A stretch of DNA of 64,000 bases, from the NCBI GenBank assembly GCA_947561585.1, contig CANNZV010000840.1, forward strand, positions 124,001 to 188,000, written 5' to 3'. Below are positions 1 to 64,000 of the stretch, piece by piece. The number at the start of each line of letters is the position of its first letter. Within the stretch, counting starts at the first letter, position 1. The stretch is from Caprella mutica (taxonomy: Eukaryota > Arthropoda > Malacostraca > Amphipoda > Caprellidae). Both the position numbers and the translations under genes were made by a program. The notes below the pieces were generated by a model. That model had not been told where the DNA came from. It did no database searches and was given only the letters and a program-made list of their open reading frames with translations.

Positions 1-624
1 TAGGCCGCAGAGTGCAGTTTTGAAGATTTTCCGTATGCAGGGAATTAATAAAACACTAATACCTCCTCCAACGAAAAGCACTGACAAACTACCTGAATTT
101 TAAAATTTCACTATGTATGTATAACCGAAAATACAAAGCAGGCTCATACCGGAAACAAATATGTTCACTTGTTCAGTTTAGGATTGCACATTATCCTCTA
201 TTCGTAATTTATCATATAAATATTTTGACATTGTATTAAGTTTGTCACAATTAGCTAACAGTAGCTAATTAAAAAAATAGACAAGCTTCATAGAAACTAG
301 CATCTGGCAACCACGCTATAAAATCACTCAGTGCCACTCACCCTTCGTCATCATTTTACACATCATATAGCTTATTTACCTATATTTTATATTAAAATTG
401 TGTTGATTAAAAACTATAAATTTTAAACCTTGAAACTAAAACTTTAACTCTTTATCGTTCCTGTGATCATCTTCGTCTAGTCACTAAAACTTAGTATTCA
501 AAAAATAGTTTTGCTGAACGATTAATAATTTAATATTAATTTGAAGACATTTTATAAATTGCAATTGATTGAATCTTCCCTATTCCAGGAAATGGTCTTG
601 CCAATATGTTAATAAAGCTTCCGC

Positions 625-745
625 CATATAATATTGATATGCTATATAGTAATCAGGTTGGGCCAATAGGACAATTCAATGGGATGGATTTGCAACATTG
701 AACCAATCTTCTCCCAGGGTAACATTCCATGAGAATGGAAAACCA
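625..745 (+). repeat. Dispersed repeat, copy 1 (inverted partner at 41808-41921)
   Basis: About 120 bases here match the reverse complement of 41808-41921. Shared blocks include AATCAGGTTGGGCCA, GGGATGGATT, CATTGAACCAATCTTCT and ATTCCATGAGAATGGAAAA. The similarity is far above chance. The family is not recognised, and only these two fragments were seen. Confidence 0.7.
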
Positions 746-1321
746 CATTATCCCCATGTAATTTCTAGGCTACTCTTCAGTCTGCCATCTCTTGCCCATC
801 TAACCATCTAGTGCCCATGTTGGCACAATGTGTCATGGTTGCTTGGGTCGCCTAATGTCAATATTTCGTATTTATCTTTTTCATGATAGAAATCGAATCA
901 AATTCTACAAGTTCATAAACCTTCATTTCCAACGTTTTCGGAATATATTTAAATTCTTCAGACGAATGGATCAGTTAAATTGAGAGTTCTATACCAGACC
1001 AAGAACAATAGTTCACAGGCCATCTACGGCGGATACTTTATGAAGTGATTTCGAAGGCCATATCCTTATAAGTGGCATCAACAAAAAGTTCTTCTTTCTC
1101 TGGTGTAGCTGTTGCAATCATGCTGCGTCTTTTTCTTTTATTAGAGAAATTTGTTTTCTAAGCAGTGCTTTGTGATGAACTCAGATTGCTAAAGCCCTTG
1201 AATATGGTCGAAAGTCCCACTTCAGCTGGAAGCTCTGTTTCTACAAGAAGCCCTGAAGCTACAGTTCACGTTATTGTATCAAAAATGGATATTTATTGAT
1301 TCATATGGAGTAACTAGACAG

Positions 1322-1360
1322 TTTGGTTGACAATAGGGCACTGTCCCATTGTTAACCAAA
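1322..1360. repeat. Short imperfect hairpin
   Basis: TTTGGTTGACAATAGGG is followed after a short loop by its imperfect reverse complement, CCCATTGTTAACCAAA. This could be a decayed MITE end or a chance palindrome in AT-rich DNA. No function can be assigned. Confidence 0.45.
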
Positions 1361-3068
1361 TTTTCTGTCCCAATGATCACCATGACGCCATTTTGAAAAC
1401 ACATGGGTATAGCAGCTCAACTACAAAAGTATAAAGGCAATCCTTTCATATGATCATATTTTACATATTTCTTAATATTATGTAAAATGCCGTAAGCATT
1501 ATATGTTAAATTAACAGATTTATAACAATTGAAACAAAGTACGAAAAATTTAGTTTTCCCACCTCTAAAACACGTTTTCGCTTTTACACAGAGCTGACTG
1601 CACCCCAACCGCTGAATGCAATGCGAGTGAATGCACTGAAGTATGGCTAATTTACCACTAAGATTTTGTTACAAATTACCCTCAAATAAAAAAGTTATTC
1701 AGCATGTCCCATTGATAACAATCCTCCCCTAAAGCAACTTGGAAATGCTTCTGTTTATATGGCTATGGTTTCTCTGGCGGGAGTTTCTTTTTATCTGCAT
1801 CATACATATTGTAAAAAAATCTTTGAGATTTTGTTTATAAATTCATATTTATTTGATATCTATAGTAAAATCAGTTTTCACGCAATAAATATTTAAAACT
1901 GTTCCGCCACCCTGTATATCATAACGGATTGTGCCCTCTAATTTAAAGTAAAGTTTTCTTTCATGCATATTCATAGAAAACCGAATTAGAGGGTAAACTA
2001 GATAAATTTATATGGGTAAATTATTTCATTGATCATATTTTATATTAAATAGAGCTTTCGTATTTGAGCAATATGCCTAATAGATGTAACTTAGATCATT
2101 TGAATAGTAATATTACTCTATCAATATCTTTAATAACACGAATAAGCTTGTAACCTCAATCTGATATACAGGGAGACCCACAGAAAAGCGCACCTAACTT
2201 TGAATTAATACAAATATTGTATTAATATGTGTAAAATACACCAATTATGATGTGCCACCTAAAAAAGACATTTGGTGTTGTTGTGAATCAGGTTGTACAT
2301 CTATAGTGAGATATCGAACCCTATAGGAGAATAGGGACAGATTTGCAATCTAGGTAGAAAGTTTGAACCCTGTTGAAGCCCCACATCTTTAATAATTGAT
2401 AGATAATCTAAATCATTTTCAAAATGTCATCACATTTTCGTAATTAATTAATATTAGTAAGGGTTTAACGTCTGCTTCGGAACAAAGGCCATATCGCTGA
2501 CGTCAACAGGAAATAAATTCAAGGGACTGGAAGAAGCAGTTGGTTAAGGACCAAATGGAAGCCAAAAATTGTGAGTATCAAACATATTGAAACGAAACAA
2601 TTTACTTTTGCAAAATCATTTTTTTATTTTATTTTTTATTCATTACCTATTTGAAGGACAAAAATGTCTGTTATTGCCTGTGGTTTATTAATACAATATA
2701 ATGGCAGATAAACATGTGAGAAAAATAATGAACTAAAATAAAGATACATCATTCAAGTGATACTTGCCCACTAGAGGATTAACAGTAAAGTTATTTTTTC
2801 AATATTCAGGAATATTTTTTTCGGATAGAACCTATAAACATTCAGGTATGAAATGACACTATTAGCTCTGTTGAGTAGCACTACTTTGAATTTAAATCCT
2901 GGGAAAGAATATATAACAAACCAAAAACGTGCACATACATCATTGTCTTGTAAATAATGGCTATACTTTAAAAGAAATCATTTTTAAAACAAAATAATGA
3001 AGAAAACTGAAATGTTTATTTTCTCATATGTCTCAATTCTTCAGGTTCATTAACTATTTGGAGCAAGT

Positions 3069-3475
3069 AAAGATGACGGACCAGGGTCCGTTAACTTTAC
3101 TAGTTTAACTTCTGGTCCCTTTTGTTTGCTGGCGTCAATTCTGGTCCGTTATCTTTACTTGGTTAAATTATTAATATTTGACCAATAATTGGGATAAGAA
3201 TATAATTTTAGAATCATAGATACCACATTAAAGGATTTAAGCAGAAATTTTTTAAATTTTTCGAAATGGATCACGTTTTTTTATCAATACTTTCAATTAA
3301 TAAAATATGCAAAATTAATGTAGCTTATTTTCTGGTCCGTTATTTTTACCAGCTTCATTTCTGGTCCGTTAACTTTACTTGGTCCGTTTCTGGTCCGTTA
3401 TATTTACTTGTTCCAATTATTTTTATGAACAAATTAAAAGGGTTAGTTATTTCATGATCACCCTGAATGTATTGA
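3069..3475. repeat. Dispersed repeat with internal GGTCCGTT minisatellite, copy 1
   Basis: Irregular repeats of the type TCTGGTCCGTTATCTTTAC surround a non-repetitive core (GACCAATAATTGGGATAAGAA, then AATCATAGATA). A second copy at 25495-25960 has the same units and the same core. This is therefore a mobile or duplicated repeat carrying its own variable-number repeats, rather than two independent arrays. Confidence 0.7.
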
Positions 3476-3712
3476 TAACATGTACTATCATTAAAATATA
3501 TAATCATCATAGTTCTGAATGGATAAACAACATGTACTGTAATAGTTATAGATAGTCTACAAGTGACTTAATTATATTATATCAAATAATTTCGTAAATG
3601 ATCATAAGGAAGATACCACATGCATTGCCTCTTTCTATGCAGTTTCTTTTTCTTATCAAAATGGTTCCACGAAGTTTGTGTCTCCCACAGACATTAGCGT
3701 CAGCGTCCGGTA

Positions 3713-3745
3713 AATAGGGCAGTGTCCGGTCAATTTTTTCCCGGA
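3713..3745. repeat. Isolated GTCCGGTAAATAGGGCA units
   Basis: About one and a half units of the same 19-bp motif that forms the array at 4458-4842 occur here, 0.7 kb upstream of it, next to an inverted CCGGACA. This may be a founder or an excised remnant of the larger array. Confidence 0.55.
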
Positions 3746-4457
3746 CATTTTTATAATACTACTTTTACTTGAAGTCAAACTACAACATTCAAAATACAAT
3801 AAAAAACAAGAAATACATCATTCATTGCTAACAAATTAATGAAAACTAAAACTAGCTCCTGTTATTAAAATATTAAACAAATTCACTGGTAACAATAAAC
3901 TATTGTGTTTATCCCTTAGTCATAAGTGGATACTTTGTGCTATATTGTCACTGCTTGTTTTCAATAGCTTATTTTCAATAGCTTATTTTTGCTATAGTTT
4001 TTGTGTTTGGTTAACTAGTAGGGTTCTTCCATTTAACAAACATGAATTTCCGAAATAGAGATATCAAATTCAGTTCTTCAAATTCCTGTATTGTATCATA
4101 TTTTGAAATTCTTAACATAAGATTGGTGAAGACAGAATGTGTAAAAAATGAAGAATGTTCTTAGCCTGGTGTATACATATTAATGCTCATATAATAGCTT
4201 AATTTCTATTGCCTTGTCTAATACCTTATAAGTTTCTTCTAATACACATAGAATACCCAAATTTAGATATCTAAAAATAGAATTTGTAAAAAACCAACAA
4301 AGGAAGTATAAAGTTATTAAATGAAGGGCTGAGCTATGTGATGCAGAAAAATATACAAAATGATGTAATTTAATTAGTTGGAAGGACTGAATTCATGTCT
4401 GTTAAATAGAAAATACTTTTAGGGAATCGAACTCATAGACAATCGAAACTAAACTAT

Positions 4458-4842
4458 TAGAGCACTATTCGGTAAATTGGGCACTGTCCGGTAAATATAC
4501 TGTCCGGTAAATAGAGCACTGCCTGGTAAATAGGGCACTGTCTGGTAAATAGGGCCCTGTCCGGTAAATAGGGCACTGTCCGGTAAATAGGGCACTTTCC
4601 TGTAAATGTGGCACTGTCCGGTAAATAGGGCACTGTCCGGTAAAATTGGGAACTTTCCGGTAAACAGGGCACTGTCCGGTAAATGGGGCACTGTCAGATA
4701 AATGGGGCACTGTCCTGTAAATAGGACACTGTCCGGTTAATGGGGCACTGTCTGGTAAATAGGACAGTGCCCGGTAAATAGGACACTATTCGGTAAATAG
4801 GACACTGTCCGGTAAATAGGACACTGTCCGGTAACTTGTGAA
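4458..4842. repeat. 19-bp minisatellite, about 20 units
   Basis: The unit is CACTGTCCGGTAAATAGGG with frequent single-base variants (TCTGG, TTCCGG, GGACA for GGGCA). Three overlapping minus-strand open frames of 71-81 codons fall in it. They are by-products of a stop-free repeat, not genes. Confidence 0.9.
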
Positions 4843-5888
4843 TGCGTCTCTTTGGAGCTATCAACTTTATTCACAAATGTCAAGGTTTACACATTAAAGT
4901 GATGAGAAAATGACGTACCAGAGTTGCTGTTTAAATGTTAATATGAGTGATGTTATACGTGTATTATATATACTTATTTACCGGAATTTGACTACCATTA
5001 AAATTATACGATGGTAAAAAATAAAAAATAAACTATTAATCACGTAAATTTTTGAGTTAATTAATGATTATATACAAGTGAAATAGCTACCTATAATGTT
5101 AGTTAGCATACTAATATTTAGAATAATGGTTGTAGAACCTTTAATCATGAATTTCCTAATAAACATATAGTGGACAAAATAATTTTCAATCAATTTTAAT
5201 TAACTGTTTTTTTATTGGATAAATAATATTTTTAAAAGTTTTGAGGTACGAACAAGGAAAATTTACTTTATACTTTTAAAGATTATTTGAAATTTGCCGA
5301 CAGAGTCGTGTGTATGTATGTTTGTGTGTGAGAAGATGTCCGCTCCTTCCCTAGCCGTCAGTTCTCATTTAGACGTTGAACTGGTAAGACGTCAAGTGTC
5401 AGAGAGCCTTGGGGAGAATATATACATTTTCTGAGGTTAGTTTATTCATACTTTAAATGATTCTTAATGAGGAAGATTATTTAACATCATTTGTTAGATA
5501 AAACATAGCCGTATCACTAAATAATGATTTATTTAAATTATTCAAATATCCTTATTTATGGAAGAATTCAATTATCATTTCTTACTTTTTCATTTCTATT
5601 ATATATAAACTAAATATCATCATGCATATTTATATCCACATCTACAAATTTGTATTAATCATATTTGAAAAAGTAACTTAAATATTAGTTTCAATTACCG
5701 TAGACTTTGGACTTCACACGAGAGCAATAATTTATCCCATCATTTTGAAGTTAACGATTGTGTCAAATTGTTTAAGCGTCTGAAAGTATATTCATACCAT
5801 TTAGTGGATACTGCATTACGAAGCACATTATTGGATAATATGAAGGCATCATTGCACTGGTCTCTAATTACAACAACTCCCAGAATAA

Positions 5889-6150
5889 GAGCAGGGGAAG
5901 TTCCGAGTTATTGGACGGTTCCACATTTTCGGACATGGGAGAAGAACGAATATATAAATTAGCTTTAATTTGAATTTGTATTCTTGATTCATGAATAAAT
6001 ATTATTTTTATTGGTATCCATGATAACTGCAGGTATCATGGATACTAATTATAATTGAAGTTAAATAATAATAATTAGATTAAACATTTTTCTCCTGTGT
6101 CCGAAAATGTAGAGCCATCCGATAACTTGGAAATTGTCCTTGTTATTATT
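5889..6150. mobile_element. Palindromic MITE, family A copy 1
   Basis: The left end reads GTTATTGGACGGTTCCACAT followed by TTTCGGACA. The right end is the inverse, TGTCCGAAAATGTAGAG followed by CCATCCGATAACTT. In the middle sits a second palindrome at 6011-6048 built on TTGGTATCCATGATA. There is no coding capacity, so it must be mobilised in trans if it is a transposon. Other copies are near 7914, 29879, 30117, 45985 and 51229. Confidence 0.75.
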
Positions 6151-6378
6151 CAAAATTAATAATTGATTTAATGCTCTTCAAATGGAAAAGTAAATTCATA
6201 ATAAATGTGACATTGATTCAAAAGTTTACAGTAGCAACTGATTTAGAGCAATAGTTATATTTTTATTATATGTAAATAATGACTGTGCAGTGTATAAATT
6301 TTTTGTGTGGAGAAACTTTACATTATGATATCCTACATGGGATTAATTAACTGCAATAATAACCATGAGTGAGAAAAT

Positions 6379-7745
6379 AACCAGAGTGAACCTTTAAATG
6401 ACTGGAGTGAACCTTTAAATGACTGGAGTGAACCTTTAAATGACTGGAGTGAACCTTTAAATGACTGGAGTGAACCATTAAATGACTGGAGTGAACCTTT
6501 AAATGACTGCAGTGAACCTTTAAATGACTGCAGTGAACCTTTAAATGACTGGAGTGAACCTATAAATGACTGGAGTGAACCTATAAATGACTGGAGTGAA
6601 CCTTTAAATGACTGGAGTGAACCTTTAAATGACTGGAGTGAACCTATAAATGACTGGAGTGAACCTTTAAATGACTGGAGTGAACCTTTAAATGACTGGA
6701 GTGAACCTTTAAATGACTGGAGTGAACCTTTAAATGACTGGAGTGAACCTTTAAATGACTGGAGTGAACCTATAAATGACTGGAGTGAACCTTTAAATGA
6801 CTGGAGTGAACCTTTAAATGACTGGAGTGAACCTATAAATGACTGGAGTGAACCTATAAATGACTGGAGTGAACCTTTAAATGACTGGAGTGAACCTTTA
6901 AATGACTGGAGTGAACCTATAAATGACTGGAGTGAACCTTTAAATGACTGGAGTGAACCTTTAAATGACTGGAGTGAACCTTTAAATGACTGGAGTGAAC
7001 CTTTAAATGACTGGAGTGAACCTTTAAATGACTGGAGTGAACCTATAAATGACTGGAGTGAACCTATAAATGACTGGAGTGAACCTTTAAATGACTGGAG
7101 TGAACCTTTAAATGACTGCAGTAAACCTTCAAATGTTTGTGTGAATCTTTTAATGTTTGTGTGAACATTTAAATTACTGCAGTGAACCTTTAAATGACTG
7201 CAGTGAACCTTTAAATGACTGCAGTGAACCTTTAAATGACAGCAGTGAACCTTTAAATGACTGCAGTGAACCTTTAAATGACTGGAGTGAACCTTTAAAT
7301 GACTGGAGTGAACCTATAAATGACTGGAGTGAACCTATAAATGACTGGAGTGAACCTTTAAATGACTGGAGTGAACCTTTAAATGACTGGAGTGAACCTT
7401 TAAATGACTGGAGTGAACCTTTAAATGACTGCAGTGAACCTTTAAATGACTGGAGTGAACCTTTAAATGACTGGAGTGAACCTTTAAATGACTGGAGTGA
7501 ACCTTTAAATGACTGCAGTAAACCTTCAAATGTTTGTGTGAATCTTTTAATGTTTGTGTGAACCTTTAAATGACTGCAGTAAACCTTCAAATGTTTGTGT
7601 GAATCTTTTAATGTTTGTGTGAACCTTTAAATGACTGCAGTGAACCTTTAAATGACTGCAGTGAACCTTTAAATGACTGCAGTGAACCTTTAAATGACTG
7701 CAGTGAACCTTTAAATGACTGCAGTGAAACTTTAAATGACTACAT
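6379..7745. repeat. 21-bp minisatellite, about 65 units
   Basis: The unit contains CTTTAAATGACTGGAGTGA with alternating CTTTAAA/CTATAAA and TGGAG/TGCAG variants. Three times (near 7116, 7514 and 7576) it is interrupted by the same longer variant containing AAATGTTTGTGTGAATC, which shows block duplication of units. Because 21 is divisible by three and the unit has stop-free frames on both strands, long periodic open frames appear on both. I do not treat them as genes. Confidence 0.95.
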
Positions 7746-7913
7746 TTCATTAATGTTTTAGTTCTGAATTATAATTCTGTTCCATTAATTATTATTAAAA
7801 TCTAATCCTTGTTAAAGTTTCCTTCCTTCCTCTAACTCCTCTCATCTCTGTTGGTAATATGCGTAATGTACCCGAACTGAACGGTTATGGCATCATCAAT
7901 CATCATAGTTATA

Positions 7914-8703
7914 TGGGGTAAGTTCTGAGTTATCGGACAGTTCCACATTACGACTATATAAAAAAATGTACAGGGAAAGCTTATACAACGGACAGTACAT
8001 GTCCCGGAAAAAGTGTCCGCTATGTCGATCAATGGCACGACAGAGATTTTCCTTCAGTTGGGGATTTGAACCTTGCAAGTTTTCTTTAACAGCATTTCAA
8101 AGAAACGCTAATGAGGGTAAACAATCTCAGATAATTATTAAATGTTTTTTTTTTAATATTTATATAACTCACTCATATAAATGTACGTAATAATAAATCT
8201 GGTAAAATATAGCTAAGATGTTAGCAACTGAATTGATATATGAATTACGTGAGAATGTAGGATAGTTACACCTCTTTTTAATTTCTGAAAAACTTTTCTT
8301 ATCAAAGAAAATGTACAGGGAAAGAGTAATAAAAATAGAATTACTGAAAAATTGAAAAAAAACAGTAAGTGTTGATTGTAAATTGTAATAACTTCGAATA
8401 TAATATATGTATGAATAGACACTTGTAGACGAATAGAATATTAGTTAATTAAGCCATATAATTTAAAAAGGTCGTTGTAGAGAAATGCATGTCTGGTAGA
8501 TCGGACAATTTTTGCCCTTTTTGGTGGGTGTCCGTTTAAAAATCGTCGGCTGTATGACTTTTACCTGTGCAATAATTATGACATTTCAGTTCGTTATCTT
8601 AATTGGTATCCATGATACCCTCACAAATTGAAACTGCGTGTTAATTTTTTTTTCTTATGTGGTCGAAAATGTGAATTGTCCGATAGCTCAGAACTAACCC
8701 TAC
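7914..8703. mobile_element. MITE family A copy 2, interrupted
   Basis: The left arm (GAGTTATCGGACAGTTCCAC) lies at 7925-7950 and the right arm (TCGAAAATGTGAATTGTCCG) ends near 8690. A TTGGTATCCATGATACC half-core lies at 8603-8620. The interior is about 600 bp longer than in other copies. It contains a 328-bp segment flanked by direct 17-bp repeats (7963-7979 and 8308-8324), so it is probably a nested insertion. Confidence 0.6.
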
Positions 8704-8852
8704 CATAATATCTTCACTGAGTGTTTCACACTCGGTCTACCATTGTACTGCCAGAATAATTGGCCTAGCACAATCCACACAGTCATTTGTTATTCATCAT
8801 AATGATTGTTATTGACTTAACTTATAACAGCTTTGTTACGAACATGCCACAG

Positions 8853-9055
8853 CAGTAACGGTGTATGTAACTTGCACACAGCAGTAACGGTGTAACTTGC
8901 ACACAGCAGTAACGGTGTAACTTGCACACAGCAGTAACGGTGTAACTTGCACACAGCAGTAACGGTGTAACTTGCACACAGCAGTAACGGTGTAACGTAC
9001 AAATAGCAGTAACGGTGTAACTTGCACACAGCAGTAACGGTGTAACGTACACTAA
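8853..9055. repeat. 25-bp minisatellite, 8 units
   Basis: The unit contains GCAGTAACGGTGTAACTTGC, with two diverged units near the right end (CGTAC for CTTGC). The minus-strand frames of 63-116 codons overlapping it are repeat artefacts. Confidence 0.9.
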
Positions 9056-9059
9056 AGTG

Positions 9060-10960
9060 CATCGCAATGAAACACTTAAGTATATCAAAATTATATAAAT
9101 GATGCACTTTATATAAAGTAAGCGTAAGTTTATAGAGTAATTAAGTTTTTCCTGAGTGTAGTATGGTATCATCCTCTAAAAATGTGTATCACTCATTTTT
9201 TTGCCCGATTTTTATGCTATCTACAAAATTTAGGTCTAAAAGAAACAATTTACAAATAGCAGACTAATGACACTGTCTCTGTGCTAGCATATTATGAAGT
9301 ACGTTAAATGTCAGTTAGCATACTAAGAGAGGAAGGCGTGGTGGAGAAAAAAAGTACTTATAAAAGTGGATCCCACGTAATCTTATATGGCAACGTGAGA
9401 GATTTTGGGAATTTTGAAACCTAAAATATTTATTTCCATTAAAATACAACAGCGGAAACCAAAATCAAAATTATAGTATTTGAATAATTTAAAATAATAC
9501 AATATCAACATTTGACTAAGACACCGTGGGTCAAATACCCAATCCCAATTATTTCTTCGGCTAATATCGTTTGTAACTAAGAGTTCCGAGTCGAGTCCTT
9601 TGGTAATCCTTCTAGATCCCATGAAGTCGAAAAGAGGATTCGTTTCGACCGTGGAATTCTCTGTTTCTACGATCTTGGCTTTCGGACGGACACACTTCCT
9701 CAGCCAGTTGAAACCGGCTGACTTCGGCCCTAAAGGTGATATCTCCTCTGGAAGCAGACACCTCTTCTGTGTCTCACCAAAAAAGTGTCTACTCGAATAT
9801 GGGAACTTAAAATTCGATACCCTGCGAATTATCGAATCCTCATTATTCATGACTAGTGTACTTTCCCGTTAAAAATAACGGGTTTGTACCAATAGAAATT
9901 TATTATCCGTTATTAGGCTACTTTAGGTGGATTCAATCAAATAAATTTTGCACAGACTAATTTTATTTAGTTTAATGATAAAATGAATATAGAAATTGAA
10001 TAAAAACGTAGGAATTCAAATATTATATCAATATATTCCCGTGTATATGCTGGTTATATTCTTCATGTTTTAATACCCGTCGTGTAAAAGTGGACACCAA
10101 ATAAATAAGTAAACACACTACGGGTATTATTAGGATAGATGAAAAGGTTTGTTAATTACAAAAAATATTTATCAGTCATACAAAGAGTAATGTAATCCCA
10201 TTATATTTAGTTTATTGATTTCTTATTGGTTTACTCTATAATTTCCATTCATCACCAATTCAATAACAACGAGTAGGCGATACTTTTATGAATCCGCTTT
10301 GGAGAATCCCTCTCCTTCCCATTTTAATTCCGAATTCTTTCAAGAGGAATGGCTCAATTACAGACAATTGCATATCTCCCACGCCATCTCAATGCCATTA
10401 TTAACTCTGTTTTTATTGTCAATTTGCAGGTGCATCGCCTCTTTCGTTCGCTTTCTCTTCCGACATATCGATCGGCACAAACCTGGACTGGTTCCAAAAA
10501 TAGGTGAATTGGCGTTAGAAAACTCCGTCTGATGTCTCAGTTTATTTGTGCCGTAAGACGCTAGCTTTCACTAACGCCCTCTGGTTTGTTGTTATAAAAC
10601 AAAGTGACATCAAAGAGTTGTTTTAAAAGGAGCCTCGTGAGCCGTAATTTGCACAGTAAAGTTAGACATGAAAGACGGAGTGTTGTTCCTACTAGTCATA
10701 TAATTGGTACTAAGTTGTTGTAGACAAAGTACAGCAAAAGTAGTTGACGTAAATTTCAGTTGGGTTTTGACCAGAGGTACTACCTATTCCCCCCTAAAGG
10801 TTAACAATGGACAACTTCTGTGGTTAAGCATGGGACAAAAATCTTCGAAATGTGAAGGTACTTCGGCACAACTTTCAATATTTTCCCTAAAGCACAGTTG
10901 ACTTGAATCCAACCCTTCTGCTGGGGATATTCTGGATATTAACTAATATTATACCAAGAA
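9060..10960. other. Spacer with one GC-richer stretch, no gene assigned
   Basis: Around 9530-9860 base composition is visibly less AT-rich than its surroundings. Overlapping frames of 155 codons (minus, 9383-9850) and 90 codons (plus, 9600-9872) are open there. I recognise no family, motif or splice sites. It could be a decayed transposon internal region, an lncRNA exon or an old pseudogene. A 77-codon plus frame at 10299-10532 is likewise unidentified. Confidence 0.35.
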
Positions 10961-10962
10961 AC

Positions 10963-11038
10963 AAAGTTATGGTGGGGCCATCGAACAATAAAGGAGAGAG
11001 CACCCTACTTAGTCTTTTATGGCCCCATTATAACTTTC
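10963..11038. mobile_element. Short palindromic element, GGTGGGGCCAT family
   Basis: AAAGTTATGGTGGGGCCATC is followed 35 bp later by its inverse, ATGGCCCCATTATAACTTT. This is one of three inverted pairs of this motif in the window (with 11273-11328 and 50399-50468). It has no coding capacity. Confidence 0.7.
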
Positions 11039-11272
11039 TCTTACGGTTTACAATATAATTAATTAATAGTACTACAGTTTTCGAATGATATTGATAACTT
11101 TTATTTAAATTCCCAGACCTTAATTAAATAATTGAAAAGTTTAACATTTTCGAAAATTGTAATTAAATAAACATTAGTTAATTATCTCTGGAATATCCCA
11201 AAATCATCTCGCTTGTCAGTGTTTCTGTTTTCTTGGTGTTTCTGTACCTATTTACATATCCTACTCGGAGGA

Positions 11273-11328
11273 AAAGTTATGATGGGGCCATAGAAGATAC
11301 AGTCTCTTCTATGGCCCCACCATAACTT
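11273..11328. mobile_element. Short palindromic element, GGTGGGGCCAT family
   Basis: This is the cleanest inverted copy. AGTTATGATGGGGCCATAGA is followed after about 12 bp by TCTATGGCCCCACCATAACT. It could form a hairpin with an arm of roughly 22 bp. Confidence 0.75.
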
Positions 11329-12008
11329 CCTTAGTGAATGTGTTCCGGTGTTTCGTTTCCCTTTATATAGTTTTGATTGTTAAATATAATCACTTTTGCT
11401 ATTTATGGTATACTAAGATATTCTTATGTTATAATGCATACCTAATATACTTATAATAACATTGTGCAAGATACATTTAAATGGATTCAAATTCACTTCT
11501 TGTAAAATAAAATGAATATTGCTTTAAAAATTTTAATTATATTTAGTATCTCTCCCTTCCTTCTTTTATCTCTATTAAACATTTTATTATTTAGTTTTAG
11601 ACTAATTTAAAATGATATTATTATTTATTATTTACAAAATGATATAAGACTCATTTTTATCCAGATTCAAAAAATGAGTCCTTTACAATCATAAATAACA
11701 ATCTTTTTTCCACCTCAAATCAAACTATCACTATCTAAAATATTCTTCATTTAGCAAATAAGTTTCGCACAAAAAATATTGAAACAACCTAATATCGAAA
11801 CTCAATACTTGACCGATATTCGAACACATTTCGTGTCGGTTGTCGAATAGGAATAATACATCAATGTAACTAATAACTCAAGCGTGTGTATAATTAGCTT
11901 CCCTGTCGGAAAATTATAGTCGCCGATTGTTGATTTTCGATCCGTGTTTATAAACAATGATAAAACATTAAATAACAAGATGATAAATAAATAAATGCCG
12001 TCCAATAT

Positions 12009-12642
12009 GAAAGGGTGACAAAAGCCCACACGACAAAAGCCCACACCGACAAAAGCCCACACGACAAAAGCCCACACCGACAAAAGCCCACACCGACAAA
12101 AGCCAACACCGACAAAAGCCTCCACCGACAAAAGCCCAAACCGACGAAAATAAAATTAGTATTCCCGCAATATAAATAATCCATATATGTAAAGTTGGAA
12201 CGAAGGAAGATAGTAGTTTAACAGTTTTCTTTCTACGGAATCATTGTGAATTTGTAATATGCCCCAAATTAGGGCGCTGTTATCGTAGAACTTAATTTTA
12301 AAACACTAGACTATGGAAACTGCAAGCAAATTTAAATAAATTGTTGGTTGTCGTTGATTTCCTGGAACAAGTTAAATACAATATATAAATAAGGAACTAC
12401 AAAACATTTCGGTTATTTTACAGTTATAGGCTAACTATTGCTCCACGGTTTAATTAAGTTCTGCGATAGCAGCGCCCTATTTTGGTGCATAATACAAATT
12501 TACAATGATTGCGTAGAAAGAAAACTGTAAAATTATTATTAGTCCAACTTTACATATATGGATTATTTATACTGCAGGAATACTATTTTGGTTTTCGTCG
12601 GTGTGGGCTTTTGTCGTTAGGGATTTTGTCGTTGCCCCTTTC
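12009..12642. mobile_element. Foldback transposon with minisatellite arm, AATAT target duplication
   Basis: The ends are GAAAGGG at the left and CCCTTTC at the right, flanked by direct AATAT (12004-12008 and 12643-12647). Long inverted arms follow (12131-12295 against about 12455-12615; for example GGATTATTTATACTGC and GGCGCTGTTATCG). The outer left arm is a 16-bp tandem repeat, CGACAAAAGCCCACAC, about eight units; the right arm has only one or two. This is the architecture of Foldback-type elements. It sits inside an older dispersed repeat that reads continuously if the insertion and one AATAT are removed. It has no coding capacity. Confidence 0.8.
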
Positions 12643-13275
12643 AATATAACCTTTCCGCATTCTGCAAAGGTAAAGATTACGTGAACTTGGTAGAGCGCAT
12701 ACCTTCGCCGCCGCTTTGACCCATTTTCTTCCAAAATCTAATAAATTGGTGATTGGATAATGACCAATCGTCCCACCAAGTTTCATGCAATCTGGTTCAA
12801 TACTTTTTGAGTTATTGAGTTATAAATAACCTTGACCTTGACTTTTGACCAGATCACTCCTAAAAGTCGACCAGATGGTTCATGGACATTGTCCAATCGT
12901 CCCATCAAATTTCAGAAAATTTGGTTGAATACTTTTTGAGTTATTGAGTTACAAATGGACTTGACCTTGATCTTTGACCTTTGACCCGATCGCTCCAAAA
13001 ATACAACAAAATGATTCCTGTATATTGACCAATCGTCCTACCAAATTTAATGCAATATGATTCAATACTTTTTGAGTCATAAATGACCATGACTTTGACC
13101 TTTGACCGGGTCGCTCCCAAAATTCTACCAGCTGGTCACTGGACGTGGACCAATCGCTTCACTAAATTTCAGGCAATTTGTTTGAACACTTTTTCAGTTA
13201 TGCGAAAAACAAGATGATAAATAAATAAATTAATGCCGTCCAAAATATAACCTTTCCGCATTCTGCGAAGGTAAT
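12643..13275 (+). repeat. Dispersed repeat with TTGACCTTTGACC core, copy 1
   Basis: It starts near 12679 with TTGGTAGAGCGCATACCTTC and ends near 13270 with CCGCATTCTGCGAAGGTAAT. The interior is three to four diverged ~125-bp units with CCAATCGTCCCACCAA, TACTTTTTGAGTTATTGAG and GACCTTGACC, and it has a late ATAAATAAAT run. The first 24 bases belong to the tail of a preceding truncated copy that the foldback interrupted. Other copies are at 48803-49352 (plus) and 46925-47070 (minus). The head resembles a tRNA D-arm (TTGGTAGAGCGC), so a SINE is possible; a Helitron-like non-autonomous element with tandem core is the alternative. Confidence 0.65.
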
Positions 13276-14335
13276 TAGATGTTGATTATATTGTAATTTA
13301 TCAAAAAATTAAAACACTTACAGTCTCTTGTCGGTCATAATTACAAGAAAATTCCGAGATAAATGTTTGGAATAAGTATACCTTATAATAAATTACGGTC
13401 AATATTTAATACCTTATTGTCCCCTGAAGCTGTCTGTGGTGAATGGGAGAGAAGGAACCAATAGGGCTTAAACTGTTGTAATTTGGATTGTTTTTTATTT
13501 TATCATGTTTATCATTTTCTAACGTTACTTGCAACTCGTTTTAGAGGATAGCGCTAGGGTTATGCTCTTCAACTTCGTAGTCTTATATTTTTATGTTATA
13601 GGTAGACTTCATTTACTATCACCCCTTCATTTTCCTCTTCCATCCGTGAGTGCAACTCCGGTACTTGTGGACCTTTTGTAAGATTCCTTAGTAAGTGACT
13701 GCATTCACAGAGAAGCTTTTCTACATCCATGATCATTTTCACCAAATGGTTGTGGAGTAGCTTCTCTGCATGTATGAGCATTATCAACTACTTGTGGCAG
13801 GTAACTTAGCTCATGGAGCCACTTTCCTTCTGACTGCTTCTTCAAATCCCTTGTATTTAATTCAAATTTTAATGTTAGTGATATGGCCAAATTAATTAAA
13901 TTACCTTATTAAGTGTCTAAAAAATAAAATAAATTTTAATTATGAAAGAATGTTATGGTGGGGCCATCGAAGATATAACCTTGTTATATTCAAATCTAAA
14001 AAAATGTACATCCTTACATTTACTTTTATCTATAATAATCAATGTCGTAACGTATATTATTTCCGATAATTGTTTTATTATCTATTCAGATAAATTAACT
14101 TCAGGTAACAATTTAGTAGATAATATAAAAATTAAGACCTAAGACTTGACAATCTGTACTCCTGACCCTCTTTCTTTTAAAGAAGGATTTCTTATTCCAA
14201 TTTTATGGCTGCGGTAAATTCCCGAGACTGACTGTCCTTTTGTGATTCCAAGGGAATATCCCATTAGGAGAAAGGTGGGAGTGGGAATGCGGGTCAAGGA
14301 TGTGCACCGAGGTGAACTAGGTTGCCTGTGAAGAA
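13276..14335. other. Spacer, no gene recognised
   Basis: It contains a solo GTTATGGTGGGGCCATCGAA motif at about 13952-13972. The minus frames of 61-63 codons at 13596-13890 and the plus frame at 13942-14142 have no recognisable domain. Confidence 0.5.
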
Positions 14336-14695
14336 CATTCGTGCAAACAGAGAAAGTTATGGTGGGGCCATAGAAGATAAAAAGAAAGATATGATGGGGC
14401 CATATAAGATAAAGAGAAAGTTATGGTGGGGCCATATAAGATTAGGAGAGAAAGTTATGGTGGGGCCATATAAGATAAAGAGAAAGTTATGGTGGGGTTA
14501 TATAATATATAAGATTAGGAGAAAAAGTTATAGCGGGGCAATAGAAGATTGAGAGAGAAAATTATGGTGGGGCCATAGAAGATTGAGAGATAAAATTATG
14601 GTGGGGCCATAGAAGATAAAGAGAAAGTTATGGTGGGGCCATATAAGATAAAGAGAAAGTTATGGTGGCGCCATAGAAGATTAGGATAGTGGGGT
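14336..14695. repeat. Tandem array of the GGTGGGGCCAT motif, about 12 units
   Basis: About 12 head-to-tail units of roughly 29-31 bp are built on GTTATGGTGGGGCCATA followed by GAAGATTAGGAGAGAAA or GATAAAGAGAAA. It is the tandem form of the motif that elsewhere occurs as inverted pairs. The 76-codon open frame across it is an artefact. Confidence 0.85.
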
Positions 14696-15680
14696 CCTAT
14701 CAAAGAGTGGTTCCATTTTCTACTAGCATTACTAATACCATATAATTGTCTTTCTGGGTTTTAAAGTTTTAAGGGAATTTAAATATTTAAGAGCTAAAAA
14801 ATAGTTTAGAGCAAAGGAATAAAAATGTGCTGCAATAGATTTTAATGAAATTTTTTTAGAAATTTCATATCGTATTTTCTTTAATTATCAAGAATTATCT
14901 CTAGAAAATTATCAAACAGGATAACTAATAACGTCATTTGATTCCCTGTAATTTCAATACCAGTTATATTTTTCTGTTTACTAGTCAAAATATTGATTGG
15001 TGTTCATATTAATTGGATATCATGTTATAGAATTATACACAATGTAATTAATTATATTAGAAAAAAAGGGGTAAAAACAACTAACAAAAAATCTATTTTC
15101 ATATTCAAATAAGTAACAAATGATTTTATCAAATTTACGTTCGGAAAGAAAATCAATAACAAGACCAAAATTACTATACTGCATACCCCGCTGTTATAGT
15201 CAAATAAATGTAGAACATGTTTCACAATTATTTCTCCTGATATATAGAACTATAATTGAGGAGTTACTCCGGCATTTGGTTGTTAGATTTCAGTTAAGCT
15301 GTTTTGGTCGTAAATATTGCAAACAGTTTTATATGCAGGTGTGAATGATAACTACCATTCTATGATGAATCTATACGTAATTCTAGGAGAACACTTATTT
15401 GACTTGTCATAAGTGCGATACGTAATAAAAGCGGGTTATGACTTTATAGTCTGATAAATGAACTGAAATTAAATAGTAAATATTATTGACAATGAATTCT
15501 AAAAATAATAATTCATTTGTTGCAGCAATCATTTCTAGATTTTTCAATTCTTTTTCTTTTCCTGGTAAATGTATGTATTTATTTATTATATAAATAGCGG
15601 TTGTCAATTGATTCATAAATAAAAATAAATAAAAAAATGTGTTCTAAGTATATAAGAAATAATTGTAATGACTTGGAATC
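14696..15680. other. AT-rich spacer, nothing recognised
   Basis: No array, inverted element or conserved protein fragment was seen. Two open frames of 69-74 codons (15120-15344 plus, 15407-15616 minus) lack any recognisable feature. Confidence 0.5.
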
Positions 15681-15858
15681 AAATGACCAGAAGCAATTGA
15701 CTGGGGATCAAATGACCGTGGATAAAGTGATGGCAATCAAATAACCGGGGATCAAATGACAGGGGATCAAAAGGTACGGGGATGAATTGACCGGAAATTA
15801 AATGACCGGAAATTAAATGACCTAGGATCAAGTGGGGGCAATCAAATGACCGGCCACC
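15680..15858. repeat. 14-16 bp minisatellite, degenerate
   Basis: About eleven units of the type GGGGATCAAATGACC occur, with variants AAATTAAATGACCGG and GATCAAGTGGGGG. A G-rich tract follows at 15970-16020 (runs of 10, 6 and 4 G). Confidence 0.75.
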
Positions 15859-16142
15859 AATCAATAGTCACAGTACTATCCTAAACAATAGTACAATAGT
15901 CACAGTACTATCCTCACAATAGTCACGTGTGATCTCTATAGAAGATGCTGTGAGGTATTTCAGGTCACAAGGGGGGGGGGACTATTTAAGGGAGGGGGGC
16001 TATTTAAAGGGGGTGGAGGGGGTTATTGATCGACTTCAGACTCACCTGTTTAAAGGTATCAGTTACTCTGCAGTACAGACCTAATTTACATAACGTATCG
16101 ATATATTATAATAGAAAGGAACATGCTAGTTTAACTGGGGAT

Positions 16143-16915
16143 ATTTATTATATAAGTTGATAAATGTTAGTTAATTGTTACCAAGTTATTAGTTAATTGT
16201 TACCAAGTAATTAGTTAATTGTTACCAAGTTATTAGTAAATTGTTACCAAGTTATTAGTTAATTGTTACCAAGTAGTTAGTTAATTGTTACCAAGTTATT
16301 AGTTAATTGTTACCAAGTTATTAGTTAATTGTTACCAAGTTATTAGTTGATTGTTACCAAGTAATTAGTTAATTGTTACCAAGTTATTAGTTAATTGTTA
16401 CCAAGTAGTTAGTTAATTGTTACCAAGTTATTAGTTTATTGTTACCAAGTTATTAGTTAATTGTTACCAAGTTATTAGTTAATTGTTACCAAGTTATTAG
16501 TTAATTGTTACCAAGTTATTAGTTAATTGTTACCAAGTAATTAGTTAATTGTTACCAAGTTATTAGTTAATTGTTACCAAGTTATTAGTTAATTGTTACC
16601 AAGTTATTAGTTAATTGTTACCAAGTTATTAGTTAATTGTTACCAAGTTATTAGTTAACTGTTACCAAGTTATTAGTTAATTGTTACCAAGTAGTTAGTT
16701 AATTGTTACCAAGTTATTAGTTAATTGTTACCAAGTTGTTAGTTAATTGTTACCAAGTAGTTAGTTAATTGTTACCAAGTTATTAGTTAATTGTTACCAA
16801 GTTATTAGTTAATTGTTACCAAGTTATTAGTTAATTGTTACCAAGTTATTAGTTAATTGTTACCAAGTTATTAGTTAATTGTTACCAAGTTATTAGTTAA
16901 TTGTTACTAAAATAT
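16143..16915. repeat. 22-bp minisatellite, about 34 units, very homogeneous
   Basis: The unit contains TAGTTAATTGTTACCAAGTT, and most units are identical. Variants concentrate at one position (TTATTAG, TAATTAG or TAGTTAG), producing a higher-order pattern. This homogeneity suggests recent expansion. Confidence 0.95.
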
Positions 16916-16955
16916 TTATCTGCAGTATTGAAAGTAAAATGTTCCTATATTATTG

Positions 16956-17914
16956 ATAGGGTGACCGGTATATTCCCCCCCCGGTAAATTCCACCCTAGG
17001 TATATTCCACCCCGGTAAATTCCACCCCACTTTACGGGTTAGGTTTGTTTAGTTATTAATATTAGTCATTTATTAATGTTATATGTAATACTAGGTAACT
17101 TTTAATTTCACTTTATCAAATTAAACCTTTTGTTGGCTAATCACAAACTTTTAATTTTTCACTACACATGTGACAAAACAGCAGAAAGAAAGGTTGTGTG
17201 AACGCATTTATCAGTTGAGGTATTTTGATTTTCAATCTCAAGCTGATTTTCTTCCCTATCGCCAACACAACAGCGATATTAATTGTAAGATGATGTCATT
17301 TAGTAGTTTTTATTGTTATATTTATTTCATTTTGAATTTGGTATTTTAACTTCTTGTAAAAGTGGTGGTTTTTGACCAGGAAGATTTTGATGAGGAGGGG
17401 GAATTATTGCACAGGGTTTTAAGGCTGGGAGATTATTGCCTTTTTTACATAGAGATTTTGACCACGGGTAATTTGGTCCTACATAGAATCCAAAACAGCA
17501 ACTTATAAGCAAAGAGCGAAAACATTGAATAGGTTGTCTCTGCCAGTCGACCCTTTCCATACCTCATCCAACCATTGTTGTAAGAGCACATGTGTTCATG
17601 TTAAAAATGAATTTATATAGCTTTTTCAACACGTAAACTTTGAAATAAACTACCATATTAAGAATATTTGTAATTTTATTAGGATACAATTTCAATTAAC
17701 TTGAGCTACCTCTAAATATTGTCCAAATGTCTCAGGATATTGTCTGAGTTATTTTCTCATCGGTACGAATTATTCAACAATTGGCCATCTAAAAATAAAA
17801 ATTGAGTTGTCACAGGGGTGGAATTTACAGGGGTGGAATTTATCGGGGTGGAATATACCGGGGTAAAATTTACCGGGGTGGAATATACCGGGGTGGAATA
17901 TACCTAGAACCTAT
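16956..17914. mobile_element. Foldback-like element with minisatellite ends
   Basis: The left end (16956-17035) is tandem CCCCGGTAAATTCCACC / GGTATATTCCACC. The right end (17815-17914) carries the same motif inverted (GGGGTGGAATATACC, six units). The outermost bases match too, ATAGG at the left and CCTAT at the right. About 780 bp of non-repetitive DNA lies between, with only a 77-codon minus frame (17327-17560) of no recognised family. This is the second element in the window whose inverted termini are short tandem repeats. Confidence 0.7.
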
Positions 17915-18479
17915 TGGTAGATACTAATTTTAGAATTTTTATTTTATTCTATGATAAGGTTCATATTGGATAAAGTACAACTTAACATTGAACAAATTAA
18001 TTTTGATAAAAAATATCCGCAGGTTGAAATGCGAGTTGAAATGTTAAATTAAATATATTTTCTTTTAGATGATTGAAAATGATGAACCGTAAAATTTCTT
18101 TACTTATTCTTCATATCACACAAAGTAGATACACAGTACAATACATATTATATAATATAATACGTACATCGTACATCAACAAGTTATTTCACATAATTCA
18201 ATTGGAATGATTCGGTTTTAAAGTAAAGATGAAGCCTCGTATTAAATAGCAAATTGTGTATAACTTTTCATTTTCTAATGTGTGATGCTGAAAAAATAAG
18301 ATTTCTGGCCTTTAATATTTATGCAATATATTTAGACCAAATTATTCTTGTTCTCTTCTATCAGAATAGGGTTTGAAAGTTATTATTGTCGATCCCTCTA
18401 TCATTGTCCTGAGGCTACATCGTTCCTTATGTTCAATTATAACTCTTTTCTTCATGAACCTGTTTACTGTCTATTTACC
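17915..18479. other. AT-rich spacer, nothing recognised
   Basis: No repeat, coding segment or palindrome stood out. It leads directly into the 36-bp array. Confidence 0.5.
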
Positions 18480-19375
18480 TTTCTATATCCGTAGGTAAAC
18501 AGACTGACTATGTAGGTCTCTTATCCATGGGTAAGCAGACTGACTGTGTAGGTCTTTTATCCATGTCTAAGCAGACTGACTGTTTACTGTGTAGGTCTCT
18601 TATCCATGGGTAAGCAGACTGACTGTGTAGGTCTCTTATCCATGGGTAAGCAGACTGACTGTGTAGGTCTCTTTTCCATGTCTATAAGCAGACTGACTGT
18701 TTACTGTGTAGGTCTCTTATCCATGAATAAGCAGACTGACTGTGTAGGTCACTTATCCATGGGTAAGTAGACTGACTGTGTAGGTCTCTTTTCTATGTGT
18801 AGGCAGACTGACTGTGTAGGTCTCTTATCCATGGGTAAGCAGACTGACTGTGTAGGTCTCTTATCCATGGGTAAGCAGACTGACTGTGTAGGTGTCTTAT
18901 CCATGGCTAAGTAGACTGACTGTGTAGGTCTCTTATCCATGGGTAAGCAGACTGACTGTGTAGGTGTCTTATCCATGGGTAAGTAGACTGACTGTGTAGG
19001 TGTCTTATCCATGGGTAAGCAGACTGACTGTGTAGGTCTCTTATCCATGGGTAAGTAGACTGACTGTGTAGGTCTCTTTTTTATGTGTAGGCAGACTGAC
19101 TGTGTAGGTCTCTTATCCATGGGTAAGCAGACTGACTGTGTAGGTCTCTTATCCATGGGTAAGCAGACTGACTGTGTAGGTGTCTTATCCATGGCTAAGT
19201 AGACTGACTGTGTAGGTGTCTTATCCATGGCTAAGTAGACTGACTGTGTAGGTCTCTTATCCATGGGTAAGCAGAATGACTGTGTAGGTCTCTTATCCAT
19301 GGGTAAGCAGACTGACTGTGTAGGTCTCTTATCCATGGGTAAGAAGACTGACTGTGTAGGTCTCTTATTCATGAG
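18480..19375. repeat. 36-bp minisatellite with higher-order structure, about 24 units
   Basis: The unit contains CTTATCCATGGGTAAGCAGA and CTGACTGTGTAGGTCT. Recurrent variants (GTGTCTTATCC, TTTTCTATGTGTAGG, TCCATGGCTAAG) repeat in the same order at 18780-18920 and 19075-19215, so blocks of several units were copied together. As 36 is 12 codons, the minus strand is open for 207 codons of a 12-residue periodic sequence. No start context, signal or homology suggests it is expressed. Confidence 0.92.
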
Positions 19376-19911
19376 TGTCTATTCTTACCATCAATGAGCT
19401 GGGTTTACACGGTTACCTGTGGTAGCCGAGTAGTCGATCTTGTGCATGAAGCGTACTTTCACTGGCCTCTCTTCTACGAGTCCATTTTCTCTTCATGTCT
19501 CTAATCACCTCTTACTTGATAGGGACAATTAAAATTAGTTATCTCGCTTTGAATAATAATACCATTAATAAAGAAAATAGTCAATTACATAATTATGTCA
19601 AGAAGAAATGTAGTATTTTATTAATGAACTCAATCATTTTTGTTTGTTTGTTTGAACATCTAATGGAACGTCACACACCCATTTACACTCGCAGTACTCG
19701 GAAAGTGCGTGTTACCATAAGTCACGATAAGATTATTTTCAATAGTTTGTTAAGTTGTTCCACACTTCTTATTCTTAACTATCCAATTATAATTTATTTA
19801 CCAATTACAAAATACACTATTTATGGGAAAACCCTAATACTATTTTCCCTCTAAGGTACTCGAAACTGCGAAGACGAAGGACGACTAACGACTTGCTACT
19901 CCGCCTTCAGG

Positions 19912-22900
19912 ATGAGTGTGGCGAGGGTGCTGAACCCCCTGAAACTGGGGGGCGACAAGGGTGAGAAACCGGGTCACAATGACCCACACATTGGCCAAAA
20001 TGACCCACACATTGACCAAAATGACCCACGCATTGACCAAAATGACCTACACATTGACCAAAATGACCCACACATTGACCAAAATGACCCACACATTGAC
20101 CAAAAAGACCTATCTAAACATGATTCATTATCTTCGTTCCGCTTTGAAATATTTTTTCATCTTGTTATTTAGATTCCATTGAATTAGGTAATAATTACAG
20201 TTGTTCAGATTAATTTAATTGACTTGATGAAATGATACTATTCATGCAATTATTCACCGATATATCGGATTGTTTCCACTTATTCTCATGTCTGTCTCCA
20301 GGTCGGTCCACAGTGAGCGAAGGCCTGGCCACGCCCCTGAAGAGTGTCCTCTCATGCCCTGTCTGCTGCCAGAGCTTCGACGAAAAGGCCCGAAGACCAA
20401 AATCACTTGACTGTTTTCACACTGTTTGCCAGACATGCTTAGTCAAGTGCTACAACAAGGGAAAGGTCTGCAAACATTTTTCATAAGTTAACTTAGAGCA
20501 ATGCGAACCAAATCTAATATTTTCATAAATATAGGCATTTATTTTAAATGGATATTTTTTTAAATCAAGAAGAATGCATATTATAGTTCATATGATGAAA
20601 CATTTTTCTAAAATTTTCTTTAGGCATCCGACTTTTAAGAAACTTGTGATTTGTTTCGGCATCGATACGACAATTTCAGTGTGATTAAATGCTAAATTAT
20701 TTGAGAGAAAACCAAACCACAAATGGGATTCATATTTAACCTCCTCAAAAGATTTTGTATTTAATTACAAAGAAATATTTCACACTGCTGCCAATTAGAA
20801 CCACTCATTTTCTAAATTATGATTCAATTCTCAGGTTTCGTGTCCCAATTGCAAGAAGGTAACAGAGACAGATTCTCTTTGCAAACTGCGTGACAACACT
20901 CAGCTGGTGACTCTAGTCTTGAACATGTCATCACTCAACCTTCATGAGGCTGGTGAGGAAGATTTAGCACTTAAGAGGGGAAGTAGCACTTAAGAGGGGA
21001 AGTAGTACTTAAGAGGGGAAGTAGCACTTAAGAGGGGAAGTAACACCTAAGAGGGAAAGTAGCACTCAATAGAGGAAGTAGCACTTAAGAGGGGAAGTAG
21101 CAGTTAAGAGGGGAAGTAGCACTTAATAGGAGAAGTAGCACTTAAGAGGGGAAGTAGCACTTAAGAAGGGAAGTAGCACTTAAGAGGGGAAGTAGCACTT
21201 AAGAAGGGAAGTAGCACTTAAGAGGGGAAGTAGCACTTAAGAGGGGAAGTAGCACTTAAGAGGAGAAGTAGCACTTAAGAGGAGAAGTAGCACTAAAGAG
21301 GGGAAGTAGCAATTAAGAGGGGAAGTAGCACTAGAGTAAGGAAGTAGCACTAGAGAGGGGAAGTAGCACTCAATAGAGGAAGTAGCACTTAAGAGGGGAA
21401 GTAGCAGTTAAGAGGGGAAGTAGCACTTAAGAGGAGAAGTAGCACTTAAGAGGGGAAGTAGCACTTAAGAAGGGAAGTAGCACTTAAGAGGGGAAGTAGC
21501 ACTTAAGAGGGGAAGTAGCACTTAAGAGGAGAAGTAGCACTAAAGAGGGGAAGTAGCACTTAAGAAGGGAAGTAGCACTTAAGAGGAGAAGTAGCACTTA
21601 AGAGGGGAAGTAGCACTTAAGAAGGGAAGTAGCACTTAAGAGGGGAAGTAGCAATTAAGAGGGGAAGTAGCACTAGAGTAAGGAAGTAGCACTAGAGAGG
21701 GGAAGTAGCACTTAAGAGGGGAAGTAGCACTAGAGTAAGGAAGTAGCACTAGAGAGGGGAAGTAGTGCTTAAGAGGGGAAGCAGCACTAGAGAGGGGAAG
21801 TAGTACTTAGGAGGGGAAGTAGCACTCAAGAGGGAAAGTAGCACTTAAGAGGGGAAGTAGTACTTAGGAGGGGAAGTATCACTCAAGAGGGGAAGTAGCA
21901 TTTAAGAAGGGAAGTAACTATTAAGAGGGGAAGTAGCACTAGAGAGGGTAAATAGCACTAAAGAGGAGAAGTAACACTAAAGAGGGGAAGTAGTACTCAA
22001 GAGGGGAAGTAGTACTTAAGAGGGAAAGTAGTACTTAAGCGGGTAAGTAGTACTCAAGAGGGGAAGTAGTACTTAAGAGGGGAAGTAGCACTAGAGAGGG
22101 GAAGTAGCACTTAAGAGGGGAAGTAGTATTCAAGAGGGGAAGTAGCACTAGAGAAGGGAAGTAGCACTAGAGAGGGGAAGTAGCACTAGAGAGGGGAAGT
22201 AGTGCTTAAGAGGGGAAGTAGCACTAGAGAGGGGAAGTAGTGCTTAAGAGGGGAAGTAGCACCAGAGAGGGGAAGTAGTGCTTAAGAGGGGAAGTATTGC
22301 TTAAGAGGGGAAGTAGCACTAGAGAGGGGAAGTAGTGCTTAAGAGGGGAAGTAGCACCAGAGAGGGGAAGTAGTGCTTAAGAGGGGAAGTATTGCTTAAG
22401 ATGGGAAGTAGCACTCAAAAATCTGTGATACTTCCAGGCGTTTCACGTTTTCCTAATAAACTTTGTCACAAAAGACGTGACACTTAAATGCCACAACTAC
22501 AACTTTGAGCTTGAAACTTTTTCAGTGCGATGTACTTAAAAGGAGTCAAATGAAATTACTGCCGTTATTTCTACCAAAAGATAAATAAACTCACACTGAA
22601 ACACTTTTAAGCTCTTGGAATACAGAAGTGTATTAGAAAGTTAGTGTATTTAATTGTCTGGCTTTACTGACAAGGGTAAACGAGACACACTGAATGTCTC
22701 AGACTTTAGTTTGATAATATGGTGTTGTTAACAAAGAGTAATATAGGAAATAATCATCTATGGCCCCACCATAACAATGTAATCAATGATTTTGTTCGTA
22801 TGAATAAAAAAAGCTGGTTCGAGATATTTTAATACGCCTTTTTGCCAGTTAAATAATTATTTAATTATAATTTGTACTATAAATTAGAATTGTGGATGGA

Positions 22901-25900
22901 AGAGAATTCCATTATTCAGTAAATAAACTCTAAATAATATATATTATATCGTATTTTCTTCATGACTGAAAATGTGAAACAAACCGACAATTCGTAACGT
23001 AAAGTTGCTGTAACAACAAAATTCCAGGTGAATCTAGCGGCAACGGCAAAGATATGTGCCAAATTCACTCCGCTCGTATCAACTTCTGGTGCCAAACCTG
23101 CAAGCAAGCTGTCTGCAGAGACTGTACAGTGATAGCCCATCGGCAGAACCAGGGCCACAAGGTTAGTTCAACCTACTTATTGTCAAAGGAAACTCTATTC
23201 TTCTTCAGTAGGAGACAATTAAACTACAAAATATACATAAATCATGAATACGTGATATATACCCGGATAAAAAGTTGCGGTTGGGCAACCAAATAGGTTT
23301 TCTATGGTCCCACCAAACTTTCATTCTGAGTATAGTCGCGTACGGTTAAGAAAGGCAAGAAAGAAGTTTTCAATTATTCATTTGAAGTGCACCACAGAGA
23401 TTTAGAGTAAAGAGACTCGAAATAAAATAATAGAGAAGATTGATAGTATAGTACATGATGACTCGTTTTACTTGATATAATAAATATCATAACTATTACA
23501 TAAAAAAATATATTTCATAAAAAATTATGTATCATATAAAATATGTTTGATAAGAAATATGTTCCATAAGAAATATGTTCCATAAAATTCATATTTCATA
23601 AAAAATCAAACTTTATAAAAATCATATTTCATAAAATCTAATTCATACAAATCATATTTCATAAAAATAATATATCATAAAAATAATATTTCATAGAAAA
23701 TTTATTTCATAGGAATCATCATTAAATTTTAAACAGTATCTACTTCTTACATTTTGATTGAATATCACTGAAAAATTATTTATACATCTTCCTAGAAGCT
23801 TCTTCACACATGCCATGCAGTGATCCGTCCGTGATTTATCCGTTCCATCTCCTCTCGAGCTTGCTTTAGTATTAGTGAAAAAATATGTCGTTACTTTAAT
23901 TTCAACGGACACGTTCACACAGTACTGGATCCTCTCAGTGCTAAGAAATCACTGAGAGGAGCCGAACCAGACGGAAACCTGTCATGTTTGAACAAGCCTT
24001 AAAGGTGATACCGTGAGATATTAGCGTAACCTATCAACGCAGGTCTTGGATCACGATGAGGCCCTATCGTACCTCAGAGCTGAGGTGAGGCAGGCTACTC
24101 TTGATGCTCGCAATATTCGCCTGGAGACTCGGAAGCTGAGACATGACCAGAGACAGTATCTCAATAAGCAGCTGGAGGCTTGCCGCGCCTTTGAAAAGAA
24201 CCTCAAGGCACAATTGAAGGCCATGTCATCTGATAAGAAAGAAGAGGTGGGTAGCACTGTCATATATCCTGAGGTAAAGTGATTGTCGGGTTATGGAAGA
24301 TAAAGTTGGCTACAGGCCACCCTTTTAATCTCATTGGTGTGACCAAAACTTTCTTAGTAGGTAACTAGAAACAGCTGAAACATAATACATTTTGAACCTG
24401 TTTTTCTCATCCTAAATAAATAATTCAAGATGCATGCCAAACTGAACTAAGAAATAGCGGATATCATGCTAAGAAAATAGAAGGCAAAAAGACAAAGAAA
24501 ATTCAAATAGTGTTCTCTGCTAAATTTCCGTTTAATTGATTCAATCAGGCCCGGGCCCTAGACCGAGTAGAGACTGACGCTAACTCTACCACCAGTCTTA
24601 TCAGTCTCATAGAGGCTGCTAGCAAAGCTAGTGAGGTGAGACTTGCCGCTGCTAAAGACTTTGCCCAGGCTAAGAAAACTCTTCAGAATAATCTGATGGC
24701 TGTGACTCAACTGAACAGGTCTTCAGATGAGCTGGATTGTCTGGATGACAAGTGAGTAGATTGGTTACCATTTAACTCAAATCTAAAATTCAATTGATCA
24801 AAATGAAGGGAAAAAACTGCTGAATTGAAGTAAACGGTTGATATTGAAAACAATTTTTATGATGAAATACATTTTAATTCAGTCATTCATTTTTCAGCTC
24901 GTATAATTACGCTCCTGGATCTCCTGGTTTGGACCGAAAAGGCAAGGCAGGATACGGTGTCAGGTCTTGGCATCTTACTCGACCAGCCCTAAGTTTCGAC
25001 ATGATGGAGGCTAAGATCCGACCACTGCCTAAAGTCTATATCGATCTTGCTATCGAAGGAATCCAAGTAAATTTCCACTTACTGCTTATGATATGATGGT
25101 CAGTGATGATAGGAAGAAACTATTTCTGTTTTAAATTTCGCAGCAAAGAGGACGTATCGTGATTGAGTTGAGACCTGACAAGGCACCTCGATTGTGTGAG
25201 AACTTCACTATGCTCTGTTCTGGAGAAAAAGGATTCGGCTACAAGGGCTGTAAGGTGTTCCGATGTCTACCAGGATGGTGGATTCAGGCTGGTGATTTCG
25301 CTACTAATGATGGAGAAGGCGGAAGAGCAGCCTCAGACGATGAGTTAATCGAAGCTGAAACCACGGGTAAATTACCATTAGAACCATTAAATTATAGGGA
25401 ATTAGAATAACATGATTATAAACACGGCATTGGCGTAAATTGAATCGTGATTACCTCTGATGAAACTGTAATCGGGTTAAGATGTATGTTTGGAACAAGG
25501 AAAGATAACGGACCAGAGTTTGTTATCTTTCCTTGGTTAAATTCTGGTCCGTTATCTTCACCAGCTTCATTTCTGGTCCGTTATCTTCACAAGCTTCATT
25601 TCTGGTCCGTTATCTTTTATTGGTTAAATTCTTAATATTGAAACAATAATTGGAATAAGAATAATATTTTGGAATCATAGATATGATGTTAAAGGATATA
25701 ATCAGATTTTTTATCCATTTTTTAATTACTTAGTCTTCACAACATATCAATTATAAGGTTGTATATTTATAAAAACTAAAGGAAATTTTATCAAAACTAA
25801 TGGAATCTGTGTTATTTTTCATCAATTCTTTCAATTATCATATGTCTGGTACTTAATCTATACTAGCTTAATTTCTGGTCCATTATCTTTACTAGCTTAA

Positions 25901-26547
25901 TTTCTGGCCCGTTATCTTTACTAGCTTCATTCTCGTCTGTTATCTTTACTTGTTCCGTATGTTTATTTGATCAATACAAATCACCAATCATCATAATTCA
26001 AAAGATCTATTCTCTATTCCATTCAGTTTTTTGATTAAAATAGATAAAACTTAGTTATTTTTTTAAGATCTGGAGGCCAAGCCAGGTGCAGTGGAGATGG
26101 TGTGTGTGTCAAGCAGTGATCGGGGTGCCCTGATGGTAGCATCCCAGTTCTTCATCCACGTGAAGAAGTACAGTTACACGCATGTGTTCGCTTACGTCAT
26201 TGAAGGCTTAGACCTTATTGAGAGGTAATCGTTTAGTAATATAATATCTTTGAAATCAATTCCAGTTTTTTATTCAAAACTTTAATCATTTAATGGTATT
26301 CGTTTCTTATTATGGAGTGACATCAATTCAGTGATTTTAATTTAGTGAGTTTATCACTGGTGTCATTTTTAAATCAAAGCATCATTTACTATTCCATGTG
26401 TTTAATAAATTACTTGAACTTTACGATATAGTTCATTTTAGGTAATGTTTTCTATTTTTCAGACTAAGTCAACTAGGTGACAGCAATGAAGCGTACCACC
26501 CTAGTCAGGAAATCACGATTGTTGACTGTGGCAGAATAAATGTATAG
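19912..26547 (+). CDS. TRIM-cyclophilin protein: RING, B-box, coiled coil, cyclophilin
   Basis: Ten exons joined in frame give 502 codons including stop: 19912-19960, 20302-20465, 20835-20952, 23028-23161, 24043-24246, 24549-24751, 24898-25066, 25144-25366, 26068-26224, 26463-26547. Every junction has GT-AG and matching phase. From the N-terminus: a C3HC4 RING (CPVC ... CFHTVCQTC ... CPNC), a B-box type 2 (CQIH, CQTC, CRDC, then two H), about 135 residues of charged, Leu/Ala-rich probable coiled coil, a linker, and a C-terminal cyclophilin-type prolyl isomerase domain (EKGFGYKG, ASQFFI). By family knowledge the N-terminal part is an E3 ubiquitin ligase module with self-association; the cyclophilin domain would recruit proline-containing partners. 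Introns 1 and 3 hold minisatellites. The ATG at 19912 follows no obvious upstream in-frame start. I recall a RING-plus-cyclophilin gene in Drosophila but cannot confirm orthology. Confidence 0.88.
19975..20109. repeat. 21-bp minisatellite in intron 1 of the TRIM-cyclophilin gene
   Basis: About six units contain AAAATGACCCACACATTGAC. The array begins only about 14 bases after the exon 1 donor at 19961. Open frames across it continue from exon 1 if splicing fails, but they are low-complexity. Confidence 0.9.
20302..20952 (+). CDS. RING-finger exons 2 and 3 of the TRIM-cyclophilin gene
   Basis: Exon 2 (20302-20465) carries the first six zinc ligands: CPVC, then C-F-H, then C-x2-C. Exon 3 (20835-20952) carries the last pair, CPNC. 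Joining AAG to GTT at the phase-0 junction gives a continuous C3HC4 RING of about 45 residues. Without splicing, exon 3 reads into the intronic array and stops after about ten codons. The intron splitting the RING is 369 bp. Confidence 0.88.
20957..22418. repeat. 19-bp minisatellite in intron 3 of the TRIM-cyclophilin gene, about 77 units
   Basis: The unit is CACTTAAGAGGGGAAGTAG, purine-rich on this strand. Variants (AGAGTAAGG, GTGCTTAAG, TTAAGAAGG) recur in groups of units. The array starts within a few bases of the donor GT at 20953 and fills most of the intron. Confidence 0.95.
22745..22768 (-). repeat. Solo copy of the GGTGGGGCCAT motif, intronic
   Basis: ATCTATGGCCCCACCATAAC reads as the family motif on the minus strand. 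A more diverged solo copy (CTATGGTCCCACCAAACTTT) lies at 23302-23322. Both are in intron 3/4 of the TRIM-cyclophilin gene. Confidence 0.7.
23028..23161 (+). CDS. B-box exon of the TRIM-cyclophilin gene
   Basis: The 44 codons are almost entirely a B-box type 2 zinc finger: C-x2-H-x7-C-x2-C-x4-C-x2-C-x4-H-x5-H. All eight ligands are present. The acceptor is TTCCAG and the donor is AAG followed by GTTAGT. B-box directly after RING is the defining order of TRIM proteins. Confidence 0.9.
23515..23705. repeat. Degenerate AT-rich tandem repeat, intronic
   Basis: Irregular units of the type TTTCATAAAAATCATA, about ten copies of 15-20 bp, lie downstream of the B-box exon. No splice or coding role is visible. 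Confidence 0.7.
25144..26547 (+). CDS. Cyclophilin-domain exons of the TRIM-cyclophilin gene
   Basis: Exons 25144-25366, 26068-26224 and 26463-26547, with the domain beginning in the preceding exon (KVYIDLAIEG), make up a cyclophilin fold. Against human cyclophilin A, residues equivalent to Arg55, Gln63, Phe113 and His126 are present. Phe60 and Met61 are both Trp, Ala101 is Ser, and the loop bearing Trp121 is shortened. The C-terminal strand ITIVDCGRI is typical of the family. Catalysis may be reduced and cyclosporin binding weak; ligand recognition may persist. Confidence 0.85.
25495..25960. repeat. Dispersed repeat with internal GGTCCGTT minisatellite, copy 2
   Basis: This is the partner of 3069-3475. 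The units are TCTGGTCCGTTATCTTCAC and TTATCTTTACTAGCTTCATT; the shared core includes AATTGGAATAAGAAT and GGAATCATAGATA. It lies in the intron between the two main cyclophilin exons. Confidence 0.75.
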
Positions 26548-27559
26548 GAGTATTCTTGACATGAAGTGCTTCTTCTCTCTGGCTGTTGACAGAATAATAC
26601 CTTTTATCATCTCTCAAAATGTTAGTTTGATCTCAATATGAAATGTGAATGAAGAAATACTAGTTTTGTGAGTCGCTTCTTGTTATGAAGGTTCGTAATG
26701 TATGTTGATTACGTCATGAAATATGTATTCAAATATGAATTTTCAGTGATTGTACGTAGAGGTTACGTTAAACTTCTTCTAAAATTTCTTCTAAAATTGA
26801 TCGCAGTTTAGAATAGGTAGGATTTCGATAGGACTACTAAAGGCCCAAGATCTACTATACCTATTTTCAACTGAAGTAGACTCCATTGTTTCGTATGTAT
26901 TAACAGTTCTAAAAATTGTTCAAAACTGTAAGTTGTATAGTGGAATTTAACTTCTTATGTTGTAGTAAAGCCATGTACACACTGTGTGCTATTTCTCCTA
27001 ATATTCATTCGAGTGAAGTGCCCACAGAGCAATAGGAAGAATAGAGCAAATGGAGTATATGATGTCACATATATCAACTTTTATACCACTATTTTGGGAA
27101 GAATCAGTTGGTTCTATTCATTATTACCTTCGCAGCTTTTGGAAGGCTATATTTTAGGACACATTTATTTATTTTAATCTATTTCTACTGATACATAAAT
27201 GAATTAATTTTCTTGTAAGATAATTACTGTTTGTGACGTCATGTCTCTACTATTCCTATTTTCTCTATCTGTGAGCACTCCATTCAAAAAAGAAATCAGG
27301 AGAAGCTGTCAGATGTGAACGTTGTTTCAAAAAACTTCTTCTAGTGACGTTCATTAAATAATATAGGTTGGATATGATTCCAGTATAGAAATATCAGTCT
27401 CTTTAATTGACTTTTCGAGAGGACAATCCACAAGATGATATTGTCATATTAGGAAATATGAAAATGTTATCAGAGTTTGTAATTACAGTATATGACGTTT
27501 GTAACTTTATCAAGTAGGTGCTTAGGTGTCAGATGCACGAGGATTCAGATGAGCATTGC

Positions 27560-27849
27560 GGGCCCCGTACACACGCAAGGTTTTTTAAGTCTTTCCACCA
27601 GACTTTTTTTTACTAAACTCCTCCTACTTTTTTCCACAAGAGTTTTTGAATAGTATAAGAAAAAATTATATAATAATTATTTATTTAGTTGGTATCCATG
27701 ATACCTGCAGATGTCATGGATACCAACTAATATGAATAATTATTGTATAATTTTTTCTTATACTATTCAAAAATATTGTGGAAAAAAGTAGGAGGAGCTT
27801 AGCAAACAGTATGGTGGTAAAACTTAAAAACCCTACGTGTGTACGGCCC
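27560..27849. mobile_element. Inverted-repeat MITE, GGGCCGTACACACG family, copy 1
   Basis: Near-perfect inverted arms of about 130 bp start GGGCCCCGTACACACG and end CGTGTGTACGGCCC. They contain TTAAGTCTTTCCACCA and CTCCTCCTACTTTTTTCCAC. The centre is the palindrome TTGGTATCCATGATACC (27692-27730), also found in family A MITEs. It is 290 bp with no coding capacity. A second copy is at about 51955-52155. Confidence 0.85.
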
Positions 27850-28414
27850 TTTAGGTTACGGCTGAATTTTAGCTCAATTGGCCAAAAGATAAAGAAATGT
27901 TAGAGATTTATTTTATTTATTTTCATGATATTTTGATTTGTAAACTTTTATCTACTGATTTTCAGTACAGTTCTAGATATTGCACAAAAAGTAAAATGAT
28001 TGACATGGAGTATATTTATGTAGCTACCTAATTAGTTTAGAAGGACTGTTGAATTTAGTTAAATAGTTTATTTGTAATTAGGTGTATCTAATCGTGTTAT
28101 AGAAATCTATTTATTATTGATTGCATGTGTTTTTCTTTTCAGATTTAATATATCTTTTACTAATTATAATATTGAATTATGTCAACAAAAGAATTTCATA
28201 GCGGCTACTTTTTTTCAGTCGTATTTTTTGTTTCAATTGCATACGTCTACGGTAGAAGAGAATATTTAGAATAATGATATTTGTTTGACGAAAAGTTACT
28301 ATTCTTGTTTAAACGTATTTATTTTTGATGGATAGAATTATGTTATATTGTAGCAAGTGCAGATAGCAGACTATGTTCATAGATGTTTCACCTGTTTTAG
28401 TGACTCGTAGATAT

Positions 28415-28640
28415 TCGATGCAGAACCTGAGGACAGGTTCGGATCCTTTAAAACATGTTTGGATAGGTTCAGACATGTTCGAATCCTTTAAAACATGTTC
28501 GAAAACGTTCACACATGTTCGAATCCTCTAAAATAAGTTTGGATAGGTTCAGACATGTTCGGATCCTTTAAAACATGTTCGGATAGGTTCAGACATGTTC
28601 GGATCCTTTAAAACATGTTCGGATCCTTTAAAATATCTTC
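28415..28640. repeat. ~40-bp minisatellite, 5-6 units
   Basis: Units combine GGATCCTTTAAAACATGTTC and GGATAGGTTCAGACATGTTC. The subunits are themselves related, so the array probably grew from a 20-bp precursor. Confidence 0.85.
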
Positions 28641-29222
28641 AGAACTTGAAATTGTAGACATGTTGGAGTTTTTTTACATCATATTTGGCTTGTCAAAGTT
28701 TTCAAATATGTTCTATTGATATGTTCTTTGTTATTCAAATTAGAAATACAAAGCATTTCATATTTTAAATGATAATTAGAACCTTTATAAACCAAAGAAT
28801 TAAGTACTAATTCATTTTTTCATTTAATTTATCGTTATTGAAATTTTAATTAAATGTAATAAAATTATAGAACTCTTAACACGTTAAAAATTAGGACAAT
28901 TAATATGCTCAATTGAAAGTCAAAAACCAACAATAATGAATGTGAAGATTCATTTATTCAAAACCTAACTGTAAATAAATTACTCATTGATTTCATTATG
29001 TTCAATTATAATGAAATTAATAAATATTATAATGAATATTTTCATTATTATTAATTATTCATTGAATTCATTTGCTTCAGATTAGATTTGAATTATCATT
29101 TTTTTAAGAAAACCTCTGAGGTTAAAGAATGACCTGAACATAAAAAAAAAACTGTTATAAAGAATTCAATTCGCTGATAGGGAATCGAACCCCCCAACCA
29201 ACTAATAAAGTTTACCTGGTGA

Positions 29223-29732
29223 AAATTGGCAATATTGTAACAATATTGACAATATTTTAACATTTTTGGCAATATTTTAACATTATTGACAATATTTTAA
29301 CATTATTGGCAATATTTTAACATTATTGGCAATATTTGAACATTATTGACAATATTTTAACAATATTGCCAATATTTAAACAATATTGTCAATATTTAAA
29401 CATTATTGACAATATTTTAACAATATTGCCAATATTTAAACAATATTGCCAATATTTAAACAATATTGACCATATTTTAACAATATTGTCAATATTTAAA
29501 CATTATTGACAATATTTTAACAATATTGACAATATTTTAACAATATTGACAATATTTTAACAATATTTTAACAATATTGACAATATTTTAACAATATTGA
29601 CAATATTTTAACAATATTGACAATATTTTAACAATATTGACAATATTTTAAGAATATTGCCAATATTTAAACAATATTGCCAATATTTTAACAATATTGA
29701 CCATATTTTAACAATATTTTAACAATATTGCA
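29223..29732. repeat. 20-bp AT-rich minisatellite with palindromic unit, about 25 units
   Basis: The unit is CAATATTGACAATATTTTAA with TGGC, TGCC and TGTC variants. Each contains the self-complementary CAATATTG, so the array can form many small cruciforms and is an easily melted tract of about 500 bp. Confidence 0.92.
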
Positions 29733-29878
29733 AGTACTTATTAGAGTGTTTAAATTCTTTCTATTTGTAATATGTTTTTTTCGATGTTTCCATTGTTTTT
29801 TTATGATAATTTTCTTTTTAATCACTAATTATTTCTCCCTTTCTACAGTTCCTCTCTCTGTAGTTAATTATGTTTCAT

Positions 29879-30000
29879 AGTGTAAGCTCTGAATTACCGG
29901 ACGGTTCCACAACTTCGATCAAATGAAAAAATTATATTGTGCCGATTTTTCTCAAGTGATCGAAAATGTGGAACCGTCCGATAACTCGTAACTTACCCTA
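29879..30000. mobile_element. MITE family A copy 3 (compact, well preserved)
   Basis: It is 122 bp with inverted ends GAATTACCGGACGGTTCCAC and GTGGAACCGTCCGATAACTC, and the subterminal CGATCAAATGA is matched by AAGTGATCG. This is the clearest copy of the family and best defines its ends (TAGGGTAAGTTACGAG read inward from the right). Confidence 0.85.
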
Positions 30001-30116
30001 TACATTAATATGCAAAATGAAATTATTAGAAATAACTATAGTGTAAGAATATAATTATTTAGTAATAGTTGTTACGTTATAAACTCTTAGCTAATTTTGT
30101 TGGTGATAGTTAAAGA

Positions 30117-30266
30117 GGGTGAGTTACGAATTATCGATCAGTTTCACATTTTCGGTCAAATAAGAAAAAATCTGAAAAATTTAATTTTTTCTCTCGTTAC
30201 ATAATTATAATTTATTCTATTTGACCGAAAATATGGAACTGTCCGATGATTCGTATCTTTCCCTAC
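30117..30266. mobile_element. MITE family A copy 4
   Basis: GAGTTACGAATTATCGATCA and CACATTTTCGGTCAAATA are matched by TTTGACCGAAAATATGG and ACTGTCCGATGATTCG. It lies only about 120 bp from copy 3. Confidence 0.8.
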
Positions 30267-30514
30267 TATGATTATATGATATATTTATAATAGACATATA
30301 TATGGATTAAAGATGAACAGTTGATATCTTATTTAATAGTTTAGAAAGAGAATTTTTATCAGGATCTCCACAATGTTTCTTTGAATTAAAATAAAAAAGT
30401 TAATTTATGTAACAAGATTGTTTCAGTAATCTAACTTCACTTCAAGGGAATCAAGTGATTAATTTAATTAGCTATGTGTTCCATTCTCGGAGATATCCGA
30501 GGCCTGGGTTCGAT

Positions 30515-30772
30515 CTCTTAGGCCCCATTCCCCCTGGTTCGATCTCTTCACACTTGCGTTTCTCAACGCCGCCTTTAAAAAAAAGCTCATGGCAAAATTT
30601 AGCTACAGTTGATTTTAAAGGAACCCTCCACACCTGCGCTTTTTGTTTACCAGCATTTTTTCTAACGCAAGAGTGAAGGGACCCGTTAAAATCAATTGTA
30701 GCTAAACTTTTTACCATGAGCATATTTTTAAAGGCGGCGCTGAGAAGCGCAAGAGTGAAGGGGGCCTAAGAG
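30515..30772. mobile_element. Inverted-repeat MITE, CTCTTAGGCCCC ends
   Basis: It is 258 bp. The arms are about 105 bp, beginning CTCTTAGGCCCC and ending GGGGCCTAAGAG, and share CGCCGCCTTTAAAA, GCTCATGG and TTAGCTACA. Open frames of 73-83 codons over it are coincidental. No further copy was noticed in the window. Confidence 0.8.
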
Positions 30773-30986
30773 GTATACGAATCCTTTATCATAGTATAAT
30801 GTTATTTGAGATCCTAAGACAATAAAATAAATCGAATTAAAAAACTTATGTAAGGTCATTAAACACATAATTAATACCAAAATTACAGTTGTTGCACTTA
30901 AGTGTCACATTTTGAGATAAAATTTAAGACACAAACTTGAAACAAATGGAATGTCACAGATTGTTATTTCATTCTAAATTAATTAA

Positions 30987-33980
30987 TTTTCAGAGTGTCC
31001 ATATGTTCATCATCACATCTACGAGGTGAAGACTTACTATTGTTACAGCATTGCCCGAATATTGCAGCATTGTCCTGATCTTAATTTATTTGATCACGTT
31101 CGCCCGGAGGAAAATACCCAATCCCAATATTATACTGTTAATGAATATAATGATTCTACACCAGAGGAAGCATTTACTGTGATCAATTACAATATAAGAA
31201 GCTTTAACAAAAACTTTGACACTTTTGAAGCAATGTTGTCTTCTCTACATTCGTATCCTGATATTTTAGTACTCACTGAGACATGGCTTTCTACTGCAGT
31301 GAATGTAGATGGGTACGAGTCATTCCACACTTTTCGAAGTGAGAGGCGGGGTGGGGGAGTGTCAGTATTTTGTAGCGAGTCTATAAAGGTTAAGAGGGTG
31401 AGTGAATTATGCATAAGCTCAGATGTTATGGAGTCGTGTACAGTTGAGATATATGTCGGGGGCATCAAATACATTATTCTGGCTGTGTATAGACCTCATT
31501 CGGGAACTATCCCTGAATTTATTGCACAGTTGAGTGATGTGGTGAATGGTTTGTCCTCGAATATGAATATTTGTATCTTGGGGGATTTTAATATTAATTT
31601 GCTCGATCTCTATAGCGCGAATGTTACTGAGTTTTCCACTGTGATGCATTCGTTTCATCTTTTACCTATTATAACAGAGCCCACTCGCTTTCCTCCAGCA
31701 TTGTTAAATCAACTTCCTTCCCTATTAGATCATATATGGATTACTGCAAGCTCCGCAGAGATGGTGAAGTCAGGTATCATTTTGTATGACGGAACTGATC
31801 ATTGTCCAACTTTCATTTCGTTCCTTGCGAATGGTGGAGTGTGTTCTGATGATAAAATAAAAATATGTTTTCGTTTAGTCAATGATGGTAATAAGGAGAA
31901 CTTTTTTAGGCGGGTGGAGCGAGAAGATTGGGATTCTTTGTTTTTATCTGATGACGTGGATGTTGTTTGTGTAAATTACTTCAAGCGTTTAAATGAACTG
32001 TATTGTTCTTGTTTCCCCTTAAAAATCAAATATATTGGAAGAAAGCGTTTCTCAAAACCATGGCTCACACCTTCTATTCTGGATAAAATTAAGGAAAAGT
32101 CTATTGCGTTTAAACGGTTCAAATTGGGACTTATCAGTGAGTCAGAAAATAAAATTATTAGGAATAGAGTGAACGTATTAGTTAAAAAAGCAAAGAAGGA
32201 GCACTACCGTAATGTTTTTGATGGATGCAGTGGTGATGTTGGAAGGACTTGGAAGGCGATTACAAAGATTATCTCTTATAGCAAAAAAAAATGTGCAGTT
32301 GAGAGTATTATTTATGATGGAGTTGAAATCACACAATCTGATGACATCTCTCGATTATTTAACTCATATTTTTCTAGTATATCTGCAAATATTGATAGAT
32401 CTATTCCAGTTATTAACGAATCTCCTCTTCATTATGTCAATTTTAACATACAATCTTCCATCTTCCTAAGTCCTGTGACTCGTGGCGAATGTGAATTGAT
32501 CATAAAGTCTTTAAAAAATAAAAAAAATAATATTGATACAATTTCTACTAGCGTTTTGAAGTCAGTTAGTGGGATGGTTGGTGCTCATTTTTCGAAAATT
32601 ATTAACATGTCACTGAAGAATGGCGTGTTTCCCGATATATTTAAATCTGCTGTTGTAGTTCCTATTCACAAGAAGGGTGAAGTGACTGATGTCGGGAACT
32701 ATCGCCCAATTTCTCTGTTACCTCTATTTAGCAAAATAATTGAAAAGTGTGTAGCAGTGAGACTGATGGATTTCTTTGTTAAATTCAACATTATAACTCC
32801 TGATCAATACGGCTTTAGGAAGGGTTTATCAACAGTAGATGCGTTGTTGAATTATACCGATTATTTGTATGACTGCTTGGATAACAAAAAGCATGCTGTA
32901 AGCGTTTTCATAGACTTCAGCAAGGCTTTTGATACAGTTAACCATAATATTTTACTTGATAAATTGAATCTATATGGTGTACGCGGTTTGGCCCACAAAT
33001 GGTTTGCTTCGTATTTGTCGGGACGTAGGCAGCGTGTCAAAATTGGGTCATCCTTTTCTGAGGAGTTGCGAGTTTCGAGTGGTGTTCCTCAAGGAAGCGT
33101 ACTGGGACCTTTATTATACCTTATTTACGTAAATGAACTCCCAAGTGTTTTTCCTGATTTAAAAACTACCCTCTTTGCTGATGATACTACGCTAACCGCA
33201 ACCCACGAAGATTATATTAGTCTTACAAATTCCCTAAATGTACATCTTGAAAAATTGTCTTCGTGGACTTTTGCGAATAGGCTATCCTTAAATGCCGCAA
33301 AAACTAATTTGCTCCTATTTTCAAATGTCCTCTCATCAAATCTTGTTCAATCTAACATCTTTATTAATGAAGCAAGGATTGACTTTTGTTGCAGTACAAG
33401 GTTTCTGGGGGTGGATCTGGATAGCAGGCTGAAGTTCAATATTCATTTGAATTCTCTTTCGAGTAAGTTATCTAAAGTTGTTGGTATCTTATATAGGTTG
33501 AGTCAGTTTATGCCGCAAAAGTCCTTAATCTCAGTATATTACAGTTTATTCTACCCATATATATTGTACTGTAACTTAGTGTGGGGTGAAACGTATGATA
33601 GTCATCTCAATACTATAGGAATGTTACAGAAGAAAGTAATTAGAATTATTACGGGAAGTGAGTTTTTAGCGCACACCAATCCCCTTTTTGTTCGTACTAA
33701 TATACTGAAGGTGCGTGATGTTCATAAATTTCTGCTTGGCGTCTACATGTATAAAAACTTATCCTCATTTAGGCTCCCTGATTATCATTATAGAACTAGA
33801 CAGGCTAATGATCCAGTTGTTCATTATCCCAGACTCACACTGTCAAGACATAGTATTAGTTTTAGTGGTCCGAAATTTTGGAATGCATTGCCACCTCAAA
33901 TAAAGAACTCTCTTTCAGTTGCAATATTTAAACGGTCATTGAAGAGTTATCTGATTGACCAATATGTTGAAACATCATAG
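30987..33980 (+). CDS. Endonuclease-reverse transcriptase of the LINE
   Basis: The frame opens after TAA at 30984 and runs uninterrupted to TAG at 33978, about 997 codons. There is no ATG before the endonuclease domain; the first codon usable as an alternative start is GTG at 31026. The endonuclease shows INYNIRSF, LTETWL and LGDFNINLLD. The reverse transcriptase shows NYRPISLLP, QYGFRKGLST, SVFIDFSKAFDTV, SGVPQGSVLGPLL and the catalytic FADDTT. The C-terminus has FWNALPPQIK and FKRSLKSYL, common in CR1-related elements. The protein would nick the target and prime reverse transcription there. No stop or frameshift is seen, so the copy is young or still selected. Confidence 0.9.
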   Translation, partial: FSECPYVHHHIYEVKTYYCYSIARILQHCPDLNLFDHVRPEENTQSQYYTVNEYNDSTPEEAFTVINYNIRSFNKNFDTFEAMLSSLHSYPDILVLTETWLSTAVNVDGYESFHTFRSERRGGGVSVFCSESIKVKRVSELCISSDVMESCTVEIYVGGIKYIILAVYRPHSGTIPEFIAQLSDVVNGLSSNMNICILGDFNINLLDLYSANVTEFSTVMHSFHLLPIITEPTRFPPALLNQLPSLLDHIWITASSAEMVKSGIILYDGTDHCPTFISFLANGGVCSDDKIKICFRLVNDGNKENFFRRVEREDWDSLFLSDDVDVVCVNYFKRLNELYCSCFPLKIKYIGRKRFSKPWLTPSILDKIKEKSIAFKRFKLGLISESENKIIRNRVNVLVKKAKKEHYRNVFDGCSGDVGRTWKAITKIISYSKKKCAVESIIYDGVEITQSDDISRLFNSYFSSISANIDRSIPVINESPLHYVNFNIQSSIFLSPVTRGECELIIKSLKNKKNNIDTISTSVLKSVSGMVGAHFSKIINMSLKNGVFPDIFKSAVVVPIHKKGEVTDVGNYRPISLLPLFSKIIEKCVAVRLMDFFVKFNIITPDQYGFRKGLSTVDALLNYTDYLYDCLDNKKHAVSVFIDFSKAFDTVNHNILLDKLNLYGVRGLAHKWFASYLSGRRQRVKIGSSFSEELRVSSGVPQGSVLGPLLYLIYVNELPSVFPDLKTTLFADDTTLTATHEDYISLTNSLNVHLEKLSSWTFANRLSLNAAKTNLLLFSNVLSSNLVQSNIFINEARIDFCCSTRFLGVDLDSRLKFNIHLNSLSSKLSKVVGILYRLSQFMPQKSLISVYYSLFYPYILYCNLVWGETYDSHLNTIGMLQKKVIRIITGSEFLAHTNPLFVRTNILKVRDVHKFLLGVYMYKNLSSFRLPDYHYRTRQANDPVVHYPRLTLSRHSISFSGPKFWNALPPQIKNSLSVAIFKRSLKSYLIDQYVETS

Positions 33981-34123
33981 CCTCGAAAATATGTATTTTT
34001 TGATATGTTTTTGCGATTACTGGAATGTATTTTTTTGTAGTTTATCATATAGGCGAACATTTTAATTATAAAACTGTATGTACATATTAACACTCATCCT
34101 TGTGTTCCATCTATCCTTTCTCC

Positions 34124-34742
34124 ATTTAACAGTTATCTATAATAGCCTTATTTTTTAATTTTCATTTGCTCTTTATCCATTTAACATTTATCTATAATAG
34201 CCTTATTTTTTAATTTTCATTTACTCTTTATCCATTTAACATGCATCTATAATAGCCTTATTTTTTAATTTTCATTTACTCTTTATCCATTTAACATGCA
34301 TCTATAATAGCCTTATTTTCTAATTTTCATTTACTCTTTATCCATTTAACATTTATCTATAATAGCCTTATTTTTTAATTTTCATTTACTCTTTATCCAT
34401 TTAACATGCATCTATAATAGCCTTATTTTCTAATTTTCATTTACTCTTTATCCATTTAACATGCATCTTTAATAGCCTTATTTTTTTTAATTTTCATTTA
34501 CTCTTTATCCATTTAACATTTATCTATAATAGCCTTATTTTTTAATTTTCATTTACTCTTTATCCATTTAACATGCATCTATAATAGCCTTATTTTCTAA
34601 TTTTCATTTACTCTTTATCCGTTTAACATGCATCTTTAATAGCCTTATTTTTTTAATTTTCATTTACTCTTTATCCATTTAACATGCATCTTTAATAGCC
34701 TTATTTTTTTAATTTTCATTTACTCTTTATCCATTTAACATT
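34124..34742. repeat. ~55-bp tandem repeat in the LINE 3' UTR, about 11 units
   Basis: Units contain TTTAACATGCATCTATAATA, GCCTTATTTTTTAATTTTCA and TTTACTCTTTATCCA. Two variants alternate (TTTAACATTTATC against TTTAACATGCATC). It lies after the ORF and before the 3' hairpin, so it is part of the element's transcript. Confidence 0.9.
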
Positions 34743-34930
34743 TAATTATCCTAGCTTTATTTTTCATATTACCAATAGTATCCAAACTTGCCCGAAAAGG
34801 TCCTGCAATATGCAGGAATTTATAAAAGGGCTTGAATAAGTATACACGTAATACCTACTTTTAATTCTTTTAATGTATATTATGTTTCTTTTACTCCTCA
34901 ATAAATTTGTTTCATTGTTTCATTGTTTCA

Positions 34931-35348
34931 AAATACCCCAATATTGAGACAATCTCGCTCCCAAAAATATAGGAAAATCAATAGTCAATAAAATTCCACA
35001 AAAATTTAGTGATTAAAAAGTTCAAATTGGGATTCAATGAAATGTTCAAGTAGTTTGCTAATCCTTTAATAAGTTTTTATACATCTTCATTATTCTTTTT
35101 TCACATATATATAAGTTTAAGTTGAATTACTCAACTGTACTTCGTATATGTATTTTTTAATGCCATTGAAATTGAAACTGAGAATCGAGATATTATTAAA
35201 AAAAAAGTCAATCAAGTTCCATGTCCGTTATCGGAAAATTATGATCGCCAATCGAACTTTCTTAATTAATCTTTCACATGAATGAAAGATTATCGTGTTT
35301 TACTTTCAAAAGATGATTAATGCGATTATAATTTACCGATTTTCTTAA
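34931..35348. other. Short spacer between LINE and IR gene
   Basis: No gene is seen. A small inverted repeat, TTAATCTTTCACATGAATGAAAGATTA, split about 35263-35291, lies in the 3' flank of the IR gene and could be part of its 3' UTR. Confidence 0.45.
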
Positions 35349-35610
35349 TCACTCTGGAGAAAATTTTTCAATCTTATCTTTTTCTCCAAAATGGCGCATG
35401 AGCAGTTTCGAGAATAACATTTCGCACCCAAAACTCAAGAACGAGAAGAGCAACCCAGAAAAGAGTATCCAGAATGCTCCTTGGAGCTGATAGAACTGTA
35501 GACTGCCACTTCCTGATCCAAGTTTCTTCTTATCATTCAAGATACATTTGTTTTGCACGTGATTTCGGTATATCTTGTCGACCACTCCAAAACTGCGCAT
35601 TCTTTGAATA
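35349..35610 (-). CDS. Last IR exon: end of S2, M4 and C-terminus
   Basis: It begins in phase with the preceding exon to give NESIQRMRSFGVVDKIYR, the usual approach to M4 in insect IRs. It continues through a 23-residue hydrophobic segment to a short charged tail ending FSPE. The acceptor is CTTGCAG and the stop is TGA at 35349-35351. Confidence 0.9.
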
Positions 35611-38600
35611 CTGCAAGTGAGAACATCAAAAATGTTAGAAAGCTAACCCATGTCCACTGTCCAGAGTAGAAGGATTCGCAGAACACTAAATCTCATTCTC
35701 TCTTGAACATGTACACTGGGGACAATTAAAGGACAATTGCCCCTTTTCAAAATAAAAACTATCAAAAATTTATTCCACTGTCGAAGCCACCCTGGAATAT
35801 CTGGGGGACAGGACCTAGATCCCCTAACCGGACGCTAACCAAACCTTATAGAATTAGGCATTTTTTTACACGGAGGTTTGTCCTCTCATATGTACACATA
35901 CATTCATCAAGAAATGTGGAAGAAAAGAGCGTTAATTTAGTATTTACTTGCCATTACTCCAATTCAATTTCCAGTTAGCTGCATCTAAAGCCAGTATTAC
36001 ACTGTGGCGCTCGCTATGGCGGTCGCCACAATTTTGTTATTTTTCTCTCTAACTCCGCCCCTTTTCTCTCTAAAAGCGAAAAATATCTTGGCGAGCACCA
36101 CGAAATTGTGATCGCTCACTGCGCGATAGAACCAACACCGCCACCGTTTTAGAGGTGATGAAATTGTCACTGAAGCCTGCTTAATAGATTTGAAGTAGTG
36201 GAAAAAGTATTTTGTTTCATTTTAAAAGTTATTTAAGACTTTGTACGCCTACTGCGCGATACAAAAAAGGAATGAACGCTTCAGTGTAGTGTCCAGTGTT
36301 GCCATACAATCAATGGAATTAAACTTTTCAATATATACGCATGGAATTGCTTCACACAACTATCAAAAAGATAATTAACTGAATATATATTCGTGATGGC
36401 ATCGAATTTTATTGGAACGATTCATTTCATAGTATATTTTTCAATTTTCCCTAAATTTCAATTCACGATCACCGCCATATCGACTCGTCTAGTGTAATAG
36501 CAATTTTGAGAATGGTGAGCGCCATATCTGTAGAGAGAGACAACACCGTTATGGCGAGCGCCACAGTGTAATACGGGCTTAAATGGCAACTGAACCTTTC
36601 GTTTATCATGTCATCGTATGACGTGATGAACGGAAGGTAAGATATCAAGTTCGCTTAGGACACGATATCTCACCTTTCGTATCTCACCTTTCATTTATCA
36701 TGTCCTCATAGGGGCTATTTTTGCTGAGGTACATCACCAGCACATAAAAGGACACAGAAGATCGAGACACGTGAACGTTACAAGCTGGTTTCCGATTACC
36801 TATCATTTTTACAGCAGAAGCTGCCCGGTTGGTGATTGACCGAATACTGTCTGAAAATAGAAAATAATGGATACTAATTTCTACACCAGACTACATAAAT
36901 TATTCCATGCGAATCAATATAATGATTTTAGAATTTATTATACTTATGTAAGCTCCATCTCCATGCACCATTAACCAGTTCGCATTCTCGACATTATCAA
37001 GGAATGCTGATCTCTTGAAAATATCGGCCATCATTCCAGTTTTGTTCTAAATAAAATTATTGTTAATTCACCTCATCAGAATTTTGTATGCCCCCCGACT
37101 GATGTCTTTCATACCATAGATTAAATTTCATCAAATTATTTCATACCATGAACAGTTGATGTATGGGACTATTTTCATTCATGAACAGAGTTTTCTCTTT
37201 TCTGTTATAAAGGTCTACTAAATTTTCAATAGGTTCTTCCAAACTGAAAAAGGTAGGGTACATTAATTGGGAAATTCTATAATATATAAAGAGAAAATAA
37301 ATTCGATTTCAAACTATTATTTTTTGACATCCAGTGATAATTCCGCACTATCTTTGATAATTGATCTTCGAATTAGGAAAAAATATATTTCAAAGAAATC
37401 GTTCAATGAACCAAAATTGAAGGTTATTTACAAAATCTTTGTGGTATGCTTCAACTCTAATCGGTTAGAAAATAGTTGATCTTATATATTAGGTTAGTAA
37501 GTCAGAACTTACCGTGGGCTGGCTAGGATGGCAGTCAAATTTCCTGAATAAATAGCCACAATTGTTATAGCTGAGAGAAATGTCAGTGCGATGAGTAATC
37601 TGCCAGAGTCATTCTTAGGTAGGTGTGTACTGCCTGAAATGTTCAGAATACGATGCTAATAATTATCGAGAGCATTTATGTTTTGAATAGGAGGTTCAAA
37701 GGCAAGAATCCTCATCTACTCTTATGCAGAGAGCTATATCTTATATAAGACGTTATCACAACTTTATATTGGGGCTATCTTTAACCATTCTATGACAGAA
37801 CTTCCAAAAATCATGCATGATACCGAAAACTTTTCGTGACAAAACATGACTCACGATACAGTCGATTTTGTCAAGTAGTGACATGTAATCATAGTAAACT
37901 TTGACAAATAGGATTTTAATAATTCGATGGGGAATAGATTTTATAATAAAAGTGCATTTTGAGAATCGTTTTTTGGCGGTTTGGAATGAAGTAAGTTCTG
38001 ATTTCTGTGAACTGTGAGAAATAAGATAGCAATTCACCTTGGTACAGTAGAGCCTTAAATGGTGATGCTACTAGCTGCCCATTCTCACAGAGGCATTTCA
38101 CAATCAGCTTGATAACTAACGTCAAAGCTAGTACAGATGCCACGATAATTGTCCAAACCTGTCCAAAAGTCCATGGTATATTATTAGGCTTTCATGAACA
38201 AAAAAGTGCACCTCTTCAAACTATAAATTGAATTTTACTTATTCGACCCCCTATGCTCAGAGACAATTTACATGTCCCTTTCAAATGGTATTCGTTGTTA
38301 GGCTTATTGAGGTATTTTCCTCATTCGACCGGGTAAACACATGTGTACGCTTTTATTAGTATATAAAATTAAATATATATTGATAACTAATTTCAATTTG
38401 TCTATATATATTGCAGGAATATCATAAAAAACTTTTTTTTTCACGTTGAAATAAATTACGGGCATAAATGGTTAACAGGTTTCCTGCGATGTGACCCACC
38501 GATGGGTCACATTTTTTTAGAAAAGAAGATTAAAGCTTTTCTCTTTAACTAATATTTCTTTTAAATGTGTACATTTATATTCAAAACAAGGATATATTAA

Positions 38601-41600
38601 AAGTCTACTAATTGAAATTAATATTTTTCTGTCCAAATTAAACTGAAACTATGACAGTTAAAGCTGTCGCAGGAAATGTGTGTTATATGATATACATATT
38701 TCAAAATATATTTAATTTTTATCTGCTTCGTAACCAAAGGCCATTTCGGTGACGATAGAAGGAAAATAAGTATAAAAAATGATGAAGAATAGCCTGACAA
38801 GAACATGGGTTCTGTAACAAATTTACTTATCATTATTAAATGAATAAAAATAATATGAGATAGTATTGGTGGGCTTACATTTAAGTTAGATTTCCTCCCA
38901 ATTTCTAAAGGCCCTTCTATAAAATTCCCTTAGGTTTATATGGCATACATGGTATGCTCAAATAATATAATATGTGATTGTTACTTCAAATGCATATTAA
39001 GCTTTAAATCTTTTAATGGTTCGTTTCCCGTAAGCAAAATTATCATATATTATTAGGAGGCTGAACAAATAACAGCGCTATTTTTGTTATAATAACAACT
39101 AACAACAGAGTTTGACTCACCAGCCAATTGAAGACTTTGATTATCATGAATGGCTCCACGACTACTTTTGGAGCCCTAGAAGCCACGTATGATCCTATGA
39201 TCTTAAACCAAGCTGACGGGGTAGATATTCTGGTTCTGTCATAAGTTAGAGAACAGGTTCCGATACCGATATCTGTTTCCTGAAAATATTTAATAATGCT
39301 ATTAAAAAATAATTATTTTAAGTATTGGTTAAAGGAGAGATGATTTGTTTGGTATCTTGTTTCTTGCAGGATACAATTCATTGATTTCAGTATCACAGAA
39401 ATCTTACCCCTGTGTAAACAGCATAAATTCGTCCGTTTTTAGTGGTGGAAGTACCGCAACTGTAAGGTCCCTTGTTTTCGACAGTGAAGTTGAATTTATC
39501 TCTTATTTCCATTAGAACGGTTCCGACATAACCAGCGCAGTCGGTTCCGTTATTTTCATTATAGTAACAACGAAAAACAGCGTTTGGTTTATAGGCTGGT
39601 GAAAAGAAGAGAATTAGGAAAATTTGTTGATTACATTTTATTCTGTGGTCGCAGAACAAAAATAAAACGAGTAAAAAACAAATTGCAAACCCAAAAATAT
39701 TTTTATTAAGACCAAAAAGGTTAGTTTAGTGGTACAGTTGGGAGGCCTGGGGCCTTGCTTCCTCCTCTCTCTTTGATTGGTTTCGATAGTGACAAAATAT
39801 ATTTTTTACTAAGTGTTTGGCTGGAGTGTTTTTTTTACGCGGGGGTAATTGTCCTGCAGTCCTAAACAGAATTTCTCAGGTAGCATTGTTTATAAGGGAC
39901 ACATTGCTTCAAAATTGGGATAATGTAGCCTCGATAAGCAGTGCTATCTGGTTTCCAGATACATCATTTATTTTTCAATCGGCGTTTATATAGTCAATAA
40001 TAATAAGATATATTAGCTAAGTCTATAAATCTCGAAAATAAAATCCGAATTTATAATACATTAAAGTAATTAAAGTACGAAGGACATCAACATTTTGCTT
40101 ATAATAGATCCTTGTTAAATTCTATATTAGTATAGGATAGCAATATTACAGCTGGTTCCATATTTGAAAAATGATGAATTAACGATAGAGAACTTTAGTA
40201 AATACTTGTCTTCAAAAATATCATATATAACCAAATAAATCAATATTTTCTGATAATCATCTTACCTGGACTTGTTGCTGTATAAGAAGATAAAAACACC
40301 GTGAAGCCATGCAAGTTTTGTGGTTGGACAGGCACTACAAGTTCAGGAGTCACTGGCCCTTTTCTTTCGATAACTCCAGATTTTTTCAGGCGCAGGCCAT
40401 TTTCATCAAGTGTTGCCAAACTTGCCAACCAAACTGAAAAAGAAACATGATGAGAAATTATGTATGAAAATGTTACAGTACTCGGACACTCATAGATCTT
40501 GGAAATGGATTTAGACATATAGGTTCAATTAGAAACTTCTAAAGTTCAGATTAGTTCATGATGCACAGCCTACTTTCCAATAACTGTCACTTTTCTGGTT
40601 TTAATGGTATAAAATAAAAATAAGCAATTGCAGAAAATGATCAGTGAGCCCCTTACTGTAGCCATTACATTACTATTTACATAAAATATTAAGTATCTTT
40701 TAATATTTTCTGAGGGCTTGATGTTTGCTGACCGTTTGTTTCCTTCATTCGGAATAATGCTGTCCATTTGACGAAATGGAGTTTCTCCAGCGTTTCCTCA
40801 GCTACGAATGGTCTTACGTAGTCAGTACTGACGGACACCCAGTGAATGTGCTGAAAGAAAAGGTGAAACGCTATAGCATTATTGCAAATTAATCACAATG
40901 TTGGAATGATAAACATTGCAGATGATTTACTATTAGCGCATTTAATATTTGTTAGTATGATTTCAAAACCACAAGAGACACAATTACTTAGATTTAGGTA
41001 TGCACTAGACTAAATCATCTGTAAAATATTTCTTGAAAATTATTGTAAAACTTGAATATTAATAAATGCAGAAAAATATAAAACAAAACATACTTAAATG
41101 ATTTAATTCATGACATTAATTCAAATACTTACGAATTTTCACTTTGAATAAAAATACATTCTACCATTGGGAACAAACTTATATAGAACAAGGGCCAGAT
41201 GTTTTACGAATATATTGATAATAAAACATATTTGAAGAGTGACTATTGTAAGCAGGTGAACAAAAAGGTATTAGAAGATATCTTGCTACGAATAAAGTCA
41301 AGATTGTGTCCCAAAAGTAATAACCTAGCGATAACTTCTATATAATTGAACTAAATGCTTCATCTAATGTTTGGTACAGATTTCACTTAACAGTTCTTCT
41401 GTTGTTCGAAAGTTCATAAGTTTACTGATTTAAGGCTTGTTGACACACTTCAGTTTTATATCTGCGAAGGTCGAGGATTTCGTTTAAAAATATTCTGCAG
41501 AAAGTAAACTTTCGGACTTCCATAGTTCAAAATCAAGAACTTTCTTACGAAAGTGTCCGTGAAATTTAACAAATCAGTAAACTTTACAGAACAGAATTAA

Positions 41601-44556
41601 CTGAAAAATGATATGTGATCTGATAGTAATAAGAAAAATTCATTTTAATAATAAAATTAGACAATTTCTCCATTTTTAAATTCATTTTAAACTCATTTTC
41701 AGCTGATAAATACCCCAAGTTATCAGTATCTAGTAAATGCTCAATTTTTTAAACGATAGAAAATTAAATTAAGAATGCTCATATTCTTGCGAGTACTTGG
41801 TTTTCCATTCTCATGGAATGTTATCTTGGAAGAAGATTGGTTCAATGTGGCGAATCCATCCCACTGAATTGTCATACTGGCCCAACCTGATTAATATATA
41901 GCGTATCAACATATTATATAGTGTCCACATGGGCCCCGTAAACTGTGTTGCTTGGGATGTAGCATTATGAATTTTCTAAAAATATATTAGAAAAACATAT
42001 ACATATCTGAAATGAATGTTCCTACTTGCCTTTGAGTTAAATGTGAAATGTATCTTTCCCTCGAAGTAATGAAAGACAGATTAGAAATTTTTGTAATAAT
42101 TAATGAACCGCTTTCTATGTGAGCCAAATAGTAGGTACTTAAAGACTTATAGAATTCTTGTAGTTAAAGCCAGCCGTGGTGTAACAAGCTAAAGAGAGTT
42201 CCGACGTAGAACTAGTAGTATATAATGCCAAGAAATATTAGATATAGTATTCAGTTAGTAGGTGGGTTCAGTTCAGGTTCAACCGTTCAGTAGAGTTCAG
42301 TCGTTAATAGATAGTAAAATGAGTACAGTACTCAGAGACCGGTGTATCATGCTTCTGCGAGACGCGTGCTTTCTTGAGATTGGTTCATATCTGAGGCAAA
42401 GAGTTGATTGTGGGTGTGGCGTTATTGTTGCCAAATAGTGAGAGAAGTTGATTAGCTCTGTTTGTACCTATGCTGGTCATGTATGTGAGGTAGAGTTGAT
42501 TGTGGTGGCGGATATTAACTTACAATTACTATTGTTATTTTTAATAATCATTCAATTTAAAATGGACAATTACAATTACTATTCCATTAATTATGATTGA
42601 AATATTAAAAGTGTGTCTTTCAAATAAAAATACAAAACTAATAGTTGAGTATTAAACTTCATCGTCTTTCACGGAAGGGGTTCCACATGACCACCCTTCG
42701 AATTGAAATCGGAAAAATTAGTTATATTGGAAAACAATTTTAAAATCGATTTGCTTAATGGCATAATATATTTATTTTACACAAAACAACTTATGAATTG
42801 AAATCTAAAAAAAAAGCTGGACAAAAATTGGTTTAATGTGTTTAATGTCTGTTTCTGTTCTGTTGCTTTAGTCATTGACAGGCAACAATAATTATACAAT
42901 GTGTTACGAATATATACCACTGTCAACCTAATAAACCCGTATCACATAGTGACAATGTGGAAAACGTTTATACCACGGATTTTATCATACATATATTATC
43001 AAGACTTACCCAACCACTGTTACTATCGCGGCTCACTTGCTTGGTACTATGATATAGGCAACAACGCCACGCCCACAATAACTCTCTGTATCAGATATGC
43101 TCTATATCTCAAGAAAGCACGCGTCTCACACAAGCATAATACACCGGCCCATCCTGGCTGGAACGCTCTCATCTACTACATATACTGTAACCAAATTAAA
43201 TAAGACATTACCACTTGAGAAATATCCGTGTAAGAGCTAATAATAATACACATTCTTTTGGACCATCGTCATCTTTAATTCGGCAATATATATACAACCT
43301 TAGACAAAGTATCAATATGAATTATTTCACAGTATAAATGGTCAAAGGCAGTCAAGAAATGCCTGTTGTAGGATATTATCTTCGTGCTGCCGAAACAGTA
43401 AACGGAATATCAGTGTTCAGTACTGCCAGACGTAAAACAGATTTTTACTTAGGAATTACAATGAAAGTGCAAGAAGTTATAATTTCCATCACGTGGAAAT
43501 TTCGTAAAAGATTAAGAGGAGGATTTTTTACATTAATAATCTTCTATAGCACCACCATAACTTTCTCTAGAAGAAGTAGTAACAATATCCACCACGTGCA
43601 AATTATTGGCTAATGAAATTTTAACCGTGGATTGAGAAGGATACAACAAAAAAGTTAATACCAGAAAAGAACATGTACCTTCAATACTTATTGAAATATA
43701 CTACTTTAAAATTGGGTTCCGGGTTTTTTTGGGACACCCTGTATAAAACAATCAAAATTTAAATGTGGACATATATCTCACATGTTCTTAACTCACGTTA
43801 CTGTACATCGTCCAATTGACCATAACTTGATTGATGACCTCAGTGACCCAGAGACTATCTCCAATGACCACCACAGTCCAAGGATGACCACCAAAACAGT
43901 TCGATGTGACCATGTCCTCCATATCATCTTGATCCCATTTGTCCTCCACTTGACCCAGACACACACTTAAGTCTGAGGTCATTTGACCGACTAACGCATC
44001 CAGGTTGAGTCCTGAGTATTGGAGAAGAAAAGTAGGAATGATTAAATTAAAATTACCAGGGAGTAAGCAATGGTGAGGCCATAGAAGATTAAGTAAGAGG
44101 TTTCTCTCATCCGTAGTGGCTAAACGATAAACTTTTCTTTAGTTACACGTATTGAAGGAACCAAACTTTAAGTTTTAACTTTTTTTTTAACATATTAAAT
44201 TCGCTGACGGGACAAAAATATCGTAAAAATAAAATGCAGCAAAAATCCAAAAAATATTTATATAACTAAGCTTAGGATAGTGGTCCGGTTGGGGTCTGGA
44301 AGGGCTTTTCCCCTGGGTGGTGGAAAGTGACAAGATGTAAACTTCCTTTCGTTTTTAACCTGGGGGTTTCGGATGTTATCATCAAATTGTAACTCACCAA
44401 TATCGGTACTTGTTAACAGCACAGTGGAAGATCGGTTTAACGCCTCCATTGTACTCTTTACCAGCCCTGCCACCTCTTCCTCCATCCCCTCTTGAGCTGT
44501 TCCACCAACTCCACCATGGAGGAAAGTCAGGAGAACTACTAGAGTGAAGCAGTGCG
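35349..44556 (-). CDS. Divergent ionotropic receptor (IR), 5' exon missing
   Basis: Twelve phase-compatible exons, 5' to 3' on the minus strand: 44556-44398, 44011-43797, 40850-40733, 40433-40266, 39595-39408, 39279-39121, 38158-38038, 37633-37513, 37243-37147, 37046-36944, 36850-36688, 35610-35349. They total 1874 nt, about 623 residues. The first recognised exon begins in mid-codon with a hydrophobic run (FTLVVLLTFL), probably the signal peptide, so the ATG lies in an unseen upstream exon. Domains: a short N-terminal region; S1 starting NLHGFTV, with LTYDRTRISTPS placing an Arg where glutamate receptors bind the ligand carboxylate; M1 (VWTIIVASVLALTLVI); pore loop; M3 (LTFLSAITIVAIYSGNLTAIL); S2; M4 (LQGAFWILFSGLLFSFLSF). 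Family proteins are cation channels used in chemosensation, thermosensation or hygrosensation. Which IR this is, I cannot say. The 40733 donor (GTCAGC) is weak. Confidence 0.85.
35989..36579. mobile_element. PIF/Harbinger-like MITE in the last IR intron
   Basis: It is 591 bp. The ends are AGCCAGTATTACACTGTGG at the left and the inverse CACAGTGTAATACGGGCT at the right, flanked by TAA on both sides (35986-35988 and 36580-36582). Inverted subterminal sequence continues (GGCGCTCGC, and TCTCTCTAA against TAGAGAGAGA). A 3-bp TAA duplication fits PIF/Harbinger, but no transposase is present to prove it. Confidence 0.75.
37513..38158 (-). CDS. IR pore exons: M1 (38158-38038) and M3 (37633-37513)
   Basis: The upstream exon encodes M1 and the start of the re-entrant loop (KCLCENGQ). 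The downstream one gives the end of the loop and M3 with IYSGNLTAILASP, the IR counterpart of the SYTANLAAF gating motif of glutamate receptors. They join by G plus GC at phase 1. Confidence 0.9.
41808..41921 (-). repeat. Dispersed repeat, copy 2
   Basis: This is the inverted partner of 625-745. It lies in the 2.9-kb IR intron between exons 44011-43797 and 40850-40733. Confidence 0.7.
42335..43170. mobile_element. Inverted-repeat element in an IR intron
   Basis: The left arm (42339-42435: ACCGGTGTATCATGCTT, GAGACGCGTGCTTTCTTGAG, GTGGGTGTGGCGTT) is inverted at 43055-43150 (AACGCCACGCCCACAATAA, CTCAAGAAAGCACGCGTCTC, AATACACCGG). The arms are about 100-120 bp around roughly 600 bp of unrelated DNA. 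The outer limits are not defined. The 100-codon plus frame at 42901-43203 lies mostly in the right arm and shows no domain. Confidence 0.65.
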
Positions 44557-44562
44557 CTGGAA

Positions 44563-45180
44563 AATGTAGTTTGAAATGATTTGTAGTTTGAAATGATTTG
44601 TAGTTTGAAATGATTTGTAGTTTGAAATGATTTGTAGTTTGAAATGATTTGTAGTTTGAAATGATTTGTAGTTCGAAATGATTTGTAGTTTGACATGATT
44701 TGTAGTTTGACATGATTTGTAGTTTGAAATGATTTGTAGTTTGAAATGATTTGTAGTTTGAAATGATTTGTAGTTTGAAATGATTTGTAGTTTGAAATGA
44801 TTTGTAGTTTCAAATGATTTGTAGTTTGAAAAGATTTGTAATTTGAAATGATTTGTAGTTTCAAATGATTTGTAGTTTGAAAAGATTTGTAGTTTCAAAT
44901 GATTTGTAGTTTCAAATGATTTGTAGTTTCAAATGATTTGTAGTTTCAAATGATTTGTAGTTTCAAATGATTTGTAGTTTCAAATAATTTGTAGTTTCAA
45001 ATGATTTGTAGTTTCAAATGATTTGTAGTTTCAAATGATTTGTAGTTTCAAATGATTTGTAGTTTCAAATGATTTGTAGATTCAAATAATTTGTAGTTTG
45101 AAGTGATTTGTAGTTTCAAATGATTTGTAGATTCAAATAATTTGTAGTTTAAAATAATTTGTAGATTCAAATTATTTATA
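44563..45180. repeat. 17-bp minisatellite upstream of the first recognised IR exon, about 36 units
   Basis: The unit is TTTGAAATGATTTGTAG in the left half and TTTCAAATGATTTGTAG in the right half, so a single-base variant has spread through half the array. On the gene strand the array ends only about 8 bases before the acceptor of exon 44556-44398. It would thus occupy the polypyrimidine and branch region of that intron. Confidence 0.95.
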
Positions 45181-45984
45181 GTTAGGAATGATTGTTAATT
45201 TGTATTTACTTGTAGTATACTTGCGTTACACACATCAATAGACAGACTACTTACATAGATATTTCAACATGTTATTTTAAATAATTTCATCTGTCATCAA
45301 GTCTACATTTGTCCTTATTTTGAATATTCAAGCTGTACAAATTCACTCTACTGCAAAGCATTACACAGCTCAATATGATCTGTACACTGGCTCTACACTC
45401 TATTTTATATGTTTCGTAAAGTAATTTTCAAAACATTTATAATAGACCTGTTTACACTATTATATAAAAGAGAGTAATTGAAATCAAGAAAATTAGTGGT
45501 TTATATATCGCGAAAGTGAAGGTCAAATATAATGAGTTCGTTTTATAACTATTACAGTACCTGTTGTCCATCCATTTGGAACTCCATTAATGTGATGGTA
45601 TTCGGATTATATTTGAATTCATGTAAGTATTATCAAAACATGTGCCTGTACTGATTTAACAAAAATTAGTTTTCTCTTAAACTTTAATTTCATTCCAGAA
45701 TTATTAATATTGGTGTTATTAGTTTTTTCTTTATAAATATTGAAGGTTTTGGACAGACAGACATTATTTACTTTGCGATCTATTAATAAATGTGAGTAAA
45801 TTGATATCCCACCTTTAGAGTTTAAAACACTTAAATTTGTTTCAATTAAATATTTTTATATAATAAATGAACTGAATATTATTTACTCACTAAAATGTCA
45901 AAAAGAATGTAACATAAAAATAGTAAATGTCAACTTTGGGATGAGTGCAAAAAAATAATCTAATTTAATTGGAATAAAAAATAA

Positions 45985-46145
45985 TTGGGGAAGATCTGAG
46001 TAGTGGGATTGTTACTCATTTTCGATAATGGAGGAGAAAATACATAATATGACATTGTAACACGTTATTATAACTAAAATACTAATGTATATATTTTTTT
46101 ATGATCGGAAATGCGTAAAATTTCTATTACTCGGAAATAAATAAG
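45985..46145. mobile_element. MITE family A copy 5, decayed
   Basis: GAAGATCTGAGTAGTGGGAT, then CATTTTCGATAATGGAGGAG, faces an inverted GATCGGAAATGCGTAAAAT and TTACTCGG. The arms are weaker than in copies 3 and 4, but the order of blocks is the same. Confidence 0.55.
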
Positions 46146-46810
46146 TAAAAATAATTTACAAGTATAATATAGGTGTCATTCAATGGATATGAGGTTGAAA
46201 TTTTGATTATTTTACAAAAAAATAATTGTTAATCGTTTGAAACCTATTTTCACCATTGAAATTTTTATGTGACACTATATGAACTAAAAAAAATATTCAA
46301 TTAAGTTGAATTTTACTAGAACAAATCATTAACTAAAAAAATCTAAAAGGTTAGATTTTCATAATCTAATATAGAGAATAAGAAAGATTATTTAAATGTG
46401 AACCTTCCGTAGACTCACTAGAGAAAAGAACAGCTGTTAGGTACCATTTGCACGCTAAGAAAATAGCTTTCTTGATGTACTTCTAACACGCAACTCAGGG
46501 AAAAGAACCTAATGTAAATATTTTATTATTAAAACACTTTCCACTATTTGTAGCATTGAATGCTTCTGATGTTAATCTATAATAGATTGAACAGCAAATA
46601 AGGTACAGGGTCTATCTAACAAGTAAAGGGTGAAAATAGTGGATGGAAAAATTGGAAATTAATTTGTTCAAGAATACGAGAAAAATTTAGAAAACATAGA
46701 CTGATATTTTCTAAATATTTTTCAATATCAATTTTAAATCGTGTTCAACATTATTTGAAGAAAATTTTTATTTGTTGTCAATTTGATCCAATTTTGCAAT
46801 TAAAACAGTT

Positions 46811-46881
46811 ATCCAGACATGAATGGTTTATTCCTGGGATATTTAGGGAATATCCCAGGAATAAATTATTCCTGTCTGGAT
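46811..46881. repeat. 71-bp near-perfect hairpin
   Basis: Arms of about 33 bp, ATCCAGACATGAATGGTTTA plus TTCCTGGGATATT against AATATCCCAGGAATAAATTA plus TTCCTGTCTGGAT, are separated by a loop of only a few bases. It could be a minimal MITE or a transcribed hairpin precursor. Nothing shows transcription. Confidence 0.8.
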
Positions 46882-46924
46882 ATTGTTGTTTATAAGTATT
46901 TCGACTAACAGTGTACTTTTTTCA

Positions 46925-47070
46925 AAATGCCTGAAATGTGGTGGGATGATTGGTCATTATCCAGGAACCATTTGGTTGAACCAATTGAGGGTCAAGGACA
47001 AGGTCACGAAAAGGCCTAAATCGATTTAAATGGCAGTGAATGTATGTGCTCTACGAATGCCCGTTCTAGT
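46925..47070 (-). repeat. Dispersed TTGACC repeat, copy 3 (inverted fragment)
   Basis: Read on the minus strand it gives GTAGAGCACATACATTC, GACCTTGTCCTTGACC and GGATAATGACCAATCATCCC. These match the head and first core unit of the repeats at 12679 and 48803. Confidence 0.65.
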
Positions 47071-47274
47071 TTGTTTTTGTTTTTGCAGTGGAATAACAAC
47101 AACAAAAATATTTATAAGACATATGCTTTACCTCAAGCAGGAGATACCTTATATCTGTTAAAAATGAAACGAGTTGAGTAAAAAGCTATTGTTATTTTAG
47201 CTTTCAGAACAATTTAGATTGATGTATCCTTTTCAACTTACATAACAATTTTAATGTAAATATCTTTCTAAACT

Positions 47275-48425
47275 TCCAGAAAATTTTTAGTTACAATAAC
47301 AAATTTACTTTTCCTAAGAATTTTAACTTTAATTAACAATTGTAATTCAAATTTCAATAAGAATTTCTATTTCAATAACAATTTTACATTTCCATACAAT
47401 TATTTCATTTCAATGACAGTTTCAACTTCCATAATAAATATGTTATTTTCAATAGCAATTTTAACTTCCAATAACAATAAAAAATAAAAATAAAATAATT
47501 TCAGTAGAAAAATTAGTGTTAAAAAATACCATTGAGACTCTGTAAAGAGAGTAATAAGAATCCATACAATGCCCCTTTTTCATATCACTCGTATTTTGAG
47601 ACTAAAGGATCTTTTTTGAGACTAAAGGAATTATTTATTGTATATTCGTTCAGAGATTAATATAATTTTTAACTACCCCAACTTACCCCGTGAAACTAGG
47701 CCTGCTTCTGGTTCAATCATTAGTCATCACAGATTAATTTTACACGATCACAGTGGTAACTATTCGTATTCAGCCGATAAACGGTGGCAGACTCTACTTC
47801 CAAATATAAAAACAATCACCTCTCTAAATCTTAAAAATATGCCGGTCTTAACTAATTAACTTATATTGTACCTACTCTACGAATAGATAATAATTGTATG
47901 TGCTATTTTTGTGTGTGCTTTGGCTACAGATCTTTCATTTCTATAAGTGTGGCTACTTTGTATAATCGGTTTATTATTTCTTTTTATTATAAATAAATAC
48001 TATTTATGTAACGGGTTCATATGTTTAATATACAATCTTATCATGCTTACCGAAATTGTGTTGCCCGAAAATATCTTGTAATTAAGAAATTATATATGGG
48101 CTTGTAGAACTGTATTTATTTTATTTTCATCAATAATATCCCTATCCTTATTCCATTAAATTCATATTTCCAAAACAATTATATTCAATTAGCTACAATC
48201 AAATTTCCAGAACAATCAAATTTTCATAACAATCAAATTTCCGTAAAAATCAAATTTCCATAACAATCAAATTTCCATAACAATTAAATTTCCTTAACAA
48301 TCCAATTTTCACAACAATTTCCATACCAATCAAATATCCATAACAATTCCCATAACAATCAAATTTCCATAACAATTTCCATAACAATCAAATTTCCACA
48401 ACAATCAAATTTCCATAACAATTTA
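47275..48425. repeat. Degenerate 17-20 bp array split by a LINE fragment
   Basis: Units of the type TTTCAATAACAATTTTAA at 47275-47475 and AAATTTCCATAACAATC at 48170-48425 look like two halves of one old array. The 47590-48130 stretch between them is a LINE tail, so the insertion may have separated the halves. Similarity between the halves is modest. Confidence 0.6.
47638..48112 (+). pseudogene. 3' tail of a second CR1-like LINE, truncated
   Basis: A 73-codon frame (47638-47859) ends with HRLILHDHSGNYSYSADKRW and LLPNIKTITSLNL. It resembles the C-terminus of the intact LINE at 31 kb (HPRL-type segment, FWNALPPQIK, SVAIFK). About 200 bp later TTGCCCGAAAATATCTTG and TATGGGCTTG repeat the 3' UTR hairpin region of the intact element. 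It is therefore a heavily 5'-truncated copy of a related but distinct element. Confidence 0.65.
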
Positions 48426-48802
48426 CATAGTTTATGAGATTCAAAACTTTCAGCGTTCATCTTAACTCTGCATTTTTTTTTTTTGCAAAATACCTACGAG
48501 AAAAATCTCATAACTTCAAAATTGGTTGCCGAAGGTTTTTCTGTAGAATAGTTAGCATTTCTTAAGAAAATATAGATAGCTTTTTATGTTATAGTATTTA
48601 CTAACGAAACACTTCAGATAAACTAACATCAAATCTTAACGATAAAGTTATCGAAAAAATATTAGCATTTTGAGCTAAAGTTTCACCTCCAATCAACATC
48701 AAACGCAAAAAACAGTAACGAGAAGAACACAAAAAACAGTAACGAAAAGAACAGAAACAAATACAGCAACGAGAAAAAAATAGAAACAAAATCAACTAGA
48801 TT

Positions 48803-49352
48803 AAGTGCACTTGGTAGAGCGTATACCTTCGCCGCCACTTATAGATGGCCTTGACCATCCGATAATACTTTGATCTCTTCCTTTGACCCGTTCGTTCCCA
48901 AAATCTGATAAACTGGTGATTGGATAATGACCAATTATTCCACCAAGTTTCATGTAATTTGGTTGAATACTTTTTGAGTTATTGAATTATAAATGACTTT
49001 GACCTTGACCTTTGACCAGATTGCTCCCAAATTCTATCAGATGGTTCATGGACATTAATTTGTCGTTTTATCAAACTTCAAGCAAATCGGTTGAATATTT
49101 TTGAGTTATTAAATTATAAATGACCTTGACCTTGATTTAACCAAATAGTTCCTGAATATTGAATAATCGTCCCACCAAGTTTCATGCAATCTGGTTGAAT
49201 AGTTTTTGAGTTATAAATCACCTTGACCTTGGACCGGATCGCTCCCAAAATTCTACCAGCAGGTTCTTTTTTGAGTTATGCAAATACCAAGATGATAAAT
49301 AAATAAATAAATGCCGGTAAAATATAACCATCCGCAAATTTGCGTAGGTTAT
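48803..49352 (+). repeat. Dispersed TTGACC repeat, copy 2
   Basis: Head CACTTGGTAGAGCGTATACC, core units (ATAATGACCAAT, TACTTTTTGAGTTATTGA, CTTTGACCTTGACCTTTGAC) and tail GATGATAAATAAATAAATAA / AATATAACC / CCGCAAATTTGCG. The order and spacing match 12679-13272, so this is a full-length second copy. Confidence 0.75.
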
Positions 49353-50398
49353 AACGACCCTTTTCTACATGTAAAGATACTATAAATTAATTTAGATAAA
49401 TAAAAACGGGAAAAAGCAATCAGTATGTTAGTGTAAATTGTATGTTATTGTTAATTGTATGTAATGTTATTGTAATTTATTATTATTTGTATATAATGTT
49501 AATTGTAAGTTAAAATTATTTGCATGTCATGTTAATTTTACGTTAATGTAAATTGTACGTGATAATGTTAAAAGTTCTTTAATGTTAAAATTATGTTAAT
49601 GTTAATTGTAAGAAATTGTTAATTGTATATTATTGTTAACGTTGGATGTGTTCATTAATTATTGCTACTACCTAATTGTATGTTAAATGTATAAGCCTTC
49701 TCTATATTTAGATCTGTCTGATTACTTTTCTTTACTTTAAATCTTTACTTGCAACTTTATTCAATTTTATCAGGATTTAGAATTTATATATAAATATTAC
49801 TGAAGATACTTAGATATTCATTTATTTATTTACATTATTTGCATTTCAATAACATTTTCAAATTTTATTTCAAATTATCTTTATCATTATTTATCAAATA
49901 CTAATTCATATTCTTACGATAATTACTAATGGATTGAATTAAATGATAGTTTTTCTTAAATATTTTTATTCAAACAAGAAATAAAATTAACAAATGAAGC
50001 CTAATAAAGCAAAATAAAGATTAAATTTATTATAGAAAGTTTTTTGACACACTAAAGACAGCTTATCAAAATTTATTTCATATTTAAATGCAATAATATT
50101 TTATATTCTCCCTTCTTTCGTTGATGTTAGTTTATACTATTTATTTCATCAATTATTTATGTTTAACATATTTATTTTTAGGATTGTCTTTTCGTGATTG
50201 ATAACTGATCATTTTGAAATCTTTACGAATGATCAATTTATTATGATTATAATCCAAATTTGTACTATCAATATGTATGTCTTATTCTTATCAAAATGCT
50301 GTACAAAATTTTACCATAATAGCTGTCTGAAGAATGCCAAAAATCTATATAAAACAATACAAATTCTTTATGACTCTTTTTACTATCTTTCCAGAATA

Positions 50399-50468
50399 AA
50401 AGTTATGGAAGAGGCATCGAAGATCAAGAAGGGACATAAGTTAATCTTCTATGGCCCCACCATAATTT
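50399..50468. mobile_element. Short palindromic element, GGTGGGGCCAT family
   Basis: AAGTTATGGAAGAGGCATCG faces ATCTTCTATGGCCCCACCAT. The right half is canonical and the left half diverged. It is the third inverted pair of this family. Confidence 0.7.
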
Positions 50469-51228
50469 TTTTATCTGGATAACATTGTTTATATTTCGAT
50501 AAAATTTCATTATGATTTAACATTATTATAATTATTTAAAACTCATAACCGCCGACATGATAAAAATCACAAATATTATAACTTAACTGAAAACATATGA
50601 CTTGTATATTTGTTTATTACATATATTTTTTATATCAAATTTACAAGAGTGAAAGAAAAAATCAAAATTAATAAATAAAATTAATCTTAAAAATATCAAA
50701 TTGACTGTAAATTATTTTTTAAATGTCTTCAAAGTACGTCCACAATAAACTCTGAAGATTTCATTACCTCCTTAAATAACAAACGGGACTCGAACTCAAA
50801 AACTTTTCCAATAACAAATCTCATATTCACATTAATTTATCAAAGATTATTAAATAACTAATATGCTTAGAATTAAATATATTTTAAAATCAATTGCACC
50901 TACAATATAAAACCATTCAAAAACAGTAGAGTTAAGAACAAGTATTAAAATAGTTCTATAGAAACATAATCATTATAAAGCTTAAATAATTTCAACACTA
51001 TCTTATCGTAACAACTCTCAACATGTCGCAAACTTGTCGATAACCTGTCAAAACGAAACGATTGCAAAAGATTTTTATCGTCCCCTTTAATAGGCTTATC
51101 ATGCTTTGATTATTCTGATGAGAAGCATTTAACTTTAATTTTAATTGGTATAAATATAAGTTATTAGATTTTAAGTAGATATCATTTAAAATCAGTTTTG
51201 TCATAGAAAATTATGTTTTTGTGCATCG

Positions 51229-51385
51229 GGTTAGTTTCAAGTTATCGGACGGTTCCACATTTTGATAATGGAGAAGAAAAATAATATAATATAGTAGTAT
51301 TATTTAACTTCTATTATAATTATTATATTTTCTTATATTATCGAAAACCTAGAAGCGTCCACTAACTCGGTACTTATCCTATACA
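51229..51385. mobile_element. MITE family A copy 6
   Basis: GGGTTAGTTTCAAGTTATCG and GACGGTTCCACATTTTGATA face TTATCGAAAACC, AGAAGCGTCC and AACTCGGTACTTATCC. It has an AT-rich core of about 80 bp with no coding capacity. Confidence 0.75.
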
Positions 51386-51954
51386 AATCCTTACTTCCTA
51401 TATTTTTAAATTTCTAATTACTTTTTAAACAATAACAGTTTAAAAATGAGAAGAAATCGTCTAAGTTAACCAATAAATGAATACAAATCATTTGTTCTAA
51501 AGTCTAACATTTGACATTTATTCCCTATGTGAACATTACACCACATACACTATAATGTACCAAAATAAAGAAGTAATCCAAAAATACATTGAGCATGAGA
51601 TGGCCTACCTGTAAATACATCTGTAAATACACCTGTAATTACACTGTGACTACCTACAGAGTTAACCCGAACCTACACGGGGAAAGTGGAGAATTTCACA
51701 CAACATTTATTTGTAATTACATACAAAATCATTTGTGATGAATCACCATCAACAGTTGGATTCCATGCAATTACAAATGTTAATTACTAGTTGGCAACTC
51801 ATTCCCCGTGGAGGTTAGGTGCAACTTTAACTACCTACCTACTGAGCATAGAGTACAGCATGGAGAGACAACATCGAGAGAATGGCCAGACTGGTGCCAA
51901 GAGTAACGTGACGTCACTAAATCAACTATCTTTGGTTAATTTGGACAAGATTAG

Positions 51955-52155
51955 GAGGAAAACACACGTAGGTTTTTTTAAATCTTTAAGCTAAGCTCCT
52001 CCTAATATAGTAAAAAACGATATAAATCGTATAATTATTATTTGGTATCCACGATTTATATCTTTTTTTCTTATATTCTCGTGGAAAAAATAGGGGGAGC
52101 TTAGCAAAAAGTCTGGTGGAAAGACTTAAAAAAACTCTGCGTGTGTACGGCCCCT
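51955..52155. mobile_element. Inverted-repeat MITE, GGGCCGTACACACG family, copy 2
   Basis: This is a shorter relative of 27560-27849. AACACACGTAGG and AAGCTAAGCTCCTCC face GGGGGAGCTTAGC, AGTCTGGTGGAAAGACTT and GCGTGTGTACGGCCCC. The centre keeps only a decayed TTGGTATCCACGAT. Confidence 0.8.
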
Positions 52156-53335
52156 TAAGAGAAAAAGGTGGAGAAACGTTAAATCAACTCTCTTTGGTGA
52201 ATTTGAAAAAGGAAGAAAAGAATCCTCCTTTCTTCTACCTCATAGAAAAATTATTCTTAGGTAAGAACTGAAGGTACGTTAGCCAATCAGAAAGGTTGAT
52301 GTAGTGACGTCACACTATCGTAATCTTGTGACCAGTCTTTCATTCTACAGTTTGTGATGTAGAAACTACTTTTCTTTGCCTACCACTACCAACAAGCCTC
52401 TTCTACATTTGTGACGAATAAAAAAAGAAGACATGTGCGAAATTAATTAGTTCTAATATTATGGTATTATATCACTTTCTATAACATCGTATCAATTGAA
52501 ATCCAATATTTTGCATGAAACTTGAAAATAATGATAAAATAACATACATTAACCATAATAGTGAAAATCCAAAAGTCTACTGTATCTTTTTGATAAATTC
52601 AAGACATTTTATAACAGGCTCTTTGTCATTCAAGATTTCAGGTAAGGAAAATACTGATGTAATTGAACTTACAGTTAAAAACCTATGATAGGAATACTTA
52701 ATAATACTAAAGTTAAAGTAAGAAAAGCTGCATTATATATATTAATGAAAATGGCAATATAATATACATATATAAAACTATATTAATAACTAATGGTAAA
52801 TACGATGTTATACAGACACATTCATGAGACAATACTAAATACCCTGAAATATTATTATGCTGAAACTAAAAAGTTGGTTTAAAAATTATAGAAATGTAGA
52901 GGATGCAATTAAATTCATAAATTAAAATAAAGATAAATTTGTACTAGAAAAAGTAATCAAGTAAAAGTAGAAACAGAATTTCTCTCAAATGTTCACGAAA
53001 CTCTAGTAGTCTAATAAACTCCAAATATATAAATACTAACGTTACATTTTATTTGATAGATAGCTCTCAATTTGGACAGTTCAACATTCGAATATATGAG
53101 ACACATAGTTTGTAGTCATGTCAAAATATATGTACATACATCTGTCTAAGCTAAACCTCTACGAACACATTATCAGTTTTCAGTGCCCATCTTCTACTTT
53201 CATCGATAGTACTAAATACAGCCATAGGCGTGATGCTCTATTCTAGAAACGAATTCCGATATCAAAACAGGTGATAGCTATGATAATACACGTGACCAGT
53301 AGGAATGCATGGGGCAGGATTGGGAAAATGTTTTC

Positions 53336-53560
53336 ATGGTTTTTTTTGAACAAACACCAACTGTTGTAAACAAAATGGAGTGAAGGGGTAAAAGAACCAC
53401 CAATAGTTGTAAATAAAGTGGAGTGAAGGGTAAAAATAACCGCCAACTGTTGTAAATGAAGTGGATTAAGGGGTTAAAACAACCACCAACAGCTGTAAAC
53501 AAAATGGAGTGAAGGGATAGAACAACCACCAACTGTTGTAAACAAAATGTAGTGAAGGGT
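53336..53560. repeat. ~44-bp minisatellite downstream of the GluCl stop, 5 units
   Basis: Units contain CACCAACTGTTGTAAACAAA and ATGGAGTGAAGGG. The array begins about 120 bp beyond the stop codon on the gene (minus) strand, so it is likely part of the GluCl 3' UTR. Open frames across it on the minus strand are artefacts. Confidence 0.85.
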
Positions 53561-53679
53561 AAAAATCCGAAAAAAGTCCAAACTCAATTTGGATCCATTT
53601 TATGGGATAGAAATTTAAAGAGACGCCTGAGCAAGATAATGAGCAGTAACCATTCGGGCTTTTCCGTTGTCCCTCTTCT

Positions 53680-53937
53680 TCACGGCTTGGCCATCGCGTC
53701 CTCCTCCTCGTCCGTGAACAAATAGGTACTCCAGTAAGCCATGTTGAAGAATGCGAACACCAAAGGGAAGGTGATTCGACTGATGACGTCGATACGCTTG
53801 CTTCTGGTGGGGAACTTTGCAAGCCAGCTTTTGCAGCAGATTGTCTTGCTGGTGGATGGGTGGACCTGACAGGGCTGGGACTTGTCAGATGAGGCACTGC
53901 TGCCCATTCCCCCGTTATGACGGGACACTAGTGGTTT
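53680..53937 (-). CDS. GluCl: GluCl last exon: loop end, M4, C-terminus
   Basis: 86 codons with TGA at 53680-53682. A Ser/Cys-rich loop segment is followed by [18 protein letters not shown]4 ([20 protein letters not shown]) and an acidic tail ([11 protein letters not shown]). The acceptor TTCTACAG joins the ATG codon ending the M3 exon to AAA CCA in phase 0, matching the usual insect GluCl junction. Confidence 0.93.
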   Translation of the reverse strand, partial: KPLVSRHNGGMGSSASSDKSQPCQVHPSTSKTICCKSWLAKFPTRSKRIDVISRITFPLVFAFFNMAYWSTYLFTDEEEDAMAKP

Positions 53938-56900
53938 CTGTAGAAATAAAGTTATTGATTCAGGATTCTTTTTTCAAGAGAATAAGGATATAAACGGATG
54001 AACGTTGTCGACTTACTTTTGAGATTATTTCAAAAAAGTATAAAATATTGTATTATATTATTGTAAAAGATACTGAAGTTCAAAATTGAATTATACATTT
54101 TTATCTTATACAGGGTGGATCGAAAAAAGCGGAACCCAAATTTGATTTAATATATCTCAGAAACTATTAACGTTATCAACTTTCTAAAATCACCATTGTG
54201 TTTCTTTACTTTTTTTACACAAATGGTGAAAAATTCAAAATTATTCATACATCTATATTGATGCTACAGTAATTATAGTAAACGGTGTCATAAGTATGCT
54301 TGCGCACAAGCAGAAAAATTTATTAAAAAATTTTTTTGACAAAAATACCTAACACAACAATCCTTCACAATATATCATTAACAAACCACATGTCCTCCAT
54401 TTCTTCATGTCCTCCATTTCTTTACATAATTTAATCCTTGTTCTTATTGCTGCCATAACTCTTTTAATTAATGCAGAGTTTTCTTAGAGACAATTCACTT
54501 CACTCGTGATACTCTCATTCAAGTCGTCTAAGTTCACAGGCGAAGTTGAGTACTCTTACTCTTCAATGTCCAAATAAGAAAAAATCACCTGGGGTCATTT
54601 CCAGTTATCTTGGGGGCACCTCATTTGCATAGTTTATTGCAATAGTGCAAATGTTGAACACATCAGTTAGCAAATGTCGCACAACGATCGTCATGGCAGT
54701 AATGAGAACATGGATTGAATTAGATAATTCGTGAAGAAATGAAGGACTTGTTGAAGGATTCGGTAGATAGTGAGGTAGAAATACAGATTAAATATATATT
54801 TTATAATGGATTGTTTAGAATATGATATAAATATATAATATTATAGTGTTTTTCTGTAATTAAAAATAATCTTCGTAACTTTAAGTTTGTGCGCAAGCAT
54901 ACTTATGACACCGTTTACTATAATCACTGTAGCATCAATATTGACAAATGAATAGTTTTCAATTTTTCACCATATTGCTATGTAAGAAAAGTAGACAAAC
55001 ACAATTTAATTTTAGAAAATTCATAATGTTAGTAGTTTCTGAGATATATAAAATCAAAGTTGGGTTCCGCTTTTTTTTACCCACCCTGTATATCTATATA
55101 TTATATTTCAGATATTTCTGTTTCAGTGAGCGTTACAGAAGGAGAATATATTCAATATACTATGAATATATTAATAACAGAACACATTTTAACTCATATA
55201 AAAGGGAATGAAAATAAAAAACGATAATATACCATCAAATACAGAAAGTTTATAACACTAATAAAATTCTTTAACCTTCATTCTAATTACCCTTACTTCG
55301 AGTCCATTAAATGAGGGTAACTCTCGTGAGTTCACCCACCACCTAAATCTTATTAGATAAAGTTACGGAGTAGATCTCAGCTGTCGTTATATTATTCCAA
55401 TTAAAACTTTCCTTCCCAGGGAGAGATTCTGAGAAATTATTAATAACTTTTGGTGCACCAAGCAAGGGAACAGAAGAAGCAAGGTGAGATTACAGTTATA
55501 GGTAATTATGTAGAGAAATTGTAGAGAAATTATTGCTGTTTGTTGTCTAATAGCATAGATTATATAACTTTAGTGAGATAGCTGTCGAAATTATAGTGAA
55601 TGTGAATTAATAGTTCTTTGTAAATACATCGTGTAAATTAATTAAGAGATTTAATTCGAAATGTGAATTTTACGAAATATGAAACAGTCGTGAAATTTGA
55701 TTTTTTTTTTTAATAATTTGATTTTTTTTTCAATAATTTTATTTTTTTAATTCTTATTCAAATTTCCTGATAGTACAATAATAGCATTACATACATTTAT
55801 GCATATGTTATATTATTTGAATGCATTCAGGTAGAGTAATATGCATGCAGGTATAGCAATATGGAACACCAAAAAGGAAAGGTTGGATTTGTGACTGAAG
55901 AGAAGAGGTTAGGATTTTGAGGCTTCAGAAAATAGGAGAAGGATTTCTTCCTTTGGATTCTGAAAAGATCCTGCCACTTTATTATCATCAACATAAGAAA
56001 GAAAGTGAAATTCACAATTTCTTGTTAGTTCATTTGAAAAAGATCAAATTTACTGGTCGTTTTCGTTTAATTTAGAAATATTTAGATTTTTTTTAGAAAA
56101 ATTTCTACCAATTAGTAATCAATAAGCTTAGAATTGTTACAAGGTAATTTTATAGAAGAATCTACCCTTGGCTAAATTTTAATAAATTTTGGAAAGTATG
56201 ACGAATGCCAAAGGAAAAATATATAGAGATACAAGCGAATATTTAGAGTGCTTTTCTAGCATTTAAAGAGGCAGGACTTCTCAATGATAATTTGTTGTTG
56301 TTGTTAACCACTCAATCACCAGTCCAAACTAACGCTGTGGTCAGAGTCGCACATACCCAAAGATTGGACTTTCTGTCTCCATTTCCTCTCTTGCTCACCA
56401 TTGAGAAAGATGAGCCACCATCGACACCTTGCTCAGCCTGCTCCATCTGCGCCTGCAGCGCTGCCTGGTGCTCAAGCTCCCACTCCTTCAACTTGTCTTT
56501 GAGTTTCTCCCGATGTTTGTCAGACCTGGAGGCGTAGTTGACCAGAGCGAACTCTAGCAGTGCAGCGAACACGAACGTGAGACACACGCCCGTCCACACG
56601 TCTATAGCCTGAAACAATTTACGTGGTATTAGTGAAGTGGAAACTGGAATCGTGATTTTGTTGATGAATTGTGATGATGCTTGGCTTTAGAAAACTGAAA
56701 CACTAATTCTGATAATTTGACAGAAAAAAATATAAATATTATTAATTTGATTTCATTTGAATAGAGATTAGTTATTCAGTTTATTAGCCTTTTTTCAAGA
56801 AGAAATCTAATTTCAAAACCAATTGATGTAACGAAAGCGTTTTGTTAATTTTTTAGTAATGTGTGCTTTTAGAATTTTAGGCATAAGATTTCCTCGCAAA

Positions 56901-59900
56901 GATGTACTTTGATGATGTTAATGGAACAGGGTTAAGTACATTCATTAAATGTTCAGTGAATGAAACAATTAAATGTATGGTAAATGAATGAAAAAGGCAA
57001 CCTCTCACTCGTTGGATAGAAGGAAATTCAATCAGTTTGAAAGTCACAATAAATTGATTGAAATAACATATAATTTTAATCAGTGATTTTTCTTTTCAAC
57101 ATGTGAACATAAATTTAAAATTTTGAGTTTCAGTATAAATTTTCAACTACACTTATTTTTTCTTCCTAAATTATGTTCTCAATCAACTTTCGGTTTATTG
57201 TTTGCTAATGACTGTCCGTCATTTTTTTACTGTATAAGAATCGGAAGATATGATTAGTAATATAAATGTAAATTTTAACAACTAAAATATCTTTCTGGTT
57301 TCTTCTTCGATAAACTTTTTCAATTAGTCATTCATTTACATAATTTTTCATTACTCAATTATAATATAACCCGAACAAAAACTAACCATTAAAAGATTTA
57401 TTCTAAACTATTATTTCTATTCGAATTCTATTTTTTAATATACACGAAGTGACTTTCAAACCGTGTGTTAACTTTTCAGTTCTACATATGAGAGGTTGCC
57501 CGATGTTTGACAATGTTCATATTTATATGACAGCAAGCAAGGTTATACCATATGTTTTCAGTCAATTATATATTCAATGTTTCACCTAACATATATAAAT
57601 ATAGTATTTCATTGTCATGTTATATTTCATTGAGTTATATCATTCAATACATATTGGGAATTCTCAGGACAGCAAGAGAGGTTCTTTTTAGTTCTTTAGT
57701 TTTTTGTAACTAGGGAGAAGTTGTACAACTGCATGAAACTTCTTCAGATGAACTGAACTCAAAATATTTAACAGAAATATTTAACAAAAATGCTTCTGTT
57801 AACGCAAGAACGATCGGTGTAAAAAATCTCCGTTAAAACTGTTATTGATAAATTCTGTTATTGTTCAATAGGAATCGTTTTAATTACATTAATATCTAAA
57901 AAAAATAATGCAGATTGAATACAAAAAACAATTCAACTTTGATAATATAATAGATTTTTTTTTTTACGTAAAATGAAATATATTATAAATTTAAGATTTT
58001 AGTAATATATTTGGACGCCGTTTTTGCAGCTCTATTCTATTCCCAGGCTGTTTATATAGTTGTGTAAACTTCTCCAACTCTTATTAAGTCCCTTGTAAAA
58101 ACAATCAGTTCTGTGAAATATTTGCAAGAGTTGCGTAATCCTCTAGACTTTATTAATACAAAGGCTGGGAAGTTTGTTGAAATGAAACAAGATTAGAGAA
58201 AAGAGTGCAGCAAGTTCTCGCCAGCTCTCATCCAAGAGTTTATTTCTAAGGTTTCAAGCAAAATGATTCCATCTGAAAAGTTCTGCAGCATTTTAAAGTG
58301 ACCGTTTGTATTCGAAAACTTTGCGGGAATTTTCTCCTTAGAAACTGATGGAACAAAAAATTGCAGAAAATACTTTATAGAAAATGTTTCAAGTCGAAGA
58401 AAATATTATTTGTTTCCGAACTTGTTTTTTTATAACGGGGATAGAGTTTTCCCATTTCCAAAATAAAGGAAACAAGGTGGTAGAATGTTCTATTTTGTGG
58501 AAAAGAATAACCCTCTCTTGCAGTCATTCGAATTATTGAAGAATTGACAAAACTATATTCATCTACGACATCAAAGAATTGCTTATAGTTCTGAAATGAG
58601 ATTGCTCCGTTGTACGTGGCGTACAGTGTGATAGGGTGATGCACGTATATTACGGTAACAGATACGTCTTAATCAGAAATAACACAAGCATTTATTTTTC
58701 ATACACTTTTTTAAACATTACAAAAGTACAAAAATAATTATCCGAATTAATATAGGTGCAAATTTACATTGTACCGCAATATACTCACGTCACCCTAGTG
58801 TGGTTAGAAATACATTCACGTTAGTCCTTTATTATGCCTTATAGAATAGATTGAGATTGATATTCAAACATGGAAACATCTATAGTAATATTTTCAGGGT
58901 TTACAATCACGACAACAAAGGGGGATAGCCCATAGCTGAAAGATTTCCCTCTCTCCTTCCTCTTACTGGAACACTTAGTGAAATTTGATGATCCAAGCAA
59001 TAAATTATATAGGTTGGCTTAACTTTGGATTTTGATGATTAATGGTATTCTATTTAATAATCATAAGTGGCGACTATTACATACCGATTGCGATGGTATG
59101 ACCGGAGGTAAAATTAGAATATTTTTTAAAGAATATTTTTAGCTAGAAATGATGATCATTTATTACAAATGATGAAAATAGGATTAGTAAAATACATACA
59201 TTATTCGATACATACCTAAACTATGAATGAAATTTAATGATGATTTTTGAAAATTGAAAACTTGAATTATTAGTAGGAAATTTTATTCCACTTTGTAATT
59301 GATACATTGAAATTACAATTTTTTTTAAATTACAATTAAAAATAACTCAATTACTATCACTTATATAAATACTGGTTCAATACTTCTGTTTTCCTTTGAT
59401 GATTGATAAAATTTTCTTGACAATCAGAAAAATAAAATTTTCAGTAACTAACTATTCACTGAAGATTGATTACCTGATCCAAAATCCAATTTTACTCCAA
59501 CCAGATTTATTACATTAAGTTGGTATTATTTTCTTAAGAAAAAGTTTGAGGGGGGAAAGTTCGTAGCCAGGTGCACACAGAAGACCGAATGAGAGCATGC
59601 GTGAGTAACAGAAAGCAAGAAGCCATGAGACAAATAAGGGTCAAAGAGGATGAGTCTACAGGGTGAGCAAGAAGAAAGTGGTACGCGCTTCTCTCTAAAT
59701 TCTTTTAACATTTATTGAATAACATCAGTGATAATAAGGGTGACAAACATATAGAAAAAAGTGTTCTAAGCATCGATCAGCAATATGTGTTTGTGTGTGC
59801 AAGATAATATCTACAGATTCGGCAGGATAACTGGCAGACGTGAATGGTGCTCCAGTGCTGACATGGTCGAAGGTCTCGAAGTTGTAGGTGAATTAGTGTC

Positions 59901-62726
59901 CTATCGTTGTAATTAGAGTAGATCCTATTTTGAAGCATTTGGTTCAATTCATTATTTCTTCTTATTTTGTCTCTTTTCAGTCAGTGATCATTCTGAAAAC
60001 TCTGACTTCTTGGTGAATGAAATGATGGATCCAGACATCTTGACGAATCAAGTGAAGGAATCAGACTTCTTAGTCCAAGATTTCTTGAAAATATCAAGTT
60101 TTAAGTTGGAATATCTGAGATCACACACAGACTTTCACAGTCCCTCTTTCAGTTTTCTCTGAGCAGTTTACGTGAAAGCACCAAATTCAAACACAAATAC
60201 CTTAAATTGAGATTCACAGTTTCGTTGAGATATCTCTGGAATATGGAATAGGTGAACCACCAAACCAGTTTAGGACAATCCCAGTCTAAAGGATGAACAG
60301 AAATTCATTAATGACGATTGTAAAACCAAGAGAGTATAAGATGGTTGGATGATTTTGAAAAATTAAAATTATATTGCAGTGAAAGGGGATAGTAAATCTA
60401 TTGATCTTATGAAAAGAAAATTGAGATAAATGTAGAGTAATATTTTAAATAAAGATTCGAAATAAGTCTTTCAATTCACGAACTATTGATTCCAAATGCT
60501 GAAAACTGGTCAGATATGTCGGTAAATAGATATCATGGCTTTGTATACAAAATTTCAATATGTTTGTCACCCAATATAAAATAAAAATTGATATGCAATA
60601 TAAAGAAAAAAGAATATGAAACACAATACAAAACTTGGCAATCTGAAGTGGACTCCTTCACATTCATCTCTATTCTTTAACTACTGACGTCAAAATGGCG
60701 TAGTGGATAAGCTCTTCAGAGATACAGTATACGTCATCATGACGTCAGAGTGGCTGGAATGATGATCAGGCGTCCACTTAACATAGACATTATTCGAGTT
60801 CGCTTACCAGCTTCAGTTCGATAGATAGCACAAGGCTTTTTGTTAATCAAAATCAGGTAGGTACAAGTTAAAAATAAAAGACAGAAAACTCGGAAGAGTT
60901 AACAGAATTCTCGCTACCGTAAGTATCATCGAAAAGATGGATCTAGTGATTTAAAATAAATGATATCACTTGCAATGCATTGAAACAGCGATACTCACTC
61001 TATCTGTAAATGTAACTCATAGATTGAAACAACTAATTCCTAATAAAGAAAATATATGCACCTAATGATGGATAATTAGTGAAGTTTTAAATCGTCCAAT
61101 GATTTTGAAATGATAGATGGTGCTCTTTTAGGAAAATATCGGTTTAAATATGAAAATAAGTTTGAAAATGATGACTAGATGATATTTACAAAAGTTTAAT
61201 GCTCTGTACTTTTGTATATTCCGCAGATGATTGATTAAGATTTGATATTCGGTCGAATTATATATAGTAGAAACATCTTTCAAAATATACAAAAATTAAA
61301 GAATGGATCGGTTGAATGATAGGAATAGTTTGAACTAACTAGAAAAGTTTGAACTTCAGAAAAATATTTAATATAAATTAGCATATTCTCGATTTTGACT
61401 ATATATATATTAAATAAACATTTGAGATCTATTTCAGATCATTGATAAAAAAGAGAACTTCTAAAAGGCATAGTAAATGTCGCAATTCAGTTCATCAATA
61501 AATTATGATACACGATGAAACAGCGATTCAAATTGGAGCCTCTGTAATTATTTAATAAGAGTCATGTAGTATCACTCATGAAGGAGAATTCTCTGTAGAA
61601 ATATGAAAAAGAGAACAATGTGTATCGTTGTTTCAAACTGGCGGAACAGGTTCCTTCACATAGTAGCACTGTTTCAAAAACATTGCAATAGTTTATGGTA
61701 CTCATAACCACGGTGATGAACATAGGTACAGTCGGCTTAAAGATCGTCATGGGGGAGACTGCAGTGCGCGTTACACAACTGGCGACTCTGGTCAGCATGC
61801 ATTACTCTTAGGAAATAATAAACATCAATGTGTTAGGCGACATGGTAGAGCTGATAGAGTGTGTTACAGCAAGAGAACCAATCAACACCAACAACTCTTA
61901 ACCTTGGTATAAGACACGGGAGGCAGCGTATTGTTAATGCTCGAGGTCTGGGTAGACATCGTGAGAAGGGTGGTGACACCCAACGAGACTCGAGCCGGCA
62001 CAGATTTGGCATCCAGCCAGAAGGAAACCCATGAGACGATCACCAACATACAGCAAGGGATGTAGTATTGGATGAGGTAGTATGAGAACTCTCTTTTGAA
62101 TACAAAATCCACCTTGAGACAGCTGTAGGAACCTGTGCATCCATAAAGAACTCATCAATGTCTTTTAAACTGGAATTATTTTTATGTTAGAAGTGTTGTG
62201 TACCTTTGTGTAGGAGACAGGAGGTAACGTCTGGTTAATACTCGAGGTCTGTGTAGACATCGTCAAGAGTGTCGTTACTCCAAGCGATACACGAGCTGGT
62301 ACTGACTTGGCGTCAATCCAAAAGCTAAACCATGACACGATGACCAGCATACAGCAAGGCACGTAGTACTGGATCAAGTAGAATGAGAATTCTCTCTTGA
62401 AGACCAAATCAACCTGGAGGCAGCTGTAGGCACCTGTGTGATTGTACGGAATGTTGTTAAAGATTTGAATTAGGATCATGCAGAATGTGAAGGTACCTTG
62501 GTGTAGGAGACAGGTGGCAGAGACGTGTTGATACTAGAGGCATGAGTTGACATATTAAGTAGCGTGGTGACGCCGAGAGCGACTCGCGCAGGTACTGCAT
62601 TTGGATCCAGCCAGAAACTGACCCATGAGACAATGACCAACATACAGCACGGCACGTAGAACTGCACAAGATAGTAGGAAAACTCTCGTTTGAAGATAAA
62701 GTCGACTTGCAGACAACTGTACTCGC
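53680..62726 (-). CDS. GluCl: Glutamate-gated chloride channel, 3' half
   Basis: Exons on the minus strand: three alternative M1-M2 exons (62726-62497, 62433-62204, 62132-61903), the M3 exon (56608-56399) and the last exon (53937-53680). The motifs are those of insect GluCl: YSCLx[18 protein letters not shown], PARVx[54 protein letters not shown] and YWSTYLF. The protein is a pentameric Cys-loop chloride channel in neurons and muscle, the target of avermectins. The signal peptide, most of the ligand-binding domain and the Cys-loop are absent; those exons must lie beyond 64,000. No splice-consistent upstream exon was seen in 62,727-64,000. Optional exons in the 2.5-kb last intron were not found. 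Confidence 0.93.
54111..55088. mobile_element. Tc1/mariner-like non-autonomous element in the last GluCl intron
   Basis: It is 978 bp flanked by TA on each side. The ends are CAGGGTGGATCGAAAAAAGC and the inverse CCGC plus TTTTTTTTACCCACCCTG. The inverted arms are about 220 bp, sharing GGAACCCAA, AAACGGTGTCATAAGTATGC and GATGCTACAGTAAT. The interior has no transposase. A TA duplication and CAGGGTG ends fit the Tc1/mariner superfamily. Single related ends (CACCCTGTATA) occur near 1911 and 43735. Confidence 0.82.
56399..56608 (-). CDS. GluCl: GluCl M3 exon
   Basis: 70 codons, phase 0 at both ends. [20 protein letters not shown] is M3, followed by the start of the intracellular loop ([12 protein letters not shown]) and a Glu/Gln-rich amphipathic stretch. 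The Gly of WTG, changed in some avermectin-resistant mites and moths, is intact. The FVFA position is Gly in Drosophila as I recall it. Confidence 0.93.
56609..61902. other. GluCl intron of 5.3 kb, nothing recognised
   Basis: The intron is AT-rich throughout. No additional channel exon, array or clear inverted element was seen. Minus-strand open frames at 58375-58644, 59526-59711 and 61562-61798 have no channel motif or suitable splice sites that I could join to the gene. Confidence 0.6.
61903..62132 (-). CDS. GluCl: GluCl alternative exon gamma (M1-M2)
   Basis: 230 nt, same phases. It encodes SYSCLKVD, M1 ([19 protein letters not shown]) and M2 with [19 protein letters not shown]. Of the three it is closest to the canonical insect sequence in M1 and the M1-M2 linker (SWVSFWLD). 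The donor AAG/GTTAAG leads into a 5.3-kb intron before the M3 exon. Confidence 0.92.
62204..62433 (-). CDS. GluCl: GluCl alternative exon beta (M1-M2)
   Basis: 230 nt, same phases as the others. It encodes AYSCLQVD, M1 ([19 protein letters not shown]) and M2 with [19 protein letters not shown]. The pore residues are the usual insect GluCl ones. Distinctive are Phe for Val in SWFSFWID and Ile for Leu in WID. It is separated from alpha by a 63-bp intron and from gamma by 71 bp. Confidence 0.92.
62497..62726 (-). CDS. GluCl: GluCl alternative exon alpha (M1-M2), divergent pore
   Basis: 230 nt, entry at phase 1 (G plus GC) and exit at phase 0 (ACC AAG then GTACCT). It encodes EYSCLQVD, M1 ([19 protein letters not shown]) and M2 with [19 protein letters not shown]. 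Relative to the other two copies, M2 has Ala at 2', Asn at 10', His at 14' and Ala at 15'. The acceptor is TTATCACAG. It is the first of the three in transcription order and carries no stop or frameshift. Confidence 0.92.
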
Positions 62727-64000
62727 CTGTGATAATAATGAAATAACACCAATCATACCTTAGCTCATTTTAAATGGACACAAGTAGACAACAACTTTAA
62801 AGCGGTGAATACAACGTATCTCGTAGAACTTCTCCTCAGTGTCAGTGATGTAGCTAGTAGGGGTAAATTCTACAGTTCTACATCTTCTACTTTTACCTGC
62901 AATACTATAATGGAGATATATGTATGCATATGTAAATATAGCATAGATAAAAACAAAATAGGTGCACTCTCATATATGGATAAAATATTTTTAAATTGTA
63001 TTTAGTATAACATTTATAAGTTATCAATTTACAAATTAGTGAAAACAAAAAATAAAGACACAATTTATAACTGAATTCAACAGTTTTCATAAAGTTAGTA
63101 AATGAATTTAAATGCTAATATCAATAATAGAATATCATAGTAACTAGAAATAACGTGCAAGTTAAATATTATCTGGAACGTCTGTGATAAAAGCTAAATA
63201 TATTTCAATATTAAAAATACAGTGAAGCCTGAAACAAAAGAAAATATTAGTTAAGAGTTGAAGACAAGAGGAAATGTGTCAGTGTAACGGAAGAAAAGGA
63301 AATATTTCGTACATTATTTTATTATCTGACAAAAGTAACTATGAATTAATTAGATATTCACTGTGCTACTTTTTTTTTAATTTCTTATTCAAAAACACCT
63401 ACTTAATGTTTAATGATGCAGAGAAACTTATACAGGAACTCAGTCAGCTCACTTTACCATATATAAGAACTGTTGATTTTCTTAATTGATCAGCATAAAT
63501 ATATATATATCAGTCAAAATAATCTTTTATACTTGGTTTCACTACCCAAATTACGGACTTTAGTCCTCCAACTAATTTCCCCATGAAGGAACCTAATTGC
63601 GGTAGAATGGTCGGATCTCTCAGCAGTTTCTTTCATTTCAATAAAGGTAGAACTTGAGGGAAGAATTCTGCTGTAGGATTTCAATTACTTCAATGGAAGG
63701 TTAAAGAGCGGCAGAAAAGAGATCCTGAAATTCACCTACTCAGTGTCTGTGTCTGTGTGGGTGTGTGTGTGTGGTGTGTGTGTGTGTGTGTGAGTCGTCT
63801 TAACGATATTAAGGTAGGTTTTAACCCCAGGGGGATTTGGTATGTCGAGGAGAAAGATACGTGTCCACAGTCAAGATAATTGAATCTTTAAAGGTTCTTA
63901 CAAAAAGTAAAAAGATATGTTGAAGCCGTAGTCCCTCTATAGAATCTCTGTGTCCTTTGATGCAAGAATGCATATATTTCTATATTTTGTATAATATAGT
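62727..64000. other. GluCl intron continuing off the window
   Basis: No Cys-loop or ligand-binding-domain exon can be read on the minus strand here. A (GT)n microsatellite lies at about 63743-63793. The preceding GluCl exon must be beyond the window end, making this intron at least 1.27 kb. Confidence 0.6.
63743..63793. repeat. (GT)n microsatellite
   Basis: A run of TGTGTG with a few interruptions (GTGTCTGTGTGGG, GTGGTGTG), about 50 bp. Confidence 0.95.

Follow-up and report, generated by a model that had tools for sequence, protein, structure and literature searches.

Three tandem M1-M2 exons in a glutamate-gated chloride channel gene probably exchange the channel pore

The window analysed here is a stretch of 64,000 nucleotides from a 345-kb contig (C840), which is part of a 903-Mb assembly. 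On its minus strand, from 62726 to 61903, three tandem exons of 230 nt were found, named cassettes A, B and C (Table 1). They correspond to the three direct repeats detected in the window (61901-62137, 62202-62438 and 62495-62731). Each cassette is preceded by AG and followed by GT, begins with 2 bases finishing a split codon and continues with 76 codons in the open frame of the glutamate-gated chloride channel (GluCl). The phase is equal in A, B and C, and cassette A contains a second open frame besides the GluCl frame. Each cassette encodes the final pre-M1 residues, M1, M2 and the first part of the M2-M3 loop. Being homologous neighbours of one phase whose splice sites are intact, the cassettes have the features of a tandem exon set. 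Repeat and frame analysis confirmed the three tandem, stop-free M1-M2 copies of 230 nt with AG/GT sites described by the initial annotation, and its intron sizes (63 and 71 nt) and M3 exon start (56608) were confirmed as well. Using tblastn, no further cassette copies were found within the window, in introns 7 and 8 or in other fetched gene parts, and no extra decayed copies across the fetched parts of four GluCl genes. Scanning the window against Rfam at gathering scores and for tRNA genes gave no matches, and no relatives were found among viral contigs. Elsewhere in the window, long minisatellites with open frames (6373-7561, 18749-19378 and 44258-44928) and a LINE-like open frame of 997 codons with endonuclease and reverse transcriptase domains (30987-33980) were observed. 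A B-box zinc finger (23003-23296) and a cyclophilin-type isomerase (25135-25410), 2 kb apart on the plus strand, are possibly one gene.

Table 1. Positions of the cassettes, their introns and the common downstream exons in the window.
Feature	Positions	Strand	Remark
Cassette A (exon 8A)	62497..62726	-	pre-M1, M1, M2, start of M2-M3 loop
Cassette B (exon 8B)	62204..62433	-	
Cassette C (exon 8C)	61903..62132	-	
Intron A-B, 63 nt	62434..62496	-	48/62 aligned positions match the intron of the C3468 paralog
Intron B-C, 71 nt	62133..62203	-	20/22 of the first nt as in the paralog; little similarity beyond
Common M3 exon, 210 nt	56399..56608	-	
Common last coding exon, 258 nt coding	53680..53937	-	M4 and stop

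Exons 2-7 lie upstream on the same contig, beyond the window, and were found with a Drosophila GluCl probe. Together with one cassette, the M3 exon and the M4 exon they form an open frame of 440 residues to the stop, be it with A, B or C; the product was counted from exon 2 to the stop, exon 1 not being located. Among the eight cassette combinations only single A, B and C remain open, while none, AB, AC, BC and ABC stop early. The claim that only one-at-a-time products are translatable was thus upheld, as all five other combinations are truncated. The frame-length argument originally given for it is incomplete, since three copies together (690 nt, a multiple of three) keep the frame arithmetically. 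However, in ABC the second copy is read in a frame containing a stop, and hence the one-at-a-time conclusion stands. As a separate observation, a 36-bp minisatellite with about 25 copies (C840:213400-214292; L011 5400-6292) has the donor end of exon 2 as its first unit. A 5' splice-site-like sequence is thereby repeated many times downstream, and the array may extend past the scanned stretch.

Comparing the cassette-C product with solved chains, the best match was C. elegans GluCl alpha (3rhw; 368.8 bits, E 3.8e-109), followed by a glycine receptor with 352.2 bits. For M1-M4 alone glycine receptors lead, with 172.8 versus 168.8 bits for 3rhw. Aligned stretches spanning the cassettes were 68-82% identical to the Drosophila GluCl sequence. 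Reading the translation by eye, we found a Cys-loop with 13 residues between the cysteines (C-PMNLKLFPLDKQQ-C) and a second cysteine pair (YCNSKTNTG-x-YSC), the last Cys of which is supplied by every cassette. By eye, PAR precedes M2 in A, B and C and likewise in A' and B', the cassettes of a paralogous gene described below. Judged by closest sequence, Cys-loop, second cysteine pair and PAR, the gene is a GluCl. It does not group with the nicotinic subfamily: the best 60 of 169 matched solved chains were GluCl, glycine or GABA receptors or chimeras.

The three copies are 70-78% identical in DNA and 78-89% in protein. A and B share 162 of 230 nt and 59 of 76 residues, A and C 166 nt and 61 residues, B and C 180 nt and 68 residues. 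Nei-Gojobori dS exceeded the correctable range for A/B and A/C and was 1.67 for B/C; the dN values were 0.137 (A/B), 0.135 (A/C) and 0.091 (B/C). For each exon and distance, neutral drift without selection was simulated 2000 times. The best run retained 40, 42 and 41 of 76 residues at 0.5 changes per site, and at 0.3 changes per site at most 55 were retained, compared to the 59-68 observed. At the larger distance, between 4 and 8% of the runs were free of any stop, which makes the lack of stops less telling than protein identity. As silent sites are near saturation and the protein is still 78-89% identical, the cassettes are under purifying selection by this measure. The three copies are neither an assembly duplicate nor decaying relics, two possibilities which the initial annotation had held against its own reading.

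A genome search with Pfam PF02932 yielded at least 84 matches, with 150 of 180 candidates scored. The cassette comparison took in 21 loci, the remaining matches being judged, untranslated, by their lower scores alone. Besides the three window exons, two cassette-type exons 292 bases apart were found on contig C3468. This contig carries a second GluCl gene with open exons 2-7 and its own cassettes A' (93% amino acid identity to A) and B' (83% to B). No C' was found among the 21 loci compared, including the assembled part of the C3468 paralog, and that contig stops 132 nt past B'; C is therefore backed by one gene only. Further GluCl genes on C1734 and C340 showed a single such exon each in stretches spanning exon 7 to M3, and the genome contains at least four GluCl genes. 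A tree built from the codons of the seven exons grouped A with A' (support 99), B with B' (98) and C with both B exons (84). The A/B split, judged by these sequences, predates the GluCl gene duplication and, by this tree, so does the B/C split. With both splits older than the duplication, C' would have been lost or is unassembled. Values for dN and dS were 0.029 and 1.01 for A/A', 0.093 and 0.36 for B/B', and 0.081 and 1.97 for exons 2-6 of the window gene versus the C3468 paralog. In the C1734 paralog, 10 copies of a 42-bp unit repeat the donor end of exon 7 (L017 5480-5904). The units read are open in the gene frame, with indels occurring in the array; depending on which donor is chosen, repeats of 14 residues could be added immediately ahead of M1.

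Intron A-B measures 63 nt in the window gene and 62 nt in the C3468 paralog. In the first 22 nt, 16 positions of intron A-B and 20 of intron B-C were identical between the two genes, compared to 4-11 in six other introns, the lengths of which differ up to about forty-fold between the genes. No conservation was found in the 60 nt preceding A (23 of 60 identical). In a gapped comparison of the last 60 nt, intron A-B gave 49 identical positions, its shuffles reaching 30 on average and 43 at most; however, two other introns gave 40 each, which counts against A-B conservation. The difference between the genes amounted to 0.23 for intron A-B, with a pS of 0.28 for B and 0.70 for exons 2-6. Selection on splicing signals and local gene conversion could both account for the similarity of intron A-B, and the low silent-site divergence in B could also reflect local gene conversion. 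A TTAAC branch-point-like motif was found in both genes, 40 and 39 nt from the A donor and 23 nt from the B acceptor.

Donor strength was scored with a generic donor matrix, on which the scores depend. In the window gene, exon 7 and the three cassettes scored 4.3, 5.0, 4.0 and 3.4, the six other donors 6.6-11.6. In the C3468 paralog, exon 7 and the two cassettes scored 4.4, 5.4 and 3.8 and the five other donors 6.5-8.6. For the two GluCl genes with a single exon 8, values of 10.5 and 9.0 (exon 7) and twice 7.0 (exon 8) were obtained. The contrast is weaker by U1 duplex energy. Cassette donors gave -5.1 to -5.7 and exon 7 donors, which come out stronger on this scale, -6.4 and -6.9; values of -4.9 to -5.4 for exon 6 in each gene and for exon 3 in the paralog put these donors level with those of the cassettes. 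Each of the 14 other introns measured in the two genes is longer (at least 142 nt) than the cassette introns, so that steric exclusion might prevent the joining of A to B and of B to C. The initial proposal that short introns ensure exclusivity holds to this extent; it does not reach A and C, which are separated by 364 nt. This pair needs another safeguard, and the frame shift covers it. Six RNA pairings among the cassette introns and their close flanks were no better than shuffles (22-100 of 100 shuffles were as good). The pairing of intron A-B with introns 7 and 8 was ordinary compared to shuffles. Intron B-C gave -34.8 with intron 7 (20 shuffles: mean -26.9, best -36.8) and -31.6 with intron 8 (mean -26.4, best -31.6). 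Both values lie near the best shuffle, yet a clear competing RNA structure did not emerge; such pairing is one possible mechanism of several and not a requirement for mutually exclusive splicing.

Taken together, we consider it highly probable that A, B and C belong to one functional GluCl gene as a mutually exclusive set, by which the pore is swapped. Reading frame, purifying selection, the A-B layout of the paralog and weak donors support the mutually exclusive pore exons proposed at the outset well. In the predicted mechanism, exon 7, encoding the end of the ligand-binding domain, would splice to a single cassette, either A, B or C, and this cassette to the M3 exon. Three subunits would result, with a common ligand-binding domain and M3-M4 part and three different M1-M2 pore modules. 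The single choice may be made through competition of the weak donors, for adjacent pairs perhaps aided by steric exclusion in the 63- and 71-nt introns, and wrong products would be removed by nonsense decay. The outcome would be changed channel properties, most strongly with cassette A.

Other explanations for the same arrangement were weighed. The cassettes might serve as a dose switch, in which double joining or skipping leads to a premature stop and nonsense decay, tuning the amount of channel and not the pore type. Five of the eight combinations do stop early and weak donors would favour skipping, but one skipped exon would suffice for this purpose, and there would be no need for three long-conserved coding versions with fixed M2 differences; we regard this explanation as improbable. 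Still less probable is that one cassette is in use, with two remaining as relics of ancient duplications of the exon. The lack of a counterpart of C in the assembled part of the C3468 paralog agrees with this idea. However, in all three cassettes as well as in A' and B', reading frame, exon length, splice sites and the greater part of the protein sequence have been maintained despite near-saturated silent sites, and drift as simulated would leave far less protein identity. Finally, tandem near-repeats are in general prone to misassembly. Here, the copies differ at 22-30% of bases, all three lie within a single 345-kb contig and the A-B layout was found again on C3468, so that an assembly artefact or collapsed alleles can hardly be credited.

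Differences between the cassettes were numbered along M2, with R0' placed at residue 245 by count in the 3rhw alignment. Cassette A carries Ala 2', Asn 10', His 14' and Ala 15', all four of which are kept in A'. Cassettes B and C both have Ser 2', Thr 10', Gln 14' and Thr 15', and B' has Ser 2', Thr 10', Gln 14' and Met 15'. Cassette A further differs from both B and C at -6' to -4', 20', 21' and a few M1 positions. Between B and C there are 8 residue differences, all outside M2 0' to 19'. As B and C are alike in this stretch and A is not, cassette A is predicted to differ most in function. Position 15' corresponds to Ser260 of C. elegans GluCl, which we take to be a hydrogen-bond partner of ivermectin. 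The site of picrotoxin and dieldrin includes position 2' (PMC4569296). By alignment to the solved chains, position 14' corresponds to Q266 of human GLRA1, for which Q266H is described to lower glycine sensitivity and open time (PMC3895786, accessible part). By analogy, cassette A would change positions 2' and 15' of picrotoxin- and ivermectin-type sites and place His at 14', where Q266H impairs gating in the glycine receptor. We tentatively suggest, at somewhat less than even chances, that the pore-splicing switch predates the GluCl duplication, that cassette A alters gating and drug block, and that neurons and muscles set inhibitory kinetics and drug sensitivity in this way with transmitter binding unchanged.

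The choice of pore exons as such has precedents. In the nematode gene avr-14 the ion-channel part is swapped by splicing and the ligand-binding domain is common to AVR-14A and AVR-14B (PMC3144221). The likeness consists in one GluCl gene with a common ligand-binding domain and alternative channel parts by splicing, here a prediction. The avr-14 products are described as different from the channel domain on, their intracellular parts included, whereas here the M1-M2 exon alone would be exchanged, with three choices, and M3, loop and M4 are common. In insect nAChR alpha6, exons 8a, 8b and 8c are three alternatives changing TM2 that most likely arose by tandem duplication (PMC2064938, accessible part). 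Three alternative tandem pore exons are thus shared; however, alpha6 belongs to a cation channel of another subfamily, and the present gene may work alike without being a member. For insect GluCl, splice variants of exon 3 and exon 9 are named in the accessible part of PMC10380907. Alternative exons within a GluCl gene are the common feature, but the exon 3 variants affect the ligand-binding domain, unlike the M1-M2 cassettes. No insect-like duplicated exon 3 was found by tblastn in the fetched stretches, the window gene and the paralog having a single exon 3 each. A survey of tandem-exon substitution in vertebrates, arthropods and nematodes includes GLRA2, GluClAlpha and avr-14 among its families (PMC9741552, accessible part). 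The initial annotation knew of no tandem M1-M2 cassettes in GluCl; in the accessible literature avr-14 is a precedent for the pore switch (PMC3144221), and the part of the claim that stands concerns arthropods, as no description of M1-M2 cassettes in arthropod GluCl was found in the accessible parts of the open-access literature, the scope of this search. The exchangeable M1-M2 exon set in an arthropod GluCl, predicted from the genomic sequence, is therefore treated as a new variation on a known theme.

The assignment to an arthropod group was approached via arginine kinase, found as one gene on contig C472. Its best single-domain solved chains were 5zhq (625.7), 4bg4 (624.8), 8yx0 (618.4) and 4am1 (611.5), followed at 570.6 by the next single-domain chain from another entry; 1m15 reached 542.6. 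Double-domain chains head the list, 4rf6 with 686.0 and 4wo8 with 639.3, each summing two stretches. The chain 8yx0 is labelled Pro c 2.0101. We take 5zhq to be from mud crab, 4bg4 and 4am1 from white shrimp, Pro c from crayfish and 1m15 from horseshoe crab. The affinity indicated is that of a malacostracan crustacean, as far as one gene compared with a set perhaps lacking hemipteran chains can show. A further arginine-kinase-like gene was seen on contig C2 (at least 2.7 Mb; L026), with a second uninterrupted frame next to it in the same orientation. Judged by eye, the setting is compact and bacteria-like, and C2 may be a bacterial contig within the assembly. The hemipteran origin initially assumed was not borne out, with 5zhq, 4bg4 and 8yx0 nearest in arginine kinase and at least four GluCl genes compared to the one reported in insects (PMC10380907, accessible part).

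GluCls are the target of avermectins. In crustaceans they are described as postsynaptic receptors in the stomatogastric ganglion, and a single GluCl transcript was reported in crab and in lobster each (PMC5096308, accessible part), compared to at least four GluCl genes in this genome, which counts against the crustacean assignment. If one gene provides three pores, pharmacology based on one cDNA would miss two thirds of the channel types. If this holds true, the cassettes would also constitute a natural set of pore variants for gating studies.
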